From assembly GCA_950295325.1 (NCBI GenBank), contig OX485809.1, forward strand, positions 3,472,001-3,536,000: a stretch of DNA of 64,000 nucleotides, given 5' to 3'. Made by a program: the position numbers and the translations under genes. Every line of letters starts with the position of its first letter. The first letter of the stretch is position 1. Below, one piece after another: positions 1 through 64,000 of this stretch. The notes beneath the pieces were generated by a model. It did not search any database. It was not told the DNA's origin and worked only from the letters and a program-made list of their open reading frames with translations. Source of the DNA: Polytrichum commune (taxonomy: Eukaryota; Streptophyta; Polytrichopsida; Polytrichales; Polytrichaceae).

Positions 1-859
1 TCTCAAAGCAGGACATGCTCATGATTGCCAAACAAGTCCCGTCATAAGCAGACTAGCACACCTTTTCAGAATTTGCACATCTTGGTCTCATCAAGGGAGC
101 AGTCATCATTCTGGTGTAAGTTCAAGCATACTTAAGTGTACGAACACTTCAAATTGCTCAAATATAAGTTAAGGTTATTGGGCAGGCAAGATGAGTGTTA
201 AGATCTTCCATGTGTTTCAAACTCTCTACTTGCCATAAGCGTGTGCCAAGTTTATCCAATTTAGCCATTTGAAAGGGGCATTGTAAGGAAATTATTTTTT
301 TGGTAATTTTGGTAATGATGGAATCGCTTCCCATTCATGAAGGCTGGACCAATTTTCACTTGGTCTGAGATTGAATTTAAACTTAACACATCATCTTACA
401 AAGAGGAAAATGAAAATATGGATACATGCAGTAATGGTGATCAAATACACAAGGCATGTGTTTAAATCTAGGTCATTTGTACATGCCTAACCTTCCTCTA
501 GTCTTATTGGTCCAACTTGGAAGCAGATGAATTAGTTTTAGATGGGTCCATTTGGATATTATCACCTAAAAATAATAGTAAGTAGCCTCAAATACCTTTG
601 TATGATACCTTAGAGGGTTAACACTCTGAAAATTGGGAACATGCCCATGATACTGGGCAAATCTTCTCATAATCATCTGCTTTCGAGGCTTCTACAGGTA
701 TGATGGTATGCTTGTCCATTCACTTGCAACCAAAATTTTTCATTGTCCACTGATATTATGTTACAGAGGCCCTCTCTGTGGAGGCATTTTCCAGGCAAAT
801 GTTCTCATATTTGCCCGACTTTCAAAAAGAGGATTTCCTCTTAGGGAGACATGATACAT
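1..859. other. AT-rich spacer, nothing recognised
   Basis: No coding exon, RNA gene or repeat with clear ends was found here. Confidence 0.4.
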
Positions 860-1190
860 GGATATTTTTCTACCTACACCCACTTTTGGTAGGATTTGAA
901 ACAGACAATGAGTGTCAGATGATTGGCAAATCCGACTTTCCCCACTCTCTTTGAGCTCATAAGAATATCTTATTCATTATCAAAGTGAAGATCCTCATCC
1001 TCATGAAGTGGTCAAGTAAGTCTCCCCAATCATGTTGACCATTGAGCCTAGAATGGTTATTGTATTTTGAGCACATAGTCTAGTCTCTTTTGAACACATG
1101 TCTTTTTGGTGCCAATTCTTAGATCCACACCTAACCACATTTCACTCAAATATGTGTGTCGTGTCCATTTTTTTCTTTTCGTGTTGGATC
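860..1190 (-). mobile_element. Family A MITE, partial or diverged copy
   Basis: Shares the ordered words of family A (see 22577-22959): ACACCCACTTTTGG, GATGATTGGCAAATCC, GAGCTCATAAGAATATCTTA, TGTTGACCATTGAGCCTAGA, TTTTGAGCACATAGTC, AACACATGTCTTTTTGGTG, TTAGATCCACACCTAACCAC. The terminal inverted repeats are not preserved. Confidence 0.7.
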
Positions 1191-4100
1191 TAGGCGTATG
1201 TGTGGCATGATGGGGTTGTCTCTGATGATATCCCAACAAAAGAAAGCTCATTGAGCCGGTTGGGATGTAAAAGATTAGTTTGGGCATGTGTTGTTGCACT
1301 TGTGCAAATGAATGAATGTCCCATGTCATCTTGCACCTTTCTAGCTTGACTTGTTAAGGTTGAATATTTGAAAATGGTGAATGACCACTGCTAATGCACT
1401 ACACTAGGGTAGAATGATTCTTGTGTGGACCCAAAAATGGCTAATTGTAAAAGTGGTGGGCCAACAAGGATGTAGTGATTGGTTGGATAGGCCATGTTTC
1501 ACACCACTTGGGGTCACTTTTGGGTGTCATTGAGTTAACTGATTTTTGCGTATTCATGTGTAAAGTAGGATATTTCGACGCTCAATTTGGTAAACTCTAC
1601 TATACAAAGACGAGGTTTGACTTACTTGCCTCTTTGAGAAAATGTAACTAATAATTTACATGGAATAAAATTATGAAACAACTGGCATTCGCCATCATTT
1701 CCTCTACTCCCATCTTCGAAGAATATTGCACAAATTTCAGGCCACTCTTTTTGGCCAAATTAGCTTATTTTCACAATTTTTCATATTTTGCCTTACACAT
1801 GTGAATATGGGAATCGGTGTCTCAGACCATCCCCACATTGTTTGTTCCATTTGTTGCTGTCAAAAGTCGACCATTTTGGAACTTTGAAATAGTGATTGTT
1901 ATAATGTCCACATGTCCCGCATTGAATATAGAGTAACCTTGTATATTCAACACTAAATAGGTTCATAAGTGTGACCATTTGAATAGTTTTGATTTGCAGT
2001 TCCATGTGATTGAGAAAGGCACTTCCATTTATTGACATGTGGAGACATGTGGTGTTTCATTTTGACAAAATCTATTTCTATTGAGCATAGCATTCTACAT
2101 CGATTGAGACCACTTTGAATCTTGCATCAAAACTACATCTAATATGGGTATCCTACATCCTTGTATAATTAGGTTCTATAAGGTAGAAGTGCCCAACTCG
2201 ATCATGGATCTAAGCATAACACGTACTTTTGGTCTCTTTACGGGCTGCCACAATTCCTTAATCAATTATCATGTAATTAGTTTAGTCTTGTTAGAATTCG
2301 TTATTAGCAAGTTGGTATGGAGTTCAATTATTATAGGTGATAAACATGTTGGACACAAATTAGTCCAAAATTTAAGAAAAGTGGCACATGGCACTTTCCT
2401 ATAAGTGAGAACCTGACAAAATCCTATGTGTGACCTCCAAAAATTAGCATTTCCGCATCAAAATGCCAAAGTGGGTTTGAAGTGATCACCTGCAATACCT
2501 TCATAATGTGGCTCCCTACTGTTTGATTTAAATGGTACATGGTCAGCTTGGAAACTATTGCGGGTATGTCATGCAAGTGGTTGTCACAGATCTCAAGCAA
2601 TCGCATACACACATGATGTCAACATTATTATGTTCACAAAGTTGGAAGATACAAATGAGTGGTAGTGGCCAGTGGTGATTTTTCACCAGGTCCCTGACAT
2701 GTTCATTAAAAAAAAAACATTTCCAATGGACGGGTTCTTAAAAAATGAACTGGTTTTTGGACATGTCAAATTCACTTTGGATGGGTTCTAAAAATAAAAA
2801 TAAAAATAGATAATTTTTTCCAAAAAGAAAAAATGGTACAAGTATTAGTTACATTATGTCATATATGACATGTGAATATAAGCATAATGCAATCAAACCA
2901 CTAATACCCAATCAAAATATCAATCTTGAAGTGCTTGATTCACCTGCATACATTAATTAATCAATCACAAAATTTAAAACCTTTTTAACATAATGTCAAA
3001 GATTATAATTGAAAGTAAACTTAGCAATTGAATAAGAATTAGTATATATAAACATGTTCAAAAATTTAAAAATAAAGAGCTACCTTACCCTTCTAAGAAG
3101 TGGATGAATTCTCCTATCCTTCATGTTTCTCCAAACAAGCATCATTGCATTCCAATTGATGTTTTCAACTGGAATATTTGCACATGAAATGCCCATCAAA
3201 GCATCCAAAGTCTCTAACTTCAAACTAGTACGTAGATGACTTTTGATTAGGTTTTGTCTAGAAAAACCCCTCTTGTGGAGGGAATGTGGGTGGTGATGGA
3301 CGGGCGATGACGGGTGATGGAAACACCTTGAGGATAGAGTGTGCGGAAAGAAATGGGAGATTGAAGGACAAGAAATAAAAAGAAATGATGGTGGCAGAGG
3401 AAATTAGAATGGGGTGTACTGGAAAGATGAGAATCGACAGCAAAAGACAAATAATTGACAGGCATTGAAGGCATAATTTGTCAAGATCCTATTGTCTCCA
3501 AGTGCGACCAGTCACATGTCAACATCTTTCGTTTTTTTTGTTTTTTGTTTTTAAAAATTGTTACCAACATTGTAAGAGACTTATTTATACCTCTTGCGGG
3601 ACAAGTATTTTCATTTTCAAACCGGTTTTGGGACGTGTTGTTTTTTCTTTAACCTTTCTATGGACAGGCTGGTTTAGAAATTATCAGTTTTGGGATGGGT
3701 TGCAATTTCTTTTACCTTTCAATTCAAGGTTTTTGGATGTGGATGGGCAAAAACTTTGTGAAAAATCAGCCCTGGTAGTGGCACAAGTCACTTTGTGCAC
3801 AACTTGTGTCCACTTGACTACTAATAAAGAGCATGCAATCACATCATCACACTAAAAAAGTTCCAGGTTAGGGAAGGGAAGAAGTGCTCACAGTGTCCAT
3901 CCTAGGCACATCTACCTTATGAAATGCAGTATAACAAGAAAAATTTACTTACTCACAGAAATGCAAGAAATTCAATATCCCTAAGTATCCACCTGAACGA
4001 TTAAAAATCTATTGCTCTATCTACTACTTAGGCATCACAAAGGACGCTACTTATTTGCTGTGCTTTGAAAATAGAACATGCATACCATAATGCTACAAAG

Positions 4101-4291
4101 TCTTGCACAAGTGTACTTGCACTTTATTTGCCGCCAAAATTTACTTTCGCAAGAGTTCGAGAATGTCTGAGCATGAACTCTTTATCTATTTTCACAAAAT
4201 GTAAAATGGAAATCAAAACTGTGGCACAGATCGAGGCTTACGTAGCATGTACTTATGTGCCTAATAAGTTATGTACATAAAATACTCATCC
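1191..4291. other. AT-rich spacer, nothing coding recognised
   Basis: Spacer downstream of the uncharacterised gene. It contains A-rich runs and short open frames without protein-like composition. No element with definable ends was found. Confidence 0.4.
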
Positions 4292-7200
4292 TTACTTTTC
4301 AATATACAGTGGCTTCTGAACAATAGGCTCTGCCACCCACACTCCGGGGGATGCCTCATATAGCTTGGAGCCCTTGTGAATCACTGCAGAAGTAAACAAT
4401 AACTGCCATTAATGACTTAAGGTAATGCATTTAAAAATGTTTAAAAAAATAAGTTGTGAAGCACTATCAAAGGATCACATCCATATGCTTAAGAATACCA
4501 AAAAAATACTTTTTGTCCACAATTAGAAGTGAAAGGTATGGAAATTCACCATAATCACAAATCTCATCTTTTTCACAATAACCTTCATGTAATTAGCTGA
4601 AATTACAGACACTGTAGATTGGTGGAAATTTGCAAAGCATGATATGACCTTGAAGTAGATAAAAGCTACCTCTGAGATAACAGTTGCTAAAGGAATATTT
4701 TTTTAAACTTGAGAGTCCCATTTTGGGACATATAGGCCATTAATGGCTAGATAAATTTAGATTGCTGTATGAATTACAATGAATTGCAAGTACTCACCAG
4801 TATTGGGGAGATTGTAAATGAACTCATCCTGTCATTCCAATTGAAACATGTCAGCCTCAGCTTGTAGTTCAAAAACCAATGCCCTGTGCTTTAGGACATT
4901 GTTGGGTCTCAAGAGTCGTGTTTACCCTATTCTCTTACCATATTGACTTTGGTTGATTCAATTATATGGAAACTATGTAACACTGTTCTGTTATTCATAA
5001 AATCTTTTAAAAAAATGCTAAATTGTTTTGTGCTTCAGTAGCAGCATAAGATTGTCAAAGGTTTGTGCTTCAACCTGTTGAAAATTATACGCAGACTGGT
5101 CACTATCTTCCTTGTAATTTGCTGAAACAATAGGATCTTTGTGCCTGAAACTCTCTTCTTGAACACAAGAGGAATGGTCTCTAGCCTTCAGATCCTCAAT
5201 TGCAAGCACCATACCTATTATTGAAAATTATCCTATTAAGCCTTTTGTGGAGACCACATACGATAGGAGCAGAAGTGGCCTTGTTGTGACATAGTCAAAT
5301 AAACTCAAATAAAAACAACTGTAGAAAGAAAATTTTAATTCATGTTTATCCCTACAAGACCTCAGATCTGTCTTGCCAGAAAGACCCTACCCTGAAAGAA
5401 AGGAATACAGAGACTACATAGTGTTAGAAACACAAGGTAACCAAACAAACCGTTTTTATAAATGATCTACACTTGGAGCCTCTGTTTTCCTACAATATGG
5501 GCCAGTCTTCACTATGAATGGAGGCAGTGACCATGAAATTGTGAGGACCCTTGAAACTCATCAGGAGACTGTACCATATAAAATTGAAAACCATAAAATT
5601 TGTAGTTTCACAGGCCTTCCAAGTGTAGTGTAAAGACAACCATGACCAGGCTCTCCACTGAATGCTATTTCAGTACCAATGATGTGGGCCCTTCTACACA
5701 ACAAGCTATAATAAACCCAGGGTTGTGAGATTTTGAAGTGTCATGGTCTCCCAACTTGAGGTGGGCCTGATTCAAAGTCTGATAGACCATGAAACATTAT
5801 CCATTGCAAACCATGTAGGAATCCATGTAGGTTTATTTTATCCATTCAAACTCCCTTGGTCCCTCAGAGGGTATCAGCATGTTACACCAATGACATATTT
5901 AGATTTCAAAGGTTACAGGCCCTCAAGCTCTAGTATAAAGTGCCCCTAACATCTCTGGAACTGATGCAGCCAGGGAAATAAGACTTAGTACAAAGCACCC
6001 ACCTCCTCAATTCGTGGTATGGAAGTTGGATCCAAGATGGAGATCCAGGAAACAATGTTGCCATCCATCAAATTAGAATCCTCAAACTTAGGTAGCTTCG
6101 GCAGCAGACGACGTATTGATTCAATCGGTGACAAGTCAACTGCTTCAAGGACTGGTACAGCTGCAACAAGAAGTAAAATTAAAATTCTCAATGGATGCAC
6201 ACATACACACCATGAAGCACTAAGACAATGCTTTCATCCTTTAAGAGCTTAAAAATATAACATGAAATATGTGAATGAATTTGTGATACCCTCTTGGGAA
6301 TTTCCAGGGGAAGGATAAAGATGGTAAACTGAAGGGCTGTCTTCCACTTCTGCAATTGTGTTGCCACCATTGTGGACATGTTTGGCCTGTAGAAACAAGA
6401 TAAGATATAAAGCAGGTCTGATTAGTGCTTGTGAAAGAGGGATTACTATCTTCAGACGTTTATCCAATGTGTTCCAATTTCCACTGGATGAGTTCTGGGG
6501 ACTTGCTTGCATTGACAAAAATAGTGAACTGCCCTACATGAATATCACAACTACTAGCATCAAATAAAAGCTTTGATGAAAAATTGAACAATACTACAAA
6601 GGACAGACCACCAGGTCTGCATGCATGCCAATTTCTTGATAATTGAACAATCCAGGAACAACTAATTAAGGTAAGGTTTTTACATGGTAAATTAATCAGA
6701 TCAGCACCACTACTGCAGTTGAAATTGGTAACCTTACCACATTTTCATATACTGAGAAATGAGTCTCTGCACGTGACATGTTCCCGATTCCCTCATAAAG
6801 ATTGGATACTTTGGACCCAACTGCAGTACAGCATTGAACATGTCAGTATTGCTTAGAATGCAAATGCGTAACAATCATACTCAATAAAAGATTTTACATG
6901 ATCACATAACTAACTCGTCTGAGAGTCAACCACCACAACTATTTGCTCTCTGACATCCCAAACATCACATAATCTTGGGTCCATAACAATGTTGGACTAG
7001 TATATTGGTGAATGCATGGTATCAATACACAACCTTAAAATGGTTGTTTCAAAGAGCCTACCGACCAGTATCAAAATTGCAAAACCAGTCAAAATTGATA
7101 CTCAGTTAAAAGACTCTTTGTATACCTGAGTAACTATTTGGGTCAATGCCATTCTAGTACTAGAAAATATTTACCTAGGTATTTAGGTCCTTGCATAGTG

Positions 7201-8948
7201 ATAGACCCGAATAATATTAAAATCAGAAATATCGTTCAACACACGTAACCTACTAATACAAACATCCTCAAAAGATATATCCAAGTGGTATCAATAAAAG
7301 TTTAAATTCAGTCCAACATCGGTCCTTACCCATGTCCTTGGATGCTTCATCCACTGATTCATCCTGAAGACAAGGAGCATCCTCCACAGTGTGTCCCTGC
7401 AAATGCTGTCAGCATCAGAATACAATGCCTGTAAGCACACTCGGGACCAAATTCCTCACAATTTTGAACACCACCTTGCACCCAGAGGTAAGCTTCTGCA
7501 TCAATTGTGACCTGGTTGTAACCAACTAGAGCGACTCCCTCAACATGAAAAATGCTTAACTTTTGCCACTGAATCATCACTGCATGTCACTTCCTCTATT
7601 TAAAGGACAGTGCAAGGAAATATCATGGACTGTTTTTTATTTATAGAAGTTGGCACCACTGTTCTGTTCCTGTATAAACTGGTAGACCTACCACAATATT
7701 ATTTGTAGAGGAAAGTTCCCCAGTAGTCTCTGCAAGCTGTAGTTTTCCACTTGCCTCGGAAAGACTAGGAACTGCATTAAAACCTCAAACATGTCAATAA
7801 ATATTTTGAATGCAAATGCATTACCACCATTACAAGAATGCTCAACAACAATCTTCACATGACGACCCACCTCCAGCAGACAGTCCACAACCACAACAAA
7901 TTGCTTTATGACATCCAAAACATCACATATTCTCAGGTCCATACCTGTGTCCATTACTTCTTCATCCTTAGAGTCTTCCTCCACTGTCTCTCCCTGCAAA
8001 TGCATTCAAGGCAAGTGTTTCAGAATCTGAATACAAAGCATGTAAGCACATTGTAAAACCTCACATTTCAGCCTTACCTTCATACAGGAACTTCTGTATT
8101 GTCATCTAGTTGTAACTGGCTAAATTGACTGCTCAAAAACAGAAAGCTCACTCAACTACAAAGAAAAACCAGCAGACTACCGATAACCAATTATGTGTTC
8201 TTTCTACCAACTAGTACACCCTTCAATGCATCATATTCAAATATAACATACCAGATATGGAATGTCAGTTGGTGACATGATTTCAGTCTTGGTCAGCTGA
8301 GGCAGGTTGTTGAAGTTGTCATCAAATGAGCAATAATGCAACAACCACTTGCTTCCACTTACAACATCCTCGATCAGACCCTTTACTGCTTTCTTCATCA
8401 CCTGCACAGACCAAGCCTTCTGATGTGAATACAGAGCCCCTCACATTTGCAGCCAAATTCAAATAAATAAAACAAAGCACAAAACCCTGCAATTTGTTCC
8501 TCTGTGAGGTAAGGATGCCTAATCCAGTTACTTACCTTAATCAGACACCTATATTTGAATGGTGTGTGCTTAGGTGTGGATCTAAGAATGGACACCAAAA
8601 AGACATGTGTTTCAAAGAGATTGGACTACATGCTCAATTTCTGTTAACCATTCTAGGTTCAATGGTCAACATAATTTGAGGGACCTATATGATCCTTCAA
8701 GAGAATCTTCACTTTCAAAATGAATAAGATATTCATATGAGCTCCAAACATCAGGAGAAAAATGGCTACAACCTCGATATGGAATTGCTAATTATGTAGT
8801 ACATATCCTAAGAGAAGTGGAATGGACCAGCTTACCTTAGTGCAAATCTCCCACTCTTCCCACATCAAACATTCACAAACCCCAAAGACTTTCTGTGCCA
8901 ACAAACTTTATATCTCACCGTTTCAGACCTCTCATATCTCATCGCCAT
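4292..8948 (-). CDS. Uncharacterised 11-exon plant gene, about 318 residues
   Basis: Exons on the minus strand: 8948-8919, 8401-8252, 7993-7945, 7771-7692, 7396-7330, 6820-6738, 6386-6290, 6160-6003, 5194-5075, 4828-4798, 4383-4292. All use GT-AG sites and the phases agree throughout (957 nt, ending TAA). Conserved-looking stretches are VMKKAVKGLIEDVV in exon 2, LSPIESIRRLLPKLPKF in exon 8 and YEASPGVWVAEPIVQKPLYI at the C-terminus. Middle exons are acidic and low in structure (GETVEEDSKDEE). I recognise no domain. The start in AAGATGGCG has good context, but the frame is open upstream to an ATG at 9146, so the N-terminus may be longer. The 5' edge of exon 9 is the weakest junction: its acceptor has a poor pyrimidine tract, and a nearby AG at 5214 would break frame. 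The introns carry three repeat insertions, all outside exons. Confidence 0.7.
5491..5948. mobile_element. Diverged family B MITE in an intron
   Basis: The right end AAGCTCTAGTATAAAGTGCCCCTAA and the left GGGCCAGTCTTCACTATGAA resemble decayed family B ends. Internal words GACCATGAAACATTATCCA and GTAGGAATCCATGTAGG match the family core. It lies in the intron between exons 8 and 9. Confidence 0.45.
6738..7993 (-). repeat. Tandemly duplicated two-exon segment inside the uncharacterised gene
   Basis: Exons 7993-7945 plus 7771-7692 and exons 7396-7330 plus 6820-6738 are paralogous pairs. Both first exons start GxTVE and end in phase 1; both second exons begin in phase 1 after a CAG acceptor and end in phase 0. 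The introns between them are also alike: GTATGGACCTGAGAATATGT in the first and GGACCCAAGATTATGTGATG in the second. The second copy's intron is longer because it carries an insertion (6990-7320). The duplication therefore included intron DNA and adds 43-50 codons in frame. Confidence 0.75.
6990..7320. mobile_element. Dispersed repeat (family F) inside an intron
   Basis: Words such as TTGGTGAATGCATGGTATCA and CCAGTATCAAAATTG recur in a related stretch at 32345-32530 (TAGGTGAATGCATGATATCA). It is absent from the otherwise parallel duplicated intron at 7944-7772, so it arrived after the exon-pair duplication. Ends not determined. Confidence 0.5.
8509..8839 (+). mobile_element. Family A MITE in intron 1 of the uncharacterised gene
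   Basis: Reads GTAAGGATGCCTAATCC at the left end and CTTACCTTAG at the right, degraded forms of the family inverted ends. Internal words ATTTGAATGGTGTGTGCTTA and GGTTCAATGGTCAACATAAT match the 22577-22959 copy. It lies wholly inside intron 1 (8918-8402). Confidence 0.8.
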
Positions 8949-9150
8949 CTTGACTCTCAGCTGAGGATTCTGAACACTTGAGGATTTCCTTGGCAGCTGC
9001 CTGGCTCCCTGTAAGCTTTGAGATTCAATGCAGGACAAAATGCAGCCTCTCCCTCCTGGTCTCTTACACCTCTCTCCCTCTTCACAATAAACTGCAACCA
9101 CAAAAGAAATCACCACATTGCTTTTGCGTTTAACCCTTGAATGCAATTAG

Positions 9151-9653
9151 GGGTTAACAATCAAAGCCGTTATGAGAGATTGTCCAGAAACGAGAACCAA
9201 ATCTGTGCTTGCCATTTTTTCTTTCCTGCATAACTGAAGAGAACCATCTAAAACCCTAACTAAGCTCCACGCCCACTGAAATGGCTACTTTACAATCCAA
9301 TTGGTTGACGAAAAAGATGCTTGTATCATGCGTATAATTTTGGAGTGAAAGCATTCAGATAATAACAATCCAAGCCGTTCAAATATTAGTCCAAAAACGG
9401 ATCTCTGCTTGCCATTCGCTTTATTTGAAAGACTGAAGTGAAGGCTCAAAAACCCTAACTGGCTGAATTTGATAATTCTGGATCCAACTGGTTGATGACA
9501 GTGATGTAGGGGTTGACAATATAAGCATTTCAAAATTTCTCCAATAGCCTCCACTGCTTGCCATTGCCTTCTCTCTAAGACTGAAGAGAAGGCTGCGAAA
9601 CCCTAATTAAGCTGCAAGCTCACCGAATTGGATATTTCTGAATCCGATTGGTT
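9151..9653. repeat. Threefold repeated module with telo-boxes upstream of the uncharacterised gene
   Basis: Three diverged units start near 9151, 9359 and 9511. Each contains in order a GTTRACAAT-like word, CTGCTTGCCAT or GTGCTTGCCAT, a GACTGAAG-like word, AAACCCTAA (or the close AAACCCTAAC), and a GATCCAACTGGTTG-like end. AAACCCTAA is the plant telo-box, common in promoters of growth and ribosome-related genes. The array begins about 200 bp upstream of the modelled start of the minus-strand gene, so promoter or 5'-leader function is likely. Confidence 0.6.
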
Positions 9654-10059
9654 TCATACACAACTGGATGGAGCATAGCTCCTAATTGCAAAGAAATAAG
9701 CTTGTGTCGGGGTTGGGGTTAGGGTCCGGTCCCACTTTCCACCACAACTACGGTTTGATTTTTTTGTTTTGTTTTCCATTTACGTACAACTACTCCTTGT
9801 AGCAATTGAAGAGTGGACTACAACAATCAACCACCAAAACAATGCAATAATTACAAGTGTGTAAACGCAACTTGAACTTGAATGAGCTGTTTTCGACTGC
9901 GAAGATTGGAAGATTGGAATTGCAATTCGTTTTCGAAGCCTGATTTATAGCTGCATGCAAGCAAATGATTGCGGAAGGTTACTCCGGAATTCCCCAATCC
10001 ATTTGCCTTCCGCAACCAAACCGATACAATCCAGTGATGTAATAGAATGGCCAGAAAAT

Positions 10060-11080
10060 TGAGCTTATGCCCCGTGACCATTGAAACCTAAAATCTCTCA
10101 TTGGTGGAAAATGGTAAGACCGTCTCACTTCACTTTGCACTAAAGCTTGAGGGCCTAACTTAACGGACCAAGGAAGTTTAAATGGATGAAAAATATACTT
10201 AGAGAAGTCCTACATTCAATGGATGATGTTTCACGGTCTTCTTGAATTTGTGTCAAAGCCACCTCAAAGAGATTGAGGGTCTAAGGGACATTTTACACTA
10301 GAGCTTACGTTGAGGGCTTTAAACTAATATTCAAGTATATTTGGACAAACCACTTTGTTTAAAATTAATAAGGGATGTGCGCTTTGTGGGGACAAAAACA
10401 TCAAACAACAATAGTAACCACAACAACACAACAACCACAAATTTTGAATGTTTGTATTCCATGTTCACCAACCACCATATTTGTCTAGTTTTGCGATCTA
10501 GTGCATATCGTATTGGCAATAGGAATTGGTCCAACATTCTTGCATAATTCCAAATGATACTTCAATCCTAGTTATAAGGGATCAAGGATGTTTGAATGGA
10601 AGTTCAAACTTACCTGGAATCTTATATGGCATGTAATGGAGAATATTGTTTCGTGGTATACAAGAGTGTGTGTCAAGCCCACCTCACAGAGATTGTGAGC
10701 TTTAAGGGCCCGTGCTCATTGAAATCTAGAATCTCTCGTTGTTGGAAAATGACGAGACCGTCCCACTTCACTTTACACCAGAGCTTTAAGGGCCCAAGTG
10801 ACCAAGGAGGTTTGAATGGATGGACACGGATACATGACGTCCTACATGACAATGGCTAAGATTGTGTCATTGACTATCAAATTGTGTGTCAAACCCACCT
10901 CAAAGAGATCGTGCGCATTAAGGCTTGTGACCATTGAAATATGGAATCCCTCATTGGTGGAAAGTGATGAGACCATCCCACTTCACCTTACACTAGAACT
11001 TGAGGGTCTAAGAGACCAAGGAAGTTTAACGCATCAAACCTCCTTGGTCACTTGGGCCAAAATTGTGACAACCCTTATCC
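10060..11080. repeat. Overlapping decayed family B-related copies
   Basis: Three stretches (near 10075-10320, 10595-10815 and 10800-11060) repeat the family B words GTGACCATTGAAA, CTCTCATTGGTGGAAAATG, GAGACCGTCCCACTTCAC and CACTAGAACTTGAGGG. They look like several partial insertions or rearranged copies. Ends are not clear. Confidence 0.5.
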
Positions 11081-11261
11081 CGTCCCATATAAATGCACCA
11101 TCGAGAACACACACCATAGAAGGTCTTCCAATCTTTAACAATAATATTTAGAAAAAAATCACATTCATGAGTTTTTCAACCATCTAGATTCTAACTAGGA
11201 ATGAGTGGTAGGACTACATCATCCCCCTAATGAAATTTTGAGTGAAACTTATGCCAACTAA

Positions 11262-11447
11262 GGTAAGCATATCTAATCTAGTTAGTACTTATCTTCATCA
11301 AATACCTAATTTGAGTGATGTGTGGTTGGGCGTGGATCTAAGAACAAACTCCAAAATTACATGTGTTTGAGAAAGGTTGGATAGGTTCTCAATATTTGCT
11401 AATATATCTAAGTTCAATAGTCAAAATAAAGGGAGGGAGAAATTACA

Positions 11448-11523
<76 letters not shown>

Positions 11524-11640
11524 CACTTTGATAACAAATTGAACATTTGTAGGAGCTCCAGAAATTTTGAGGAAAACGACTAGGGCTGCAATTTGGATTC
11601 GTTAATCATCTTGTACTACTAAGTTGCATATTCAAGTTAA
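11262..11640 (+). mobile_element. Family A MITE carrying a TA microsatellite
   Basis: Left words TGTGTGGTTGGGCGTGGATCT, AACAAACTCCAAAATTACAT and GTTCAATAGTCAAAATAAAG, then a TA run at 11455-11521, then GTAGGAGCTCCAGAAATTTT and AATCATCTTGTACTACTAA. Order and orientation match the 22577-22959 copy. Confidence 0.7.
11455..11521. repeat. TA dinucleotide microsatellite
   Basis: About 33 uninterrupted TA units inside a family A MITE. Likely length-polymorphic. Confidence 0.95.
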
Positions 11641-12442
11641 CCAAAAAGTCACCAAAAGTGGGGACCAATTCAAGCTTTTTGATGGCAAATTAGCCACTTC
11701 TAACACTTGTGTCAGTAACCTTAAAATAAAACCAGGGAGGGAAGCCATTTTGCTCTATTTTGGGGCAAAAAAACTTTGAGAAAAATTGGAGTTCTTTCTT
11801 ACGTTTGATTTTATTTGAGGAATACACAAGTGGTGAGAGGAGAAAAGAGATGCATGTGCACATAGATGGCAAAGTAAATATATATTTTTTTTTAATTATT
11901 TAAAGATTAAACATGTCGGCGTCTAAATCTCAAAGAAGCTACTCTACAAGGAGGAGGTTTGACTCACTTGCCTCTTTGGAAAATGTAACTAATCAATTAT
12001 TGAAAAAAACTAAAATTTTAAATTTTAAATAACTCACAAACAACTTGCATTTGTCATCATTTCATGCACTCCATCTTTGAAAAACATTGCACAAATTTGA
12101 ATCGACTCTTTCTAGCTGAATCAACTTATTTCCACCGTTCCCCGTTTTCCCTACCTTATAGCCTTGGAGAAGTGGGCTAATTGGAAAGTTACCATTTAAG
12201 ACCCATCTACCGTACATATAGCCCACATCAAGCATGTTATTTATTCCCATGGTACACAATGTGCCTCAAAACACAAGAATGCTCTCGATCCTTACAAAAG
12301 AAATAATAACACCTATAACTCAGTACCGGCATGAATGCGAGCCCGTTAGTCTTGTGTTGATCACGGTATTCCGTGATGCAGCATAAGGTGTTTTGCCTCC
12401 ATGGGAGGTGGGCTCTGATAGCATATTAGTAATCCCAATTCA

Positions 12443-12905
12443 TTATGGTGGGGGGACAAGGGTTTGTTTGTTGTCTAGTTTTCTTTTGTTTAGGACTAGG
12501 GATGTGAGGTATTTGATGGCATTTTGGTGTATACTTTTCATGAGGGTTTTGATGTTGGCTTTTGGGATTTTTAGTTTGGTCAATTTATCTATGGAATGTG
12601 CACGTATGGCTCCTCTAACTCCAGATGTGGTGGTAATGAGGGGGTTGGTCTTCCATCCATTGTTGTGTAGGGTGTTGATTAATGGGTTATATTTCATGTG
12701 TTTGCGCATGAGGACTTGTTCTGGAAATCTATCATGGTAGTATGTGAATTCGATAAATTGGACTATATGTGTGGGGGAGGGTGACATGTGTGTTTATGTT
12801 TGGTTGGGGGCTCCGATTATGCATAGGATGTCCAATCTTAGTTTGGCTTGGCATCTGCATGGCAATTGTTCACATGAGCACTTAATGAGCCAATGAAGGA
12901 TTGTT
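12443..12905 (-). pseudogene. Retroelement-like protein remnant (probable reverse-transcriptase-linked C-terminal region)
   Basis: A 114-codon open frame on the minus strand (12787-12443) has coherent protein composition: VQFIEFTYYHDRFPEQVL, then GWKTNPLITTTSGVRGAI, then IPKANIKTLMKSIHQNAIKY and LVLNKRKLDNKQTLVPPP. The frame extends upstream to about 12905 with stops (NNCHADAKPN then a stop). The pattern reminds me of the C-terminal part of plant non-LTR retroelement polyproteins, but no catalytic motif (YADD) is present to confirm it. Confidence 0.4.
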
Positions 12906-13538
12906 TGTTATGGTGTTTTTGTTCTCAATCCTTAGACTTCCTTACAATGAGTGGTGTCAAACCAAAAGAAGGTTGTCATTATGTGCCAAGAAATTATTGA
13001 GAAACCACAAGCTATGTAGCGTAGTTGCGTCGGTGGTTTTTCTTAAGAATTTCTCCAGATACAACTATTGGAGAGACAAAGTTGCACATGGATGATAGTG
13101 CAAATTTCAATCCAAAGTTGTACACATTCATCTCAATATACATCCGGTTCCTATGACTATTATGACTTTTGTAGCACCTTCTAGTTTCTACTTTAAACTA
13201 AAGAGTTTCTCGGTCTCATTAACATTGGGCCACCTCTAAGTAGTGTAGCTTAACCCATGGTTTACATGGAGGTGTTTGTATGTTACGTGCGTGGAGTTAG
13301 TCAAGTAAGTGTCTTGCATCATGAGACATTTGTAAATCTATCATTTTGGTAGATTTGTAAGTTGTTCACCAACGCACGATGGGTTACCCAAGTCTCATGT
13401 GTTGTTAGTGTAAGGTCAACACGGTGGTATGTCAAAGAGAGATAAAATATGCTATGAGAGGCTTGTTGTTGCCACATTCGTTACCAACATATGAGTCCTA
13501 GAACACATGTCTTGTGTAGAATTACACTGTTTTATTTT
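12906..13538. other. Spacer, nothing recognised
   Basis: No supported gene or repeat with clear ends. Confidence 0.35.
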
Positions 13539-13690
13539 ATTAGTGTGGGTTACCATTTGGAGTTATGTGTTGGTATAACTCGTTACCGACATTATCGTTT
13601 CTATCCACTAAAATATATCATATTGTTTGGTGATACTCTATATAAAAAGTTATACCAACACATTAACTCCAAATGGTAACTCACACTAAT
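13539..13690. mobile_element. 152-bp foldback element
   Basis: Near-perfect inverted arms of about 42 bp: ATTAGTGTGGGTTACCATTT at 13539-13558 is mirrored at 13671-13690, and both arms continue through TGTGTTGGTATAACT. The loop is about 68 bp. No coding capacity; typical of a small foldback MITE. Confidence 0.8.
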
Positions 13691-15395
13691 TACATCCCTA
13701 CTTTGGGTGGATAAGCAACCCTGGCTTTTTGAGGCTAACTGGCTAAACACAAGTTACAAGGTTAAAACTAGGAGAATCGGCCTTCATCATTTTGGGGTAA
13801 CTATACTATAGTTGAGAATGAAACACTTTTTTTTTTTGTGTTGGAGTGTTTCCTTTATAATTGCACTTTATTCCTTTATTCCTTTATTCCTTTATTGTTT
13901 CCTTTAAGAAACAATAATTCTTCATTATTTGAGAATGTAGCCTCAAATTTGTCTTTCAATTGGATTGTCACGTTTATATCAACCTCTATCTCACAGGAAG
14001 ATGCACTCTGCTAGGCCAAGGAATTAGCAAGTTTGACACCATCTTGATGTTATTTTAATCACATAGGCAATACCACAGTTCAAGGGCTAGTCCAACACTA
14101 GTAAGCCGGATACTTAATATAAGTATGCCAAGGAGGTCCAGCTATTAGGTGGCATTTTCTTACTTTTTTGGCACCCATCCATAGATTTATTTTAGAATTA
14201 GGCAATCATTCCCCTCTTATGACCTCCCATCTATATAATTCTAGATTCTTAAACCCTAGAACACAAGACTTGCTTAACTAGTTGGCAAGTCATACACATG
14301 CCAAACCCCATGAAAACCCACAAGATGGCCAAATCAAGGTCAACCACTAACATGGACAAAAAAATTTAGTGAACCATGCATCTCTCAAAAAATCAACCAA
14401 ATCATGTCATAACACAACATGGCCAAATGAAGGCCAACTTACAACATGGCTGCCTTAGTTTTCTTTGTGCCAAGCATCAAAATAGAAAGACTTAGCCATG
14501 CTTTCTAAGTAGATCCTTTCACAAAGCAAGATTGCCTTTGGCATGCTACTTACATGCTATTTTTTGAGGACTTTGGTAGAAGAGATTCCATTTTGGGTTT
14601 GAAAAATTAGGCAAACTTTTTTTGCCGAAATAAAATTATTAGAGAATAAACTAAAGATTGAATTTTTTTTCGAGCGTGCCCTTGAAGTAGGGTAAGCCTT
14701 TTGATGATGACAAGGAACAGAACCTAAATCCTGGGACGAGATGTGGACGAATTCCTGCGTCATCGACGAAGCATGAACGGAAGTTCATGATATCAACGAA
14801 GCCCTGACGGGAAGGTCATCACATTTCGCGGTTAGTCTTTGTCAATCTGAGAGATTGCGCACTCCATTTGAGCTCGAGAAGTTGCGGTGTTGTGGGTTCC
14901 TCTGAATTGACATTCGGATTATCTAAGGGACTGCTCGAATTCAAAAAATATTGGGTTGGTGACTGCTCAACTTCAAAATTTGTGGGTTGGTGTGGAGCTC
15001 GCTCTTGTCGGCAGAAGAGATTTTGGGTTTTCAAGGGCTTAAGGAAGGTTTTAGAAAATGGTGCGGGGAGGAGGATTGTTAAAGCAAGCAGTCTTCAACA
15101 AAAGTTTACTCGAGGTTATAGCTTGCCCTCTTTCAAAGGAACCTCTCAGGTAAAAATTGTTTGGTCCCTTCAAATTTGGCTATTAGTCTCAACCCGTCTC
15201 TGTTTCACCCATAAGGCATGCAGGTGCCATTTGGTTAGTTTTTTCTTATTCTCCATCTTCTATTGATCAGATTTACGTCTTGAAACTTTTGTTGCATCAG
15301 CGAATCTATGATGAAACATCAACAGAAATCGGAGTTCCGCCGATATAATTATGGTTATCGAAAGCGCATGTGTATCGATTCCTTAAATGACTACT
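13691..15395. other. Spacer with a TTTATTCC repeat and a possible upstream exon
   Basis: A short TTTATTCC tandem repeat lies at about 13865-13897. An open plus-strand stretch from about 14808 to 15150, ending KASSLQQKFTRGYSLPSF before a CAG/GTAAAA donor, looks protein-like and could be an upstream exon of the gene at 15.65-17.8 kb. It has no in-frame ATG and I could not connect it in phase. Confidence 0.3.
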
Positions 15396-15560
15396 TAGGT
15401 CCCCTCCAATCGTGTTGACTATTGAGTGTAGAGGAGTTAAAGTGTGAAGGTGCAGTTCAAGCTCATTCAAACATGTGTCTCCATGGAGTTTGTTCTTAGA
15501 TCCCCACCTAACTACACCCCATCCAAATATAGGCGTCCGATTAAGCTAAGTAACCATATG
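15396..15560 (-). mobile_element. Family A MITE, right-half copy
   Basis: Begins TTAGGTCCCCTCCAATCGTG, continues TTGACTATTGAGTGTAGAG and TTCTTAGATCCCCACCTAAC, and ends near AAATATAGGCGTCCGATTAAG. Only one half of the family consensus is present. Confidence 0.7.
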
Positions 15561-15651
15561 CAATCTATGGAAACATATGAATTTGTAACGGAAAAGAAAT
15601 CAGGAAGGAATCTCAAAATTGCTCATCTTATTCTATTGTGTCAAAATGCAG

Positions 15652-17817
15652 GTACTGTGAGAAGTCTCAGGAGCTAGTGAACGATGCATTCGGCGTGGCT
15701 TATCCGGTTAGTGATCTGAATTCACTCACTATGTAGTTGACCCACATTTTTTTTATTGTCCCCTAAGGTAGATGGGCCTAATTTGGTTATTTTGTGTTGT
15801 TTGCTACCTTACACTACTTGGATTTGCAAGGTTGAAATATCTGTGTGTCCACCAATGTAAGTTTCTGAAGAAGCCAGGAACAATCCCAGAGAGTTTTGGA
15901 GCTGATGTCAAATTGTTATGACTTATTAAAGTCCACTGATATAGAGCCATGAGAAGGCCACTTAGGTCCCTCCAAGTATGTTGACTATTTTGGAGCCTAG
16001 AATGGATAACAAATTTGGAGCATGTAGTTCAATCTCTTTTGAACACATGTGTTTCTGGTGCCTGTCCTTAGATTCACACCTAATCACACACCACTCAAAT
16101 ATAGGTGTCTGATTAAGATAAGTAATCGAATTAGGCCTGCTTATCTTATACTTAAATTCTGACGTGCAGCTCCTCTTCTGAATGTTCTTCGTTGCAAAAA
16201 TAGGGTGTTTTCTCGAATGACCTAAACTTTTTGGCTTTTGTTTTCCCACTCAAGGGTTTAGTCTTATTTGTCCTGGTTTCCTTTGGGTCCAAATTGAGGT
16301 CTTTGTACACATTTTATAAGTATAAGGTACATGGCCCTATTTTGGGCACTCCCAACCCCACAGATAACTGTGTTCACTACATTGGATCAGGAATCCTCTC
16401 ATCTGGTTACTAATTGGGGATTGTTGCTACAAGTTTCAGAATTGGAGTTTAATGAGATGCAAAAGTTATAAGAGGTCAAAGTGATGATTCTCTTTCTCTT
16501 TGAGCTATTGCACAAACCCTCTCAATTGTGTTAACTATTGAATCTAGAACGGTGTCTATATTTTGAGCACATATCCTGTCTCATCATAACATGTGTCTTT
16601 TGTTGTTCGTTCTTAACAAGAAGCCTTGGTAATACATCACTCAAATATAGGTCTGATATAGAAAAGTGACCACATATCTTACAACAGTTTGCTTGAGTTT
16701 TCCTGTTACCTCTAGAGATGGGTAGCAGAAGCTCAAGACAAGAATTCACTGATAGGAGCTGATGATGAGATCAGTGCGGATGCATGTCATGGAGGTTGGC
16801 TTCTTCCTTCCATTTAGATTGATTGTTGATGGATGGCCCCCTGGTCAAATGGCTTGCACCAAGATTTGGCTATTACCGTATGTGTGATTTGTTCATTTTA
16901 TTTTATTCTGATTTCTGATTGCATCCTTTTGATTGCTTCATACATCCAATGTGAATGGCATAGTTCCTAGGTAATCCGGATAACCTAAGAATGATTCCAT
17001 TGGGGACTCATGCACCTCTTCAATTGAATCTTGCTACATGGAAGAATGCTTTGTGTCCAAAGATAGGCATCAATGAGGTGTTGACTAATGAGAGCTTAAT
17101 GCCACTTGAGTGTGCTCAGCAGTCATGCATGTCCTCAAGGACCTTGATTGTTGAAGCTCCCTTGAAGCTAGAATAGAAAGAGAGTGTCATTGCACATGCT
17201 TAAGAATGTAATGAAAGATAGACGTGCCTAATTTGGTTCTTATCTTAATCGGACACCTATTTATGAATGGTATGTGGTTAGGTGGGGCTCCAAGAACAGA
17301 TATCCAAAACACATGTTTTTAAAAGAGATTGGAGTATGTGCTCAAAATATGATAACCATTCCAGGTTCAAAAGTCAAGATAATTGAGGGACCTATATGAC
17401 CATTCAATGAGCATGGGAATGTTCCCTTTGATAATGAATAAGATATTCATATGAGCTCCGAAAAGTATGAAGAAAGTGGGTATGCTCTCGATTTGTATTT
17501 GCCAACCATCTTGTACTGATCACATGTTTCATATCCTAGCAGAAGTGGGCTATTCAGGAAAGAGTAACCATTTTAGGACCCATCTACCTTATGGAGTATG
17601 TAACTCTAAAAGCTTTGGAGTGACTATCTATCTCGATTTTCATTGTATGATATACCAGTTATCTTATCTGTAAGTGTTGATGTTTCAACACCGATACTTA
17701 CAAAGATATGACTGATCTGAGCAGATTGTGAATGGAGTGCCGTGCCTGGTGCCCATGAGAGGACGAATCCTTGACAATTCCAAAGATAATATCTCCGACC
17801 CCAGCCTTGCGAAGTAA
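15652..17817 (+). CDS. Uncharacterised plus-strand gene, 3' exons only
   Basis: Four exons join in phase: 15652-15706, 16716-16794, 16971-17077 and 17725-17817 (stop TAA). They read YCEKSQELVNDAFGVAYP, then RWVAEAQDKNSLIGADDEI, then HGGNPDNLRMIPLGTHAPLQ and ATWKNALCPKIGINE, then IVNGVPCLVPMRGRILDNSK, about 110 residues. All junctions are GT-AG. The third exon is also open past its donor to a stop at 17176, so intron retention or an alternative end is possible. I recognise no domain. The 5' part is missing: candidate exons near 14.87-15.15 and 15.30-15.40 kb could not be joined, and a MITE fragment abuts the latter, so the gene may be damaged. A family A MITE (17214-17591) sits in the last intron. 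Confidence 0.45.
15958..16137 (-). mobile_element. Family A MITE, right-half copy
   Basis: Begins CCACTTAGGTCCCTCCAAG and ends AAATATAGGTGTCTGATTAA then AATTAGGCCTGC. Same half and same left boundary as the 15396 copy. Confidence 0.75.
16505..16672 (-). mobile_element. Family A MITE, right-half copy
   Basis: Contains CAATTGTGTTAACTATTGAA, TTTTGAGCACATATCC, AACATGTGTCTTTTG and CACTCAAATATAGGTCTGAT; again only one half of the consensus. Confidence 0.7.
17214..17591 (+). mobile_element. Family A MITE, near full length, intronic
   Basis: The left end GATAGACGTGCCTAATTTGG and right end CCCATCTACCTTAT preserve the inverted ends. The internal order equals the 22577-22959 copy. It lies inside the modelled last intron of the plus-strand gene. 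Confidence 0.85.
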
Positions 17818-18149
17818 CTCTCGCAACAACTCATGTAAGTAAGTTATGTACTACATATGGAGTATACAAAGATGAGTTTGGTGGGACGACAAAAGTGTTA
17901 CTGATGATCTGGTGATGCCTATCATCGAGTTTGACTTGTCGATTAGACTTCCAGATTATTTTGAAACTATCAGTACTGCACCTGTGAAGTATTCTCCCCA
18001 AGAGTTGCAACCTTTCAATCCTCACAAAAAGTAGAAACCCTAGCAATATGTTTGCAATTTCTTAGACCTTGCAACTGAGGAATTCCTCCCCTCTGAACAT
18101 GCTAGAAACACCGTTTGTGTGAAATTCGGCATTTGATGGAGGAACCACA

Positions 18150-18527
18150 ATGGCAGAAAAGAGGGCAGCGATCGTGGTGGCCAAATGGCTGAAGGAGCAA
18201 GTGGGCAAGGACCGGACCCAAACCAATGACCCAGAACAAGCCGAGGAGCTTCGTGGCCGTGCAGAGCGATTTTTTTCGCACTTGTTTGTCGATTTCCCGT
18301 CATTGATGAGGATTATGCTTGTGAAAAACTTGCCCCTGCGGTGTTTGATCTGCTCTAGGAGACCGCCGTTCGGGAGCCTCGGGGAACTCAAAAGGCACGC
18401 GCACGATCGCAAGAGGACGCGAAGAAAGGCTGAGCATTTGGGTTACTATGATGCTCTCACCCGTGCCCGGCTACCGAGGTACAGGACGGAGAGTAGTAGC
18501 GACTCTGGCTCGGATGAATCTGATTGA
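18150..18527 (+). CDS. Small basic protein with a C2-HxH motif, 125 residues
   Basis: A single open exon starting ATG (MAEKRAAIVVAKWLKEQ). GC content and codon use are clearly higher than in the flanks, which argues for a real gene. The N-terminal half looks helical. Residues C65-x2-C68 followed by H83-x-H85 (CLICSRRPPFGSLGELKRHA) could form a small zinc-binding site. A basic stretch KRHAHDRKRTRRK follows, and the C-terminus is acidic and serine-rich (TESSSDSGSDESD). Nuclear location is plausible from the basic run. I do not recognise the family. Overlapping frames on the other strand are less protein-like. It lies 330 bp downstream of the plus-strand gene's stop. Confidence 0.65.
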   Translation: MAEKRAAIVVAKWLKEQVGKDRTQTNDPEQAEELRGRAERFFSHLFVDFPSLMRIMLVKNLPLRCLICSRRPPFGSLGELKRHAHDRKRTRRKAEHLGYYDALTRARLPRYRTESSSDSGSDESD

Positions 18528-18729
18528 TTTTTGTTGTTGTTTATATACTGCTCCTCCTCCTCCTAGTAGTAAATCTATCCTCCAAATTTTGCACGGCATT
18601 CCTCGCATAAGCCTCATGCTCAACTTTCTCATTGTCATCTTACTTGCAACAATCTCTTCTCAAAGTTTGCATTTGGTTTGCGTCATGGTCAACATTCTCA
18701 TTGTTACCTTACAACAACTCCTTTTAAAG

Positions 18730-19085
18730 TGTAGAAGGTACGTGGGCCTTAATTGGACACTTTCCACTCTGCACACACTTCTCGCAGGATACGAAACATG
18801 CAATTAGTGTGAGACAATAACCAAGTCCAAATCATGGCCATTTTCCTCGATTTCCAGAGCTCATGTGAAAACGTTCTACTCTATCAAAGTGAAGATGCTT
18901 GTACTCAGTAAATGCTATATATAGGTGCCCCTCAATTGTATTGACTATTTGAGCTAAGAATGGTTAACATGTTTTGAGAATGTAGTCCAATCTCGTCAAA
19001 CACATGATGTGATTTTGGTGTCCGTTCTTAGATCCACACCAAACCACATACCCCTCAATATAAGTGCCCACATTTTAGGAGTGTT
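18730..19085 (-). mobile_element. Family A MITE
   Basis: Starts AAGGTACGTGGGCCTTAATT, contains CACACACTTCTCGCAGGATA, CCAGAGCTCATGTGAAAACG and TTCTTAGATCCACACCAAAC, and ends near AATATAAGTGCCCACATTTTA. Confidence 0.7.
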
Positions 19086-19734
19086 GATTAACACCAGTCT
19101 ACCTTGTTGGGTTTGTGTCATGCTCAACTTTTTCTTTGTCATCTTACAACAATCTGTTCTCAAAGTGTGCATGTGGTTTGCATCATTGAATCACATGTGG
19201 TTGACTTGCATTCGGTACAATGAACAGGGAGAACCGACCGTTAGTTACAGATGGAGTAGTTGGATTAGAGAAATAACCAGTTGAAATTCAAGACCTCAGG
19301 AAAATTATTCATCATTTTAGAGGAATTTAGAGAATATACCTCAAAACAATAAAGAAAGGCCGAGAGATGTCAACATGTAACCGGTTGAACTTGGAAACAC
19401 TAGAATCTCATCTAATTATGCCCAAAAACCTTCCTGGACACTGATTTGGTAGACATGAATCATCCAAATTGATGTGCACTCCCATGTTCATGTTGTGCTC
19501 CTTGTAGTCGTAAATTTATCCTCCAAGTTTCTATGGCATTATGAGGGTGTTGCATTAATATCCGTCGACCTTATTTAATTTACATCATGCTCAACTTTCT
19601 CATTGTCTTCTTACAAATAACCTCTTCACAAAAGGGTGCATTTGGTTCATGTAATTCAAAGACAGAGGTAAGGTAGAGGATCTTAAATTATTACTTTTTC
19701 TGAGTAGCTAAATTCTCTAGGATATCAAACACAT

Positions 19735-20045
19735 GATCAGTACAGCATGATTAGCAAATTCAAATCAAGAGGCTATAGTCAATTTCTTTCTGAATGTTCA
19801 CTTCTGGAGCTCATATGAAAGTGAACATTGTCATGCTTATTAAATGGTCACATAAGCGCACCCCCCCCCCCCCAACTTCCCTGCAATTATGTTGACTAGT
19901 GAACTTCGAATAGCTATCATATTTTGAACACGCAATCCAATTTTTTTTAAACATATGATGTCTTTTGGGTATCCATTCTTGGGCCACATCAAACCACATA
20001 CCACTCAAAAATAGGTGTCTCAATAAGAGAACCAAATAAGGGTTT
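19735..20045 (-). mobile_element. Family A MITE with C13 tract
   Basis: Contains ACATGATCAGTACAGCATGA, TCTGGAGCTCATATGAAAGT, a run of 13 C at 19861-19873 at the site where other copies read TCCCTCCC, and CAAACCACATACCACTCAAA. Confidence 0.7.
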
Positions 20046-20089
20046 TCTATTTTAGGTGTTTTACATTTTGTATAAGCTAGAAGTGTGTT

Positions 20090-20423
20090 ATTTGGATACT
20101 TCTCTCTACACCCACTTCTCCTAGAATATGAAACACACAATTACTACAAGATGATTAGCAAATCCAATTCAGCTCGTAAGTCATTTGCCTCACAATTTTC
20201 AAGGCATATATTATCCCATATAAAATTGAAGATTCTCTTGGTCATATAATATCCCCTCCTCTCAAAATCATATTGACAATTGCACTTCAAATTGTTAGTG
20301 TATTTTGAGCACATCATCCAATCTCTTTTAAACACATGTTACATTTTTGGTGTCCGTTCTTAGATCCACACCTAACCATATATCCAAATTATTTATATAT
20401 TGGATTTAGGCGCATCTACCTTA
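20090..20423 (-). mobile_element. Family A MITE abutting a family B MITE
   Basis: Starts TACACCCACTTCTCCTAGAA and ends TTAGGCGCATCTACCTTA, a preserved terminal repeat. The final TTA is also the target of the family B element that begins at 20424. Confidence 0.8.
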
Positions 20424-20757
20424 GGGCCACTTCACACACGAGCCAAAGGTTGTGACCATGTGATTTTGAGGGCCCTTGACTCTCATCCAAAGACCATACA
20501 AATCATTTAACTGACGTGCTCTGCCAAAATTTACTTCAAACCTACCTCTTGAAGGTGGACCCTGACGCAATTTCCAATAGACCATGAAAGATTATCCACT
20601 ATCTATCATGTAAAAATCCATGTACACTTCTCATCCATGATCATTTCTTTGGGCCCTTGGGTCTTCACCTCCTTAATACAAAGTGAACCTGGACATTCTT
20701 GGCCTTTTTGAGCAATGGTCACGGGCCTTCAGTCTCGTACGTGCAGTCAAATGGCTC
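20424..20757. mobile_element. Family B (PIF/Harbinger-type) MITE, shortened
   Basis: The left end GGGCCACTTCACACACGAG follows TTA. The right end reads ATGGTCACGGGCCTTCAGTC then CTCGTACG and GGCTC, a diverged inverted copy. At 334 bp it is shorter than the 500-bp family members. Confidence 0.7.
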
Positions 20758-20924
20758 AAGTAAGTGGGGGTTACTAAAGATGACAAGGGTTGAGATGAGA
20801 AAATTGGGGTTCCACCAATCATTGGCTGCCACGTGGAAGGCACCAAAGGGAAGAGGTGCAAATATCAAGAGGCAGGCCAGAGGCTTGCTTAATCATATGT
20901 CCCTGCACTTTCTAAAATAGTTGA

Positions 20925-21412
20925 GCCTAAAAGCGACACTTCCAAAAACCTTTTTCTATTCGAGGCAGTTTGAATAGTTTTGGGAATTTTCAAAACACTT
21001 TTCATAGGTCTGCAAAACTTTGAAGATTGTACATGGGAGGGAAATCGAAATCGAAAATTAAAATCAAAACATCGAAAAAATAAAATTCACATGCAACCTA
21101 CACAAAGAATTCGTAAAGTTGTTTGCCTGAAATGAGCCTTTTGCAATTATCCATTGGGGGAGTCCATTGATGTTGGATTGCTGGGTGAGAATTGTCACAA
21201 ATGAGCGTTATTGCAGGTGAGTCTCATCTATTGAATAAAGGTTTTATCCTGCTTTTGTGGAACACTTCTTACACCACCTCGTTGAGTGGAGGAAATCTTG
21301 GAATAGCCATTGTGAGTGGCCAAAAAGTTGGTGCTCTTCTTAAAGTGTTCTTACATCCTTCATACACTGCTACTATGAATGACTGAAGTGGTTCTATTTT
21401 ACACTTGATGTT
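20925..21412 (+). repeat. Dispersed repeat E, left part
   Basis: Matches 48505-48975 along its length: GAGCCTAAAAGCGACACTT versus GAGCTTGAAAGTGACGCTTT, then TTGATGTTGGATTGCTGGGT versus TTGATGTCGGATTGCTAGGT, then CCAAAAAGTTGGTGCTC versus CCAAGTTGGTGCTC. It continues after an insertion at 22370. Confidence 0.7.
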
Positions 21413-22369
21413 TGTCGCAACCCTTGCTAGCCCCCTTAACAATCTTAGTCATTTTCCATTTCTAGCAAGAGTCACGAGCGCTAACCCTTCGCATTCCGCC
21501 ATGCCAATGGTTAGCTCCTCCTACCCTGGACCTTAGAGGTTATAGTAGGGAAACCAACCCCCCTACTTTGCTTTCGGGACTCACCCCTTAATCGGTAACC
21601 AATTCTTAGCTATGGACTTCCATCCATGGAAGTCCAATCTTATGTTGATCGTCGCGTTGCCGGAGCAACACTACAACAACCCGAACTATATTAGGCAACT
21701 ATCCTCACATTGGACCAAAGCCCATGAAGGTTGTGCCGTTCGGCCTCGGGTGGGTGAGGCCACTCCACCTCACCCATATAAGCCTCTACCACCGTCAAGA
21801 AACCTTGTCTCTCTACCAAGAGTTGGGGCCAAGTAGACATTTTCCTTTAGCCGCTGGGCCTAGAAGCCCCCAGCAGCTTCAGAACACTATAACTTTCTTG
21901 CATGATGTCTGATGCTAACAAGTGACCACTCCGTCGTCATCTACGCTTCACGTAGATGCCGGTGGACTCCTCACTTGCCCCATTCGGGCAAGTATTGAGA
22001 AAGTTATGCCTATTCAAACCTTGGCAGTCCCGGGAGCCACTCTCATGCCACTGCTGTATTAGGACGCTGTCTTGGGACAGAGCCCCACTCAAATTGCCAT
22101 ATCTCCTAGCTCACACCTCCCATTGAGGTGTTCATGAGAATTCTAGAATCAGCACGGCATATGCTACGCATAGCTCACGGCCTTACCCTCATGCCTCCTA
22201 GTCTCCGTGGGTGGGAGGCATTCCCAACGCCCGGGGTCCTCACCCACACTAGGATCACTTGGGCCCTCTCACCAACGGCGCCACAAGTCCCAGGTGTCAC
22301 TCTGGGGTCCCCCTTGTGCCCATGGTGTTTCGGGCACTCCTTATGGAGAGGTGCGCGACATTGCTGCAC
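21413..22369. mobile_element. Probable solo LTR (about 950 bp) inserted in repeat E
   Basis: A GC-richer block interrupts repeat E compared with the copy at 48.5 kb. It begins near TGTCGCAACCCTTGCTAGCC and ends near GCGACATTGCTGCACA (TG...CA ends). The flanks TGATG on the left and TGATT on the right are a possible 5-bp target duplication with one mismatch. No internal retroelement genes, primer-binding site or second LTR are adjacent. Long open frames on both strands (22128-22428) are non-coding by composition. Confidence 0.5.
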
Positions 22370-22576
22370 ATGATTTATCACTTTTATCCATGACTTACTT
22401 GTTGGCACCCGTTGCACTCACTTGTTGACGATTTAAGGATAGAAAATAGGTGTTACCGCAAACAAGGTATTATTTGAAGGCATTGCTACTTTATTTAAAT
22501 TCCACTTCCAACTTGGGATATTTCGCACACAATTGTTTGTTGATGGCATTTTTCCTTCATAGAGGGCATTGTCGCG
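22370..22576 (+). repeat. Dispersed repeat E, right part
   Basis: GTTGCACTCACTTGTTGACG and AAAATAGGTGTTACCGC match 49342-49440 (CTCACTTGTTGACAATTC, AAAATAGGAGTCGCC). This stretch has no family B insertion and so serves as the empty site for the element at 49003-49341. Confidence 0.65.
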
Positions 22577-22959
22577 TAAGATAGACGTGTCTAATTTCAA
22601 CATAGTAATAATTTGGAAGCTTACATTTGAGTGGTATGTGCTTAAGTGCGGCTCTAAGAACGGACACCAAAAGGGCATGTGCTTAAAAAAAAATCAAATT
22701 ATGTGCTTAGAGGATTTGTTACCTAATCTAAGCTCAAAAATCAACATAATTGGGCAGGATCGATATGACCACTTAACAAGCATTAAATTTCTTGATTTGA
22801 TAATGAATAAGACATGCACATGAGCTCCAAAAAATTTGAGGAAAATAAATATGGACACTATGTAGATCTGTTAATCATCTTGCACCTATTGCATGTTTCC
22901 ATCTTACTAGAAGTGGGTGTAGAGAGAAAAAAAAATATGAGTTAGGCACATCTATCTTA
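22577..22959 (+). mobile_element. Family A MITE, best full-length copy (383 bp)
   Basis: Ends are inverted repeats: TAAGATAGACGTGTCTAATT at the left and TTAGGCACATCTATCTTA at the right. A TA on each side could be a TA duplication (Tc1/mariner-like), but the exact boundary is ambiguous. It encodes no protein. At least a dozen relatives lie in this window (0.9, 8.5, 11.3, 15.4, 16.0, 16.5, 17.2, 18.7, 19.7, 20.1, 34.9 and 53.2 kb). Confidence 0.9.
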
Positions 22960-24599
22960 TGAAGGTACCTCTCATCCATCCAACTTAAAAACTTAAAGCC
23001 TTATAGATTTTTGAATGATTCATCTCAAATTCACTTGGACTAGACTAATTCAAGGTCTTTGAAGTTGATTCCAGTCTCAAGTCAACTAAAGTAGTGATCT
23101 CCAAGTTGCGTACTATTTCAGGGATTTTATGTTGGATGAATGGGAGGTACGCTCATTGCGATATAATTCCTTCTTGCCCATTTTCATCAATGAACATGGA
23201 GAGCTAGCTGCTAGTTAGAGTCGAACCACCTATTCCCAATCGGACCCCATCGGGAATCTATAGGGCACTAGAATTTCAATAAGGTTAAGACTGATCTTGG
23301 TGATTTCTTTTCGTGGGTGGTAAAAACAAGGTTCCACGTTTCACGGCTTGGGCTTTTGTGCATAGGAGGACATGATTTCCGTATGTCCCATTAATTAAAA
23401 CACGAGTTAGTGAGAATGTCAAAGTTTTCAAAACTAATCATAAGCAAATATTTCCAGAAAGCAAGGGTTTGTAGGTCCTAATCTAGACCCCAAGAAGGTA
23501 TTTATTTTCACTTCTAAATAGAACAAAAAAACACAAAAAAAAATGCAAAATGCTTGCAACCTGAAAGAGACTCCAAAAGAGTGTTTAGAACTTTTCACTC
23601 TTTTATTCTTCGCTCCAAAATTCCAAAGAATTGCGGGTAAAATTTGCACCACCTTGTACTTCTCCAAAATTGGTGCAAATCTCTTAAGTGATCGGCTGTG
23701 GGTGGGCTCTACCTTTCAGATGAACCAGTTTGAGTTTGAAAAATAACCAGTTGAAGTTCAAGACTTTAAAAATGTTCCCAATCATTTTAGAGGAATCGAT
23801 GGAATCTACTTCAATTTCGTTCTTTAAAAACAAAAGATCGAACTATGTAACCTGTTCGACTGGGAACACTCCGATTGTGCCCCAGAAATCATCCCGGACA
23901 CTGGTTTTCATGGATCTGAACTCCAGATGAAAGAGTAACATCAATTGTTAGATCTTGAGTTCGATTCTTCATTGCAACTCTAATGGGTGATATGTGAAGG
24001 TAGTGGAAGCTAAAACCATTACACTTTCATAACCAAAAGCATAGTGGAATCTTGCACGATGTAATCGTATATGATATTGAGAATGTCCACCCCTTCAACA
24101 TGAGGTTAATAAAATGAAATTCAATAGGCTAATGGGACTGAAAGTACATCAGGCTAAACGTGATGGTTTTAGATCACCTACTAATATTAATAAAACCGAA
24201 CCTACATAGTTTTTTATGCACTTCTTGTGTAAGATTATGGAGTGCTGGTATTGGATGCAATGTTAGTACAAGTGCATAAACGGTTTTGCACCAATCAAGC
24301 AATAGATTTTAAAACTTCAAACACTGGGAGTTGTTTGCAATGGAAAAAGTGTGGGAATTCTTGTGGGTCACTTTAGAAAAACTATAGTACATTCATTTAA
24401 TGTGCAACTTATTTTTTTGTTTCTGGCATGTCGAAGCCAATTTGCGAAGCTAGTAATGCATGCCACTAAACCATGTGGATTCCAAAAATAGGTTGAAATG
24501 TCTGAGGGACGATTGAACCCCAAATGTTGAGGACTTTTTGCGGTAATGGCAACCAACATGTACAAAGTCAACTTAATGTGCTAGCTTGAGTTTTTTTAG
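22960..24599. other. Spacer, nothing supported
   Basis: AT-rich. One open stretch at 23543-23746 (plus) has no recognisable protein character. No transposon ends or RNA genes were found. Confidence 0.35.
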
Positions 24600-25515
24600 A
24601 ACTTGAGAACGTATTATTATCCTACACAAGACAAGGGAATTGCTCGTAACAAAATTGGCATTAAAATTGACAAGATGAAAGCGAATGAAGGATGCTCTAG
24701 CTATGAAAATACTTGGGTACCACAAATCCCCAGCTGTCTCCAGTGCACAACTACTTTAAAATAGACCGTGTCATAATGTCATTTAAGAGGAAGGGTTTAC
24801 CCAAAAAACATATAAATTTGTAGGATCTCAATTGAAAGTTCCAATCAGCTTCTACCTTCAAGAACTAAAGTAGACCTACAAAGGAAAGAGTCGTGCACAA
24901 TCCCTAGAGAGAGCACCTTTCTAGCTAAAACAATTGTGTCAAACCTGATCAGTACTGTTTAGTACTACTAGTTCGAATGGCCTATACTAAGTCCAACATT
25001 CGAAGCTCCCAAAAGCAAACAAATCCAACAAAAGCAAACAAATCCAACACAAGCAACTAGAGCACAAATTGTCCTGAACCCTAGACCACTGTGACAACAG
25101 AGTTAAGGCATGAGACAGGCACATAGGACACAGATGAGGAATCTCAAAGTATGCAACAAATATGGCCTAATATTCAATACTACAATCCAAACCCCCATTA
25201 TTAATTTGGAAAACCTACAAGAGCACCGTCAGAATTTTCTGCGTCCAGGTATCCACTAATCTGCATCAAAGAGCCGCCATGCTGGATCTTCACTTCACCT
25301 CACAGCTGCAATGAAATTGATCTAAGCATATCGCTAACCTATACAAACCCTAAGAAAATGCAAGTGGATCGCCTGGCAAAGTTTGCTCATACAAGATGAT
25401 TTCCAGCATCCAGGTAAACAGAGTGGACAAGGTCACAAGTTGTAAAATGCAGCTCTGTCTGAAGCTTGGCTTGATGTCATCATGTGGGAAGGTATAATGC
25501 ACAGCGCTGGGGTAG
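24600..25515. other. 3' flank of Di19, no gene seen
   Basis: Immediately 3' of the Di19 stop codon on the minus strand. It probably holds the 3' UTR: a pyrimidine-AG site TTTCATTGCAG near 25310 could be the acceptor of a 3'-UTR intron. I see no conserved coding signal and no clear mobile element. Confidence 0.3.
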
Positions 25516-28103
25516 TTAGTTGTCACCCAGAAGCGTGGATAGAACAAGCTGTTGTACGAATTTCGCACGTAGCTTTGCTTGTTTATGTTTCTCTTCGCGC
25601 TCTTCGGCTGTTAATGAGGGGTCGACACTGTTCAGCAACCACCAACAAGCACTTGTAAATACAAACACATCCGCACAGCAAAGTACAAATGCATACGATC
25701 CAAGTCACATCTCGCCCTATCAGATTGCATGGTTTAAACATGCACAACTTCAAGTATTAATCTGACAAGAACCAGACACAAGAAAGTCATGAAACAGTGC
25801 CTTTATTTAATTGACCACAGCCATGCTGATTCTAATTAGTAGATTGTTCCTGTGAGGAAGACATAAATGGCACCAAGGTGTCACAAAAGGAAGAGGATAG
25901 TTTCTGTGCAACATGCAACAATAGAGTTATCCTTTGACTCTATGGAGCTTCGAAGGTCCCCTTTCATTTTCCATTGGATGTTTTACATACAATATGAATA
26001 ATTTCTTTCCACTTGTGATGCAACTCAGAGGTAATTTTTGAGTTTGAAAGAAGACCAACCTACTTCAGTCATTGAGAGCCAAACTCATTTAGCACCTCTG
26101 CGGATGCAAGAATAGTTTGACCCTTGCTGAACCAATATACAACGTTCTTCAATCAAATTTCCATACTACCTCCAAGGAAGGTTGACCACATGCCATGTTC
26201 AATTATAGGACACCTCTAATTTAGTATAACTCCTAGCAGATAAAAGAGGGCCAGAAAACAGTTTTAAGGAGCAACTTGCCTTGGCTTTGACTGTTGACTT
26301 AGCGAGGATAGTTTCGATGGTGGTTCCTCATTAATAGCACTAGGTTTGGGAGGATCTTCAGCCTCAGTTATAGGAACATTGTACACCAAGGTGGAGAGTA
26401 GAGGATCAGTGGCATGAGACAAGCCCGACAGGCCCGACGAGCGAGATGTACCCCCTAGAAGGGCCTGCAAGTGCGCCTCCCGAAGTTCCTTCCCAAGGAG
26501 TGAAAGTGTTGCATTTGATGGAACACCAGCTCTCCTGAACCTCCTCCGACGCTGCATGTGAACTGTTGTTAAGGGTCCCTGCAGATAATAATTGATATAT
26601 CTCTATCCTTACATGGAACATTCAACACACTTACTGAAAATCTTTACATGACCTAGTAGGTAGATGTCTTTTCCATTCACTCTCTCCACTTACTCAACAC
26701 AATGATACAGGAACAGTAGATAAAGAACAACTTCAAATACTAGCAAGTTGTCAAAAGGATATCTTAAATAAGTGACCATGCTGCAATGAAATGTGTCCAA
26801 CCATGTCCTTTGGAATCTTCGCAGCACAAACAGGGCACATCTGTTCCCACATGTCACAATTAGATGTGCAGAGATAACCTAATTTGCAGTCAGCCACACC
26901 CTACATGTAGACAATCGGCACAAGAAACCACTCCAAGAGTAAACAGTCAAAAAAGTATATTAATAAAACAACATCTCTAACATAGGCTGACTATTGTGGG
27001 ATATTCAAAATGCCCTAATGTATAAAACGAAATGGATTGCCAGATTAATTACAGTTGCAAACTAGCCTTACCCTACAAGAACATCTGCAAATTCAGTTTA
27101 AAAAAATGCAGAATTGAAATCAGGTTTACAAACTTACAGCAGCTTTAGATTCAAAACAATGTTCATCTTCAAGATGTGAGCAGAGAGCAGTGACATCAAA
27201 TTCCTCGTAGCAATAAGGGCATGAAAATTCAGGTCGCAAATCCTCATCACCATCCACATCATCTAGGTTAATTTGATGACGATCTGCAAATCAAGGTACA
27301 ATGCCTATTAATTATGATTCTTAACACTGACGTGCTACACTACCTGCTAAGACACTGTTATAAAAAGAAAAAAGTTTGAATTCAATAGAGATCTCTAGGA
27401 AACTCCCATTGTTGCAACATTGCCTTGCAAACTCCATCTCTTAAAAGATGGTGTAATGCACTGACAAAAACCCGTAGATACCTCGTGCAGATTTTTGAAT
27501 GGTGAAGAATATTGGCACTGTCTAACTGCTCTTTCTTCCAAATCTAGAGAACCGCTGAGATAGCAGACAAAGTAGTCCATAAAGATGTAGAGTAACTAGA
27601 TGTAAGTTGCATCACTGTGGGCCAAACCCATACCAACACCAAAAAGGAGATAGCAATTGTAAACTTGCGACTCACAAACAGCATATCAAGAGGTCACCTT
27701 CATCATGAACAGCATCGAAAACTATCATTGCAACCTAATTAAATCAAGAGACCCAAACATCTAGACAAAATGAAGACAATCACCTTACACATTGAAGAAA
27801 ACAATGGAATCCGAGTCCTAAATTCTTTAACCTGCAACCTCGCCTTCTCGTTCAATCGACAAACATACCCACAAAGCAAGTAACTCTACAAATTTCCCAG
27901 GCACTAATCCAAATGACTAAGTCACAGCTGATCATCTTCACAGGAAGATGAAAAAAAGGAAAACATTGAAATAAAGGAGGCTCTCCATGTATATAGTTCA
28001 GCAGAAGAGTTGAGAGGAACAAACCTAGAAGGGACTGAGAAGGCTGAAGTGTGTGGTGGCGCTTTGAGGTTGACATCCGCGCAGTCCACAAGTCCCCATC
28101 CAT
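25516..28103 (-). CDS. Di19: Di19-type drought-induced zinc-finger protein, complete, five exons
   Basis: Coding exons, 5' to 3' on the minus strand, are 28103-28025, 27283-27138, 26840-26763, 26557-26280 and 25627-25516. They total 693 nt (230 residues plus TAA) and every junction keeps frame. The protein starts MDGDLWTARMSTSKRHH, a typical Di19 N-terminus. Two C2H2 fingers follow: C48-x2-C51 with H63-x4-H68 (zf-Di19 domain), and C77-x2-C80-x10-H91-x4-H96. A basic nuclear-localisation stretch QRRRRFRR lies at 103-110. A Di19_C domain runs to the end and finishes VQQLVLSTLLGDN. Length is normal for the family (about 200-240). Known Di19 proteins are nuclear, bind DNA and act in drought, salt and ABA responses; some are phosphorylated beside the NLS by calcium-dependent kinases. 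No key residue is missing and I see no frameshift. The start ATG is the only one that gives the conserved N-terminus. UTRs are not resolved. Confidence 0.95.
25628..26279 (-). other. GC-AG intron (intron 4 of Di19)
   Basis: The donor reads CCAAG/GCAAGT, the strong consensus used by GC-AG introns. The acceptor is TGAACAG before TGTCGACCC. Splicing gives QQSKPSVDPSLTAEE, which restores the conserved C-terminal Di19 block. Reading through instead gives a stop five codons later. Length is 652 nt, phase 2. Confidence 0.88.
26558..26762 (-). other. U12-type AT-AC intron (intron 3 of Di19)
   Basis: Read on the minus strand the intron begins ATATCCTTTT directly after the AAG lysine codon of exon 3, an exact match to the U12 AT-AC 5' consensus. 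It ends TTCAC directly before ATGCAGCGT of exon 4. A branch-site match CCCTTAAC (consensus TCCTTAAC) lies at 26568-26575, about 10-12 nt from the 3' end, the short spacing typical of minor-spliceosome introns. No GT-AG pair nearby would restore HLFK-MQRRRR. Length is 205 nt, phase 0. Confidence 0.9.
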
Positions 28104-29700
28104 ACTGCCTGCCGCTTACTAACCCTCCCTTTGCTTTCTACCTAGAGCACCTTCCACACCCAAGGTACCAGATATCCCAGCAATTTTACCCTACTCCTTC
28201 ACCTATCCCTGCTTTTGTTGGAACTACCCTCTCTTATCACCACAATGTTACTGTTGCATCTATATAAATAAGGCCTCCAGCAATGTCTTCTTCCTTATAT
28301 CCCTATGGACTACCTTCAAACTGCTTCTTGATCTCCAATACGAAGAACCTGAAATTCCTTGATTTTTATGTTCAATATAATCAAACCATCTTGACCTCTT
28401 CAACTCCTTTCCTCAATGGTGCAAAACGGTACCACGGTTGTCTTGAAATTTCTTTACACAAGTAGTGACCTCACGGAATTCCTAAAAGCTATCTATATTC
28501 ATAAAATCCAGTGTACAATATGTCTTCCTTTTCTGCGCAACACAATGAACGGGTCTCAGTAAAATAATACAAAATCAAATCTGAGTCTTTAAACTTTTCT
28601 TCCCCGCCCAATGCAATCACTCCATTGCACAGTCCTTAACTGAGAAACCTCCCACGCAATTGTCAGGGCTTAAGAAACCTACATACTCAAAGACAGGCAA
28701 AAATCAGAAATGACAACCCACTTTCCTCACTAATTTGTGCATGAAAAAATCATAAAGACCTATTCATTCCTCCCTTCTGATATCCAACTCAAGAAGGTCC
28801 CCTAAAATACCACAACCCAATGACCGGTGAAAACCTGGTTACCCGGAACCCTAAAACACTAACCCCAGTTCAATGCGACCTATCCAATGCCTCCGCCTCG
28901 GACAACCAGTTCTCCACGTAAGGCATAACATATCCAGGGCATTAGTACTATTGTTAGGATTGCTCCTAAATCAATTGAATTAGGTACGTGACAGCCAATT
29001 GAAGAACTCTAAAGCCATAACTGGTTCTCATAAGGATCCCAAAGCCAATTCCAGAACTGAAAACCTTCCCAAGGAGCATCCTCTTCTCCTTTTCATTCTT
29101 CGCTTAAGCTTACACCTACACCGACAACCTCAAGTGCCTCTCCCACCGCAAGAGATCAAGGAGCAACCGTAGTGGAAAATATACACATACTACATACTCA
29201 CGTCACAAGAGTTTCCACATGAAACCCCACAACACACCGTTCAATGAAAACCCTAGTCGTGTTGCTTGAGAGGCGCAACAAGAACTCGTGTGGCACAGTC
29301 TGCACTTTCAAGAGATAATTTTGAAGTAGTGAAACAATACACAGTAACCAAGGCGGTCACAAAATACCCAAGCATAGCTTGGAACTCAAAGTACCAGATG
29401 ATACACACATGAACGAAGCTCTTCTCTTCTTTTCCTTCCAATGGAGTCTCAACCAGCCTTCCTGAAAACTACAGAATCCAAATAAGATGTAACATTCGTG
29501 GACCTCACACTTCAATGGCCACCGCCACCTCGCCTTTTGTCTTCACTTCTGGATCTAAAGCCTAAGGCGTTGAAATGGCCGGAATTCACTGTGATATCCG
29601 CACCAGAGGAGTAGCGAGAAACAAAAAGCACTGACACGGGAGCACAAAGGCATCAGAAGATGAACGAAAAGTCTATGGCACACTGGCAATGGCGGTAGTC
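28104..29700. promoter_or_regulatory. Presumed 5' flank of Di19
   Basis: No coding sequence is supported here. On the minus strand a TATA-like stretch TTATTTATATAG lies at about 28257-28269, roughly 155-165 nt before the start codon, which would leave a 5' leader of about 120-130 nt. A 5'-UTR intron with a more distant start site near the GC-rich block cannot be excluded. The same bases read as CTATATAAATAA on the plus strand, so the direction of this motif is ambiguous. Confidence 0.35.
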
Positions 29701-29899
29701 TTATAGACAAAGCTCATGCATCCTCTTCTTCCATGGCTTGAAAAGGAAGTGATGATGCATCATCACAATTGCCGTGAGACCAGAATAGGAACTAATTATG
29801 GAGGGCGGTGCAAACCCTACCTCAACAGGAAACGTGGCACAATTGGTCAAAATTCCTCTCTCCTATGTCCAACCACATTTGACAGGAGGAGCAAATCCA

Positions 29900-30620
29900 C
29901 AAGAACCCGAACGAAACCCCGACGGTATGCATCCACGATGGCAAAATGGACACACCACTAACCTCACGCTCTCTCTCTCATTCTCTTTACTTCTCTTTCT
30001 CTCTTTCTCTCTCTCCTCCTATTACCACCGTCTTGATGTCCGCACGAAGCCACCGAAACCTCACCACCTAAAATACGACCTGTGGCGAAGTAGTCGTGCG
30101 CACCAAGGGCACTAGGAAACCCTACCTCCGAGTAATTGGCCGCGTTCCTCCTCCCCCACAGCCCGCGCCACGCGCTTGCTCCTCCTGTAACCACTTGAGA
30201 AGGAAGGCGCCCCTGGACACGATGATTCCCAACCAAATGCGGCGTGGGAGAGGTCGATGGGAAGAGGGAAGCGCGGCCGTGACGAAGTAGATGTGTGCGC
30301 GATGTCAATTTACGGCCTGCGTAGAATCTGCGTCGCAATCTGTCGAGTGTTGTCCAAGTTCGGTCTGTGCTTGCAAACCCCAGCTGCCCTTCCCTTCCCT
30401 TTCCTTCCCTTTCCTTTCCTTTCCTTCCTTCTCCGCCAGCCCTCCCTTGCTTCCTCCCTTCCTTCCTTCCTTCCAGCTGGGAATGGCATCGGGAACGAAT
30501 ATGGGAACTCGGGGAACTCGGGGATCGGGCCGTCGTGTAGGCAGGGTCCACGCGGGGTCCACGCCACGCTCCCGCGTTCCCAACTTCATGGGGATCTTTT
30601 TGGTAAAAAGGCCATGCACC
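29900..30620. repeat. GC-rich block with CT-rich and CCTTT microsatellites
   Basis: The base composition jumps from AT-rich to GC-rich. A CT-rich run (TCTCTCTC, TTCTCTTT) lies at about 29970-30020 and a CCTTTCCTT-type repeat at about 30390-30475. The long open frames here on both strands (for example minus 30644-29964) are low-complexity reading of the repeats, not genes. The block may mark a CpG-rich promoter upstream of Di19 or of an undetected plus-strand transcript. Confidence 0.5.
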
Positions 30621-33600
30621 CAGCCAAAAGGTGCTGCTCATCACTTCAATGCCAAATTATTGCCCCATTACAACTCCATTAGACATAGGTTTCCTTCCCT
30701 ATTTCCAAATGTAATAACTAGGGGCATCGATTGTCCCAATGAATGCGTGTTACTCTTCGGAGTTACAAGGTGCAATTACGTCTTATTCGGGAGTTTGATT
30801 TTTTACTGATAAAAGTTCAATAGCTTGTTATAGACAGACATCATAATAGAAGGACGATGACTTTGCGTAGTAAAATATTACGTTCTCGTTGAATGGTTAT
30901 AGCATTGTGTAACCCCGCATAGTAGCACGCACTCCTTGGGATGATCAATGTAGTCTGAAGTGGCCAATATCGTATCCAAGATTACCTCTCATTCATCCAA
31001 CATAAAGATTGCATGAACATAGTATGCAACCCGAAGGTTAGGTTTTCTAGTTGATTTGACACAGAAAAATACAGTGTTTATCCCGTTTAGTGCGCGTGGT
31101 ACTAATTCCCGAAACATGCACTATTTTGCCAAATCTCAAAATTAGTGAAGGTCGAAACTACTGTTTGAGTGCCACTAAATTCATGCGTACAAGCTCATTT
31201 CACCATACATCTCAAGGAAATTAGTGTGTGCTCTAAGGTGTTTGTAGATTGTACAATTTGTTATGTTGGGCTCAAAGAGGTTTCTTCTTCTTCTTCTTTT
31301 CGATTAGCGTCACTCACTCCCAAGGCACCAAGAAAATTGAAAAGAGCTTGCATTCAAAGTTTGTGGCACTTTGACACTTCGGACTCCCGAAACCCTAGAA
31401 CTTTTGGTGGCACTAATTTCATAACGTGAAGAAATTTAGTATCACCTTCATTAATTTCTTACACCCACTAGTAGCCTGTCCTCACTAAATGGGATAACCA
31501 ATGTAGTTTCAAAGACCCACACTAGCATAGTTGAGGTCATTCGAGAAGAATCGGCAACAATCCTATAGGGGGGTTGAGTTTTCTTTTGTTGGATGGTGAG
31601 AAGTATGCTCGTATATATGATGATTCCCTCTCTTCGTCTTCAGTCTTCCTTCCAATTGGACATCAAGTTGATATGAACAACCTCTATTTCACAAAGGCCA
31701 CAACACTATCGTCACTTTGGGAATTAGCTCTTTTGAGACACCATCTTGATATACTTTTATTCCCATAAGTTTTTTGGCTTCCCAAACTTTAAAATCCATT
31801 TCATTTCATTGGTTTCTCATACTTAAGTAGCATTAGGTAAATTACGGGATGAGGTTGAGTGGCAAGTCAAATTTCTTGTTCTCCATCTTCTATTGATTAT
31901 ATTTACATCTTCAATTGTGTATTACATAAATAAACCTTTGATGAAATATCAACAAAACCCATATGCAACATTGGACCTTCTCTAATTTACTTATGACTAT
32001 TGAAGTGCATGTTTGTTGATTCACATAACCGATCATATATGCCATCCCAACTATGTTTGGAGTAATTAATAAAATTGAAGGCTTAATCCAAATTCTTTTA
32101 GACATGAGTAATTTATGGTATTTTTTCTTTGACCGTCACCTAACCACACACTAATAAAAAATAAGTGTCCAATTGAAAAAAAACTTTAAAAAACTAAACA
32201 CTAAAAACCACCCACATATTTTAGTATATGTGCATTCATGTGTGGTGTTTGAATAGCAAGGGCATAACATTGTTAAGTTAGGATCGGGGTATGATAATTA
32301 TTTTGTCGAAATGAGGAGTCTAGACAAGCTAACATGTTTGGGGTAAGTCCAATCAATGTTGGATTGGCATATAGGTGAATGCATGATATCAACACACAAT
32401 ACCAATAATGGTAACAAAGAACATACTTGGCTAGTATCAAATTGTACTACCAATCAGCTACATTGTTTATGGTATTTAGTGCCACTTACCCAATTTTGGA
32501 GGCATAAGATAGGTTCACTAATGATCAACTACTTCATAGTTAATGTCACCTCATGACACTTGGCATTCAAGCACGCTTACTAATATGTGGGCACAAGTAT
32601 GCTCTATAATGTTATGAGGTATATACATGCTTATGGTACACAACGGGCTACAAGTTGACTAAAATTGTACACAAATGACACTTGATATTAGTATGTTCGA
32701 GAAAATCTTCCTCGTGCTTAGGGAGCATGCATGGCCAAGTATACGGAAACAATGCTCTGGTATACTAAAACCATGATTTTTTTGGTCAAATGCCTAGAAG
32801 TAGTATCAACTTGTTTAAATTTGATTTTTCTCATGGTGCCTTTTGTTGTTGTGTTAAGTACTCAAATATAGCATATCAAGATGAGATCTTCAAAACTTAT
32901 CATTAAAAGTATTGCTCAAAAGGCAATGGCTAAATATGGTTTTGGACATAGTTTCATGACCTTAAATATTTTGAAGTTGGATTTATTTTTCATATTCCTT
33001 GATTCATCATAAACTGAGGGCATCATTCCCAAAAAAAACAACAACAACAACATAAATCTTATATAAATTTATCATGTTTAAAACAAATTTTAGACAACTA
33101 CGTGTTCAATATATCTACGTGCACACTACTTGCACCGTCTTCTAGAATATGTAGACTTTCTTTTAAAAAAAATTGTCAACCTAACTTGCTTGGCTTTGTA
33201 GATCGATGTGTTTTTCAAATGTTTATGATTTTTTCCTTCACAAAATTCAAAGTCAGTATGTAGTTTTGCATCACTTTCACTTGAACCTATGCATGCTAAT
33301 GGAGTTGTGTACTTGACCATGCTCGCACCCCATACCCAAATGTGACACACGACTCTTGCGATTAGATGCTCAATAATATCTTCCCCTTGCATATTACAAC
33401 GCATAACTATCATCTCAGGTATCCCAATGTGCTACACTCAATGTCACAATGCAAACATTTTCACTTCCAAAGAGCTACTTATGTTGACAAATAGAATCAT
33501 GCTGACAATCAATGAACATGAACTGTGAGGCCTCTAGGCATGTAGTTTAGATGATTTGACAACAATTTGCATGACACTAAATGCCATAAATGTTGATTTG

Positions 33601-33980
33601 CTACTTGGTGGGTACCACAAGGTACCACAATCTTTGTGTTACTAAGTTATAATTAGGGTGAATACCATATTGATAGTAGGATGGTTTTACATGGCTATGG
33701 AGTAATCATGGGTGGTATATAGGCCCGAATAGTATCAAAAAAATATAACACGTTAAAAAGGGTTGGGATGGTATCCATGCCCTATTGGTATTAGAAGCAT
33801 GTAAAATCCTCATAATAGAATCCCCAAGTGATATAAAAAGGGTTCAAAAAGGAAAACACCATTCAACACTAATCAGAACTTGAGTAAACAACATTATTAC
33901 CTCCATGCAAATCATTATTCTTGTTGCAATGCTTGGGATGGGACTCATAAAGAGCTTGGCAATGTTGTGGGTCTCCAATG
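30620..33980. other. AT-rich spacer with a family F repeat copy
   Basis: No gene is supported. The stretch 32345-32530 is related to the intronic repeat at 6990-7320, and 33650-33850 shares words such as TATAGGCCCGAATAGTATCA with it. Confidence 0.4.
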
Positions 33981-33984
33981 TATG

Positions 33985-33986
33985 TA

Positions 33987-34031
<45 letters not shown>
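33985..34031. repeat. Compound TG/AG microsatellite
   Basis: About 13 TG units followed directly by about 10 AG units. Confidence 0.9.
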
Positions 34032-34032
<1 letters not shown>

Positions 34033-34914
34033 AACCACATCAGGCACAAGTAAGTATATTGCACCTAAATAGTACTCCGTATTCCATAACATTACTCATC
34101 TCCTTGTCTACATTCCATGGGATTAGGTCTCGGAAAAGCAACATAAATCCTTCTTTACTTATGACATTCCATATTCATGAGGAACACTCATGTTGTATAT
34201 TATAAAAGTCAACAAAACAACTATAATTTCACACAATTAATTACAACCTTTTCTTTTCGAAAATAAATAAATAAATAAAACACTACGTCAACATCCTATT
34301 CCCCTAAAACAACATGCAGACAAAGCCCATGAGCTTAGACACAAAAATTGTTTTAAATACATGCCAAATAGCTTATTTATGCACATGCATTGCTTAGTAT
34401 AATTATGTATACACGAGGTAGAAATTAAACCCAACTTACTTGACTTGCAAGCATCATGTTATCTCTAGCATTCCCAATGGCACATGTATACATATGTCGC
34501 CATGTGCACATAATCAAACCAAAGCATTTATGGAGGAAGAAATTCTACACAGGTGCCACATCATTGAAAATATGACAACACTAGTATGTGCAATTAGGTT
34601 GCCCCAAACTATTTTATTAATGTTCCACACTATTTTGAACATTTATTCTCAAAATAACATAAAGGAAATCTAAAATTAAAAATGTGGTGCTATACGCATT
34701 AACAAAGTTCCATGTTTTTGTAATGTATTTTGACCCAAGGTAATTAGCATGGGGTAAAGAGGCAACTTAATTGCACACATAATGTACATGTTGTCTAGCA
34801 TAAAGGAGTACATAAAAGAGAGGGAGATAGGAGTTGACGCTAACCGTAAGTTGGCATGAATGAGAGACGCTTCACCCTTTATCAAAGTTGCATGAGATAA
34901 GAGGGTTTTAAACA

Positions 34915-35225
34915 CTTTTCTTTTTCTTTTTCTCTCTTTACACCCACTCCTTGTAGGATATGAAGTACACAATTAGTGCGAGTTGATTAACACATCCAAA
35001 TCATCCCATAGCCATTTTCCTTGTGATTTTCATAGTTCAGGCAAGTATCTTATTTATCAAAATCTGAATAATCTGTAAGCTATTAAGAGATTATATAGGT
35101 CCTCCCCCCCAATTACGTACTACTATGACTAAAATGACTAATACATTTGAGCATATAGTCCAATCTCTGTTCAACACGTATCTTCTTGGTGTCCACTCTT
35201 GGATTTAACAATCATACGTGTTTGT
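34915..35225 (-). mobile_element. Family A MITE
   Basis: Contains TACACCCACTCCTTGTAGGA, ACAATTAGTGCGAGTTGATT, AGGTCCTCCCCCCCAATTAC, TTTGAGCATATAGTCCAATC and TGGTGTCCACTCTTGGATTT. The right end is truncated where the foldback element begins. Confidence 0.75.
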
Positions 35226-35228
35226 TTA

Positions 35229-35410
35229 AGAACAACATAACATTATTCATATCCATGACAATTTTATGTGGGATTGACAATTCCACGTAATATTCTTGGA
35301 TATTCCCCACGTTCGGTTTGAATGTGGGGAATATCCAGGAGTACTAAGTGGAATATTGTCAATCCCACATAACATTGTTATGGATTTGAATAATGTTATG
35401 AAACACCAAC
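35229..35410. mobile_element. Foldback element, about 180 bp
   Basis: Two arms of about 80 bp mirror each other around a 13-nt loop (GTTCGGTTTGAAT at 35311-35323). Words ATAACATTATTCAT, TTATGTGGGATTGACAAT and TTGGATATTCCCCAC each recur inverted in the other arm with a few mismatches. The transcript would form a strong hairpin. It sits at the truncated end of a family A copy. Confidence 0.85.
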
Positions 35411-36250
35411 GTAGGCACATTTTCCTTACTTAAATGTAAATATGGTTTATGGTGAGTAAATTTGTCTTCCATCCCATCTGCCCTTCAATCCTCTCCTCAT
35501 CCTCCTCCTTCCTCCCTTCACTTCTACCTTGTGCGTTTCATGGGTGTTGCCTTACACGTGTATACCTTATTGCGTAGATTAAAGTTTTAGTGAGTTTCAA
35601 GCTTTTGACTATGTATTTGTTTGAGGATCACAACAATTCACACATTGCCCATAGCCAACTCTCCCATAAGGGGAATGCTATCATGTGACCGGTGAGTGAT
35701 GAGTAGTAACTTCTGAATGAAAATATTTGGAAATACTCCCACTAGTATCTAATGCCCATGGTTTTTTGGCATATCTAGTAACACATCTTATATAGTAATA
35801 TAAGTATACCAAGGTGCCAACAAAATGCAACTAACATAATAAATGGTTTACTCTACAATCACAAACCATAGGAATGGCATGAGGTTAGGGGTCATCATGA
35901 ATTTAATATTGTTGCTAGCTTCAACATGAATACACATATGCAATCACATTCTAAGTATTGAGGATGCACCATATTCAATTCTATGATTCACTTAGGTTTG
36001 AGAAATGAATGGAGAGAAAGAAACAAAGTCCCATGGATTCAAGTGAGGGGCTCAAACTTTATGTTTTATAACAATGCCAAATCTAATGTCTTTCATGTTC
36101 CATACTAGTTGTGAGCCCAATTTGGTGCCCACATGTGTTCTTAATCCTTGTTTACGTTAAAAATTGGGTTTGCATGTTATCAGGCCTTGAAAATGACATA
36201 AAAAGAGTGAAACTTTGATTGAAATTGCCACTCTTAAGGTTAGGCTTGAG
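35411..36250. other. Spacer, nothing recognised
   Basis: No gene or bounded repeat is supported. Confidence 0.35.
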
Positions 36251-37400
36251 TGTGAAGATTGGTGTTAATTAGGATCAGGGGAATTGGTTTTTAGAGGCTT
36301 GATTAGGTTAAGTAATGTTTAAGGCAAGCCGGGTGAGCCATGGTTTTAGTGTTAGGAATGGGAACCCTCACTATCCATTTTGGGAAGGGGGTCGGGGTTT
36401 ATGGATCAGACTGGATTATGGGCGAGGAGAAGTCGGAAGCTAGTTGGGCCTCAGGAGTTCGGCGGCAGGAGAGTTTGGCAAGAGGCATTGTTCGGTTGCG
36501 GTGAAGGGAGATGGGTGAAAAAACAGGGTAGGAGGAGGGACTCTCCAGGGGTGCTCCTTGGCAGCTGAGGATGGCGTAGATTCGAGGGAAAAGTGAAGGG
36601 CAACTGGGGATTTTGGCAGCAGCTGGTGCTCCTGGGCAGGGCATTGGCGAGCCACCAATGTGAGGATTCGGCTAGAAATTCACAAGCCTGGAATGGCGAA
36701 TCTGAGCGAGGAGGAATCACTAGTATCAGGGATCGCACTAACCGAATGAGGAAGGCTCACATAAGTTGAGGCCGAGAAACCCACTGTAACCAGGTAGATT
36801 CAATCTGTAAACGCTGAGCGCTTAGGCAACTACCCTGGAGTCTGAGGACGAATTTGAACACTCGAAGTCTGATGGGTAATGGCGCTGGGTTATGAATGTT
36901 AGTGAGAATCAGGGGAATGCGGATAGGCTATGTGGAGGGAACAGAGAGGGGAATGTGAGAGGGGGCGAGGTGAAGCAACATTCCAGAGTGGGTAGTTTAG
37001 ATGTTGCCTGTGGGCGGCATTGGAGGGTGTGAATGGAAGTTGTTGTGTGAAGGAGGGAGTATGCTACCGGCCGAGACGGTACTCGGGGGTCAGAGAAGGG
37101 GAATGGCGAGAAGGAGGGAAGTGGAGGACTGGTCCGGACTGTAGCCGGTATCTGCAGGAATCCAGGGCAATGCCGAGAGGTGGTTGGACACTGGAAACTC
37201 CTGCCACTTAATTAGTGTGTAGACAGTGGATGATTAGGTAGGATATTAGTTAGATTAGGGCATTAGGCATGATGTATTTTCTTTACGATTACTTAATGTT
37301 AGTAGTGATGTGTTGTGAGTATGTACACACAGTGGGTGTTTTTAAACACTTACATACTGTGTGAATTAAATAAAGACTTATTGGCTAAGGTTTAAGCATT
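36250..37400 (+). other. GC-shifted block with a polyadenylation signal, possible LTR
   Basis: The composition turns G-rich on the plus strand at 36.3-37.2 kb and is followed by a T-rich tail with AATAAAG at 37368-37374. Such a layout (GC-rich body, then AATAAA within about 200 bp) fits an LTR or an untranslated exon. No flanking duplication, primer-binding site or partner LTR was found, and open frames here (36380-36738) overlap on both strands without protein character. Confidence 0.25.
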
Positions 37401-37568
37401 GGAAAATTGGGATGGAACCCTCAGCGAGAGGGATCAAGTGAACACATGTGAATCCCACAACCTCACCGGGACACAGACGCATAAGGGTGGGTGTTTTGGT
37501 CTCACACTAGCCATACCCAACCATATTCAATCCAATCCAATCAAACTTATGGTGGATGGTATTGTCAA

Positions 37569-38534
37569 CTATCTAATCCCCCCCCCCTTGTCCTCCAATG
37601 CCCCAATTTTGAACAATATCTTCATGTTTGGATCAAATTTGCGGAACTTCGTTCGAGGTGCATGTGTTGATGTTGCAGCTTGTGCAATAATAATGCCCTC
37701 TGCATAGATAGGGAGCACCGACTCCTTGGGAGGGGATGCCACCAACTCCATCATCATGCTAACAACGTGCACAAACATTTTTATTACATTGGGAAATGAT
37801 CATAATCGAAGCACTTCCATGTATTTTTAAAAAGCAATTAAATTGAGGCTAAACTCACTCAAACGGGATGTTCTTGTGACCTTCCAAGGAGGTTCCTCAT
37901 CCTCGTATGTTGGAGGAGGTTGTGATACAAGACCCGCTCCGGGTTGTTGTGAAAATGACTCACAAAGTGATTGTAACGTTTCCTTGAAAATGTGGTCATA
38001 TTGCTTCGTAAACAACAAGATGGCGTCCACTTTGCAGCATGCATGGATAGAGGCGCTTACACATCACACCCCAATGAATATCACAAAGAAAAAAGAAAAA
38101 GAATTAAACATGGAGGTGTTATAAAAACCAACCCTTGAAAATGGTGACATCCACAACGATCGATCCCGGTGTTGTTAATGCCTCAATAAGTAAATTGTGT
38201 GGACCAACCTATACAATACTTTCCATGATCATCCACAACATACACATACAAAACTTTATCGTCTTCTCTAAAAGCCATTAACAAGTTCATTTTCAAGAAG
38301 TTGGACATCCACTTCAAGAATTGGACGAATCAATGGCAATGAAACCAAATGGCATATGGGGACCGAGAGGCATGGTTTTCCAAATGGTCTAATACGCAAG
38401 CCATAAATAACTATGAAGTTTGTATTTAAGCCTAATGCAAGGCTGTGAATATCACCATCCGATTCATCCATAGACTCTTGGGACTCGTCATAATTGGAGT
38501 CACTAATAACCACATGTTGCAAAATGATGTTCAA
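37569..38534 (-). pseudogene. Decayed mobile-element protein, methyltransferase-like C-terminal part
   Basis: Coherent protein segments in shifting minus-strand frames read in order ISDSNYDESQESMDESDGDI, FIVIYGLRIRPFGKP, IRPILEVDVQLLENELVN, then (shifted) FREDDKVLYVYVVDDHGKYC, then (shifted) LIEALTTPGSIVVDVTIFKG, and further on KRLYPCMLQSGRHLVVYEA, then KETLQSLCESF. SIVVDVT and SGRHLVVYEA resemble the nucleotide-binding strand and following helix of SAM-dependent methyltransferases. I infer a degraded transposon-encoded protein. At least three frameshifts are needed. Confidence 0.35.
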
Positions 38535-39630
38535 ACAATATCAAACCCCGTATCCCAAACATTGATATTGACAATCATTGTTCACAATCTAGAAATTGTA
38601 TTGGATTTGGATAATATAATATAATTAAAAATCTAAAACTCAAAATTCCTAAACTAATTAGCAAACCAATTTAAGACCTATTTGCACATCCACAATTACA
38701 AGAGGCCATGGGAGGGGGGCTAATATGGTCACCCCCAATAACACCACACTTGCATATCTATGCTAAATTCTTGGAATTAGTTATGGTAGATACCTATACA
38801 GTCACAGGGGGTGGGTTGGGTTGGGGGGGGGGGGGGGGCAATGTGGTCACAAACGTAGAACAAAAAGAATTTATTCGAACTCATATATGAATCAAGTTTG
38901 AGAAAAAAAACATAATTGCAAAGTGATATGAGCCACCAACCCAAAATCGTAGTGCACAAGGCTTGAAATCAAAGGCTTCGATAAAAGGGACTACATGTAC
39001 TGAGGTTTGATACACATTGGCAAGCACATACCACATGAGGGCATGAAGGAGGAGGTTGCATGGTCTCGGGGGGTTCACTGGCGAAAATCATAGAACAACG
39101 TGCGATAAAAAATAGGGTCCAATACATTCATTGTAGATAAATTTTATAAAAAATGTACATGTAAAACAAGGGGTTTTAAAGTAGTGAAACATGTTTACAT
39201 GTAAAATACCATCACATATGATTTTTTCAGGCTTTTTACATGTGAAATACCATCACCTTATAATCTTTTCTACAAGGTAAATACCCCCCCCCCCCCAATA
39301 AATTGGTCCCGAACGCACGTGTATGCAAAATATAAGAGGGAGTGAACCCCCCGAGTGCATGGTTGGGCAAGACTTGAGCTCAAACATGAATTATCATTTG
39401 CAAAAGAATGGGGATCACAACTGCACAAAATGGATCGGTATTACACTCTCTCCATTTGTGGTTAGCAGAGAACCACTAGAAAATCTAGGGTCCATTGGAA
39501 GGTTTGTCATGCCTCTCCCACGTGTCTTGTTATTTGTCACACCAAATTAAGTTGCATATGTTCAATCTCAATCGCCTATCATTTATCATGCATGTATCCA
39601 TTGGAGTGTTCACAACCACCCTATGTCCAT
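38535..39630. other. Spacer with G16 and C13 tracts
   Basis: Holds a run of 16 G at 38823-38838 and of 13 C at 39284-39296, plus AT-rich sequence repeating ACATGTAAAA and ATACCATCAC words (39150-39260). No gene is seen. Confidence 0.45.
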
Positions 39631-39639
39631 TGGACTTTG

Positions 39640-40615
39640 TTGTGAATCACTAATGTAGCTCTCCAATTTGTGGCTAATGAGGTGTTCAAAGCCCCTACTG
39701 CGAAGAATTTTGCGATTGTTATGGTTGCTAGTAAGTAATTCTTAGTTGATTACATTCTCAAATCTCCGCTCCTTGGAGAAAATAACCATCTCCATGATGC
39801 TTCCTTCGAGATTCTCATGGACAAATTCTTTACTTTGGCCTTTCCTAACATGAACTTCGTGGCAATTTCTAAGCATTGAATTCGTAGTGGGATGGGTTCC
39901 ATGGATAGTATAATGGCCCTGAAATGCCATTTTGGGTTCAAATGTGTTTATGATACTCAATTTCTAAGGCAATCCAAAGACAAGGTTCAAAATGTCCATG
40001 GATTTTGTTGGAAATGAAGTCGATCTTGTGAGGCACATGTAGAGTGAAGGCGACATGAGGGAATGCATGGATCATGGTTGACCATGACAAGCGATTTCGC
40101 GATTGAACTATGATGGCATGTCATGTCTATGACAACAAACATTGCAAGATTCTCACCAAAGCCTACTGTGTTATGCAAGTGCAGGATGCCTAGGCTCAAA
40201 TTGCTTTTGGAAAAACCTAAATGATGTCATTATAGACAATGGTATCCCCAATGTTAACTTCAAGATGTTCATGTTGGATAGTGCACATGCAAATTGGATT
40301 CGTGTGAGGAAGATTTGTGGTGATGGTGATCTGTGTGTGCCTATGTAGGGTTGTGAATGTACATGCCCTTTCCATTGGTATGCCAATCTAGATAAAAGAA
40401 CACAAAAACACATCATTTTTTCTTCGTAGCATCATCACAAACAACTCTACAAGGAATACAGAGACGCCAAGAGTATAAAGGACACGGATGTCAAATACCA
40501 TGTGGCTTGTGTTTGGTGGTTGTCCTCAAGTGCGACCACATAGGAGGGCATCTACAACTTGTTTGAATGATTGGGGTTTTGGCATTATCATTATAGACAA
40601 TGGGGAGAACATGTG
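39640..40615 (+). pseudogene. Decayed transposase-like protein
   Basis: Plus-strand segments, in order with frame changes and stops: EVFKAPTAKNFAIVMVASK, SFEILMDKFFTLAFPNMNF, MALKCHFGFKCVYDTQFLR, then LNDVIIDNGIPNVNFKMFML continuing DSAHANWIRVRKICGDGD, CTCPFHWYANLDKRTQKHI, KEYRDAKSIKDTDVKYHVAC, and WLGFWHYHYRQW in a degraded form. PNVNFKMFMLDSAHANWIRV with CTCPFHW resembles a plant element-encoded transposase-like family that I know only as uncharacterised proteins. The superfamily is uncertain. At least four stops or shifts show it is dead. Confidence 0.5.
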
Positions 40616-41580
40616 CTTATTATAAGTTTTTGATTTCTAGTTTTTATCTATATTCTCTCAATGTTTGTATAATAGTCTCGTTGTATTGGACTCTTACATT
40701 TTTTTCTTTTTAATATGTCGTGCAATCTCTCTAAAATATTGCACCCTAAATTTATAGACCAATTATATTCCAGTTCATACTTAATTTAGCCTCTTATAAG
40801 ATTAAAAAAATCCTCGCTACTCACATGTCACTGCTCACCACTCACATGCTAGTTTCCCTCCTTCCCATACATCATGTGCATCTCCTCGTGTCTAATCTTC
40901 CAAGTGCACCAATTCATCTCATCTCTAGGAATAGCTCAAAATTATGCATATTTGAATTATGTACAATGTGTGTTCATTAATATAAACTATTTCTTTCTAC
41001 ATGTTTTTCCCCTTCCTTTGTGGTTTTTAGAACCACTTTGTAATAATATATCCATGGAATGGCACGGGCCAACCAACATATAATAAGTTTGGTAAGTTTT
41101 AATGAATTGATTCATATTTCATGATGAGTGTTCACTTTCATTAAATGTAGTGTATCTTGATGCTATTGGACCACACGTAAAATATGATAATAATGTTTGA
41201 TGATTTTGGACATCGTTTCATCGGACATGGCTTTTGGTGTTTTTGGAGGCTTTCATCAACAATGAGATGTTGCAACAACTAAACGTCACACTCCAAACAC
41301 ATTATGCATTGTGCTCATGTGGCCAATACTCTTCCCACAATCAAATCCACAACCACACTTCACTCTCAAATCCACAAGATCGTGCACTCCAACTACATTA
41401 GGTCCGTGTTGCTTGCTTTGTTGTAATTTAATCAAAGACCATAGAGCCTACATTGCTTGCTTTAACTTATAGGTAATATAATGAAAGGCCAAATAAAAAT
41501 TGACCTCAAGGCTAGAGGCTTCCAAGCAAACACAAAACAAAGAGGAACTAATGAACAACGAGAAGGCAAAGAATGTGAAA
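40616..41580. other. AT-rich spacer, nothing recognised
   Basis: No supported gene or bounded element. Confidence 0.35.
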
Positions 41581-41634
41581 TGAGGAGGCAAGAAATTGAG
41601 AAGTTGAGAAGTTGAAAACCACAAAGTGCGAAAA

Positions 41635-41860
41635 AATTCATGAAATTGGTTTCATAAATTCATGAAATGGATAGAGGTAAAGGTCCACTATCATGAAATT
41701 AAGGTGTGCCACATGTCAAGTCAGTTTAGAAGAATCATGAACTAATTTACAAGGTTCATGAAATTGGTAGAACACTATTATAACATTGGTTGGGAATGTT
41801 CATGAACTAGATTGGAACCTTCATGAAATCGACTGTGCACTTTCGTGAAGTCATCTTACC
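41635..41860. repeat. Degenerate minisatellite with a palindromic TTCATGAA core
   Basis: About eight loosely spaced repeats of TTCATGAAATTGG or GTTCATGAACTAG. The core TTCATGAA is its own reverse complement. Spacing is 25-60 bp. Confidence 0.6.
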
Positions 41861-42162
41861 AAAGCGTCATAAGGAAAACAAAGTGGTGGAAATTATTTTG
41901 AATCCATGACATCATGATACATGTAGCGGAAGTCAATAAAACATGTGCAATGAAGATATGTTGTTTGGGATTGCACATTTTACCTATCATGCATATCATA
42001 ATGTTTGATTATAACAACACCTTATGAGAGAATGTGCATGGAATCAAAGAGCAAAGCACAACCAAGGTCGAAGAAAAACAAAAGGAGGAAGCTCCCCATG
42101 GCCATTGAAGAGCGGATCATGGAGGAACATGAGTAGGAGACGACGAAAGCCTGGAAATCGAA

Positions 42163-42290
42163 GGGGGGGGGGGGGTGATTTAAAGGCGAACCCTCAACCC
42201 CGCTAAGAACCCCCCCCCCCCAACCTCAAGACCCCCAACGAAGACCCCATCTGAAGACCCTAGCCCAAGACCCTAGCCCAAGAACACCAC
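42163..42290. repeat. G13 and C12 tracts with a short GACCCTAGCCCAA repeat
   Basis: A G run at 42163-42175, a C run at 42210-42221, then AGACCC-rich units, two of which read GACCCTAGCCCAA. The G and C runs could pair as a hairpin stem in one strand. Confidence 0.75.
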
Positions 42291-42599
42291 CAAAGACCTA
42301 TGTCTTGGGAAATGATGAAGACCTAGTATTCAAACTTAGGACTTAGAAAATCTTAGAAAGTAGTTGAGAACAACTACATTAACCATCATATGTTAGTGGA
42401 AATATACATTAAGAAGTTGTTAGAGCCACATCTTTAAAACAAAAATTTGTTTATACTAAATATAGGTTTCAATGACATCACATTGTTATATTTAATAAAT
42501 ACGAAAATCAGTTGAAATAAGGTCATTTTAGGATATTACAAACTATAAAAAGGGGAATTAAAATACCCTATTACATTTCGTTCGACCTTGAACTATTTA

Positions 42600-43210
42600 C
42601 ATGAAGTGTCACAAAGGTCTTGATATATGTGAGAAACCACATGGGACTTGGAATTTAGAATTGGACACTTAGCATGACACTTGAAACTCGGCACATAGAT
42701 TCTCAAGATTTTTATTTAAAAATTTGAGAGCTCCGATTTGAGTCTTTCAATTAAAATTTACTTAGAACTTGAAGGCTCGAGGGTTGAGCCTTCTCATGGA
42801 TATGCAAGATAGGACCAAGGAAATAAAGAAATTTGAAAACTTTGTCAAGATGTGTGAGAAGAGAAATACCTTTGATATTTTGATATTTAGACACATGAGA
42901 TTGATATTTAGACATTTTGTAGAGCTTGGAACATTTGAATCATAAGATATTCATTGAAGGCATATTAACTTCTCGGAATTTGAAGAACGGTCAAACTTGG
43001 AAGCTCAAAAATACTTAGAATAACATTTGGAACGGGTGCTCAAGTACGAGAATAACTCGAAGTTCTAAATGAAGGTTGGAAGATTTGTGAATTTGGGTAC
43101 TTGAGGATTTAAATTGGAATTTGAGAACTCGAGCACTTCAACAAATGTGAGAGTTGACACTTAAAGAGTACTTGAAAACTTATTATGCATGCTTGGAACT
43201 TTTTCTTTTC
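42600..43210. repeat. Cryptically simple region rich in ACTTGGAA/ACTTGAA words
   Basis: Words of the form ACTTGGAA, ACTTGAAAA, ACTTAGAA and CTCGAG recur many times per 100 bp without a fixed period. No coding frame survives. It may be a decayed minisatellite. Confidence 0.4.
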
Positions 43211-44484
43211 TTTACGTGGATATTGGAGACTTAAAAGAATGATATAGGAAATCTAATTAGGACAAAGTGAAAATCATCATTGGAAAGGAGATTCAAGGGT
43301 GGAAGATGATTCATACGAGGCCGCCAAGTAGGCCAAATCATAAGGGTCCTCAATCAAATCAAGTAGAATTAATCACTGATAAATAAAGGAGTAAACCCAC
43401 TGATCACATTTGGTAACTCATGAAAGAATTCAAATTGAGGTCTTTCATCAACAGACTTGATATATAGGAGGATTTTCCACTTAGTTCATGCAAGTTGTAA
43501 GGAGGGTGAGGGATCACTTAGCTTTAATGTATTTGATAATAATATTGGAAGACCAAATCCTAGTTCTATCATAAAGACATCTAACTTTGACATTAAGATT
43601 TTAGGGGAACATAGGCTTATAAAAACAATCGAGCACCTACTACTTAGGAGTATTAAAATTAACCTTTGATAACCCATTCAACTAAGAGGAAATCTTACCC
43701 CTTGTAATTGATTGTGCGTATTTCTACCTTCATGGATTTTTGAAATTTGTGAAGTCTAATTCTGATAGGGGTGATGTTCATGAAATTAGTCAACAACATG
43801 TTACACCGTCTAAAGCTGAGGGTAGAAGGTGACCTCGACACTAGTGTGATATGCTCCAAATGCATATGACGTTGCCATGGATTTCAAATGTAAATGCTTG
43901 GAATTGGGAGGATCAAACTTTGTTTGCAATCAATATATGAGTAAAATAATCATTATATAAAATAAAAAGGGATTACAATCTTTAGAGACAAGCATTATAA
44001 AAAATAAATATTGGATAAAAATGGATATGATTTCAAAAGATTTTTTGACAATATATAATTTTTCAATATATGAGATGTTTAACCATATGTAATATAATTG
44101 ATTGGGCGTAGCAACTTCATATACCACAAATAGAATAGATTATAACAAAACAAGTTTTACACTAAGTAAATTTTAAACTAATTTTTTTCCGTTTTTGTTT
44201 CAAGAGAGAGACAATCTCCCACAATTGGAAGCTAGAGAGAGAGGGCTTGGGTTTCTCTCCAAATCATTACAATGTAACATGTCACCATATGTGGTGGAAT
44301 TCATGTTATATTGATTCTAGATTTAGGGTACTTGGTTTGATAGTTCCATGTTTGCATCATCATCAATATGGGAATGTATGTGTCGCGGAGGACAATAATA
44401 TTGATCTTGTAAGCATTTTTGTGGTTGTAATTCATGTGAGTCTAAAATGGACATTGATTGTGAGAAATGGGCCAAACCTTCTAA

Positions 44485-44986
44485 GGGCCACTTCACACAC
44501 GAGACTGAGAGCCCGTGACCATTACACTTCAAGCACTCTCATTGGTGGAAAAGGCGGAGCCGGTCCAAGTTCGCTACTTCACACAACGCTTGAGGGACCA
44601 CCGGAGTAGGTGAATGCAAGATGGATGTAAAGTCTACATGGATTCCTACATGGCATCAAATGAATCATGTTTCATGGTCACTTGGACTATTCTCATAAAC
44701 CACCTCTTCGAGGTAGGCCTAACACAAAAGCGGGAGACCATGGCACTCCGAACACTCACAACGATTGATGTATTCTATTTTATCATGTACGAGGACCCAC
44801 GTAAATAGAAACCCATCAAAACAACATTTGGTTGAGGACCCGGTCACATATGGCTTCGCACTACACTTGAGGATCCGTGACCACACTACATGATTTTGGA
44901 GGTGTCTTGGGACGGCCTTTGGACACTTGCTTTTGGGCTCTCACAATTTCATGGTCATGGCTCTTGGCTCGTGTGTAAAGTGGCCC
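44485..44986. mobile_element. Family B MITE, full length (502 bp), PIF/Harbinger type
   Basis: Inverted ends of about 38 bp start GGGCCACTTCACACACGAGA and finish GGCTCGTGTGTAAAGTGGCCC. Flanking TAA at 44482-44484 and 44987-44989 is the 3-bp duplication typical of PIF/Harbinger (Tourist-like) elements. It encodes nothing credible. Confidence 0.92.
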
Positions 44987-45294
44987 TAAGATATAGCATG
45001 TCTCGTTCATTTTATACGTAAATCTAGGGTCGTTGTACATTGATAACCATTTATGAAAAGGGCTCATTTCAGGCTCACACACAAGTCACGTACCCTAGTG
45101 AAGACATGTACAAGGTGGCAAGGGATTTGTGTTGAAGGACTTGAAGGAATGGGGAAATATTATAGCTCTAAAATTCTCTGCCTACAATACCAAAGTGTTA
45201 GTGCAATTTGTGTAATAGAATTGACCAAAAAGTGCCCAAGTGGGGACCGACCAATAGGGGTCTAAACCCCACATATGTTGCCCTTTCATATCTA

Positions 45295-45903
45295 CAGTCT
45301 ACCCTCTATAAATGTTAACCCTTGGGAGTGGATCAAAGTTAACATTTATAGAGGTGTTAACAATTAACAATTATAAAATTACTTTTTTGAGCAATATACA
45401 AATCTTAACATTTATAAATATAAGAAATTGTGAAGAGTCCTTGTGAGAGAATACCATTCATAAAATTGCAAACCCAATCAAAACTTTATTCAATATCAAG
45501 TTTACAAATCACGGGTGAAGTATGAATCAATGGTTCTTTGGTGAGATTCATTTGCATGCACAACTTGCAAATATTTCTCAATCTGCACCAACAAACCCAC
45601 ATACTTGGACACATCACATGAACGTGATTCCATGTACCTTCTAATGGTACCAAAACTAGATTGCAAGTCACTATAAGATGGAATGGGTTCCACCTCACTG
45701 GATGTGTAGTTTTTATCATCCATATTATGGTTGTATTTCATTTGTTAACATTTATAGAGTCAAATTTACAAAGAAGGGAGTACCATTTTGTTAACAGTTA
45801 ACACGTTTAACATTCATAGTGTGCAATATGTGGGGAGTAGAAGAAAGTTAACATTTAGAGAGGGTTAACACTTATAGGTGTAACATTTATAGAGGGTGGA
45901 CTG
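45295..45903 (-). mobile_element. Internally deleted pogo-like (Tc1/mariner) element, copy 1, 609 bp
   Basis: Ends CAGTCTACCCTCTATAAATG and CATTTATAGAGGGTGGACTG are inverted repeats beginning CAGT, flanked by TA on both sides (45293-45294, 45904-45905). Subterminal GTTAACATTTATAGAG words repeat near both ends. A minus-strand frame at 45741-45502 keeps the transposase C-terminus: PSYSDLQSSFGTIRRYMESR, VGLLVQIEKYLQVV, then RTIDSYF. The catalytic DDE region is absent. Confidence 0.9.
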
Positions 45904-46053
45904 TATGTCTCCCCTTAAAATATCCCAAAACGAACCGGGGTAGAAACTAACTCATACGAGGACTAATCTTGGCAAAGAAAATCTTCATGCCTAGGTGTGG
46001 ACTATTATGGAGTCCTAAGCTTCAACGACCACCTCTGAAGCAACAACAGTGTC

Positions 46054-46212
46054 GAAGCCTTGAGCCATGCCACACAAATTGACCAGTACCAGAACATGGA
46101 TTTCGCATTGTGGGACGATCCATACGTAGTCTTGGATCAATACTTGGATAGAGAAGGGCTCGAGGAACTAATCTTGAAAGAGGACAATGTTTCTGACAAC
46201 GATTTGTCATAA
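46054..46212 (+). pseudogene. Decayed element-protein fragment
   Basis: An open frame of 52 codons ends in TAA: EALSHATQIDQYQNMDFALW, DDPYVVLDQYLDREGLEELI, LKEDNVSDNDLS. It is clearly protein-like and acidic at the end; a stop lies a few codons upstream. Its family is not recognised. The overlapping minus-strand frame (46222-46022) is less protein-like. Confidence 0.35.
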
Positions 46213-46599
46213 AGGACCTCATGGATTTATGTCTTCGATGATTTTCAGTAGAAAAATATAAACAAATATTTTAAAATGTATTTCATAATGCCGCCTCCGA
46301 CCTCTAGAATAAAAAATGCAACACTAAACATAGTACATGCGGATTGTGGCAAAATGTAGGCGTTTAAGAGTTTAAGAATCTCATCAATTGGAGTTTCATC
46401 CTTGCCTACTTGCTTTGGAGGCAATCACGGAGTTGAAGTTGCCGAATGTTTGCAAGCTTGCCGAAGTTGTCGAATGCTTGATGAACTTCTTGAATGTTTG
46501 TTGACATTGCTAACTTTCAATGCTTGCACCCACAACCCTATCCCTTGCACCACATGTTTGACCTATGAGCTTGTTTGAATTGAATAATTTGTATGAAGG

Positions 46600-47060
46600 C
46601 GTTGTGCCAACCATGATTATGTGCCACTTGAACAAAATATCATCGAACTCCTATGTGATTTCATTGTAAGTACCATAATCATCTACATGTACGTCGCCAA
46701 ATCCATGATTGTATGAATATTGTTGTTGTTGGTATATTGGTATTGTGGATGTAACAAAGTTGTAACTCAAACTGTTGCCAAAATTTTAAAGTCTTGGCCT
46801 AACTACATCCCCACTGTCAGAAACATCAGTTAGTGTGGGACCATTGGGTTTTTTCCATTTATGTTGGGTGTCGACCCAACATAGACATTGTAAGCCAAAA
46901 AGCTCAAAATTCCAACAAGGACCACGCATGTGTGATGGGACCTGCTAGAAGTGTTACCTAGAGGACATGTACAAGGCTAATATGGGGTTAAGCTCCTTAC
47001 ATGTACGACAAAGTGCAAGGAGGTCCGACTTTACGTTTTTACTCAAACAAGGGGTGAACT
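46600..47060 (-). pseudogene. Decayed element-protein fragment
   Basis: On the minus strand the segments DLLALCRTCKELNPILALYM, SHMRGPCWNFELFGLQCL, WVDTQHKWKKPNGPTLTDVS, DSGDVVRP and YSYNHGFGDVHVDDYGTYNE share one frame interrupted by three or four stops. Family not recognised. It lies between the two pogo-like copies. Confidence 0.4.
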
Positions 47061-47433
47061 ATGTATTTGTTGCCATGTTGGACCGAAGACTTTATGGTCA
47101 ACTCTAATGTGCCATTAAACACATGTTACGATTCCCACGTGAATGCATAATCCATGCAACCTCCATTGATCAAATTTAACTTTAATTTTACATTATATAT
47201 ATGATGGAATTGAAATAATATATTTACAATTTATGTATATCTAATGCATTTGAGAAGTATATTATTGTAAGACATTACCATTTTTTATTATATGAGCTAG
47301 AAATATCAATATCTAATCATCAACCCCTCCGTACAACACCTTGAGGTCCATAATGAATTACAAATTAACATGGACAACATTCGTACTATAGGAAGAGCTT
47401 ACATGCCAAATTCACAAGCAAAGTGCTAAGAAA

Positions 47434-47436
<3 letters not shown>

Positions 47437-47464
<28 letters not shown>
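47437..47464. repeat. TA dinucleotide microsatellite
   Basis: About 14 TA units. Confidence 0.9.
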
Positions 47465-47468
<4 letters not shown>

Positions 47469-47761
47469 GACAGAGAGAGTTTTGCACAAAACAATCCACA
47501 ATTTCTAGGAATGTCCATAATCTAAGGACAACATTTTTCTTTAGACAAAACACAAACAAAAGACAAAATAAACACTTGGAAAAGTCTAGAAATAAAATAA
47601 TGGTACGTAGTTGGCAACACGTATCAAAATAGCCAAGGTACTATAGTGCTATGGTGGTTATTGGTACCTTAGCAAGTTTAACAAGGTTCAATAGATTGTC
47701 CCATTGGATACATCAATAGAATTTATATACTTAAACAAACAATGGGAATCTCAATACACTA

Positions 47762-48478
47762 CAGTCTACCCTCTATAAATGTTAACCCTCGGGAGTGGAT
47801 CAAAGTTAACATTTATAGAGGTGTTAACAATTATAAAATTATAAAATTACTTTTTTGAGCAATATACAAATCTTAACATTTATAAATATAAGTAATTGTG
47901 AAGAGTCCTTGTGAGAGAATACCATTCATAAAATTGCAAACCCAATCAAAACTTTATTCAATATCAAGTTTACAAATCACAGGCCGGGTGAAGTATGAAT
48001 CAATGGTTCTTTGGTGAGATTCATCTACATGCACAACTTGCAAATATTTCTCAATCTGCACCAACAAACCCACATACTTGGACACATCATATGAACGTGA
48101 TTCCATGTACCTTCCAATGGTACCAAAACTAGATTGCAAGTCACTATAAGATGGAATGGGTTCCACCTCACACTCCTCTCCCTCACAATCATCATCTGAG
48201 ACATTAGAAGTCCCACCAATAGAGCCTAAAACATCCCATACATCCTCTTCGGTGAGAGAGAGAGGAATGTAACTGAATGTGTAGTTTTTATCATCCATAT
48301 TATGGTTGTATTTCATTCGTTAACATTTATAGAGTCAAATTTACAAAGAAGGGAGTACCATTTTGTTAACAGTTAACACGTTTAACATTTATAGTGTGCA
48401 ATATGTGGGGAGTAGAAGAAAGTTAACATTTAGAGAGGGTTAACACTTATAGGTGTAACAATTACAGAGGGTGGACTG
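47762..48478 (-). mobile_element. Internally deleted pogo-like element, copy 2, 717 bp
   Basis: Same CAGTCTACCCTCTATAAATG end and TA flanks (47760-47761, 48479-48480), same orientation as copy 1 and very similar throughout. The minus-strand frame 48316-47954 (120 codons) is longer: after MKYNHNMDDKNYTFSYIPLS it has LTEEDVWDVLGSIGG and an acidic stretch (DDDCEGEE) lost from copy 1, then the same SSFGTIGRYMESR ... RTIDSYF tail. This is the C-terminal tail of pogo/CENP-B-like transposases. The frame is intact, but the DNA-binding and catalytic parts are gone. Confidence 0.92.
47954..48316 (-). CDS. Pogo-like transposase C-terminal remnant, 120 codons
   Basis: An open frame inside the 717-bp element. 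LTEEDVWDVLG followed by an acidic linker and then a helix YVGLLVQIEKYLQVV and RTIDSYF fits the end of pogo-family transposases, where a similar SxxDF/SYF tail ends the protein. About 100 codons align with no stop between this and copy 1 apart from one clean in-frame deletion. Probably not expressed by itself; the ATG may be an internal codon exposed by deletion. Confidence 0.6.
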   Translation of the reverse strand: MKYNHNMDDKNYTFSYIPLSLTEEDVWDVLGSIGGTSNVSDDDCEGEECEVEPIPSYSDLQSSFGTIGRYMESRSYDVSKYVGLLVQIEKYLQVVHVDESHQRTIDSYFTRPVICKLDIE

Positions 48479-48504
48479 TACTTCCAAAGCCCCCAAGATA
48501 CTGC

Positions 48505-49002
48505 GAGGTATTTGAGCTTGAAAGTGACGCTTTCAAAAACTTTTTCTATTTCAATCAAGTTGAATACTTGGATTTTTTTTTTAAATATTTCCATTGATCT
48601 AAAAAACTATAAATAGTCTACACAATTTCATTCAAATTCATATGCAATCTACATAGTTTTGCAATCTACATAGTTTTGCAAGATTGTTTTTAAGAAGTGA
48701 GCCTTTTATTATCCACAAAGGGTTCATTGATGTCGGATTGCTAGGTGAGAATCATCACAAAATCAATCTTTTCATGTGAGAGTCTTCTATTACTCTCGAA
48801 GGTGTTGTCCCTCTTTGTGAATCACTTCCTGTACCACCTCATTGAGCAAATAGGTTCACAATTATCGATTGTGTTTGGCCAAGTTGGTGCTCAACTTGAA
48901 GCGTTCTTGCACCACTACTCACTACGAATGGTCAAAGTGCTGTTATTTTGTATTTGATTAGTTGCTATCAATAATGACTAACTCGATGGCATTCTTGCAC
49001 TC
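48505..49002 (+). repeat. Dispersed repeat E, second copy, left part
   Basis: Homologous to 20925-21412 (see there) but without the 950-bp insertion. A small tandem duplication GCAATCTACATAGTTTT lies at 48632-48670. Confidence 0.65.
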
Positions 49003-49341
49003 GGGTTGGATCACACATGAGATTGAAAGCATGTGACCATTGCATTCTAAAATCTCTTATTGGTCGAAAAGGCCGAGATTGCCAAAGTTCCCTTTACACT
49101 AGAAGGTGAATGCATAAGGGCCTAAAGAAACTATCATGAATGAAAAGTCTACATGGATTCCTACATGGGCACACCATAAATAATGTTTCATGGTATGCTT
49201 GAATTTGCATGAAGCCCACCTCCTAGAAGTAGGCCTGACACAAATCCTAGCAAACCGTGTTAGTGGTACGGCCTCTAGATGAGAACCAAGGGCCCTCACA
49301 AGTACATGGTCACAACCCTTGGCTTGTGTGTGTTGTGGCCC
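49003..49341. mobile_element. Family B MITE, shortened, inserted in repeat E
   Basis: The left end GGGTTGGATCACACATGAGA and right end GGCTTGTGTGTGTTGTGGCCC are diverged family B ends. The empty site at about 22410-22420 (GCACTCACTTG) shows the boundary precisely: GCACTC then element then TCACTT. Confidence 0.7.
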
Positions 49342-50380
49342 TCACTTGTTGACAATTCAAAGATGAAAAATAGGAGTCGCCAAAAGGAAGGTGTTACTTT
49401 AAGGTGTTGCTGCCTTAGAATGTAGATTTTGTTTCATAACACCTATTGAAGGAGAGAGGGAATTATTGTATATACAAGCATACGTCTCATCCATCCAACA
49501 TACAAACTCAATCCCCTATAATTTTGTTGCCAATTCATCTCAAATGACCTTGAGTTTGACTATTCAAGGTCTTTTAAACTAATTACAGTGTCAAATTATG
49601 TAATAAAATAAAATCCCCTTCAAACTTTTATGTTGGATGAATAAGAGGTACTCTTGTATATGATAATTCCCTCACTCCCCTGCCAAAGATGTAATATTAA
49701 AATGTTTCCTTTTGAAGGTTGGTTGTTTACTCATCCCAACTTAGTTTCACTAAACTAATTTGGGTTTCTAACTCCAGTCTAAGAATCAATTGGCTAAAAC
49801 AAAAGAAATCATGGTCCTACGATAGTTATTAACATTTTCAACCCCCCCTCCCAAGGTTCACCCTCCCTTTTGGTAGGGTTTATTTATGCACCCATACAAT
49901 GTGGCCAAATATTTATGGCAACTGTGAGGCCAAACCACCCACCCTTATGTGTCATAGTCCGGGTGAGGGCATGGAACTCACATTGATCCCTATGTCATTC
50001 TCAATGTCACATGATCGCGCTCCACTGCATTACACATTGATGTGGACACACCAGTTTCTTTATAACATGAGCATGAGCATTGAAAAATGCTCCTCTCCTT
50101 TATTGCACTCTTCCACACAAACTCACAAAACCACACACAATCCCTCACCTAAAATTCACTCCCTAATTTCACCACATTACATTGAGTGGCTCCCTAATCC
50201 TCCACTAACCCCATTTACTAGCCTAATCCCTTGTTTTCACCCTAGCCAACCCTTCCACCATGTAAGGTAGTACTAATACTAACCCCCCTCTATACTAATT
50301 AAGGTCAGCCTCGGTCCCCTAAGCACAAAATTACGTTGTTCGGCTCGGGGACGCTACCCGTCATCGCCCGTCACTGGGCA
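49342..50380. other. End of repeat E and spacer
   Basis: Repeat E continues to about 49440. The rest holds no supported gene; the frame 49899-50270 is low-complexity and Ser/Pro/His-rich and is not credited. Confidence 0.35.
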
Positions 50381-50389
50381 GGCCGTCAG

Positions 50390-51085
50390 TCCCTGGGCCG
50401 GCAGTTAGCCACCGAGCTTCTTCCTTGCTGTTCAGCCACAAGCTAACTCTCTGCTGTCTAGCCATTGAACTTCCCCCTTGATGTTCGTCCCCGAGCTCAG
50501 CTCAATGTTGTGCGGCCCCTGAGCTAACTCTCTGCTGTCTAGCCACCGAGCTCCTCCTTGTTGTTTGTCCCCGAGCTCCGCTCAATTCTGTTAGGCCATC
50601 GAACTAACTCTTTGCTGGTCGGCCCCGAGCTCAACTCATTGCTGGCTAGCCACCGAGCTCCCGTTCTTTTCTGTTCGGCCACGAGCTCAGCTAAATGTTG
50701 TCTAGCCACTGAGTTCCCCCCTTGTTGTTCGTCCCCGAGCTCAGCTCAATGTTGTGCGGCCCCTGAGCCAACTCTCTGCTGTTTAGCCACCGAGCTCCTC
50801 CTTGTTGTTCGTCCCCGAGCTCAGCTCAATTCTGTTAGGCCATTGAACTAACTCTTTGCTAGTCAGCCCCGAGCTCAACTCATTGCTGGCTAGCCACCGA
50901 GCTTCCTCTTTTCTGTTCGGCCACGAGCTCAACTCAATGTTGTCTAGCCACTGAGCTTCCCCCTTGCTGTTCGTCCCCGAGCTCAGCTCAATTATGTTAG
51001 GCCATCGAACTAACTCTTTGCTGGTCGGCCCCGAGCTCAGCTCATTGCTGGCTAGCCACCAAGCTCCCGCTCTTCGGAGCCTGGG
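50390..51085. repeat. Higher-order satellite: about 245-bp units made of about 30-bp subunits
   Basis: The subunit resembles CCGAGCTCAGCTCAATGTTG then TCTAGCCAC with variation. Higher-order units start at GTTCGTCCCCGAGCTCAGCT near 50483, 50727 and 50972. The GC content is far above the flanks and GAGCTC (a palindrome) occurs in nearly every subunit. Both strands remain open for long stretches (plus 50558-50851, minus 51145-50783), giving repeats such as ASNELSSGPTSKELVRWPN, but this follows from the repeat length being near a multiple of three. Confidence 0.85.
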
Positions 51086-51781
51086 AACCGAGCTTCCTCC
51101 TTCGCCTTCTCGTTCTGCAACTCTAACCGGAACCACCACACACAAAAACCAACAACTTTTTTCTCTCTTTTTCCCCGCATTTCTCCACCCCCTTAATTAG
51201 GAATCCGAACCAGGCTTATCCATAAGTCACCCCTTCAACCCTTAAACCAACACTCTAAGGCCCTAATGCGAACATTAAACCCGAACCCCTTGTGGGCAAG
51301 CTCCACTCCCAATTCGGACACCTAACCCGGCCTTAAGCCCAAGCTCACATCCCCTCTCCCAATAACAAAAGTACTAACTACCATTACTCTAACTAAAACT
51401 AATTAACACTAACCCTCTCCCAACACACAAATGACGTAAATCACTTGTTAACCCAAAAACACACTAAACCCAAGGGTTACACTCTTTTTAATTTTGAGTT
51501 ATCAATCACAATGAACAAAAATCAAACCCCTAATAACTTTTGAAATTAACCACACATGTGGGCACCATTTTGGGCTCACATCAACCATAAAAGTGGAGGT
51601 AACAATGTTGGAAACCTATTATAGCTTTTTGTTCTTATTTTTTGAGTAATTTTGATATAAAAAATAGTAGCATTGATTGCCTTGAGCTAGTCTAGCAAGA
51701 TGCAATTGCGATGAATTAATCATAAACTTATAGGGGGTCAGTATCTACTAGAAGCCTTAACATGGTTGTCGCGAATCCTAA

Positions 51782-52280
51782 GGGCCACTTCACACAGGAG
51801 ACTGAGAGCCCGTGACCATCACACTTCGAGCACTCTCATTGGTGGAAAAAGGCAGAGCCGGTCCAAGTTCGCTTCACACTACTCTTAAGGGACCAATGGA
51901 GTAAGTGAATGCAAGATGGATGTAAAGACTACATGGATTCCTACATACCATTAAATGGATCATGTTTCATGGTCATTGGACTATTTCCAAAAACCACCTC
52001 TTGGAGGTAGGCCTAACACAAATTCAGGAGACCATGGCACTCCAAACGCTCACGACCATTGGTTTATTTTATTTTTATCATGTGTGAGGACCTGCATGAA
52101 TAGAAATTCATTGCGATAGCATTTGGTTGACGGCCCCATCACATATGACTTTGCACTACACTTGAGGATCCTAACCACACTACATGACTTTTGAGGTGTC
52201 TTGGGATGGCCTTTGGACACTTTCTTTTGGGCTCTCACAATTACATGGTCACGGCTCTTGGCTCACGTGTGAAATGGCCC
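51782..52280. mobile_element. Family B MITE, full length (499 bp)
   Basis: Left GGGCCACTTCACACAGGAGA, right GGCTCACGTGTGAAATGGCCC, TAA on both sides (51779-51781, 52281-52283). It is very close to the 44485 copy over the full length, which suggests recent mobility of the family. Confidence 0.92.
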
Positions 52281-52431
52281 TAAGCTTACATTTGAGACAT
52301 TCATGCTTTAAAATTTGTATTTAAAACATGGGTTGCACAACAAAAACGCCATGATGTTATCCAATATTCTTACATTCATGAACATTGATACGATGTCCTC
52401 GAATTCTAAACATGTATTTTGTTTGTTTGTT

Positions 52432-52853
52432 GGCTCTGTTTGTAGGACAGAGACTATGCATCAACTTCTTCGTTTCAAGAGCAAATTTCTTAACCACTTT
52501 GTGTTCACACTTGGACGTTACTTGTTCTTGTTATTTTTGGTCCACTTTATGTAATGTGGATGTTAACTATAGTTTATATAAGTGCTCCCTAAAATACATT
52601 GAAAGAAATCTAGTTAACTATAGTTATTTCGGCAGTTCTTGATTATTTATTTTAAAAAAATTGGGTGATAAATGATTAGCTTCAATCCTTGACCCATATT
52701 TGAGAAGAAGGTGCACAAAATCCAAGAAAGGTTTGGTATAGTGAATAGCCATGGATTGGCATGAGCAAAGTAATCAACTACAATTGTAGTCTTTCATAGC
52801 AAAGGACAGAGCCTCACGGTTCTACCGTTTTCTTGTTTATTTGTTTGTTTGTT
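52432..52853 (-). mobile_element. Family C repeat, inverted relative to the copies at 62-63 kb
   Basis: Starts GGCTCTGTTTGTAGGACAGA and ends AAGGACAGAGCCTCACGGTT. Contains GCAAATTTCTTAACCACTTT and GTTAACTATAGTTATTT. The ends GGCTCTGT and ACAGAGCC are short inverted repeats. Confidence 0.75.
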
Positions 52854-53220
52854 TGTATGATACAACCACTTGTGAATTTTGTATAGATGTTTGTTACCAA
52901 AATGTTTTTGGGAATTCACACAACTTGTAGATTTTAAAAAGACACAATGAAAGACCATTGTGGAAAACGGTCAATATCCCCTTGCCCGTAGCTAGCTTCA
53001 TAAGCTCGTGTTGGGCCTACATGTAATGTCCACCTATACCTAAAAACGAAAGCATCTCTCATCACGCCAACCCTTTCTTTGTAAGTGTCAACTATCTCTT
53101 TTTGATACACTCAATCCTTATCATACAAGACTCGTTTCAACATACTTGTAGATGTTGTCAACAAGGTTATCAAAAATTCAAATACGTTCACATACATTAT
53201 TCTACTTGTCGATTCATTTT
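52854..53220. other. Spacer, nothing recognised
   Basis: No gene or bounded element supported. Confidence 0.3.
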
Positions 53221-53224
53221 CTTT

Positions 53225-53385
53225 GTAAATGATCATATAGGGTCCCCAAAGCATGTTTTATTGTTGAGCTTGGAATGGTCAACATTTTTATTAATCACGT
53301 AGTTCATTCTCTTTTAAACACATGTCCGTTCCTAGAACTACACCACTCAAATATAGGCAACACTTCATTGAAGATCGGTGACCAA
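53225..53385 (-). mobile_element. Family A MITE, right-half copy
   Basis: Contains GCTTGGAATGGTCAACATTT, CTCTTTTAAACACATGTCCG and CACCACTCAAATATAGGCAA. Same half as the 15-16 kb copies. Confidence 0.6.
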
Positions 53386-54490
53386 ATTTGGACTACTTCC
53401 CTTAGGTGTTTAAAAAGCATTTTTATTACACACAATGCACTGGTATTATCACATTATGTAGTGAAGTTCATTAAATATAATCAAACACTAAATATTCCTT
53501 TTTTTTGGTGTAGTTCTAAATTGAAGGATAGTCCAACCATTGTATTATTCCATACAAAATTTAAGTAAGTGACTATTACCATTACTCCATCGGTAAAAGA
53601 TAGGAAACCACACGGGTGGGAAAGTGGTCTTTTGTTACATGGAACATCATATAGTGATCATGCCCACATTTACATTAGTTCTAGTCAACTTGAGTGGTCA
53701 ATATAGCCAAGTCCTCAAAGGAGCAACTTCGATTTCCAAGATATTAAGATATGAACTCTCTATTGTCTACTAAAGTCTCGACCTTTGCAAATTGCTTGAC
53801 TCTACCAACTTCAAGTTTTGGAGGACTTTCTATGATCTTTGTTGTCTAAACAAAGATACAAAACCAAACTTTCCTGATACAACATTATTCCACATAATAT
53901 CTTCAGTTATGTGGACTTTCATGTGTATATAGGAAACATACCAAAGACTAGGTTTCCTTATTGTCATTGTATTTTGGTTATTTGATGTGGTCATCACATC
54001 TTTACATTCTTCTTCTTCTTTTTTCTTTTTTTATTCCTTGTTTTTCCTCTTCGATTGAAGCTTGAATTTAAAGCAAGGATGTTCAATGAAATGATGCACA
54101 CATTTTAGATTAGACATACAAGATCACGACTGTTTGTTTGGGTTCAAGGAATTGGATATGAATATACATCAATCATACACAAATGTACAAGATTAGAGTT
54201 GGAAATAGTATACCACTTGTTGTAGTTGACAAACGTCAACTTACAGTCTTTAAATCAAAAATTAGATGGTCATCACGAGACCCTAAAAGACTCATGTGAT
54301 CACAAAGTGGTCACTCACGTCTTCAAAATCCTCTTGATTTATGAAAAGTGTTATTTTTTTCTCCTCATGTTTATGTAATAATTTATAATTTATAACAATT
54401 TATAACTATATAACTATATAATTATATATATATTTCACTCAAGTACCATGCAAAATTTAACTCAGGAATGAAGTACGTATGTGGAAAGGT
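53386..54490. other. AT-rich spacer, nothing recognised
   Basis: No supported gene or bounded element. Confidence 0.35.
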
Positions 54491-54494
54491 AAAA

Positions 54495-54578
54495 AACATG
54501 TTATTTATAGAGTTCACTACACAAGGAATTTGTCTAGCTTATTGATGAACATGTTATTTATAGAGTTCACTACACAAG
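54495..54578 (+). repeat. Direct repeat of 31 bp
   Basis: AACATGTTATTTATAGAGTT followed by CACTACACAAG occurs at 54495-54525 and again at 54548-54578, a 53-bp period. The second copy overlaps the left end of the element at 54575. Confidence 0.9.
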
Positions 54579-54942
54579 TTGAAAACCACGTGCGAACAAA
54601 GTTTGCTACCCCTATATTATATGCCATAGATAATTTTAAAAATTATGATGTTTTTTCTATATATACATATCCATTGATAATATCTTTTGTATATTTTTGT
54701 GAAATTTTTAGTCATCTCCATTTTTCTAGTAATTTTTTAGTTCAATTCTGCGTCATTCTAGTTAGAAACGGTATGTTTTCTAGAAAAAACAAATTATCAA
54801 ATTTGGTTATCAATTTTTACTATGTAATAGATACCATGTATATGTACTCATAATTTATTTTTTTGATAAAAGTTTGACCCATTTTGTTGATGCAACTTAG
54901 AAAAAGTAGATTTTTTTTTGTTCGCACGTGGTTTTCAACTTG
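54575..54942. mobile_element. MITE with perfect 26-bp inverted ends (368 bp)
   Basis: CAAGTTGAAAACCACGTGCG at 54575-54594, continuing AACAAA, is exactly mirrored at 54917-54942. ACA precedes the left end and follows the right end, a possible 3-bp duplication. The interior is very AT-rich and non-coding despite an open frame crossing it (54479-54853). Confidence 0.85.
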
Positions 54943-55740
54943 ACAATGGAGTGACCTCCCCGTGGGTTCCAACCACTCATAGCAAATCTCGAGAGGTGTG
55001 GTCTAATAGTTGTTGTTTATTTTAAAGAAGATGATTTCTTACGGAGGTCATTGCTAGTGTTTGGGTTGGAACTCTATTGATGAAGCGGAAACTTTTACCC
55101 ATCCACACCTTTTGTTTTCGTCATCAACTCTAAATTAGAGTGACATGCGAATCACGGCTTGTAATGTTTTCATGCATCTCATGGGACTGCAAATTTTAGC
55201 TATATCCATGTTTGATAACAAAAAATGTTATTATAAAGAATATAAAGAATGACGATTATGTTATCAATGCTAACAACTATGAGCCTACCAACACTAGCAT
55301 ATTTGGAGAGTCTCGTTGTTTGGAGCCTAACACCTCAATTACGGGATGTTTGATCTCATCAAACCATAGCTTGATTCTTGAATGTCCAAGGAACCCCCAC
55401 AAGGCTTCTCAACTTCATTATGTTATTGAACTCCTTGGATGCAGTCCATTGGACCAAGTATTTGACGAGCATAATTCTCCTGTAATCTAGGGATTTCTGT
55501 TTACAAAGAAGACTCAAGTTGTGTACGGTAAAGTTTTCACCGAGCAACTATAATTTATTGCAGTTTTTTTAATCGCAACTTCTGTTTTTTTGGGAAAGAG
55601 AGTGTCATCTTGTTGCTTAGTAAACTCATGTTGTATTTTAAGCTTTACGTATACGTTTTGATAGTTAATCTTCGATTTTTTTTTTGGGGGGGGGCACAAA
55701 TTGAAAATTAAAATGAAAGAATAACCAAAATATAACCACG
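54943..55740. other. Spacer, weak coding-like fragment
   Basis: The open plus stretch at 55212-55490 reads SLILECPRNPHKASQLHYVI and LLGCSPLDQVFDEHNSPVI, which is mildly protein-like, but I see no family, exon boundary or start context. Confidence 0.25.
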
Positions 55741-55744
55741 TTGG

Positions 55745-56050
55745 GATAACCAACACAAACCAAGGGGAAAGCAAGAAATAATGCCCATCTGGGGCCTAAC
55801 CTTCCACGTGACCACTTAGTTACTCCAGGTTATAATAAGACCTTTGACCCCCCCCCCAAATCGTATTGAATTCGTTAAGAACATCTTGGTAGGCAACATC
55901 CAGGGCCTTCTCCAAATCCACGAGGGTCCGTTGCCACTCAATACTAGGATAATCCTGCAAGGCGTCCCAAATGACTTGACTTGTTTTCTCAATGGGCCAT
56001 TGCAACACATCGAACACCAGATCATTCCGTTAGCGCTAAATGATTCACGG
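55745..56050 (-). pseudogene. Decayed element-protein fragment with a frame-breaking G tract
   Basis: The minus strand reads MFDVLQWPIEKTSQVIWDAL, QDYPSIEWQRTLVDLEKALD, VAYQDVLNEFNTIWG, then a run of ten G (plus-strand C 55848-55857), then in the other frame VKGLIITWSN, a stop, and VVTWKVRPQMGII. The protein character is clear on both sides, so an expansion or contraction at the G run explains the shift. Family not recognised. Confidence 0.4.
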
Positions 56051-56344
56051 AAGACCACTCTTCAAGAAAAAACTAGATGTGGTTGAATTGTTTCAATGTC
56101 TTGCACAGAGGTTGATCAAAAGGGCATTGCACCATAGAAAGGATTAGCTCAGACCAAGGTTCCCTCTTTTGGCAAAGAATTGCCACATGGTATTGGTGGC
56201 GCACTAACATCCTTGTTGAGCAAGTGGACAGCTAAAGAACCTACGTTCCACCAATTCCACCGCCTACGGGGTGCAGTGGGGGCAACTTTTGTCAATCTAT
56301 GCTGAGATTTTCCCAAGCTACTCATTAACCACCACAACCTTTTT

Positions 56345-57302
56345 GAAGGCCACTTATCCACAAATCCCATATCAAGTGCACTTCATTTTCAAGGTCCCAA
56401 ATCCAATATATATGTTCAGTTCCATCGAGTAAATAAGCAATTGACTGGATTTCATCTTCAAAATGAAACCGCCAATAAAGCATGTCATTAACTTGGGAGT
56501 TAAAAATATTACAAAATCCTCATTAGCAACGAAGTTAAAATTTTTGTGACTTACAATTGAAAGGGTCGTTGTCATTCTAAAATGGAACTAAAATTAAAGA
56601 TTTATTTTAATATTTTAATATTATATTTTATAGTTAATACCTTCTACTTTCACAAAGTTTTCATATGCATTTAAACTAGTTAAGTGTGATTGAATGCAAC
56701 TAAGTCTAATAAATTCTGATTAATCTTGATTAATTCTAATTAAACCCAATTAAATCAGTAAGCATGCTAACCAAAATAATTAAGCCTAATTAATTATAAA
56801 ATTTACTTACTGGAATTAATTATGTTTTAATGGAATTAACTCCAGTAAATATAATTTATAATTAATTAGGCTTAATTAATTTGGTAAGCAATTTTCTGAT
56901 TTAAATAGGGTTATTCAGGATTAATCAGAATTAATTAGACTTAGTTACATTCAATCACACTTAATTAATTTAAATGCATATGGATACTTTGTGAAAGTGG
57001 GAAGGTATTAACTAGACTATAAATTTTAACATATAAAAAATAAATCATTGATTTTAGTTTCATTTTAGAATGACAAAGTCCCTTTCAATGGTAAGTCACA
57101 AAAATTATAAGCTCAATGCTAATGAGGATTTTGTAATATTTTTGACTTCCAAGTTAATTACGCGCTTTATTGGCGGTTTCACTTTGAAGATGAAATCCAA
57201 TCAATTGCTTATTTACTCAATGGAAGTGAACATATATGTTGGATTTGGGACCTTGAAAATGAAGTGCACTCAATATGGGATTTGTGGATAAGTGGCCTTC
57301 AA
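56345..57302. mobile_element. Large foldback element, about 960 bp, arms about 480 bp
   Basis: Outer words GAAGGCCACTTATCCACAAA at the left and TTTGTGGATAAGTGGCCTTC at the right are exact mirrors, and the mirror symmetry runs inward through AAGTGCACTTCATTTTCAAG, GCAATTGACTGGATTTCATC, ATTACAAAATCCTCATTAGC and TGCATTTAAACTAGTTAAGT to a centre near 56822 (AATTATGTTTTAATGGAATTA). A few per cent of positions differ between arms. Frames on each strand (56575-56372 minus, 57070-57291 plus) are the same sequence read from either arm. Confidence 0.92.
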
Positions 57303-58640
57303 GAATGCAAGGACAATAGTTTTTTCGAAGTCAGGCGGGCGGGCAACAATTTTCGGTCGGGTCCAGAAAATATGACGGGTCGTTGCCCCTGCCCAAATAT
57401 TCCTCCCCCGAAAAGTTCGTGTGGGGGGGGGGGGGCGAACTTAACGTCCGCCAAACCCTTGAGGGTGAAGCTTGTCATGTCACCTCTACTTCATGTAAGG
57501 TAAGGAAGTCTTAAAAGACATTTTTTTTCCTCTCTCTTTGCACCCATTTCTTGCCGAATATGAAATAAGCGACTACACTAAATATTGTATTTAGTGTCAC
57601 TTACTATGCATCCACCTCAAGTACCTTGTTAACTCAATTTCCATCGCTATGCTCCTTGTTAGCTCGATCCCCTTACGGTAATTAGAATGGTTTTTAATTG
57701 CTATGGTCAAAACCGACTAAAGTGACCCCGAGTTGGGATTGGCAAACTAGGAGAAGTACATAAGAAGTTAGAAGTAGTACCCACAAGTGGAGCTCCAATG
57801 GAAGCTTTGGCACGAAAATCGCGGCGACAAGTGGCCTTTGGTTGCCTTTGAGAAGTTGCTTTGTAAGCACCAAGTTGTCTGCACAAAGGGGAGGCATGTA
57901 TCATAGGGTACATTTAATATGGATATTAGCCAATAGCCACAAGAATCCGGGTATAGCCAATAGGGCTAGGGCAGAGTTCGGGAAGTTTTTGAAGCCTTAG
58001 TGGCTAATTGCCAGTAGTTGCTACGAAGGGTCGGATGTTTCCCAATTTACATCGGCAACAGCCGGTCTTTTGTAAAATCAATCGGCCAATTGCCTATATT
58101 TTCATCTTTTCATTGGCCAATATCCGCTTAAATGGAATTCATATCGGCACTAATTGTTTTAAAAATGTATGAAAAGTTATTAGAAATCATTTCTTAGTAC
58201 AAAATCTTGAATAAGTGAAAAGAAAGGCATGTTCAAAACTTTAGATTTGAAGAGTTAAAATCCTTGGCAGGAATTGAACCTAGCAATGCCTTCACCACTT
58301 GAAGGCCAAGGGTCCCCCAATTCTTCATAGAAGCAATTGGATTTGGTCATGGAAAGGTTGCATAATTCAATTTAAGGTTCAGGGTACTTCCTCAAGTGCA
58401 TCATCAGATGCCCCAGACAAATAGCGCTTTGGATGCTTCCGGTTGAAATCTAGTAACTCACAAGAAGAATCGGCTACATTTCCGGGACATTTTTTGGTCC
58501 ATCGGCTAATTACCGGAGGATTGAAATTACAGTCGGATTGCCATCCGATGGTTGGAAATTGGGACCGGCCATGAGGGGAAATCCATCGGCTGATAATGAA
58601 CTAGCCATGGGTTTTCCCCGAACATAGGGCTAGGGACTTG
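57303..58640. other. Spacer with a G13 tract and a family A fragment
   Basis: A G run at 57423-57435; a short family A remnant at about 57505-57560 (CTTTGCACCCATTTCTTGCC); words CGGCCAATTGCC and ATCGGCTAATTACCGG repeat at 58080-58520. No gene is supported. Confidence 0.4.
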
Positions 58641-58885
58641 TCATGTCTACGTAAACTCATCCGTTGTGAAGGTGAAAACGTCATGAATTATGTTATAACA
58701 TGTAACTCTCTACATGGTTTTAGACGGTTCCACTCCAGAGATAGAGTCAAAGACCTCACATTAGTATGGTGGTGTCTAATTGGAATGAGCTGGTCATCGA
58801 TCTTGTAAGGATTTTAAAGTTACTCGAGCCCCTTCAACCATGATGGATGGATGAGTTTACGTAGATGCCACGAATCCCAAACCAG
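58640..58885. repeat. Inverted repeat bounded block
   Basis: GTCTACGTAAACTCATCC near 58650 is mirrored by GGATGAGTTTACGTAGATG near 58849-58867, giving about 18-bp inverted ends around about 190 bp. Confidence 0.5.
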
Positions 58886-58902
58886 CTGATGGCAACAAGA
58901 AT

Positions 58903-59390
58903 ACATGTACAACCAATAGCCACAAGGGAGGCTAGAAGTTTGGAGCCCTAAATGAAAACGCAATCAATTCTATCATAGCATGACGATTTGACCCCAAAAT
59001 TAGCATCATATGTCTTGAATTGGATTGGAGGGACTCGTTTGAGATGAATCAACCACAATTATACGGGGAGGTCGGGTTTTTACTAGACTCTTATTTATTA
59101 CCTTGATTAGATTAGTGGGGGTTTGTTTGTACAAACATGAGGCATATTATAGGTACAATTAATACGAGTATAGCCACTAGCCACAAGGGAAACCATAAGT
59201 TTGTGGCCCTAGGTGAAACCACAGTGAACTCTATTATAACATGACGATTTGACCCCAAAATTAGCATCGGATGACTTGAATTGGTTGGAGGGACTCATTT
59301 GTGATGAATTAACCACAATCATTGGGAGGTCATGTCTTTACTAGACCCTTATTACATTTTTTGGTAAAGTTAGTGGGGGTTCAATTCAAT
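58903..59390 (+). repeat. Tandem duplication, unit about 245 bp
   Basis: Unit 1 (from about 58903) and unit 2 (from about 59150) share TAGCCACAAGGGA, CATGACGATTTGACCCCAAA, ATTAGCATC, TTGGAGGGACTC and TTAGTGGGGGTT in the same order. A further fragment of the unit start is at 57920 (TAGCCAATAGCCACAAG). Confidence 0.8.
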
Positions 59391-59533
59391 GAGGTGTGTG
59401 TCTAGCCTTGGCCTACTTAGGGTGATGAATGATCAACTATATTGTAACAGAAAATTGATTTGTAGATTATGATCCACATCCGATGTCAAGACTATCCTCC
59501 TTTTACCTCAGTGAGTTTGTTGGGGGCCTACAA

Positions 59534-60075
59534 CAAATGTTATATTTAGTGTCATGTGGTATTTTATGTCGTTGTGAAAATTTTCTAATAATACATCTTA
59601 TGAACAAGTTCACAAGTATTGTCATCCCAACTTACTTTTAGTTCATTCACTTTTATTTTGGTACATTTTGCATCCTTCCTATTTTTTTTTGGGTAATGGA
59701 ATATCTTCATGGATCATGACATTATTAAGCAGTGTGTGTTCGTTGATGTGGGCCCTACGAATATAACCATGGGATGTCCCAATCTAATGCAAATTAAGAC
59801 TTGATTTGAGTCTCGTTGCACTAGGTTGGGGCATCCCATGGGATATATTCTCATGCCCACATGAACTAATGCACACTACTTAGTAATGTTTTGATGATTA
59901 AAATATGGATGAAAATCCACTTGGAAAGTGACAATAACTGCAACATTGTAAATCCATAATTCCCAAATGATATTAAAAGGAAGGACAATATTTTTAAGTT
60001 AACATTTGGTGTTGGTGACACCACACGGGCAATTTACAATTGGTAATGAGCAAGACAAATAGGAATGATGACACT
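59534..60075 (-). mobile_element. Family D MITE carrying a nested foldback element
   Basis: ATGTTATATTTAGTGTCATG at one end and TTAACATTTGGTGTTGGTGA near the other match, in reverse, the copy at 63571-63935 (AATGTTGTATTTAGTGTCAC, GTTTGGTGTCACTAACACTA). Internal words GAACAAGTTCACAAGTATTG and TGGATGAAAATCCACTT also match. Confidence 0.7.
59727..59885. mobile_element. Foldback element nested in family D
   Basis: Arms of about 70 bp: AAGCAGTGTGTGTTCGTTGA mirrored by AACTAATGCACACTACTT, and CCATGGGATGTCCCAATCTA mirrored by TAGGTTGGGGCATCCCATGG. The loop lies near 59805. It is absent from the related family D copy at 63.6 kb. Confidence 0.8.
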
Positions 60076-60588
60076 AAGGGTGTGATTCCATGTAGGCTAC
60101 TTGCCCACCATATTCTAGTGTGAATAATGAGAAACCCGTTCAAATGTAGATGCAATATAGTGGGATAGGGTTCAAATGTGCCAACTAGCTACTCCCATGT
60201 TCTCAAATTCAGATCCACCTACTAACCTCCTCCTCTTGGTTACCAAGGATGGAGGACCAGACCAACATTGGTTCTCTTGAGTCTTCAACGTGACTCAATC
60301 CTTCGAGTACTATCGCTTGCAAGTCAAATTTTCCTTAGTGGGTGCATGGAAGTCTAGTTCTCCATGTTCACAACCCTGAAGTCACATTCTAGTGGACCAC
60401 CAAGTATGATTGGATGTGTGACTTGTGCTTAACTACATGTAAACACCTCCAACCCACTATTCTCTAGAATCCAATGGACGAGTGGTCTACCTAGAAACTC
60501 ACCCTAAATACAACATTTAGTGTTGCACTTCCCCGAGTCCATTCATGTATGGCATTCCTCAAAAGATCATTAAGTAGGTACATACTTA
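60076..60588. other. Spacer, nothing recognised
   Basis: Apart from a short TACAACATTTAGTGTTGC word near 60513 that resembles a family D end, nothing is supported. Confidence 0.3.
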
Positions 60589-61697
60589 GGGCCACTTCAC
60601 ACACAAGACTGAGAGCCCGTGACCATTACACTTCAAGCACTCTCACTTGTGAAAAAGGCGGAGCCAGTCCAAGCTTGCTTCACACTATGCTTAAAGGATC
60701 AACGGAGTACATTGTCCTCCCACTTAAGTACGCACTTCTAACCGGAGCCGTTGGTGGGCACTTACTGTAGTTGGTAGGTGCGTATTTTACTCATATAGCC
60801 AATGTTCCAGATTGGGCTACACAAAAAAAAATACCGTTTAATACCCATCTAGCTTACCCTTGAAAGAAAACATGTTAGGATGCTCACAAAGCCATTGGTT
60901 TTGTTCAATCCCCTTTCCATTGAGGCTTGATGTTGATGGACAAGCTTCAGTTGACAACCTTAGAAGAAGAACCACCTATCTATGACATTATCTAGCCTAT
61001 CGAGACATTTATTGAATCTAAAAGTGCTACCGACCTCAAAGGCTATTTAGCTCCACACAACACTATCCTCTACATCGATGACCAATTGCTTTGCTCCGAT
61101 GTTTAAACAGAAGGTGGACAAATGTATGATGAACTACGATGATCGTTTGAAACGTTTCAACTAAACGTTAACAAACTGACATTGAATGTCAAGCATGAAA
61201 AATCATGCATTTGCAGCAAATGACTCTGCATGACATGTTCAAACAATAAAATATGAACCCTAGTTTTTGTCAAAAAAATTGGGCACTTAACTAGAATGCG
61301 TACTTAAACGGGTGCGTACTTAAGCAGGAGATTATTGTAAGTGAATGCAAGATGGATGTAAGGCATGAAATGGATCGCGTTTCATGCTCACGTGGACTAT
61401 TTTCAAAAACCACCTCTTGGAGGTAAGCTTGACACAAAACTTATGGACCATGGCACTTTGATTGCTCACAACCGTTGATATGTTCTATCTTATCATGTGT
61501 GAGGACCCACATGAATAGAAACTCTTTGACATAGCATTTGGTTGAGGGCCCGGTCACATATGGCTTCACACTACACTTGAGGATCCGTGACCACAACACA
61601 TGATTTTGGAGGTGAGTTGGGACGGCCTTTGGACACTTTCTTTCGGGCTTCTCACAGTTTCATGGTCATGGCTCTTGGCTCATGTGTGAAGTGGCCC
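60589..61697. mobile_element. Family B MITE split by another element
   Basis: Ends GGGCCACTTCACACACAAGA and GGCTCATGTGTGAAGTGGCCC with TTA on both sides (60586-60588, 61698-61700). Where other copies carry TAA this one carries TTA on both sides, which supports a real TWA target duplication. Subtracting the nested insertion (60710-61337 plus one TA) leaves about 480 bp, the normal size. Confidence 0.92.
60710..61337. mobile_element. 628-bp TA-flanked element nested in the family B MITE
   Basis: The uninterrupted family sequence GGAGTAAGTGAATGCAAG is split as GGAGTA, element, (TA)AGTGAATGC, so the TA was duplicated (60708-60709, 61338-61339). Inverted ends match at 19 of 26 positions, best over CTTAAGTACGCAC; this word is repeated subterminally on the right (TGCGTACTTAAACGGGTGCG). 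An open stretch at 60936 (MDKLQLTTLEEEPPIYDII, stop, IETFIESKSATDLKGYLAPH) is protein-like and could be a transposase remnant. TA duplication fits Tc1/mariner. Confidence 0.85.
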
Positions 61698-62068
61698 TTA
61701 ACCCTTAAACGACAAATTCATGGCTTGGGCGGGCAACCCCAAATTGGATCACGGCATCTTTTATGCTTGGGCATCATGAATAGTGCACTTTTTGAACTTG
61801 GGCATCATGAATGAGCCAATCAATGATGAGCTTGCAACCTCCTACAAGGTTGTGTGCAACCCCAACCTACCTACCACAATCCTTTCAAAGCACAAATCAC
61901 TCATACAAATTGTGATTTCAATTGTAAAAGTTCACTTTGTGAATGTATCATAAGAAGGTGATTAGAATGATATCAAAAAATAAGTGAAAAGTTGAGTACC
62001 GGAAGAGCTACAGAGAAGATTCTGTAGAAATCAAGCCCCTCGGGCTTGCTCTGTCGTTTAAGGGTTAA
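61698..62068. mobile_element. 371-bp element with perfect 17-bp inverted ends and TTAA flanks
   Basis: TTAACCCTTAAACGACA at 61698-61714 is exactly mirrored by TGTCGTTTAAGGGTTAA at 62052-62068. Read as a TTAA duplication plus CCCTTAAACGACA ends, this is the layout of piggyBac-type elements. A subterminal GGCTTGGGCGGGC / GCCCCTCGGGCTTGC pair is also roughly inverted. No coding capacity. It abuts the family B element, sharing its TTA. Confidence 0.7.
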
Positions 62069-62085
62069 GCACTATCCCCGGCTAC

Positions 62086-62475
62086 GGGGAACAAGAAAAC
62101 AGTAGAACTGTGAGGCTTTGTCCTTTCTAATGAATAACTATAATTATAGTTGTACACTTTGCTCATGCCAGTCCATGACTATTTACTACACCAATAACCA
62201 ACTATAGTCAATCAAATTTTTTTTCAATACATTTTTTGGCAGGTCAAATCGTACACAACTATAGTTACGAAAGACAACTAGTTAATTAATAGTTGAGTTA
62301 GTTGGTTAGTTGTCCAAGGTATACAAGCTTTTACCATCCACGTTAAATAAGTTGGACCAAAAACAACATGAACAAGTGATGTTCAAATGTGAACACAAAG
62401 TGGTTAGGAAATTTGCTCTTAAAACATAGAAGTTGATGTATAGTCTTTGCCCTATAGATAGAGCCAATAAACAAA
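62086..62475 (+). mobile_element. Family C repeat, copy 2
   Basis: GTAGAACTGTGAGGCTTTGT at the left, TTTGCTCATGCCAGTCCATG inside, AGTGGTTAGGAAATTTGCTC and CCCTATAGATAGAGCCAA at the right. Same orientation as the 62886 copy. Confidence 0.75.
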
Positions 62476-62785
62476 GACCACTTGTAAGCCTTTCGCCCTA
62501 TCCCATAGCATCATTCACGGGACGCTTCCTTCATTAAATTATACCTTCGTCTACTAGATTTTGCAAACAATTTCCTACTTTTGCTCCTTGTATTCGGCCC
62601 TAAATATCCGGGCTTATCAACCCGGGCCTATGGAACGTATGGTAAGTTGGATTCCGGGTGTTGGAAGTTTGGATTCCGGGAACTTGGGGTCCGGCCCGGC
62701 TCCCAATGGACAATGGAACTCATTAGTTGGTACATCATTTGGCCCACCTTTTACAAACGGAAAGCCCAAATGGCGGCCATGGCTA
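62476..62785. other. Spacer, short GC-richer stretch
   Basis: The stretch at 62580-62780 is GC-richer and open in two frames but has no recognisable protein character. Confidence 0.3.
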
Positions 62786-63545
62786 CACTATATATTGTGT
62801 GTAGTATCACCCATTCTATTTGTCTTCCTTAATAAAAAATGTAACTGCCCATTTAGTGTCACCAACACTAAAGCATACCTGCCTTTGGTATTGGTAACAA
62901 GAAAACGGTAGAACTGTGAGGCTTTGTCCTTCACTATGAAAGACTACAATTGTAGCTGTCCACTTTGCTCATGCCAATCCATGGTTATTCACTATACCAA
63001 ACCTTTCTTGGATTTTGGGCACCTTCTTCTCAAATGTGGGTCAAGGATTGAAGCTACTCATTTCTCACTCGAAATTTTTAAAATGAATAATCAAGAATTG
63101 CCAAAATAACTATAGTTAACTAGATTTCTTTTAATGCACTTTACGGAGCAATTATATATATATATATATATATAAAGAGAGAGTCCACATTAAATAAAGT
63201 GGACCAAAATTAACAAGAATAAGTAACGTCCAAGTGTGAACGCAAAGTGGTTAGGAAATTTGCTCTTGAAACGAAGAAGTTGATGCATAGTCTTCGTCCT
63301 ATAGACAGAGCCAACAAAATTGGGCATCATTAAAGTAGAACTACCTTCGTCACTAAAGTAGACCTACCTTCGTCACTTATTGAGTGATTTTTTCATCCAA
63401 ATTTCAATCATTCATCACAATATGCCAAACTTTGTAAAAGTAAGTTGAGGTGACTGAACTTATGAGTCCATTCATAGAGGTCATTAGAATCGTCATCACG
63501 GTGAAATAAAATACCATATGATACTAAATACACTATCTAGTTGTA
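62786..63545 (+). mobile_element. Family D copy split by a family C insertion
   Basis: The left piece (62786-62885) has ATTCTATTTGTCTTCCTTAA and CATTTAGTGTCACCAACACT. The right piece (about 63360-63545) has TTTTTCATCCAAATTTCAAT and GAAATAAAATACCATATGAT. Both match parts of the intact neighbour at 63571-63935 in order, with family C (62886-63318) between. Confidence 0.65.
62886..63318 (+). mobile_element. Family C repeat, copy 3, nested in family D
   Basis: GGTAGAACTGTGAGGCTTTG at the left, CTTTCTTGGATTTTGGGCAC and a TA run at 63153-63174 inside, GTCCTATAGACAGAGCCAAC at the right. It is the closest relative of the inverted copy at 52432-52853. Confidence 0.8.
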
Positions 63546-63570
63546 CTTATATTGTAGTAGTGCTCTTTCA

Positions 63571-63935
63571 CTACTACACTAAATGTTGTATTTAGTGTCA
63601 CCAACTCTATTTGTCTTGCTCCTTACGAATTGTAAATTGCATGTTTGGTGTCACTAACACTAATTGTTAACCTAATATTATTTGTCATTCCTCATCAAAT
63701 ATTTGGGTGTTATGGATTTGCAATATTGCAGTTAATTGGATTAGAATGTTCCAAAGTGGATTTTCATCCAAATTTCAATCCTCTATGACAAATGTATTCC
63801 ATTACAAAAAAACAAGGATGAAGAATTTACCAAACTAAAGTGGATGAAAGTAAAAGGGATGACAACACTTGTGAACTTGTTCATAAGAAGTGCCACAATG
63901 ACATAAAATACCATGTGACTTCAAGTACCATATTT
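63571..63935 (+). mobile_element. Family D MITE, intact copy
   Basis: Left CTACACTAAATGTTGTATTT and right CCATATTTAGTGTAG are inverted ends (CTACACTAAATxTxG). Internal GATTAGAATGTTCCAAAGTG and TGTGAACTTGTTCATAAGAA. Length about 365 bp. Confidence 0.75.
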
Positions 63936-64000
63936 AGTGTAGTGTTGCCCATAACTTAGTGAAATGCATATGGTAAATACCCCATAAATACTAAGGGCCG

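Follow-up and report, generated by a model that had tools for sequence, protein, structure and literature searches.

A gene of the DI19 family in Polytrichum commune raises the question of whether its third intron, which begins with AT and ends with AC, is a genuine intron of the minor spliceosome, how old it is, and whether its removal is regulated. The gene lies on the minus strand at positions 25516-28103 of the window (the whole stretch of 64,000 nucleotides that was analysed) and has five exons encoding a product of 230 residues. Its parts are listed in the order of transcription.

28025..28103, minus strand: exon 1, with the ATG at 28103
27284..28024, minus strand: intron 1, GT-AG, phase 1, 741 nt
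27138..27283, minus strand: exon 2, with the first zinc finger, ending in ESKAA
26841..27137, minus strand: intron 2, GT-AG, phase 0, 297 nt, immediately 5' of MCPVC
26763..26840, minus strand: exon 3, with the second zinc finger, MCPVC...HLFK
26558..26762, minus strand: intron 3, U12-type AT-AC, phase 0, 205 nt, missing from the near-identical database protein P0001
26753..26762, minus strand: U12-type 5' splice site ATATCCTTTT, in agreement with the consensus RTATCCTTT
26751..26753, minus strand: TGA stop reached if the intron is retained (HLFK-ISF-stop)
26568..26575, minus strand: U12-type branch site CCCTTAAC, with the branch A at 26569 and 11 nt to exon 4
26558..26562, minus strand: 3' splice site TTCAC
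26280..26557, minus strand: exon 4, with the MQRRRR basic stretch and the start of Di19_C
25628..26279, minus strand: intron 4, GC-AG (AAG/GCAAGT), phase 2, 652 nt, with SKPSVDP across the join in P0001
25516..25627, minus strand: exon 5 and stop, with a weak C-terminal alignment to the C-terminal segment of KCMF1

The four introns total 1,895 nt, and an AT-AC and a GC-AG intron occur together in this one five-exon gene. In the 230-residue protein, Pfam assigned zf-Di19 to residues 45-97 (84.5 bits against a cut-off of 27.5) and Di19_C to residues 119-226 (102.5 bits against a cut-off of 29). The placement of the intron between the second zinc finger and the basic stretch, as proposed in the sequence-only reading, agrees with these limits of 97 and 119. 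These two Di19 domains were the only ones found by Pfam, and the N-terminal ZZ domain was absent from the protein; the gene was therefore filed as DI19, related to KCMF1, and not as KCMF1 itself. In a tree of 26 rows the window protein pairs with P0001, and both fall into a well-supported set of nine rows together with Physcomitrium and Ceratodon, while the next set outward adds four more rows, two of which are Sphagnum. Judged from this protein, the window is moss DNA.

Intron 3 extends on the minus strand from 26762 (ATATCCTTTT) to 26558 (...CCCTTAACAACAGTTCAC) and is 65% A+T. Its removal fuses HLFK (K101) with MQRRRR (M102) in phase 0. The same AT-AC intron with donor, branch site and TTCAC end had been read from the sequence at first sight, and its coordinates and signals were recovered exactly, as was the precise join of HLFK to MQRRRR, on which the gene model and P0001 agree. 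Compared with TTCCTTRAY, the branch context ACCCTTAAC contains CCTTAAC exactly and is missing the two leading T. In the 64-kb window RTATCCTTT occurred 2 times, both strands counted, compared with an average of 2.6 across 30 simulated sequences; loose pairs of donor and branch motif numbered 7, with 5.5 expected. Motif counts alone were dropped as proof, as they were in excess neither here nor in the animal locus described below. The other RTATCCTTT (47439) was dropped as a U12 donor because it lies inside an (AT)n run, or microsatellite. The position of the motifs is a different matter: a donor at the single codon boundary that homology demands has a probability of about 1.5e-5, and CCTTRAY within 7 positions near the 3' end of the intron one of about 2e-3. 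It is the placement of donor and branch motif, and not the motif itself, that exceeds chance. No Rfam family reached its gathering score in the window.

Removal of the intron is seen in a near-identical gene. P0001 has 221 residues, is 99% identical over 96% of the query, derives from a contig of 1,072 bp and contains HLFKMQRRRR. As the introns of the gene sum to 1,895 nt, this contig must be spliced and, by its length, appears to be a transcript. The first nine residues are missing from P0001, and two residues of its exon 5 part deviate from the window, so that it comes from a very near relative or strain and may not be the same gene. Two further near copies of the window gene were observed, which belong either to a sister species or to a second copy of the gene: P0125 has AAISL after exon 2, where a GT donor has apparently changed to AT, and P0140 has HLFQ-ISFDNLL, where the U12 intron is apparently one base shorter.

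Database proteins that continue into the intron, whether through retention or through a faulty gene model, expose its first codons and thereby its donor. The homologues examined were the best 120 of 352 in one search and all 22 and all 108 in two others, and most of the 120 listed had the normal join. Among 245 fetched relatives, 132 showed the normal join and 20 read past the donor. Each of these 20 begins with Ile-Ser and none with Val-Ser (ISF in 16, ISL in 2, ISC and ISS in 1 each). As ATATCC in phase 0 encodes Ile-Ser and GTATCC encodes Val-Ser, an Ile-Ser start points to an AT donor. The comparison of this junction across the Di19 genes of other plants, suggested beforehand as a check, came out in favour of an AT donor. 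The donor readers include Sphagnum compactum, the conifer Cryptomeria and the monocot Canna, as well as, with several dicots among them, Tetracentron, Macleaya, Vitis, Lupinus, Rhododendron, Ilex, Drosera, Rumex, Phlomoides and Trapa. Two of these rows are from Vitis, and P0237 and P0239 are almost the same, so that the 20 are not all independent. This protein-level approach also over-samples AT introns, because gene finders mishandle them. Val-Ser was not found at this intron in any fetched relative; the three Val-Ser matches were all N-terminal.

These counts combine two passes. In the first, 131 of the 245 proteins had a normal join, 89 lacked the motif and 25 fell into neither class. Among these 25, 19 read past the donor, P0163, P0165, P0199, P0202 and P0211 were left out because their pattern lies elsewhere, and P0162 was left out because two residues are missing at its join. 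When the 89 were searched again with a looser pattern, the second finger was recovered in 6, namely P0033 with a normal join, P0157 (ISF) as a donor reader, and P0150, P0151, P0153 and P0161 as deletion models. In the remaining 83, many of which are exon-2 frames, the second finger was not seen intact. P0099 (ISRRR) was scored as normal and is ambiguous.

Intron 3 of the moss gene is a genuine and probably ancestral minor intron whose removal is likely constitutive. The identification is known in kind, as earlier papers describe U12 introns in the Di19 genes of Arabidopsis. What is new is the depth: a likely identity with an intron of animal KCMF1 lifts the case above the ordinary. The best overall explanation, an old U12-type AT-AC intron of the KCMF1/DI19 family that is constitutively removed by the minor spliceosome, is held with good confidence, tempered slightly by the weak branch site of the animal locus and the weak C-terminal match. 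From the signals we infer that U11 would recognize ATATCCTTTT and U12 would recognize CCCTTAAC, with the minor spliceosome excising the intron. Removal would put the basic stretch and the part with the UBR4/BIG-binding pin in frame behind the double zinc-finger domain. The intron would already have existed before plants and animals diverged, and its removal would be constitutive. Where it stays unspliced, the frame would end after Ile-Ser-Phe, and the RNA may be degraded, be held in the nucleus or give a zinc-finger-only protein unable to join BIG.

The consequences of retention can be read from the frame. The sequence-only reading had held that splicing of this intron decides whether the C-terminal domain is made, and this is borne out, as the retained form reads HLFK-ISF-stop and gives a product of 104 residues without the basic stretch and Di19_C. 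The description of the complete protein as a nuclear-targeted factor is probably too narrow: the basic stretch is present, but DI19 was reported to assemble with UBR4/BIG (PMC7618180). Since that report places the UBR4/BIG-binding pin at the C-terminus, the sequence behind the intron comprises the basic stretch and the docking pin, and retention would remove both the basic patch and the pin. By coordinates, the retention stop lies 471 nt upstream of the last exon junction, which leaves the retained RNA open to nonsense-mediated decay. A substantial share of Arabidopsis transcripts with retained introns is reported not to trigger nonsense-mediated decay (PMC3591102). If splicing were rate-limiting here, defects of the minor spliceosome would affect BIG-dependent protein degradation.

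Such a dependence could also be used as a regulated switch, the idea put forward in the sequence-only reading, in which inefficient minor splicing sets the amount of complete DI19 under stress or in certain tissues. This would suit the immediate stop on retention and the branch context with an extra C, presumably of the same kind as the extra C that went with very poor splicing of Physcomitrium patens CBP20 in tobacco and that occurs in 4 of the 124 U12 introns of P. patens (PMC5932401). A relatively high basal retention has been described for AT-AN minor introns (PMC8280824), and Di19 was listed among 53 alternatively spliced genes conserved across grasses, with the intron not specified (PMC4578763). 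Reports from Arabidopsis disagree on Di19 splicing. Di19 was named among the genes whose U12 splicing requires 31K (PMC3422263), and splicing of Di19-2, a gene with a U12 intron, was defective in u11-48k plants (PMC4892727), whereas PMC5853960 found Di19-2 splicing “not significantly altered” in a 31k knockdown and no rescue by Di19-2 expression. The intron-encoded tails also speak against a switch. The reading of P0140 extends 33 residues into the intron and that of the window stops after three; the tails beyond ISF differ among species and no common features were seen, so that no truncated product looks selected. A function of the tail as a peptide was dropped for the same unlikeness. A regulated switch is accordingly considered unlikely, and constitutive removal is retained as the preferred reading.

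The age of the intron depends on the kinship of DI19 with KCMF1. DI19 was named as the plant KCMF1, a cofactor of the UBR4/BIG ligase, with a cryo-EM complex with UBR4/BIG, in PMC7618180, which describes strong homology between DI19 and KCMF1 in the C-terminal pin, an orthology that was called elusive until 2025, and a DI19 without the ZZ domain. When the window protein was searched against solved structures with phmmer, plant DI19 (9qt9) came first, followed by KCMF1 through its zinc-finger part. Query residues 11-98 aligned with KCMF1 41-138 (whole-sequence E 1.1e-7, best stretch i-Evalue 1.9e-6), and residues 194-228 aligned with KCMF1 296-330 at 7.9 bits with an i-Evalue of about 20, which is not significant alone.

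In animals, the third of the six introns of fly KCMF1 (CG11984) is listed as an AT-AC U12 intron, with a U12 intron in human as well (PMC2831892, Table 2), and the text of that paper states that human counterparts keep the same intron subtype. The subtype is that of the DI19 intron. An animal sequence for comparison, L001, was found by a contig scan with a 98-residue KCMF1 fragment at the end of JANQML010000005.1, a contig of a Desulfobacula bin. By eye, from sequence and GC, positions 1-3980 of L001 appear to be animal DNA with a KCMF1 gene and the sequence after about 3,980 appears bacterial; the contig is therefore a chimera, in which both exons and the intron precede the switch to bacterial sequence. 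A second candidate, L002, was discarded as a bacterial CPYC protein whose match, at 39% identity, covers a short segment. No relatives turned up when viral_contigs was scanned with P0001, with alignment A1 or with the KCMF1 fragment, or when genome_contigs was scanned with alignment A1.

The L001 exon at 3103-3210 consists of whole codons and encodes VCPVC...RDIL, reading VCPVCAALPGGDPNHVTDDFAAHLTLEHRAPSRDIL and then ATATCCTTTACATTG. The intron begins with the donor ATATCCTTT, is 667 nt long, carries a branch-like TTCTTTAAC with 12 nt to the end, closes with AC and is in phase 0. On the 3' side of the 667 nt, TTCTTTAACTGACTTACTAC is followed by the exon DEPGAARHVRRLFHP, and the joined piece aligns with solved KCMF1 109-168 across the join. 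The branch-like TTCTTTAAC is one base off the consensus, and an exact CCTTRAY was absent from the end of the L001 intron. RTATCCTTT without its last base, RTATCCTT, occurs once in the 8,192 bases of L001 and was present in 71 of 200 shuffles. When L001 was aligned with 16 DI19 proteins, the two AT-AC junctions lay two columns apart, both in phase 0, in a gapped region where the junction follows the last finger His by 5 residues in DI19 and by 8 in L001. The exon start agrees as well: the residue ahead of CPVC opens the exon in DI19 and presumably also in L001, where no preceding exon was found in the stretch examined. As in DI19, the L001 intron lies directly past the second zinc finger; it differs in length, with 667 nt against 205 nt in the moss, and animal KCMF1 has the ZZ domain that DI19 lacks.

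From this agreement we infer that the AT-AC introns of DI19 and animal KCMF1 are probably one intron that predates the split of plants and animals. The match in position was judged on L001; fly and human KCMF1 were compared by intron subtype. An independent gain of AT-AC U12 introns near the same domain border in both lineages appears improbable, even though the junctions, separated by two alignment columns, fall on a domain border where the alignment has gaps, and a single animal locus stands behind the comparison. Both phase and subtype are the same; U12-type introns are given as fewer than 1% of introns (PMC3591102), and AT-AC introns as 26% of the U12-type introns of Arabidopsis (PMC7367187) or as 4.8% (quoted in PMC5932401). 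Positions of U12 introns were reported as more strongly conserved between human and Arabidopsis, with 20 U12 positions in common that independent gains cannot explain (P<0.0001; PMC2426677).

If DI19 and KCMF1 carry one intron, KCMF1 would be expected to have an AT-AC intron in phase 0 a few codons from HLTLEHRAPRDL. The shared intron would then be a rare genomic marker and independent evidence for the orthology of DI19 and KCMF1, and it would lengthen, by one named case, the short list of U12 positions that animals and plants are known to have in common. No statement equating the two introns was found in the literature searched; supplementary gene lists (e.g., of PMC2426677) were outside the search, and a prior mention is possible. 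The full reading, in which one AT-AC phase-0 intron serves as an orthology marker and also places the docking pin of the substrate-receptor subunit of UBR4/BIG, a ligase of protein quality control, under shared control of the minor spliceosome in both kingdoms, is held as tentative and rather doubtful.

Besides animal KCMF1, two known cases resemble the moss intron. All plant CBP20 genes studied have an AT-AC U12 intron between the nucleic-acid-binding core and the NLS tail (PMC5932401). CBP20 is a different gene, and its animal U12 introns are reported to lie elsewhere; in KCMF1 (L001) and DI19, by contrast, the introns sit at nearly the same place. Arabidopsis Di19-2 belongs to the same family and has a U12-type intron that depends on minor-spliceosome proteins (PMC4892727, PMC3422263); it was compared here by its U12 type.

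The junction is also where public gene models break. DI19 models with intron residues or deletions at this point are P0012, P0016, P0024, P0045, P0057, P0076, P0162 and P0190, and the organisms concerned are Sphagnum, Tetracentron, Macleaya, Linum and Adiantum. Three Sphagnum models (P0012, P0016 and P0045) have ...ECVALTA(A/V)Y ahead of MQRRRR, which, judged from the codons, would fit an intron ending in (G)CCTTAACTGC.GC.TAC, i.e., a U12 branch site followed by AC. In P0024 (Sphagnum tenellum) KIGTDM runs straight to RRRR, and in P0190 (the fern Adiantum) TKDV does so. These broken models are plausibly due to gene finders that disallow AT-AC introns. A cryptic GT-AG intron in place of the AT-AC intron, e.g., from GT 26801 to AG 26552 with KDM joined to RRRR in frame, is highly improbable, because although 17 such combinations preserve the downstream frame and joins of that kind stand in the models P0024 (KIGTDM-RRRR) and P0190 (TKDV-RRRR), the moss proteins P0001-P0004 keep the full VGHISLQHGHLFKMQ stretch and the KDM join would presumably delete the His part of the second finger.

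Elsewhere in the window, 50406-51059 holds a tandem array whose periods are 244, 108 and 27 bases and which gives a repetitive open frame at 50783-51196 on the minus strand, for which no Pfam match was found. An open frame of 134 residues at 18123-18527 on the plus strand likewise had no Pfam match; it contains MAEKRAAIVVAKWLKEQ... and a CxxC...H pattern and may be coding.
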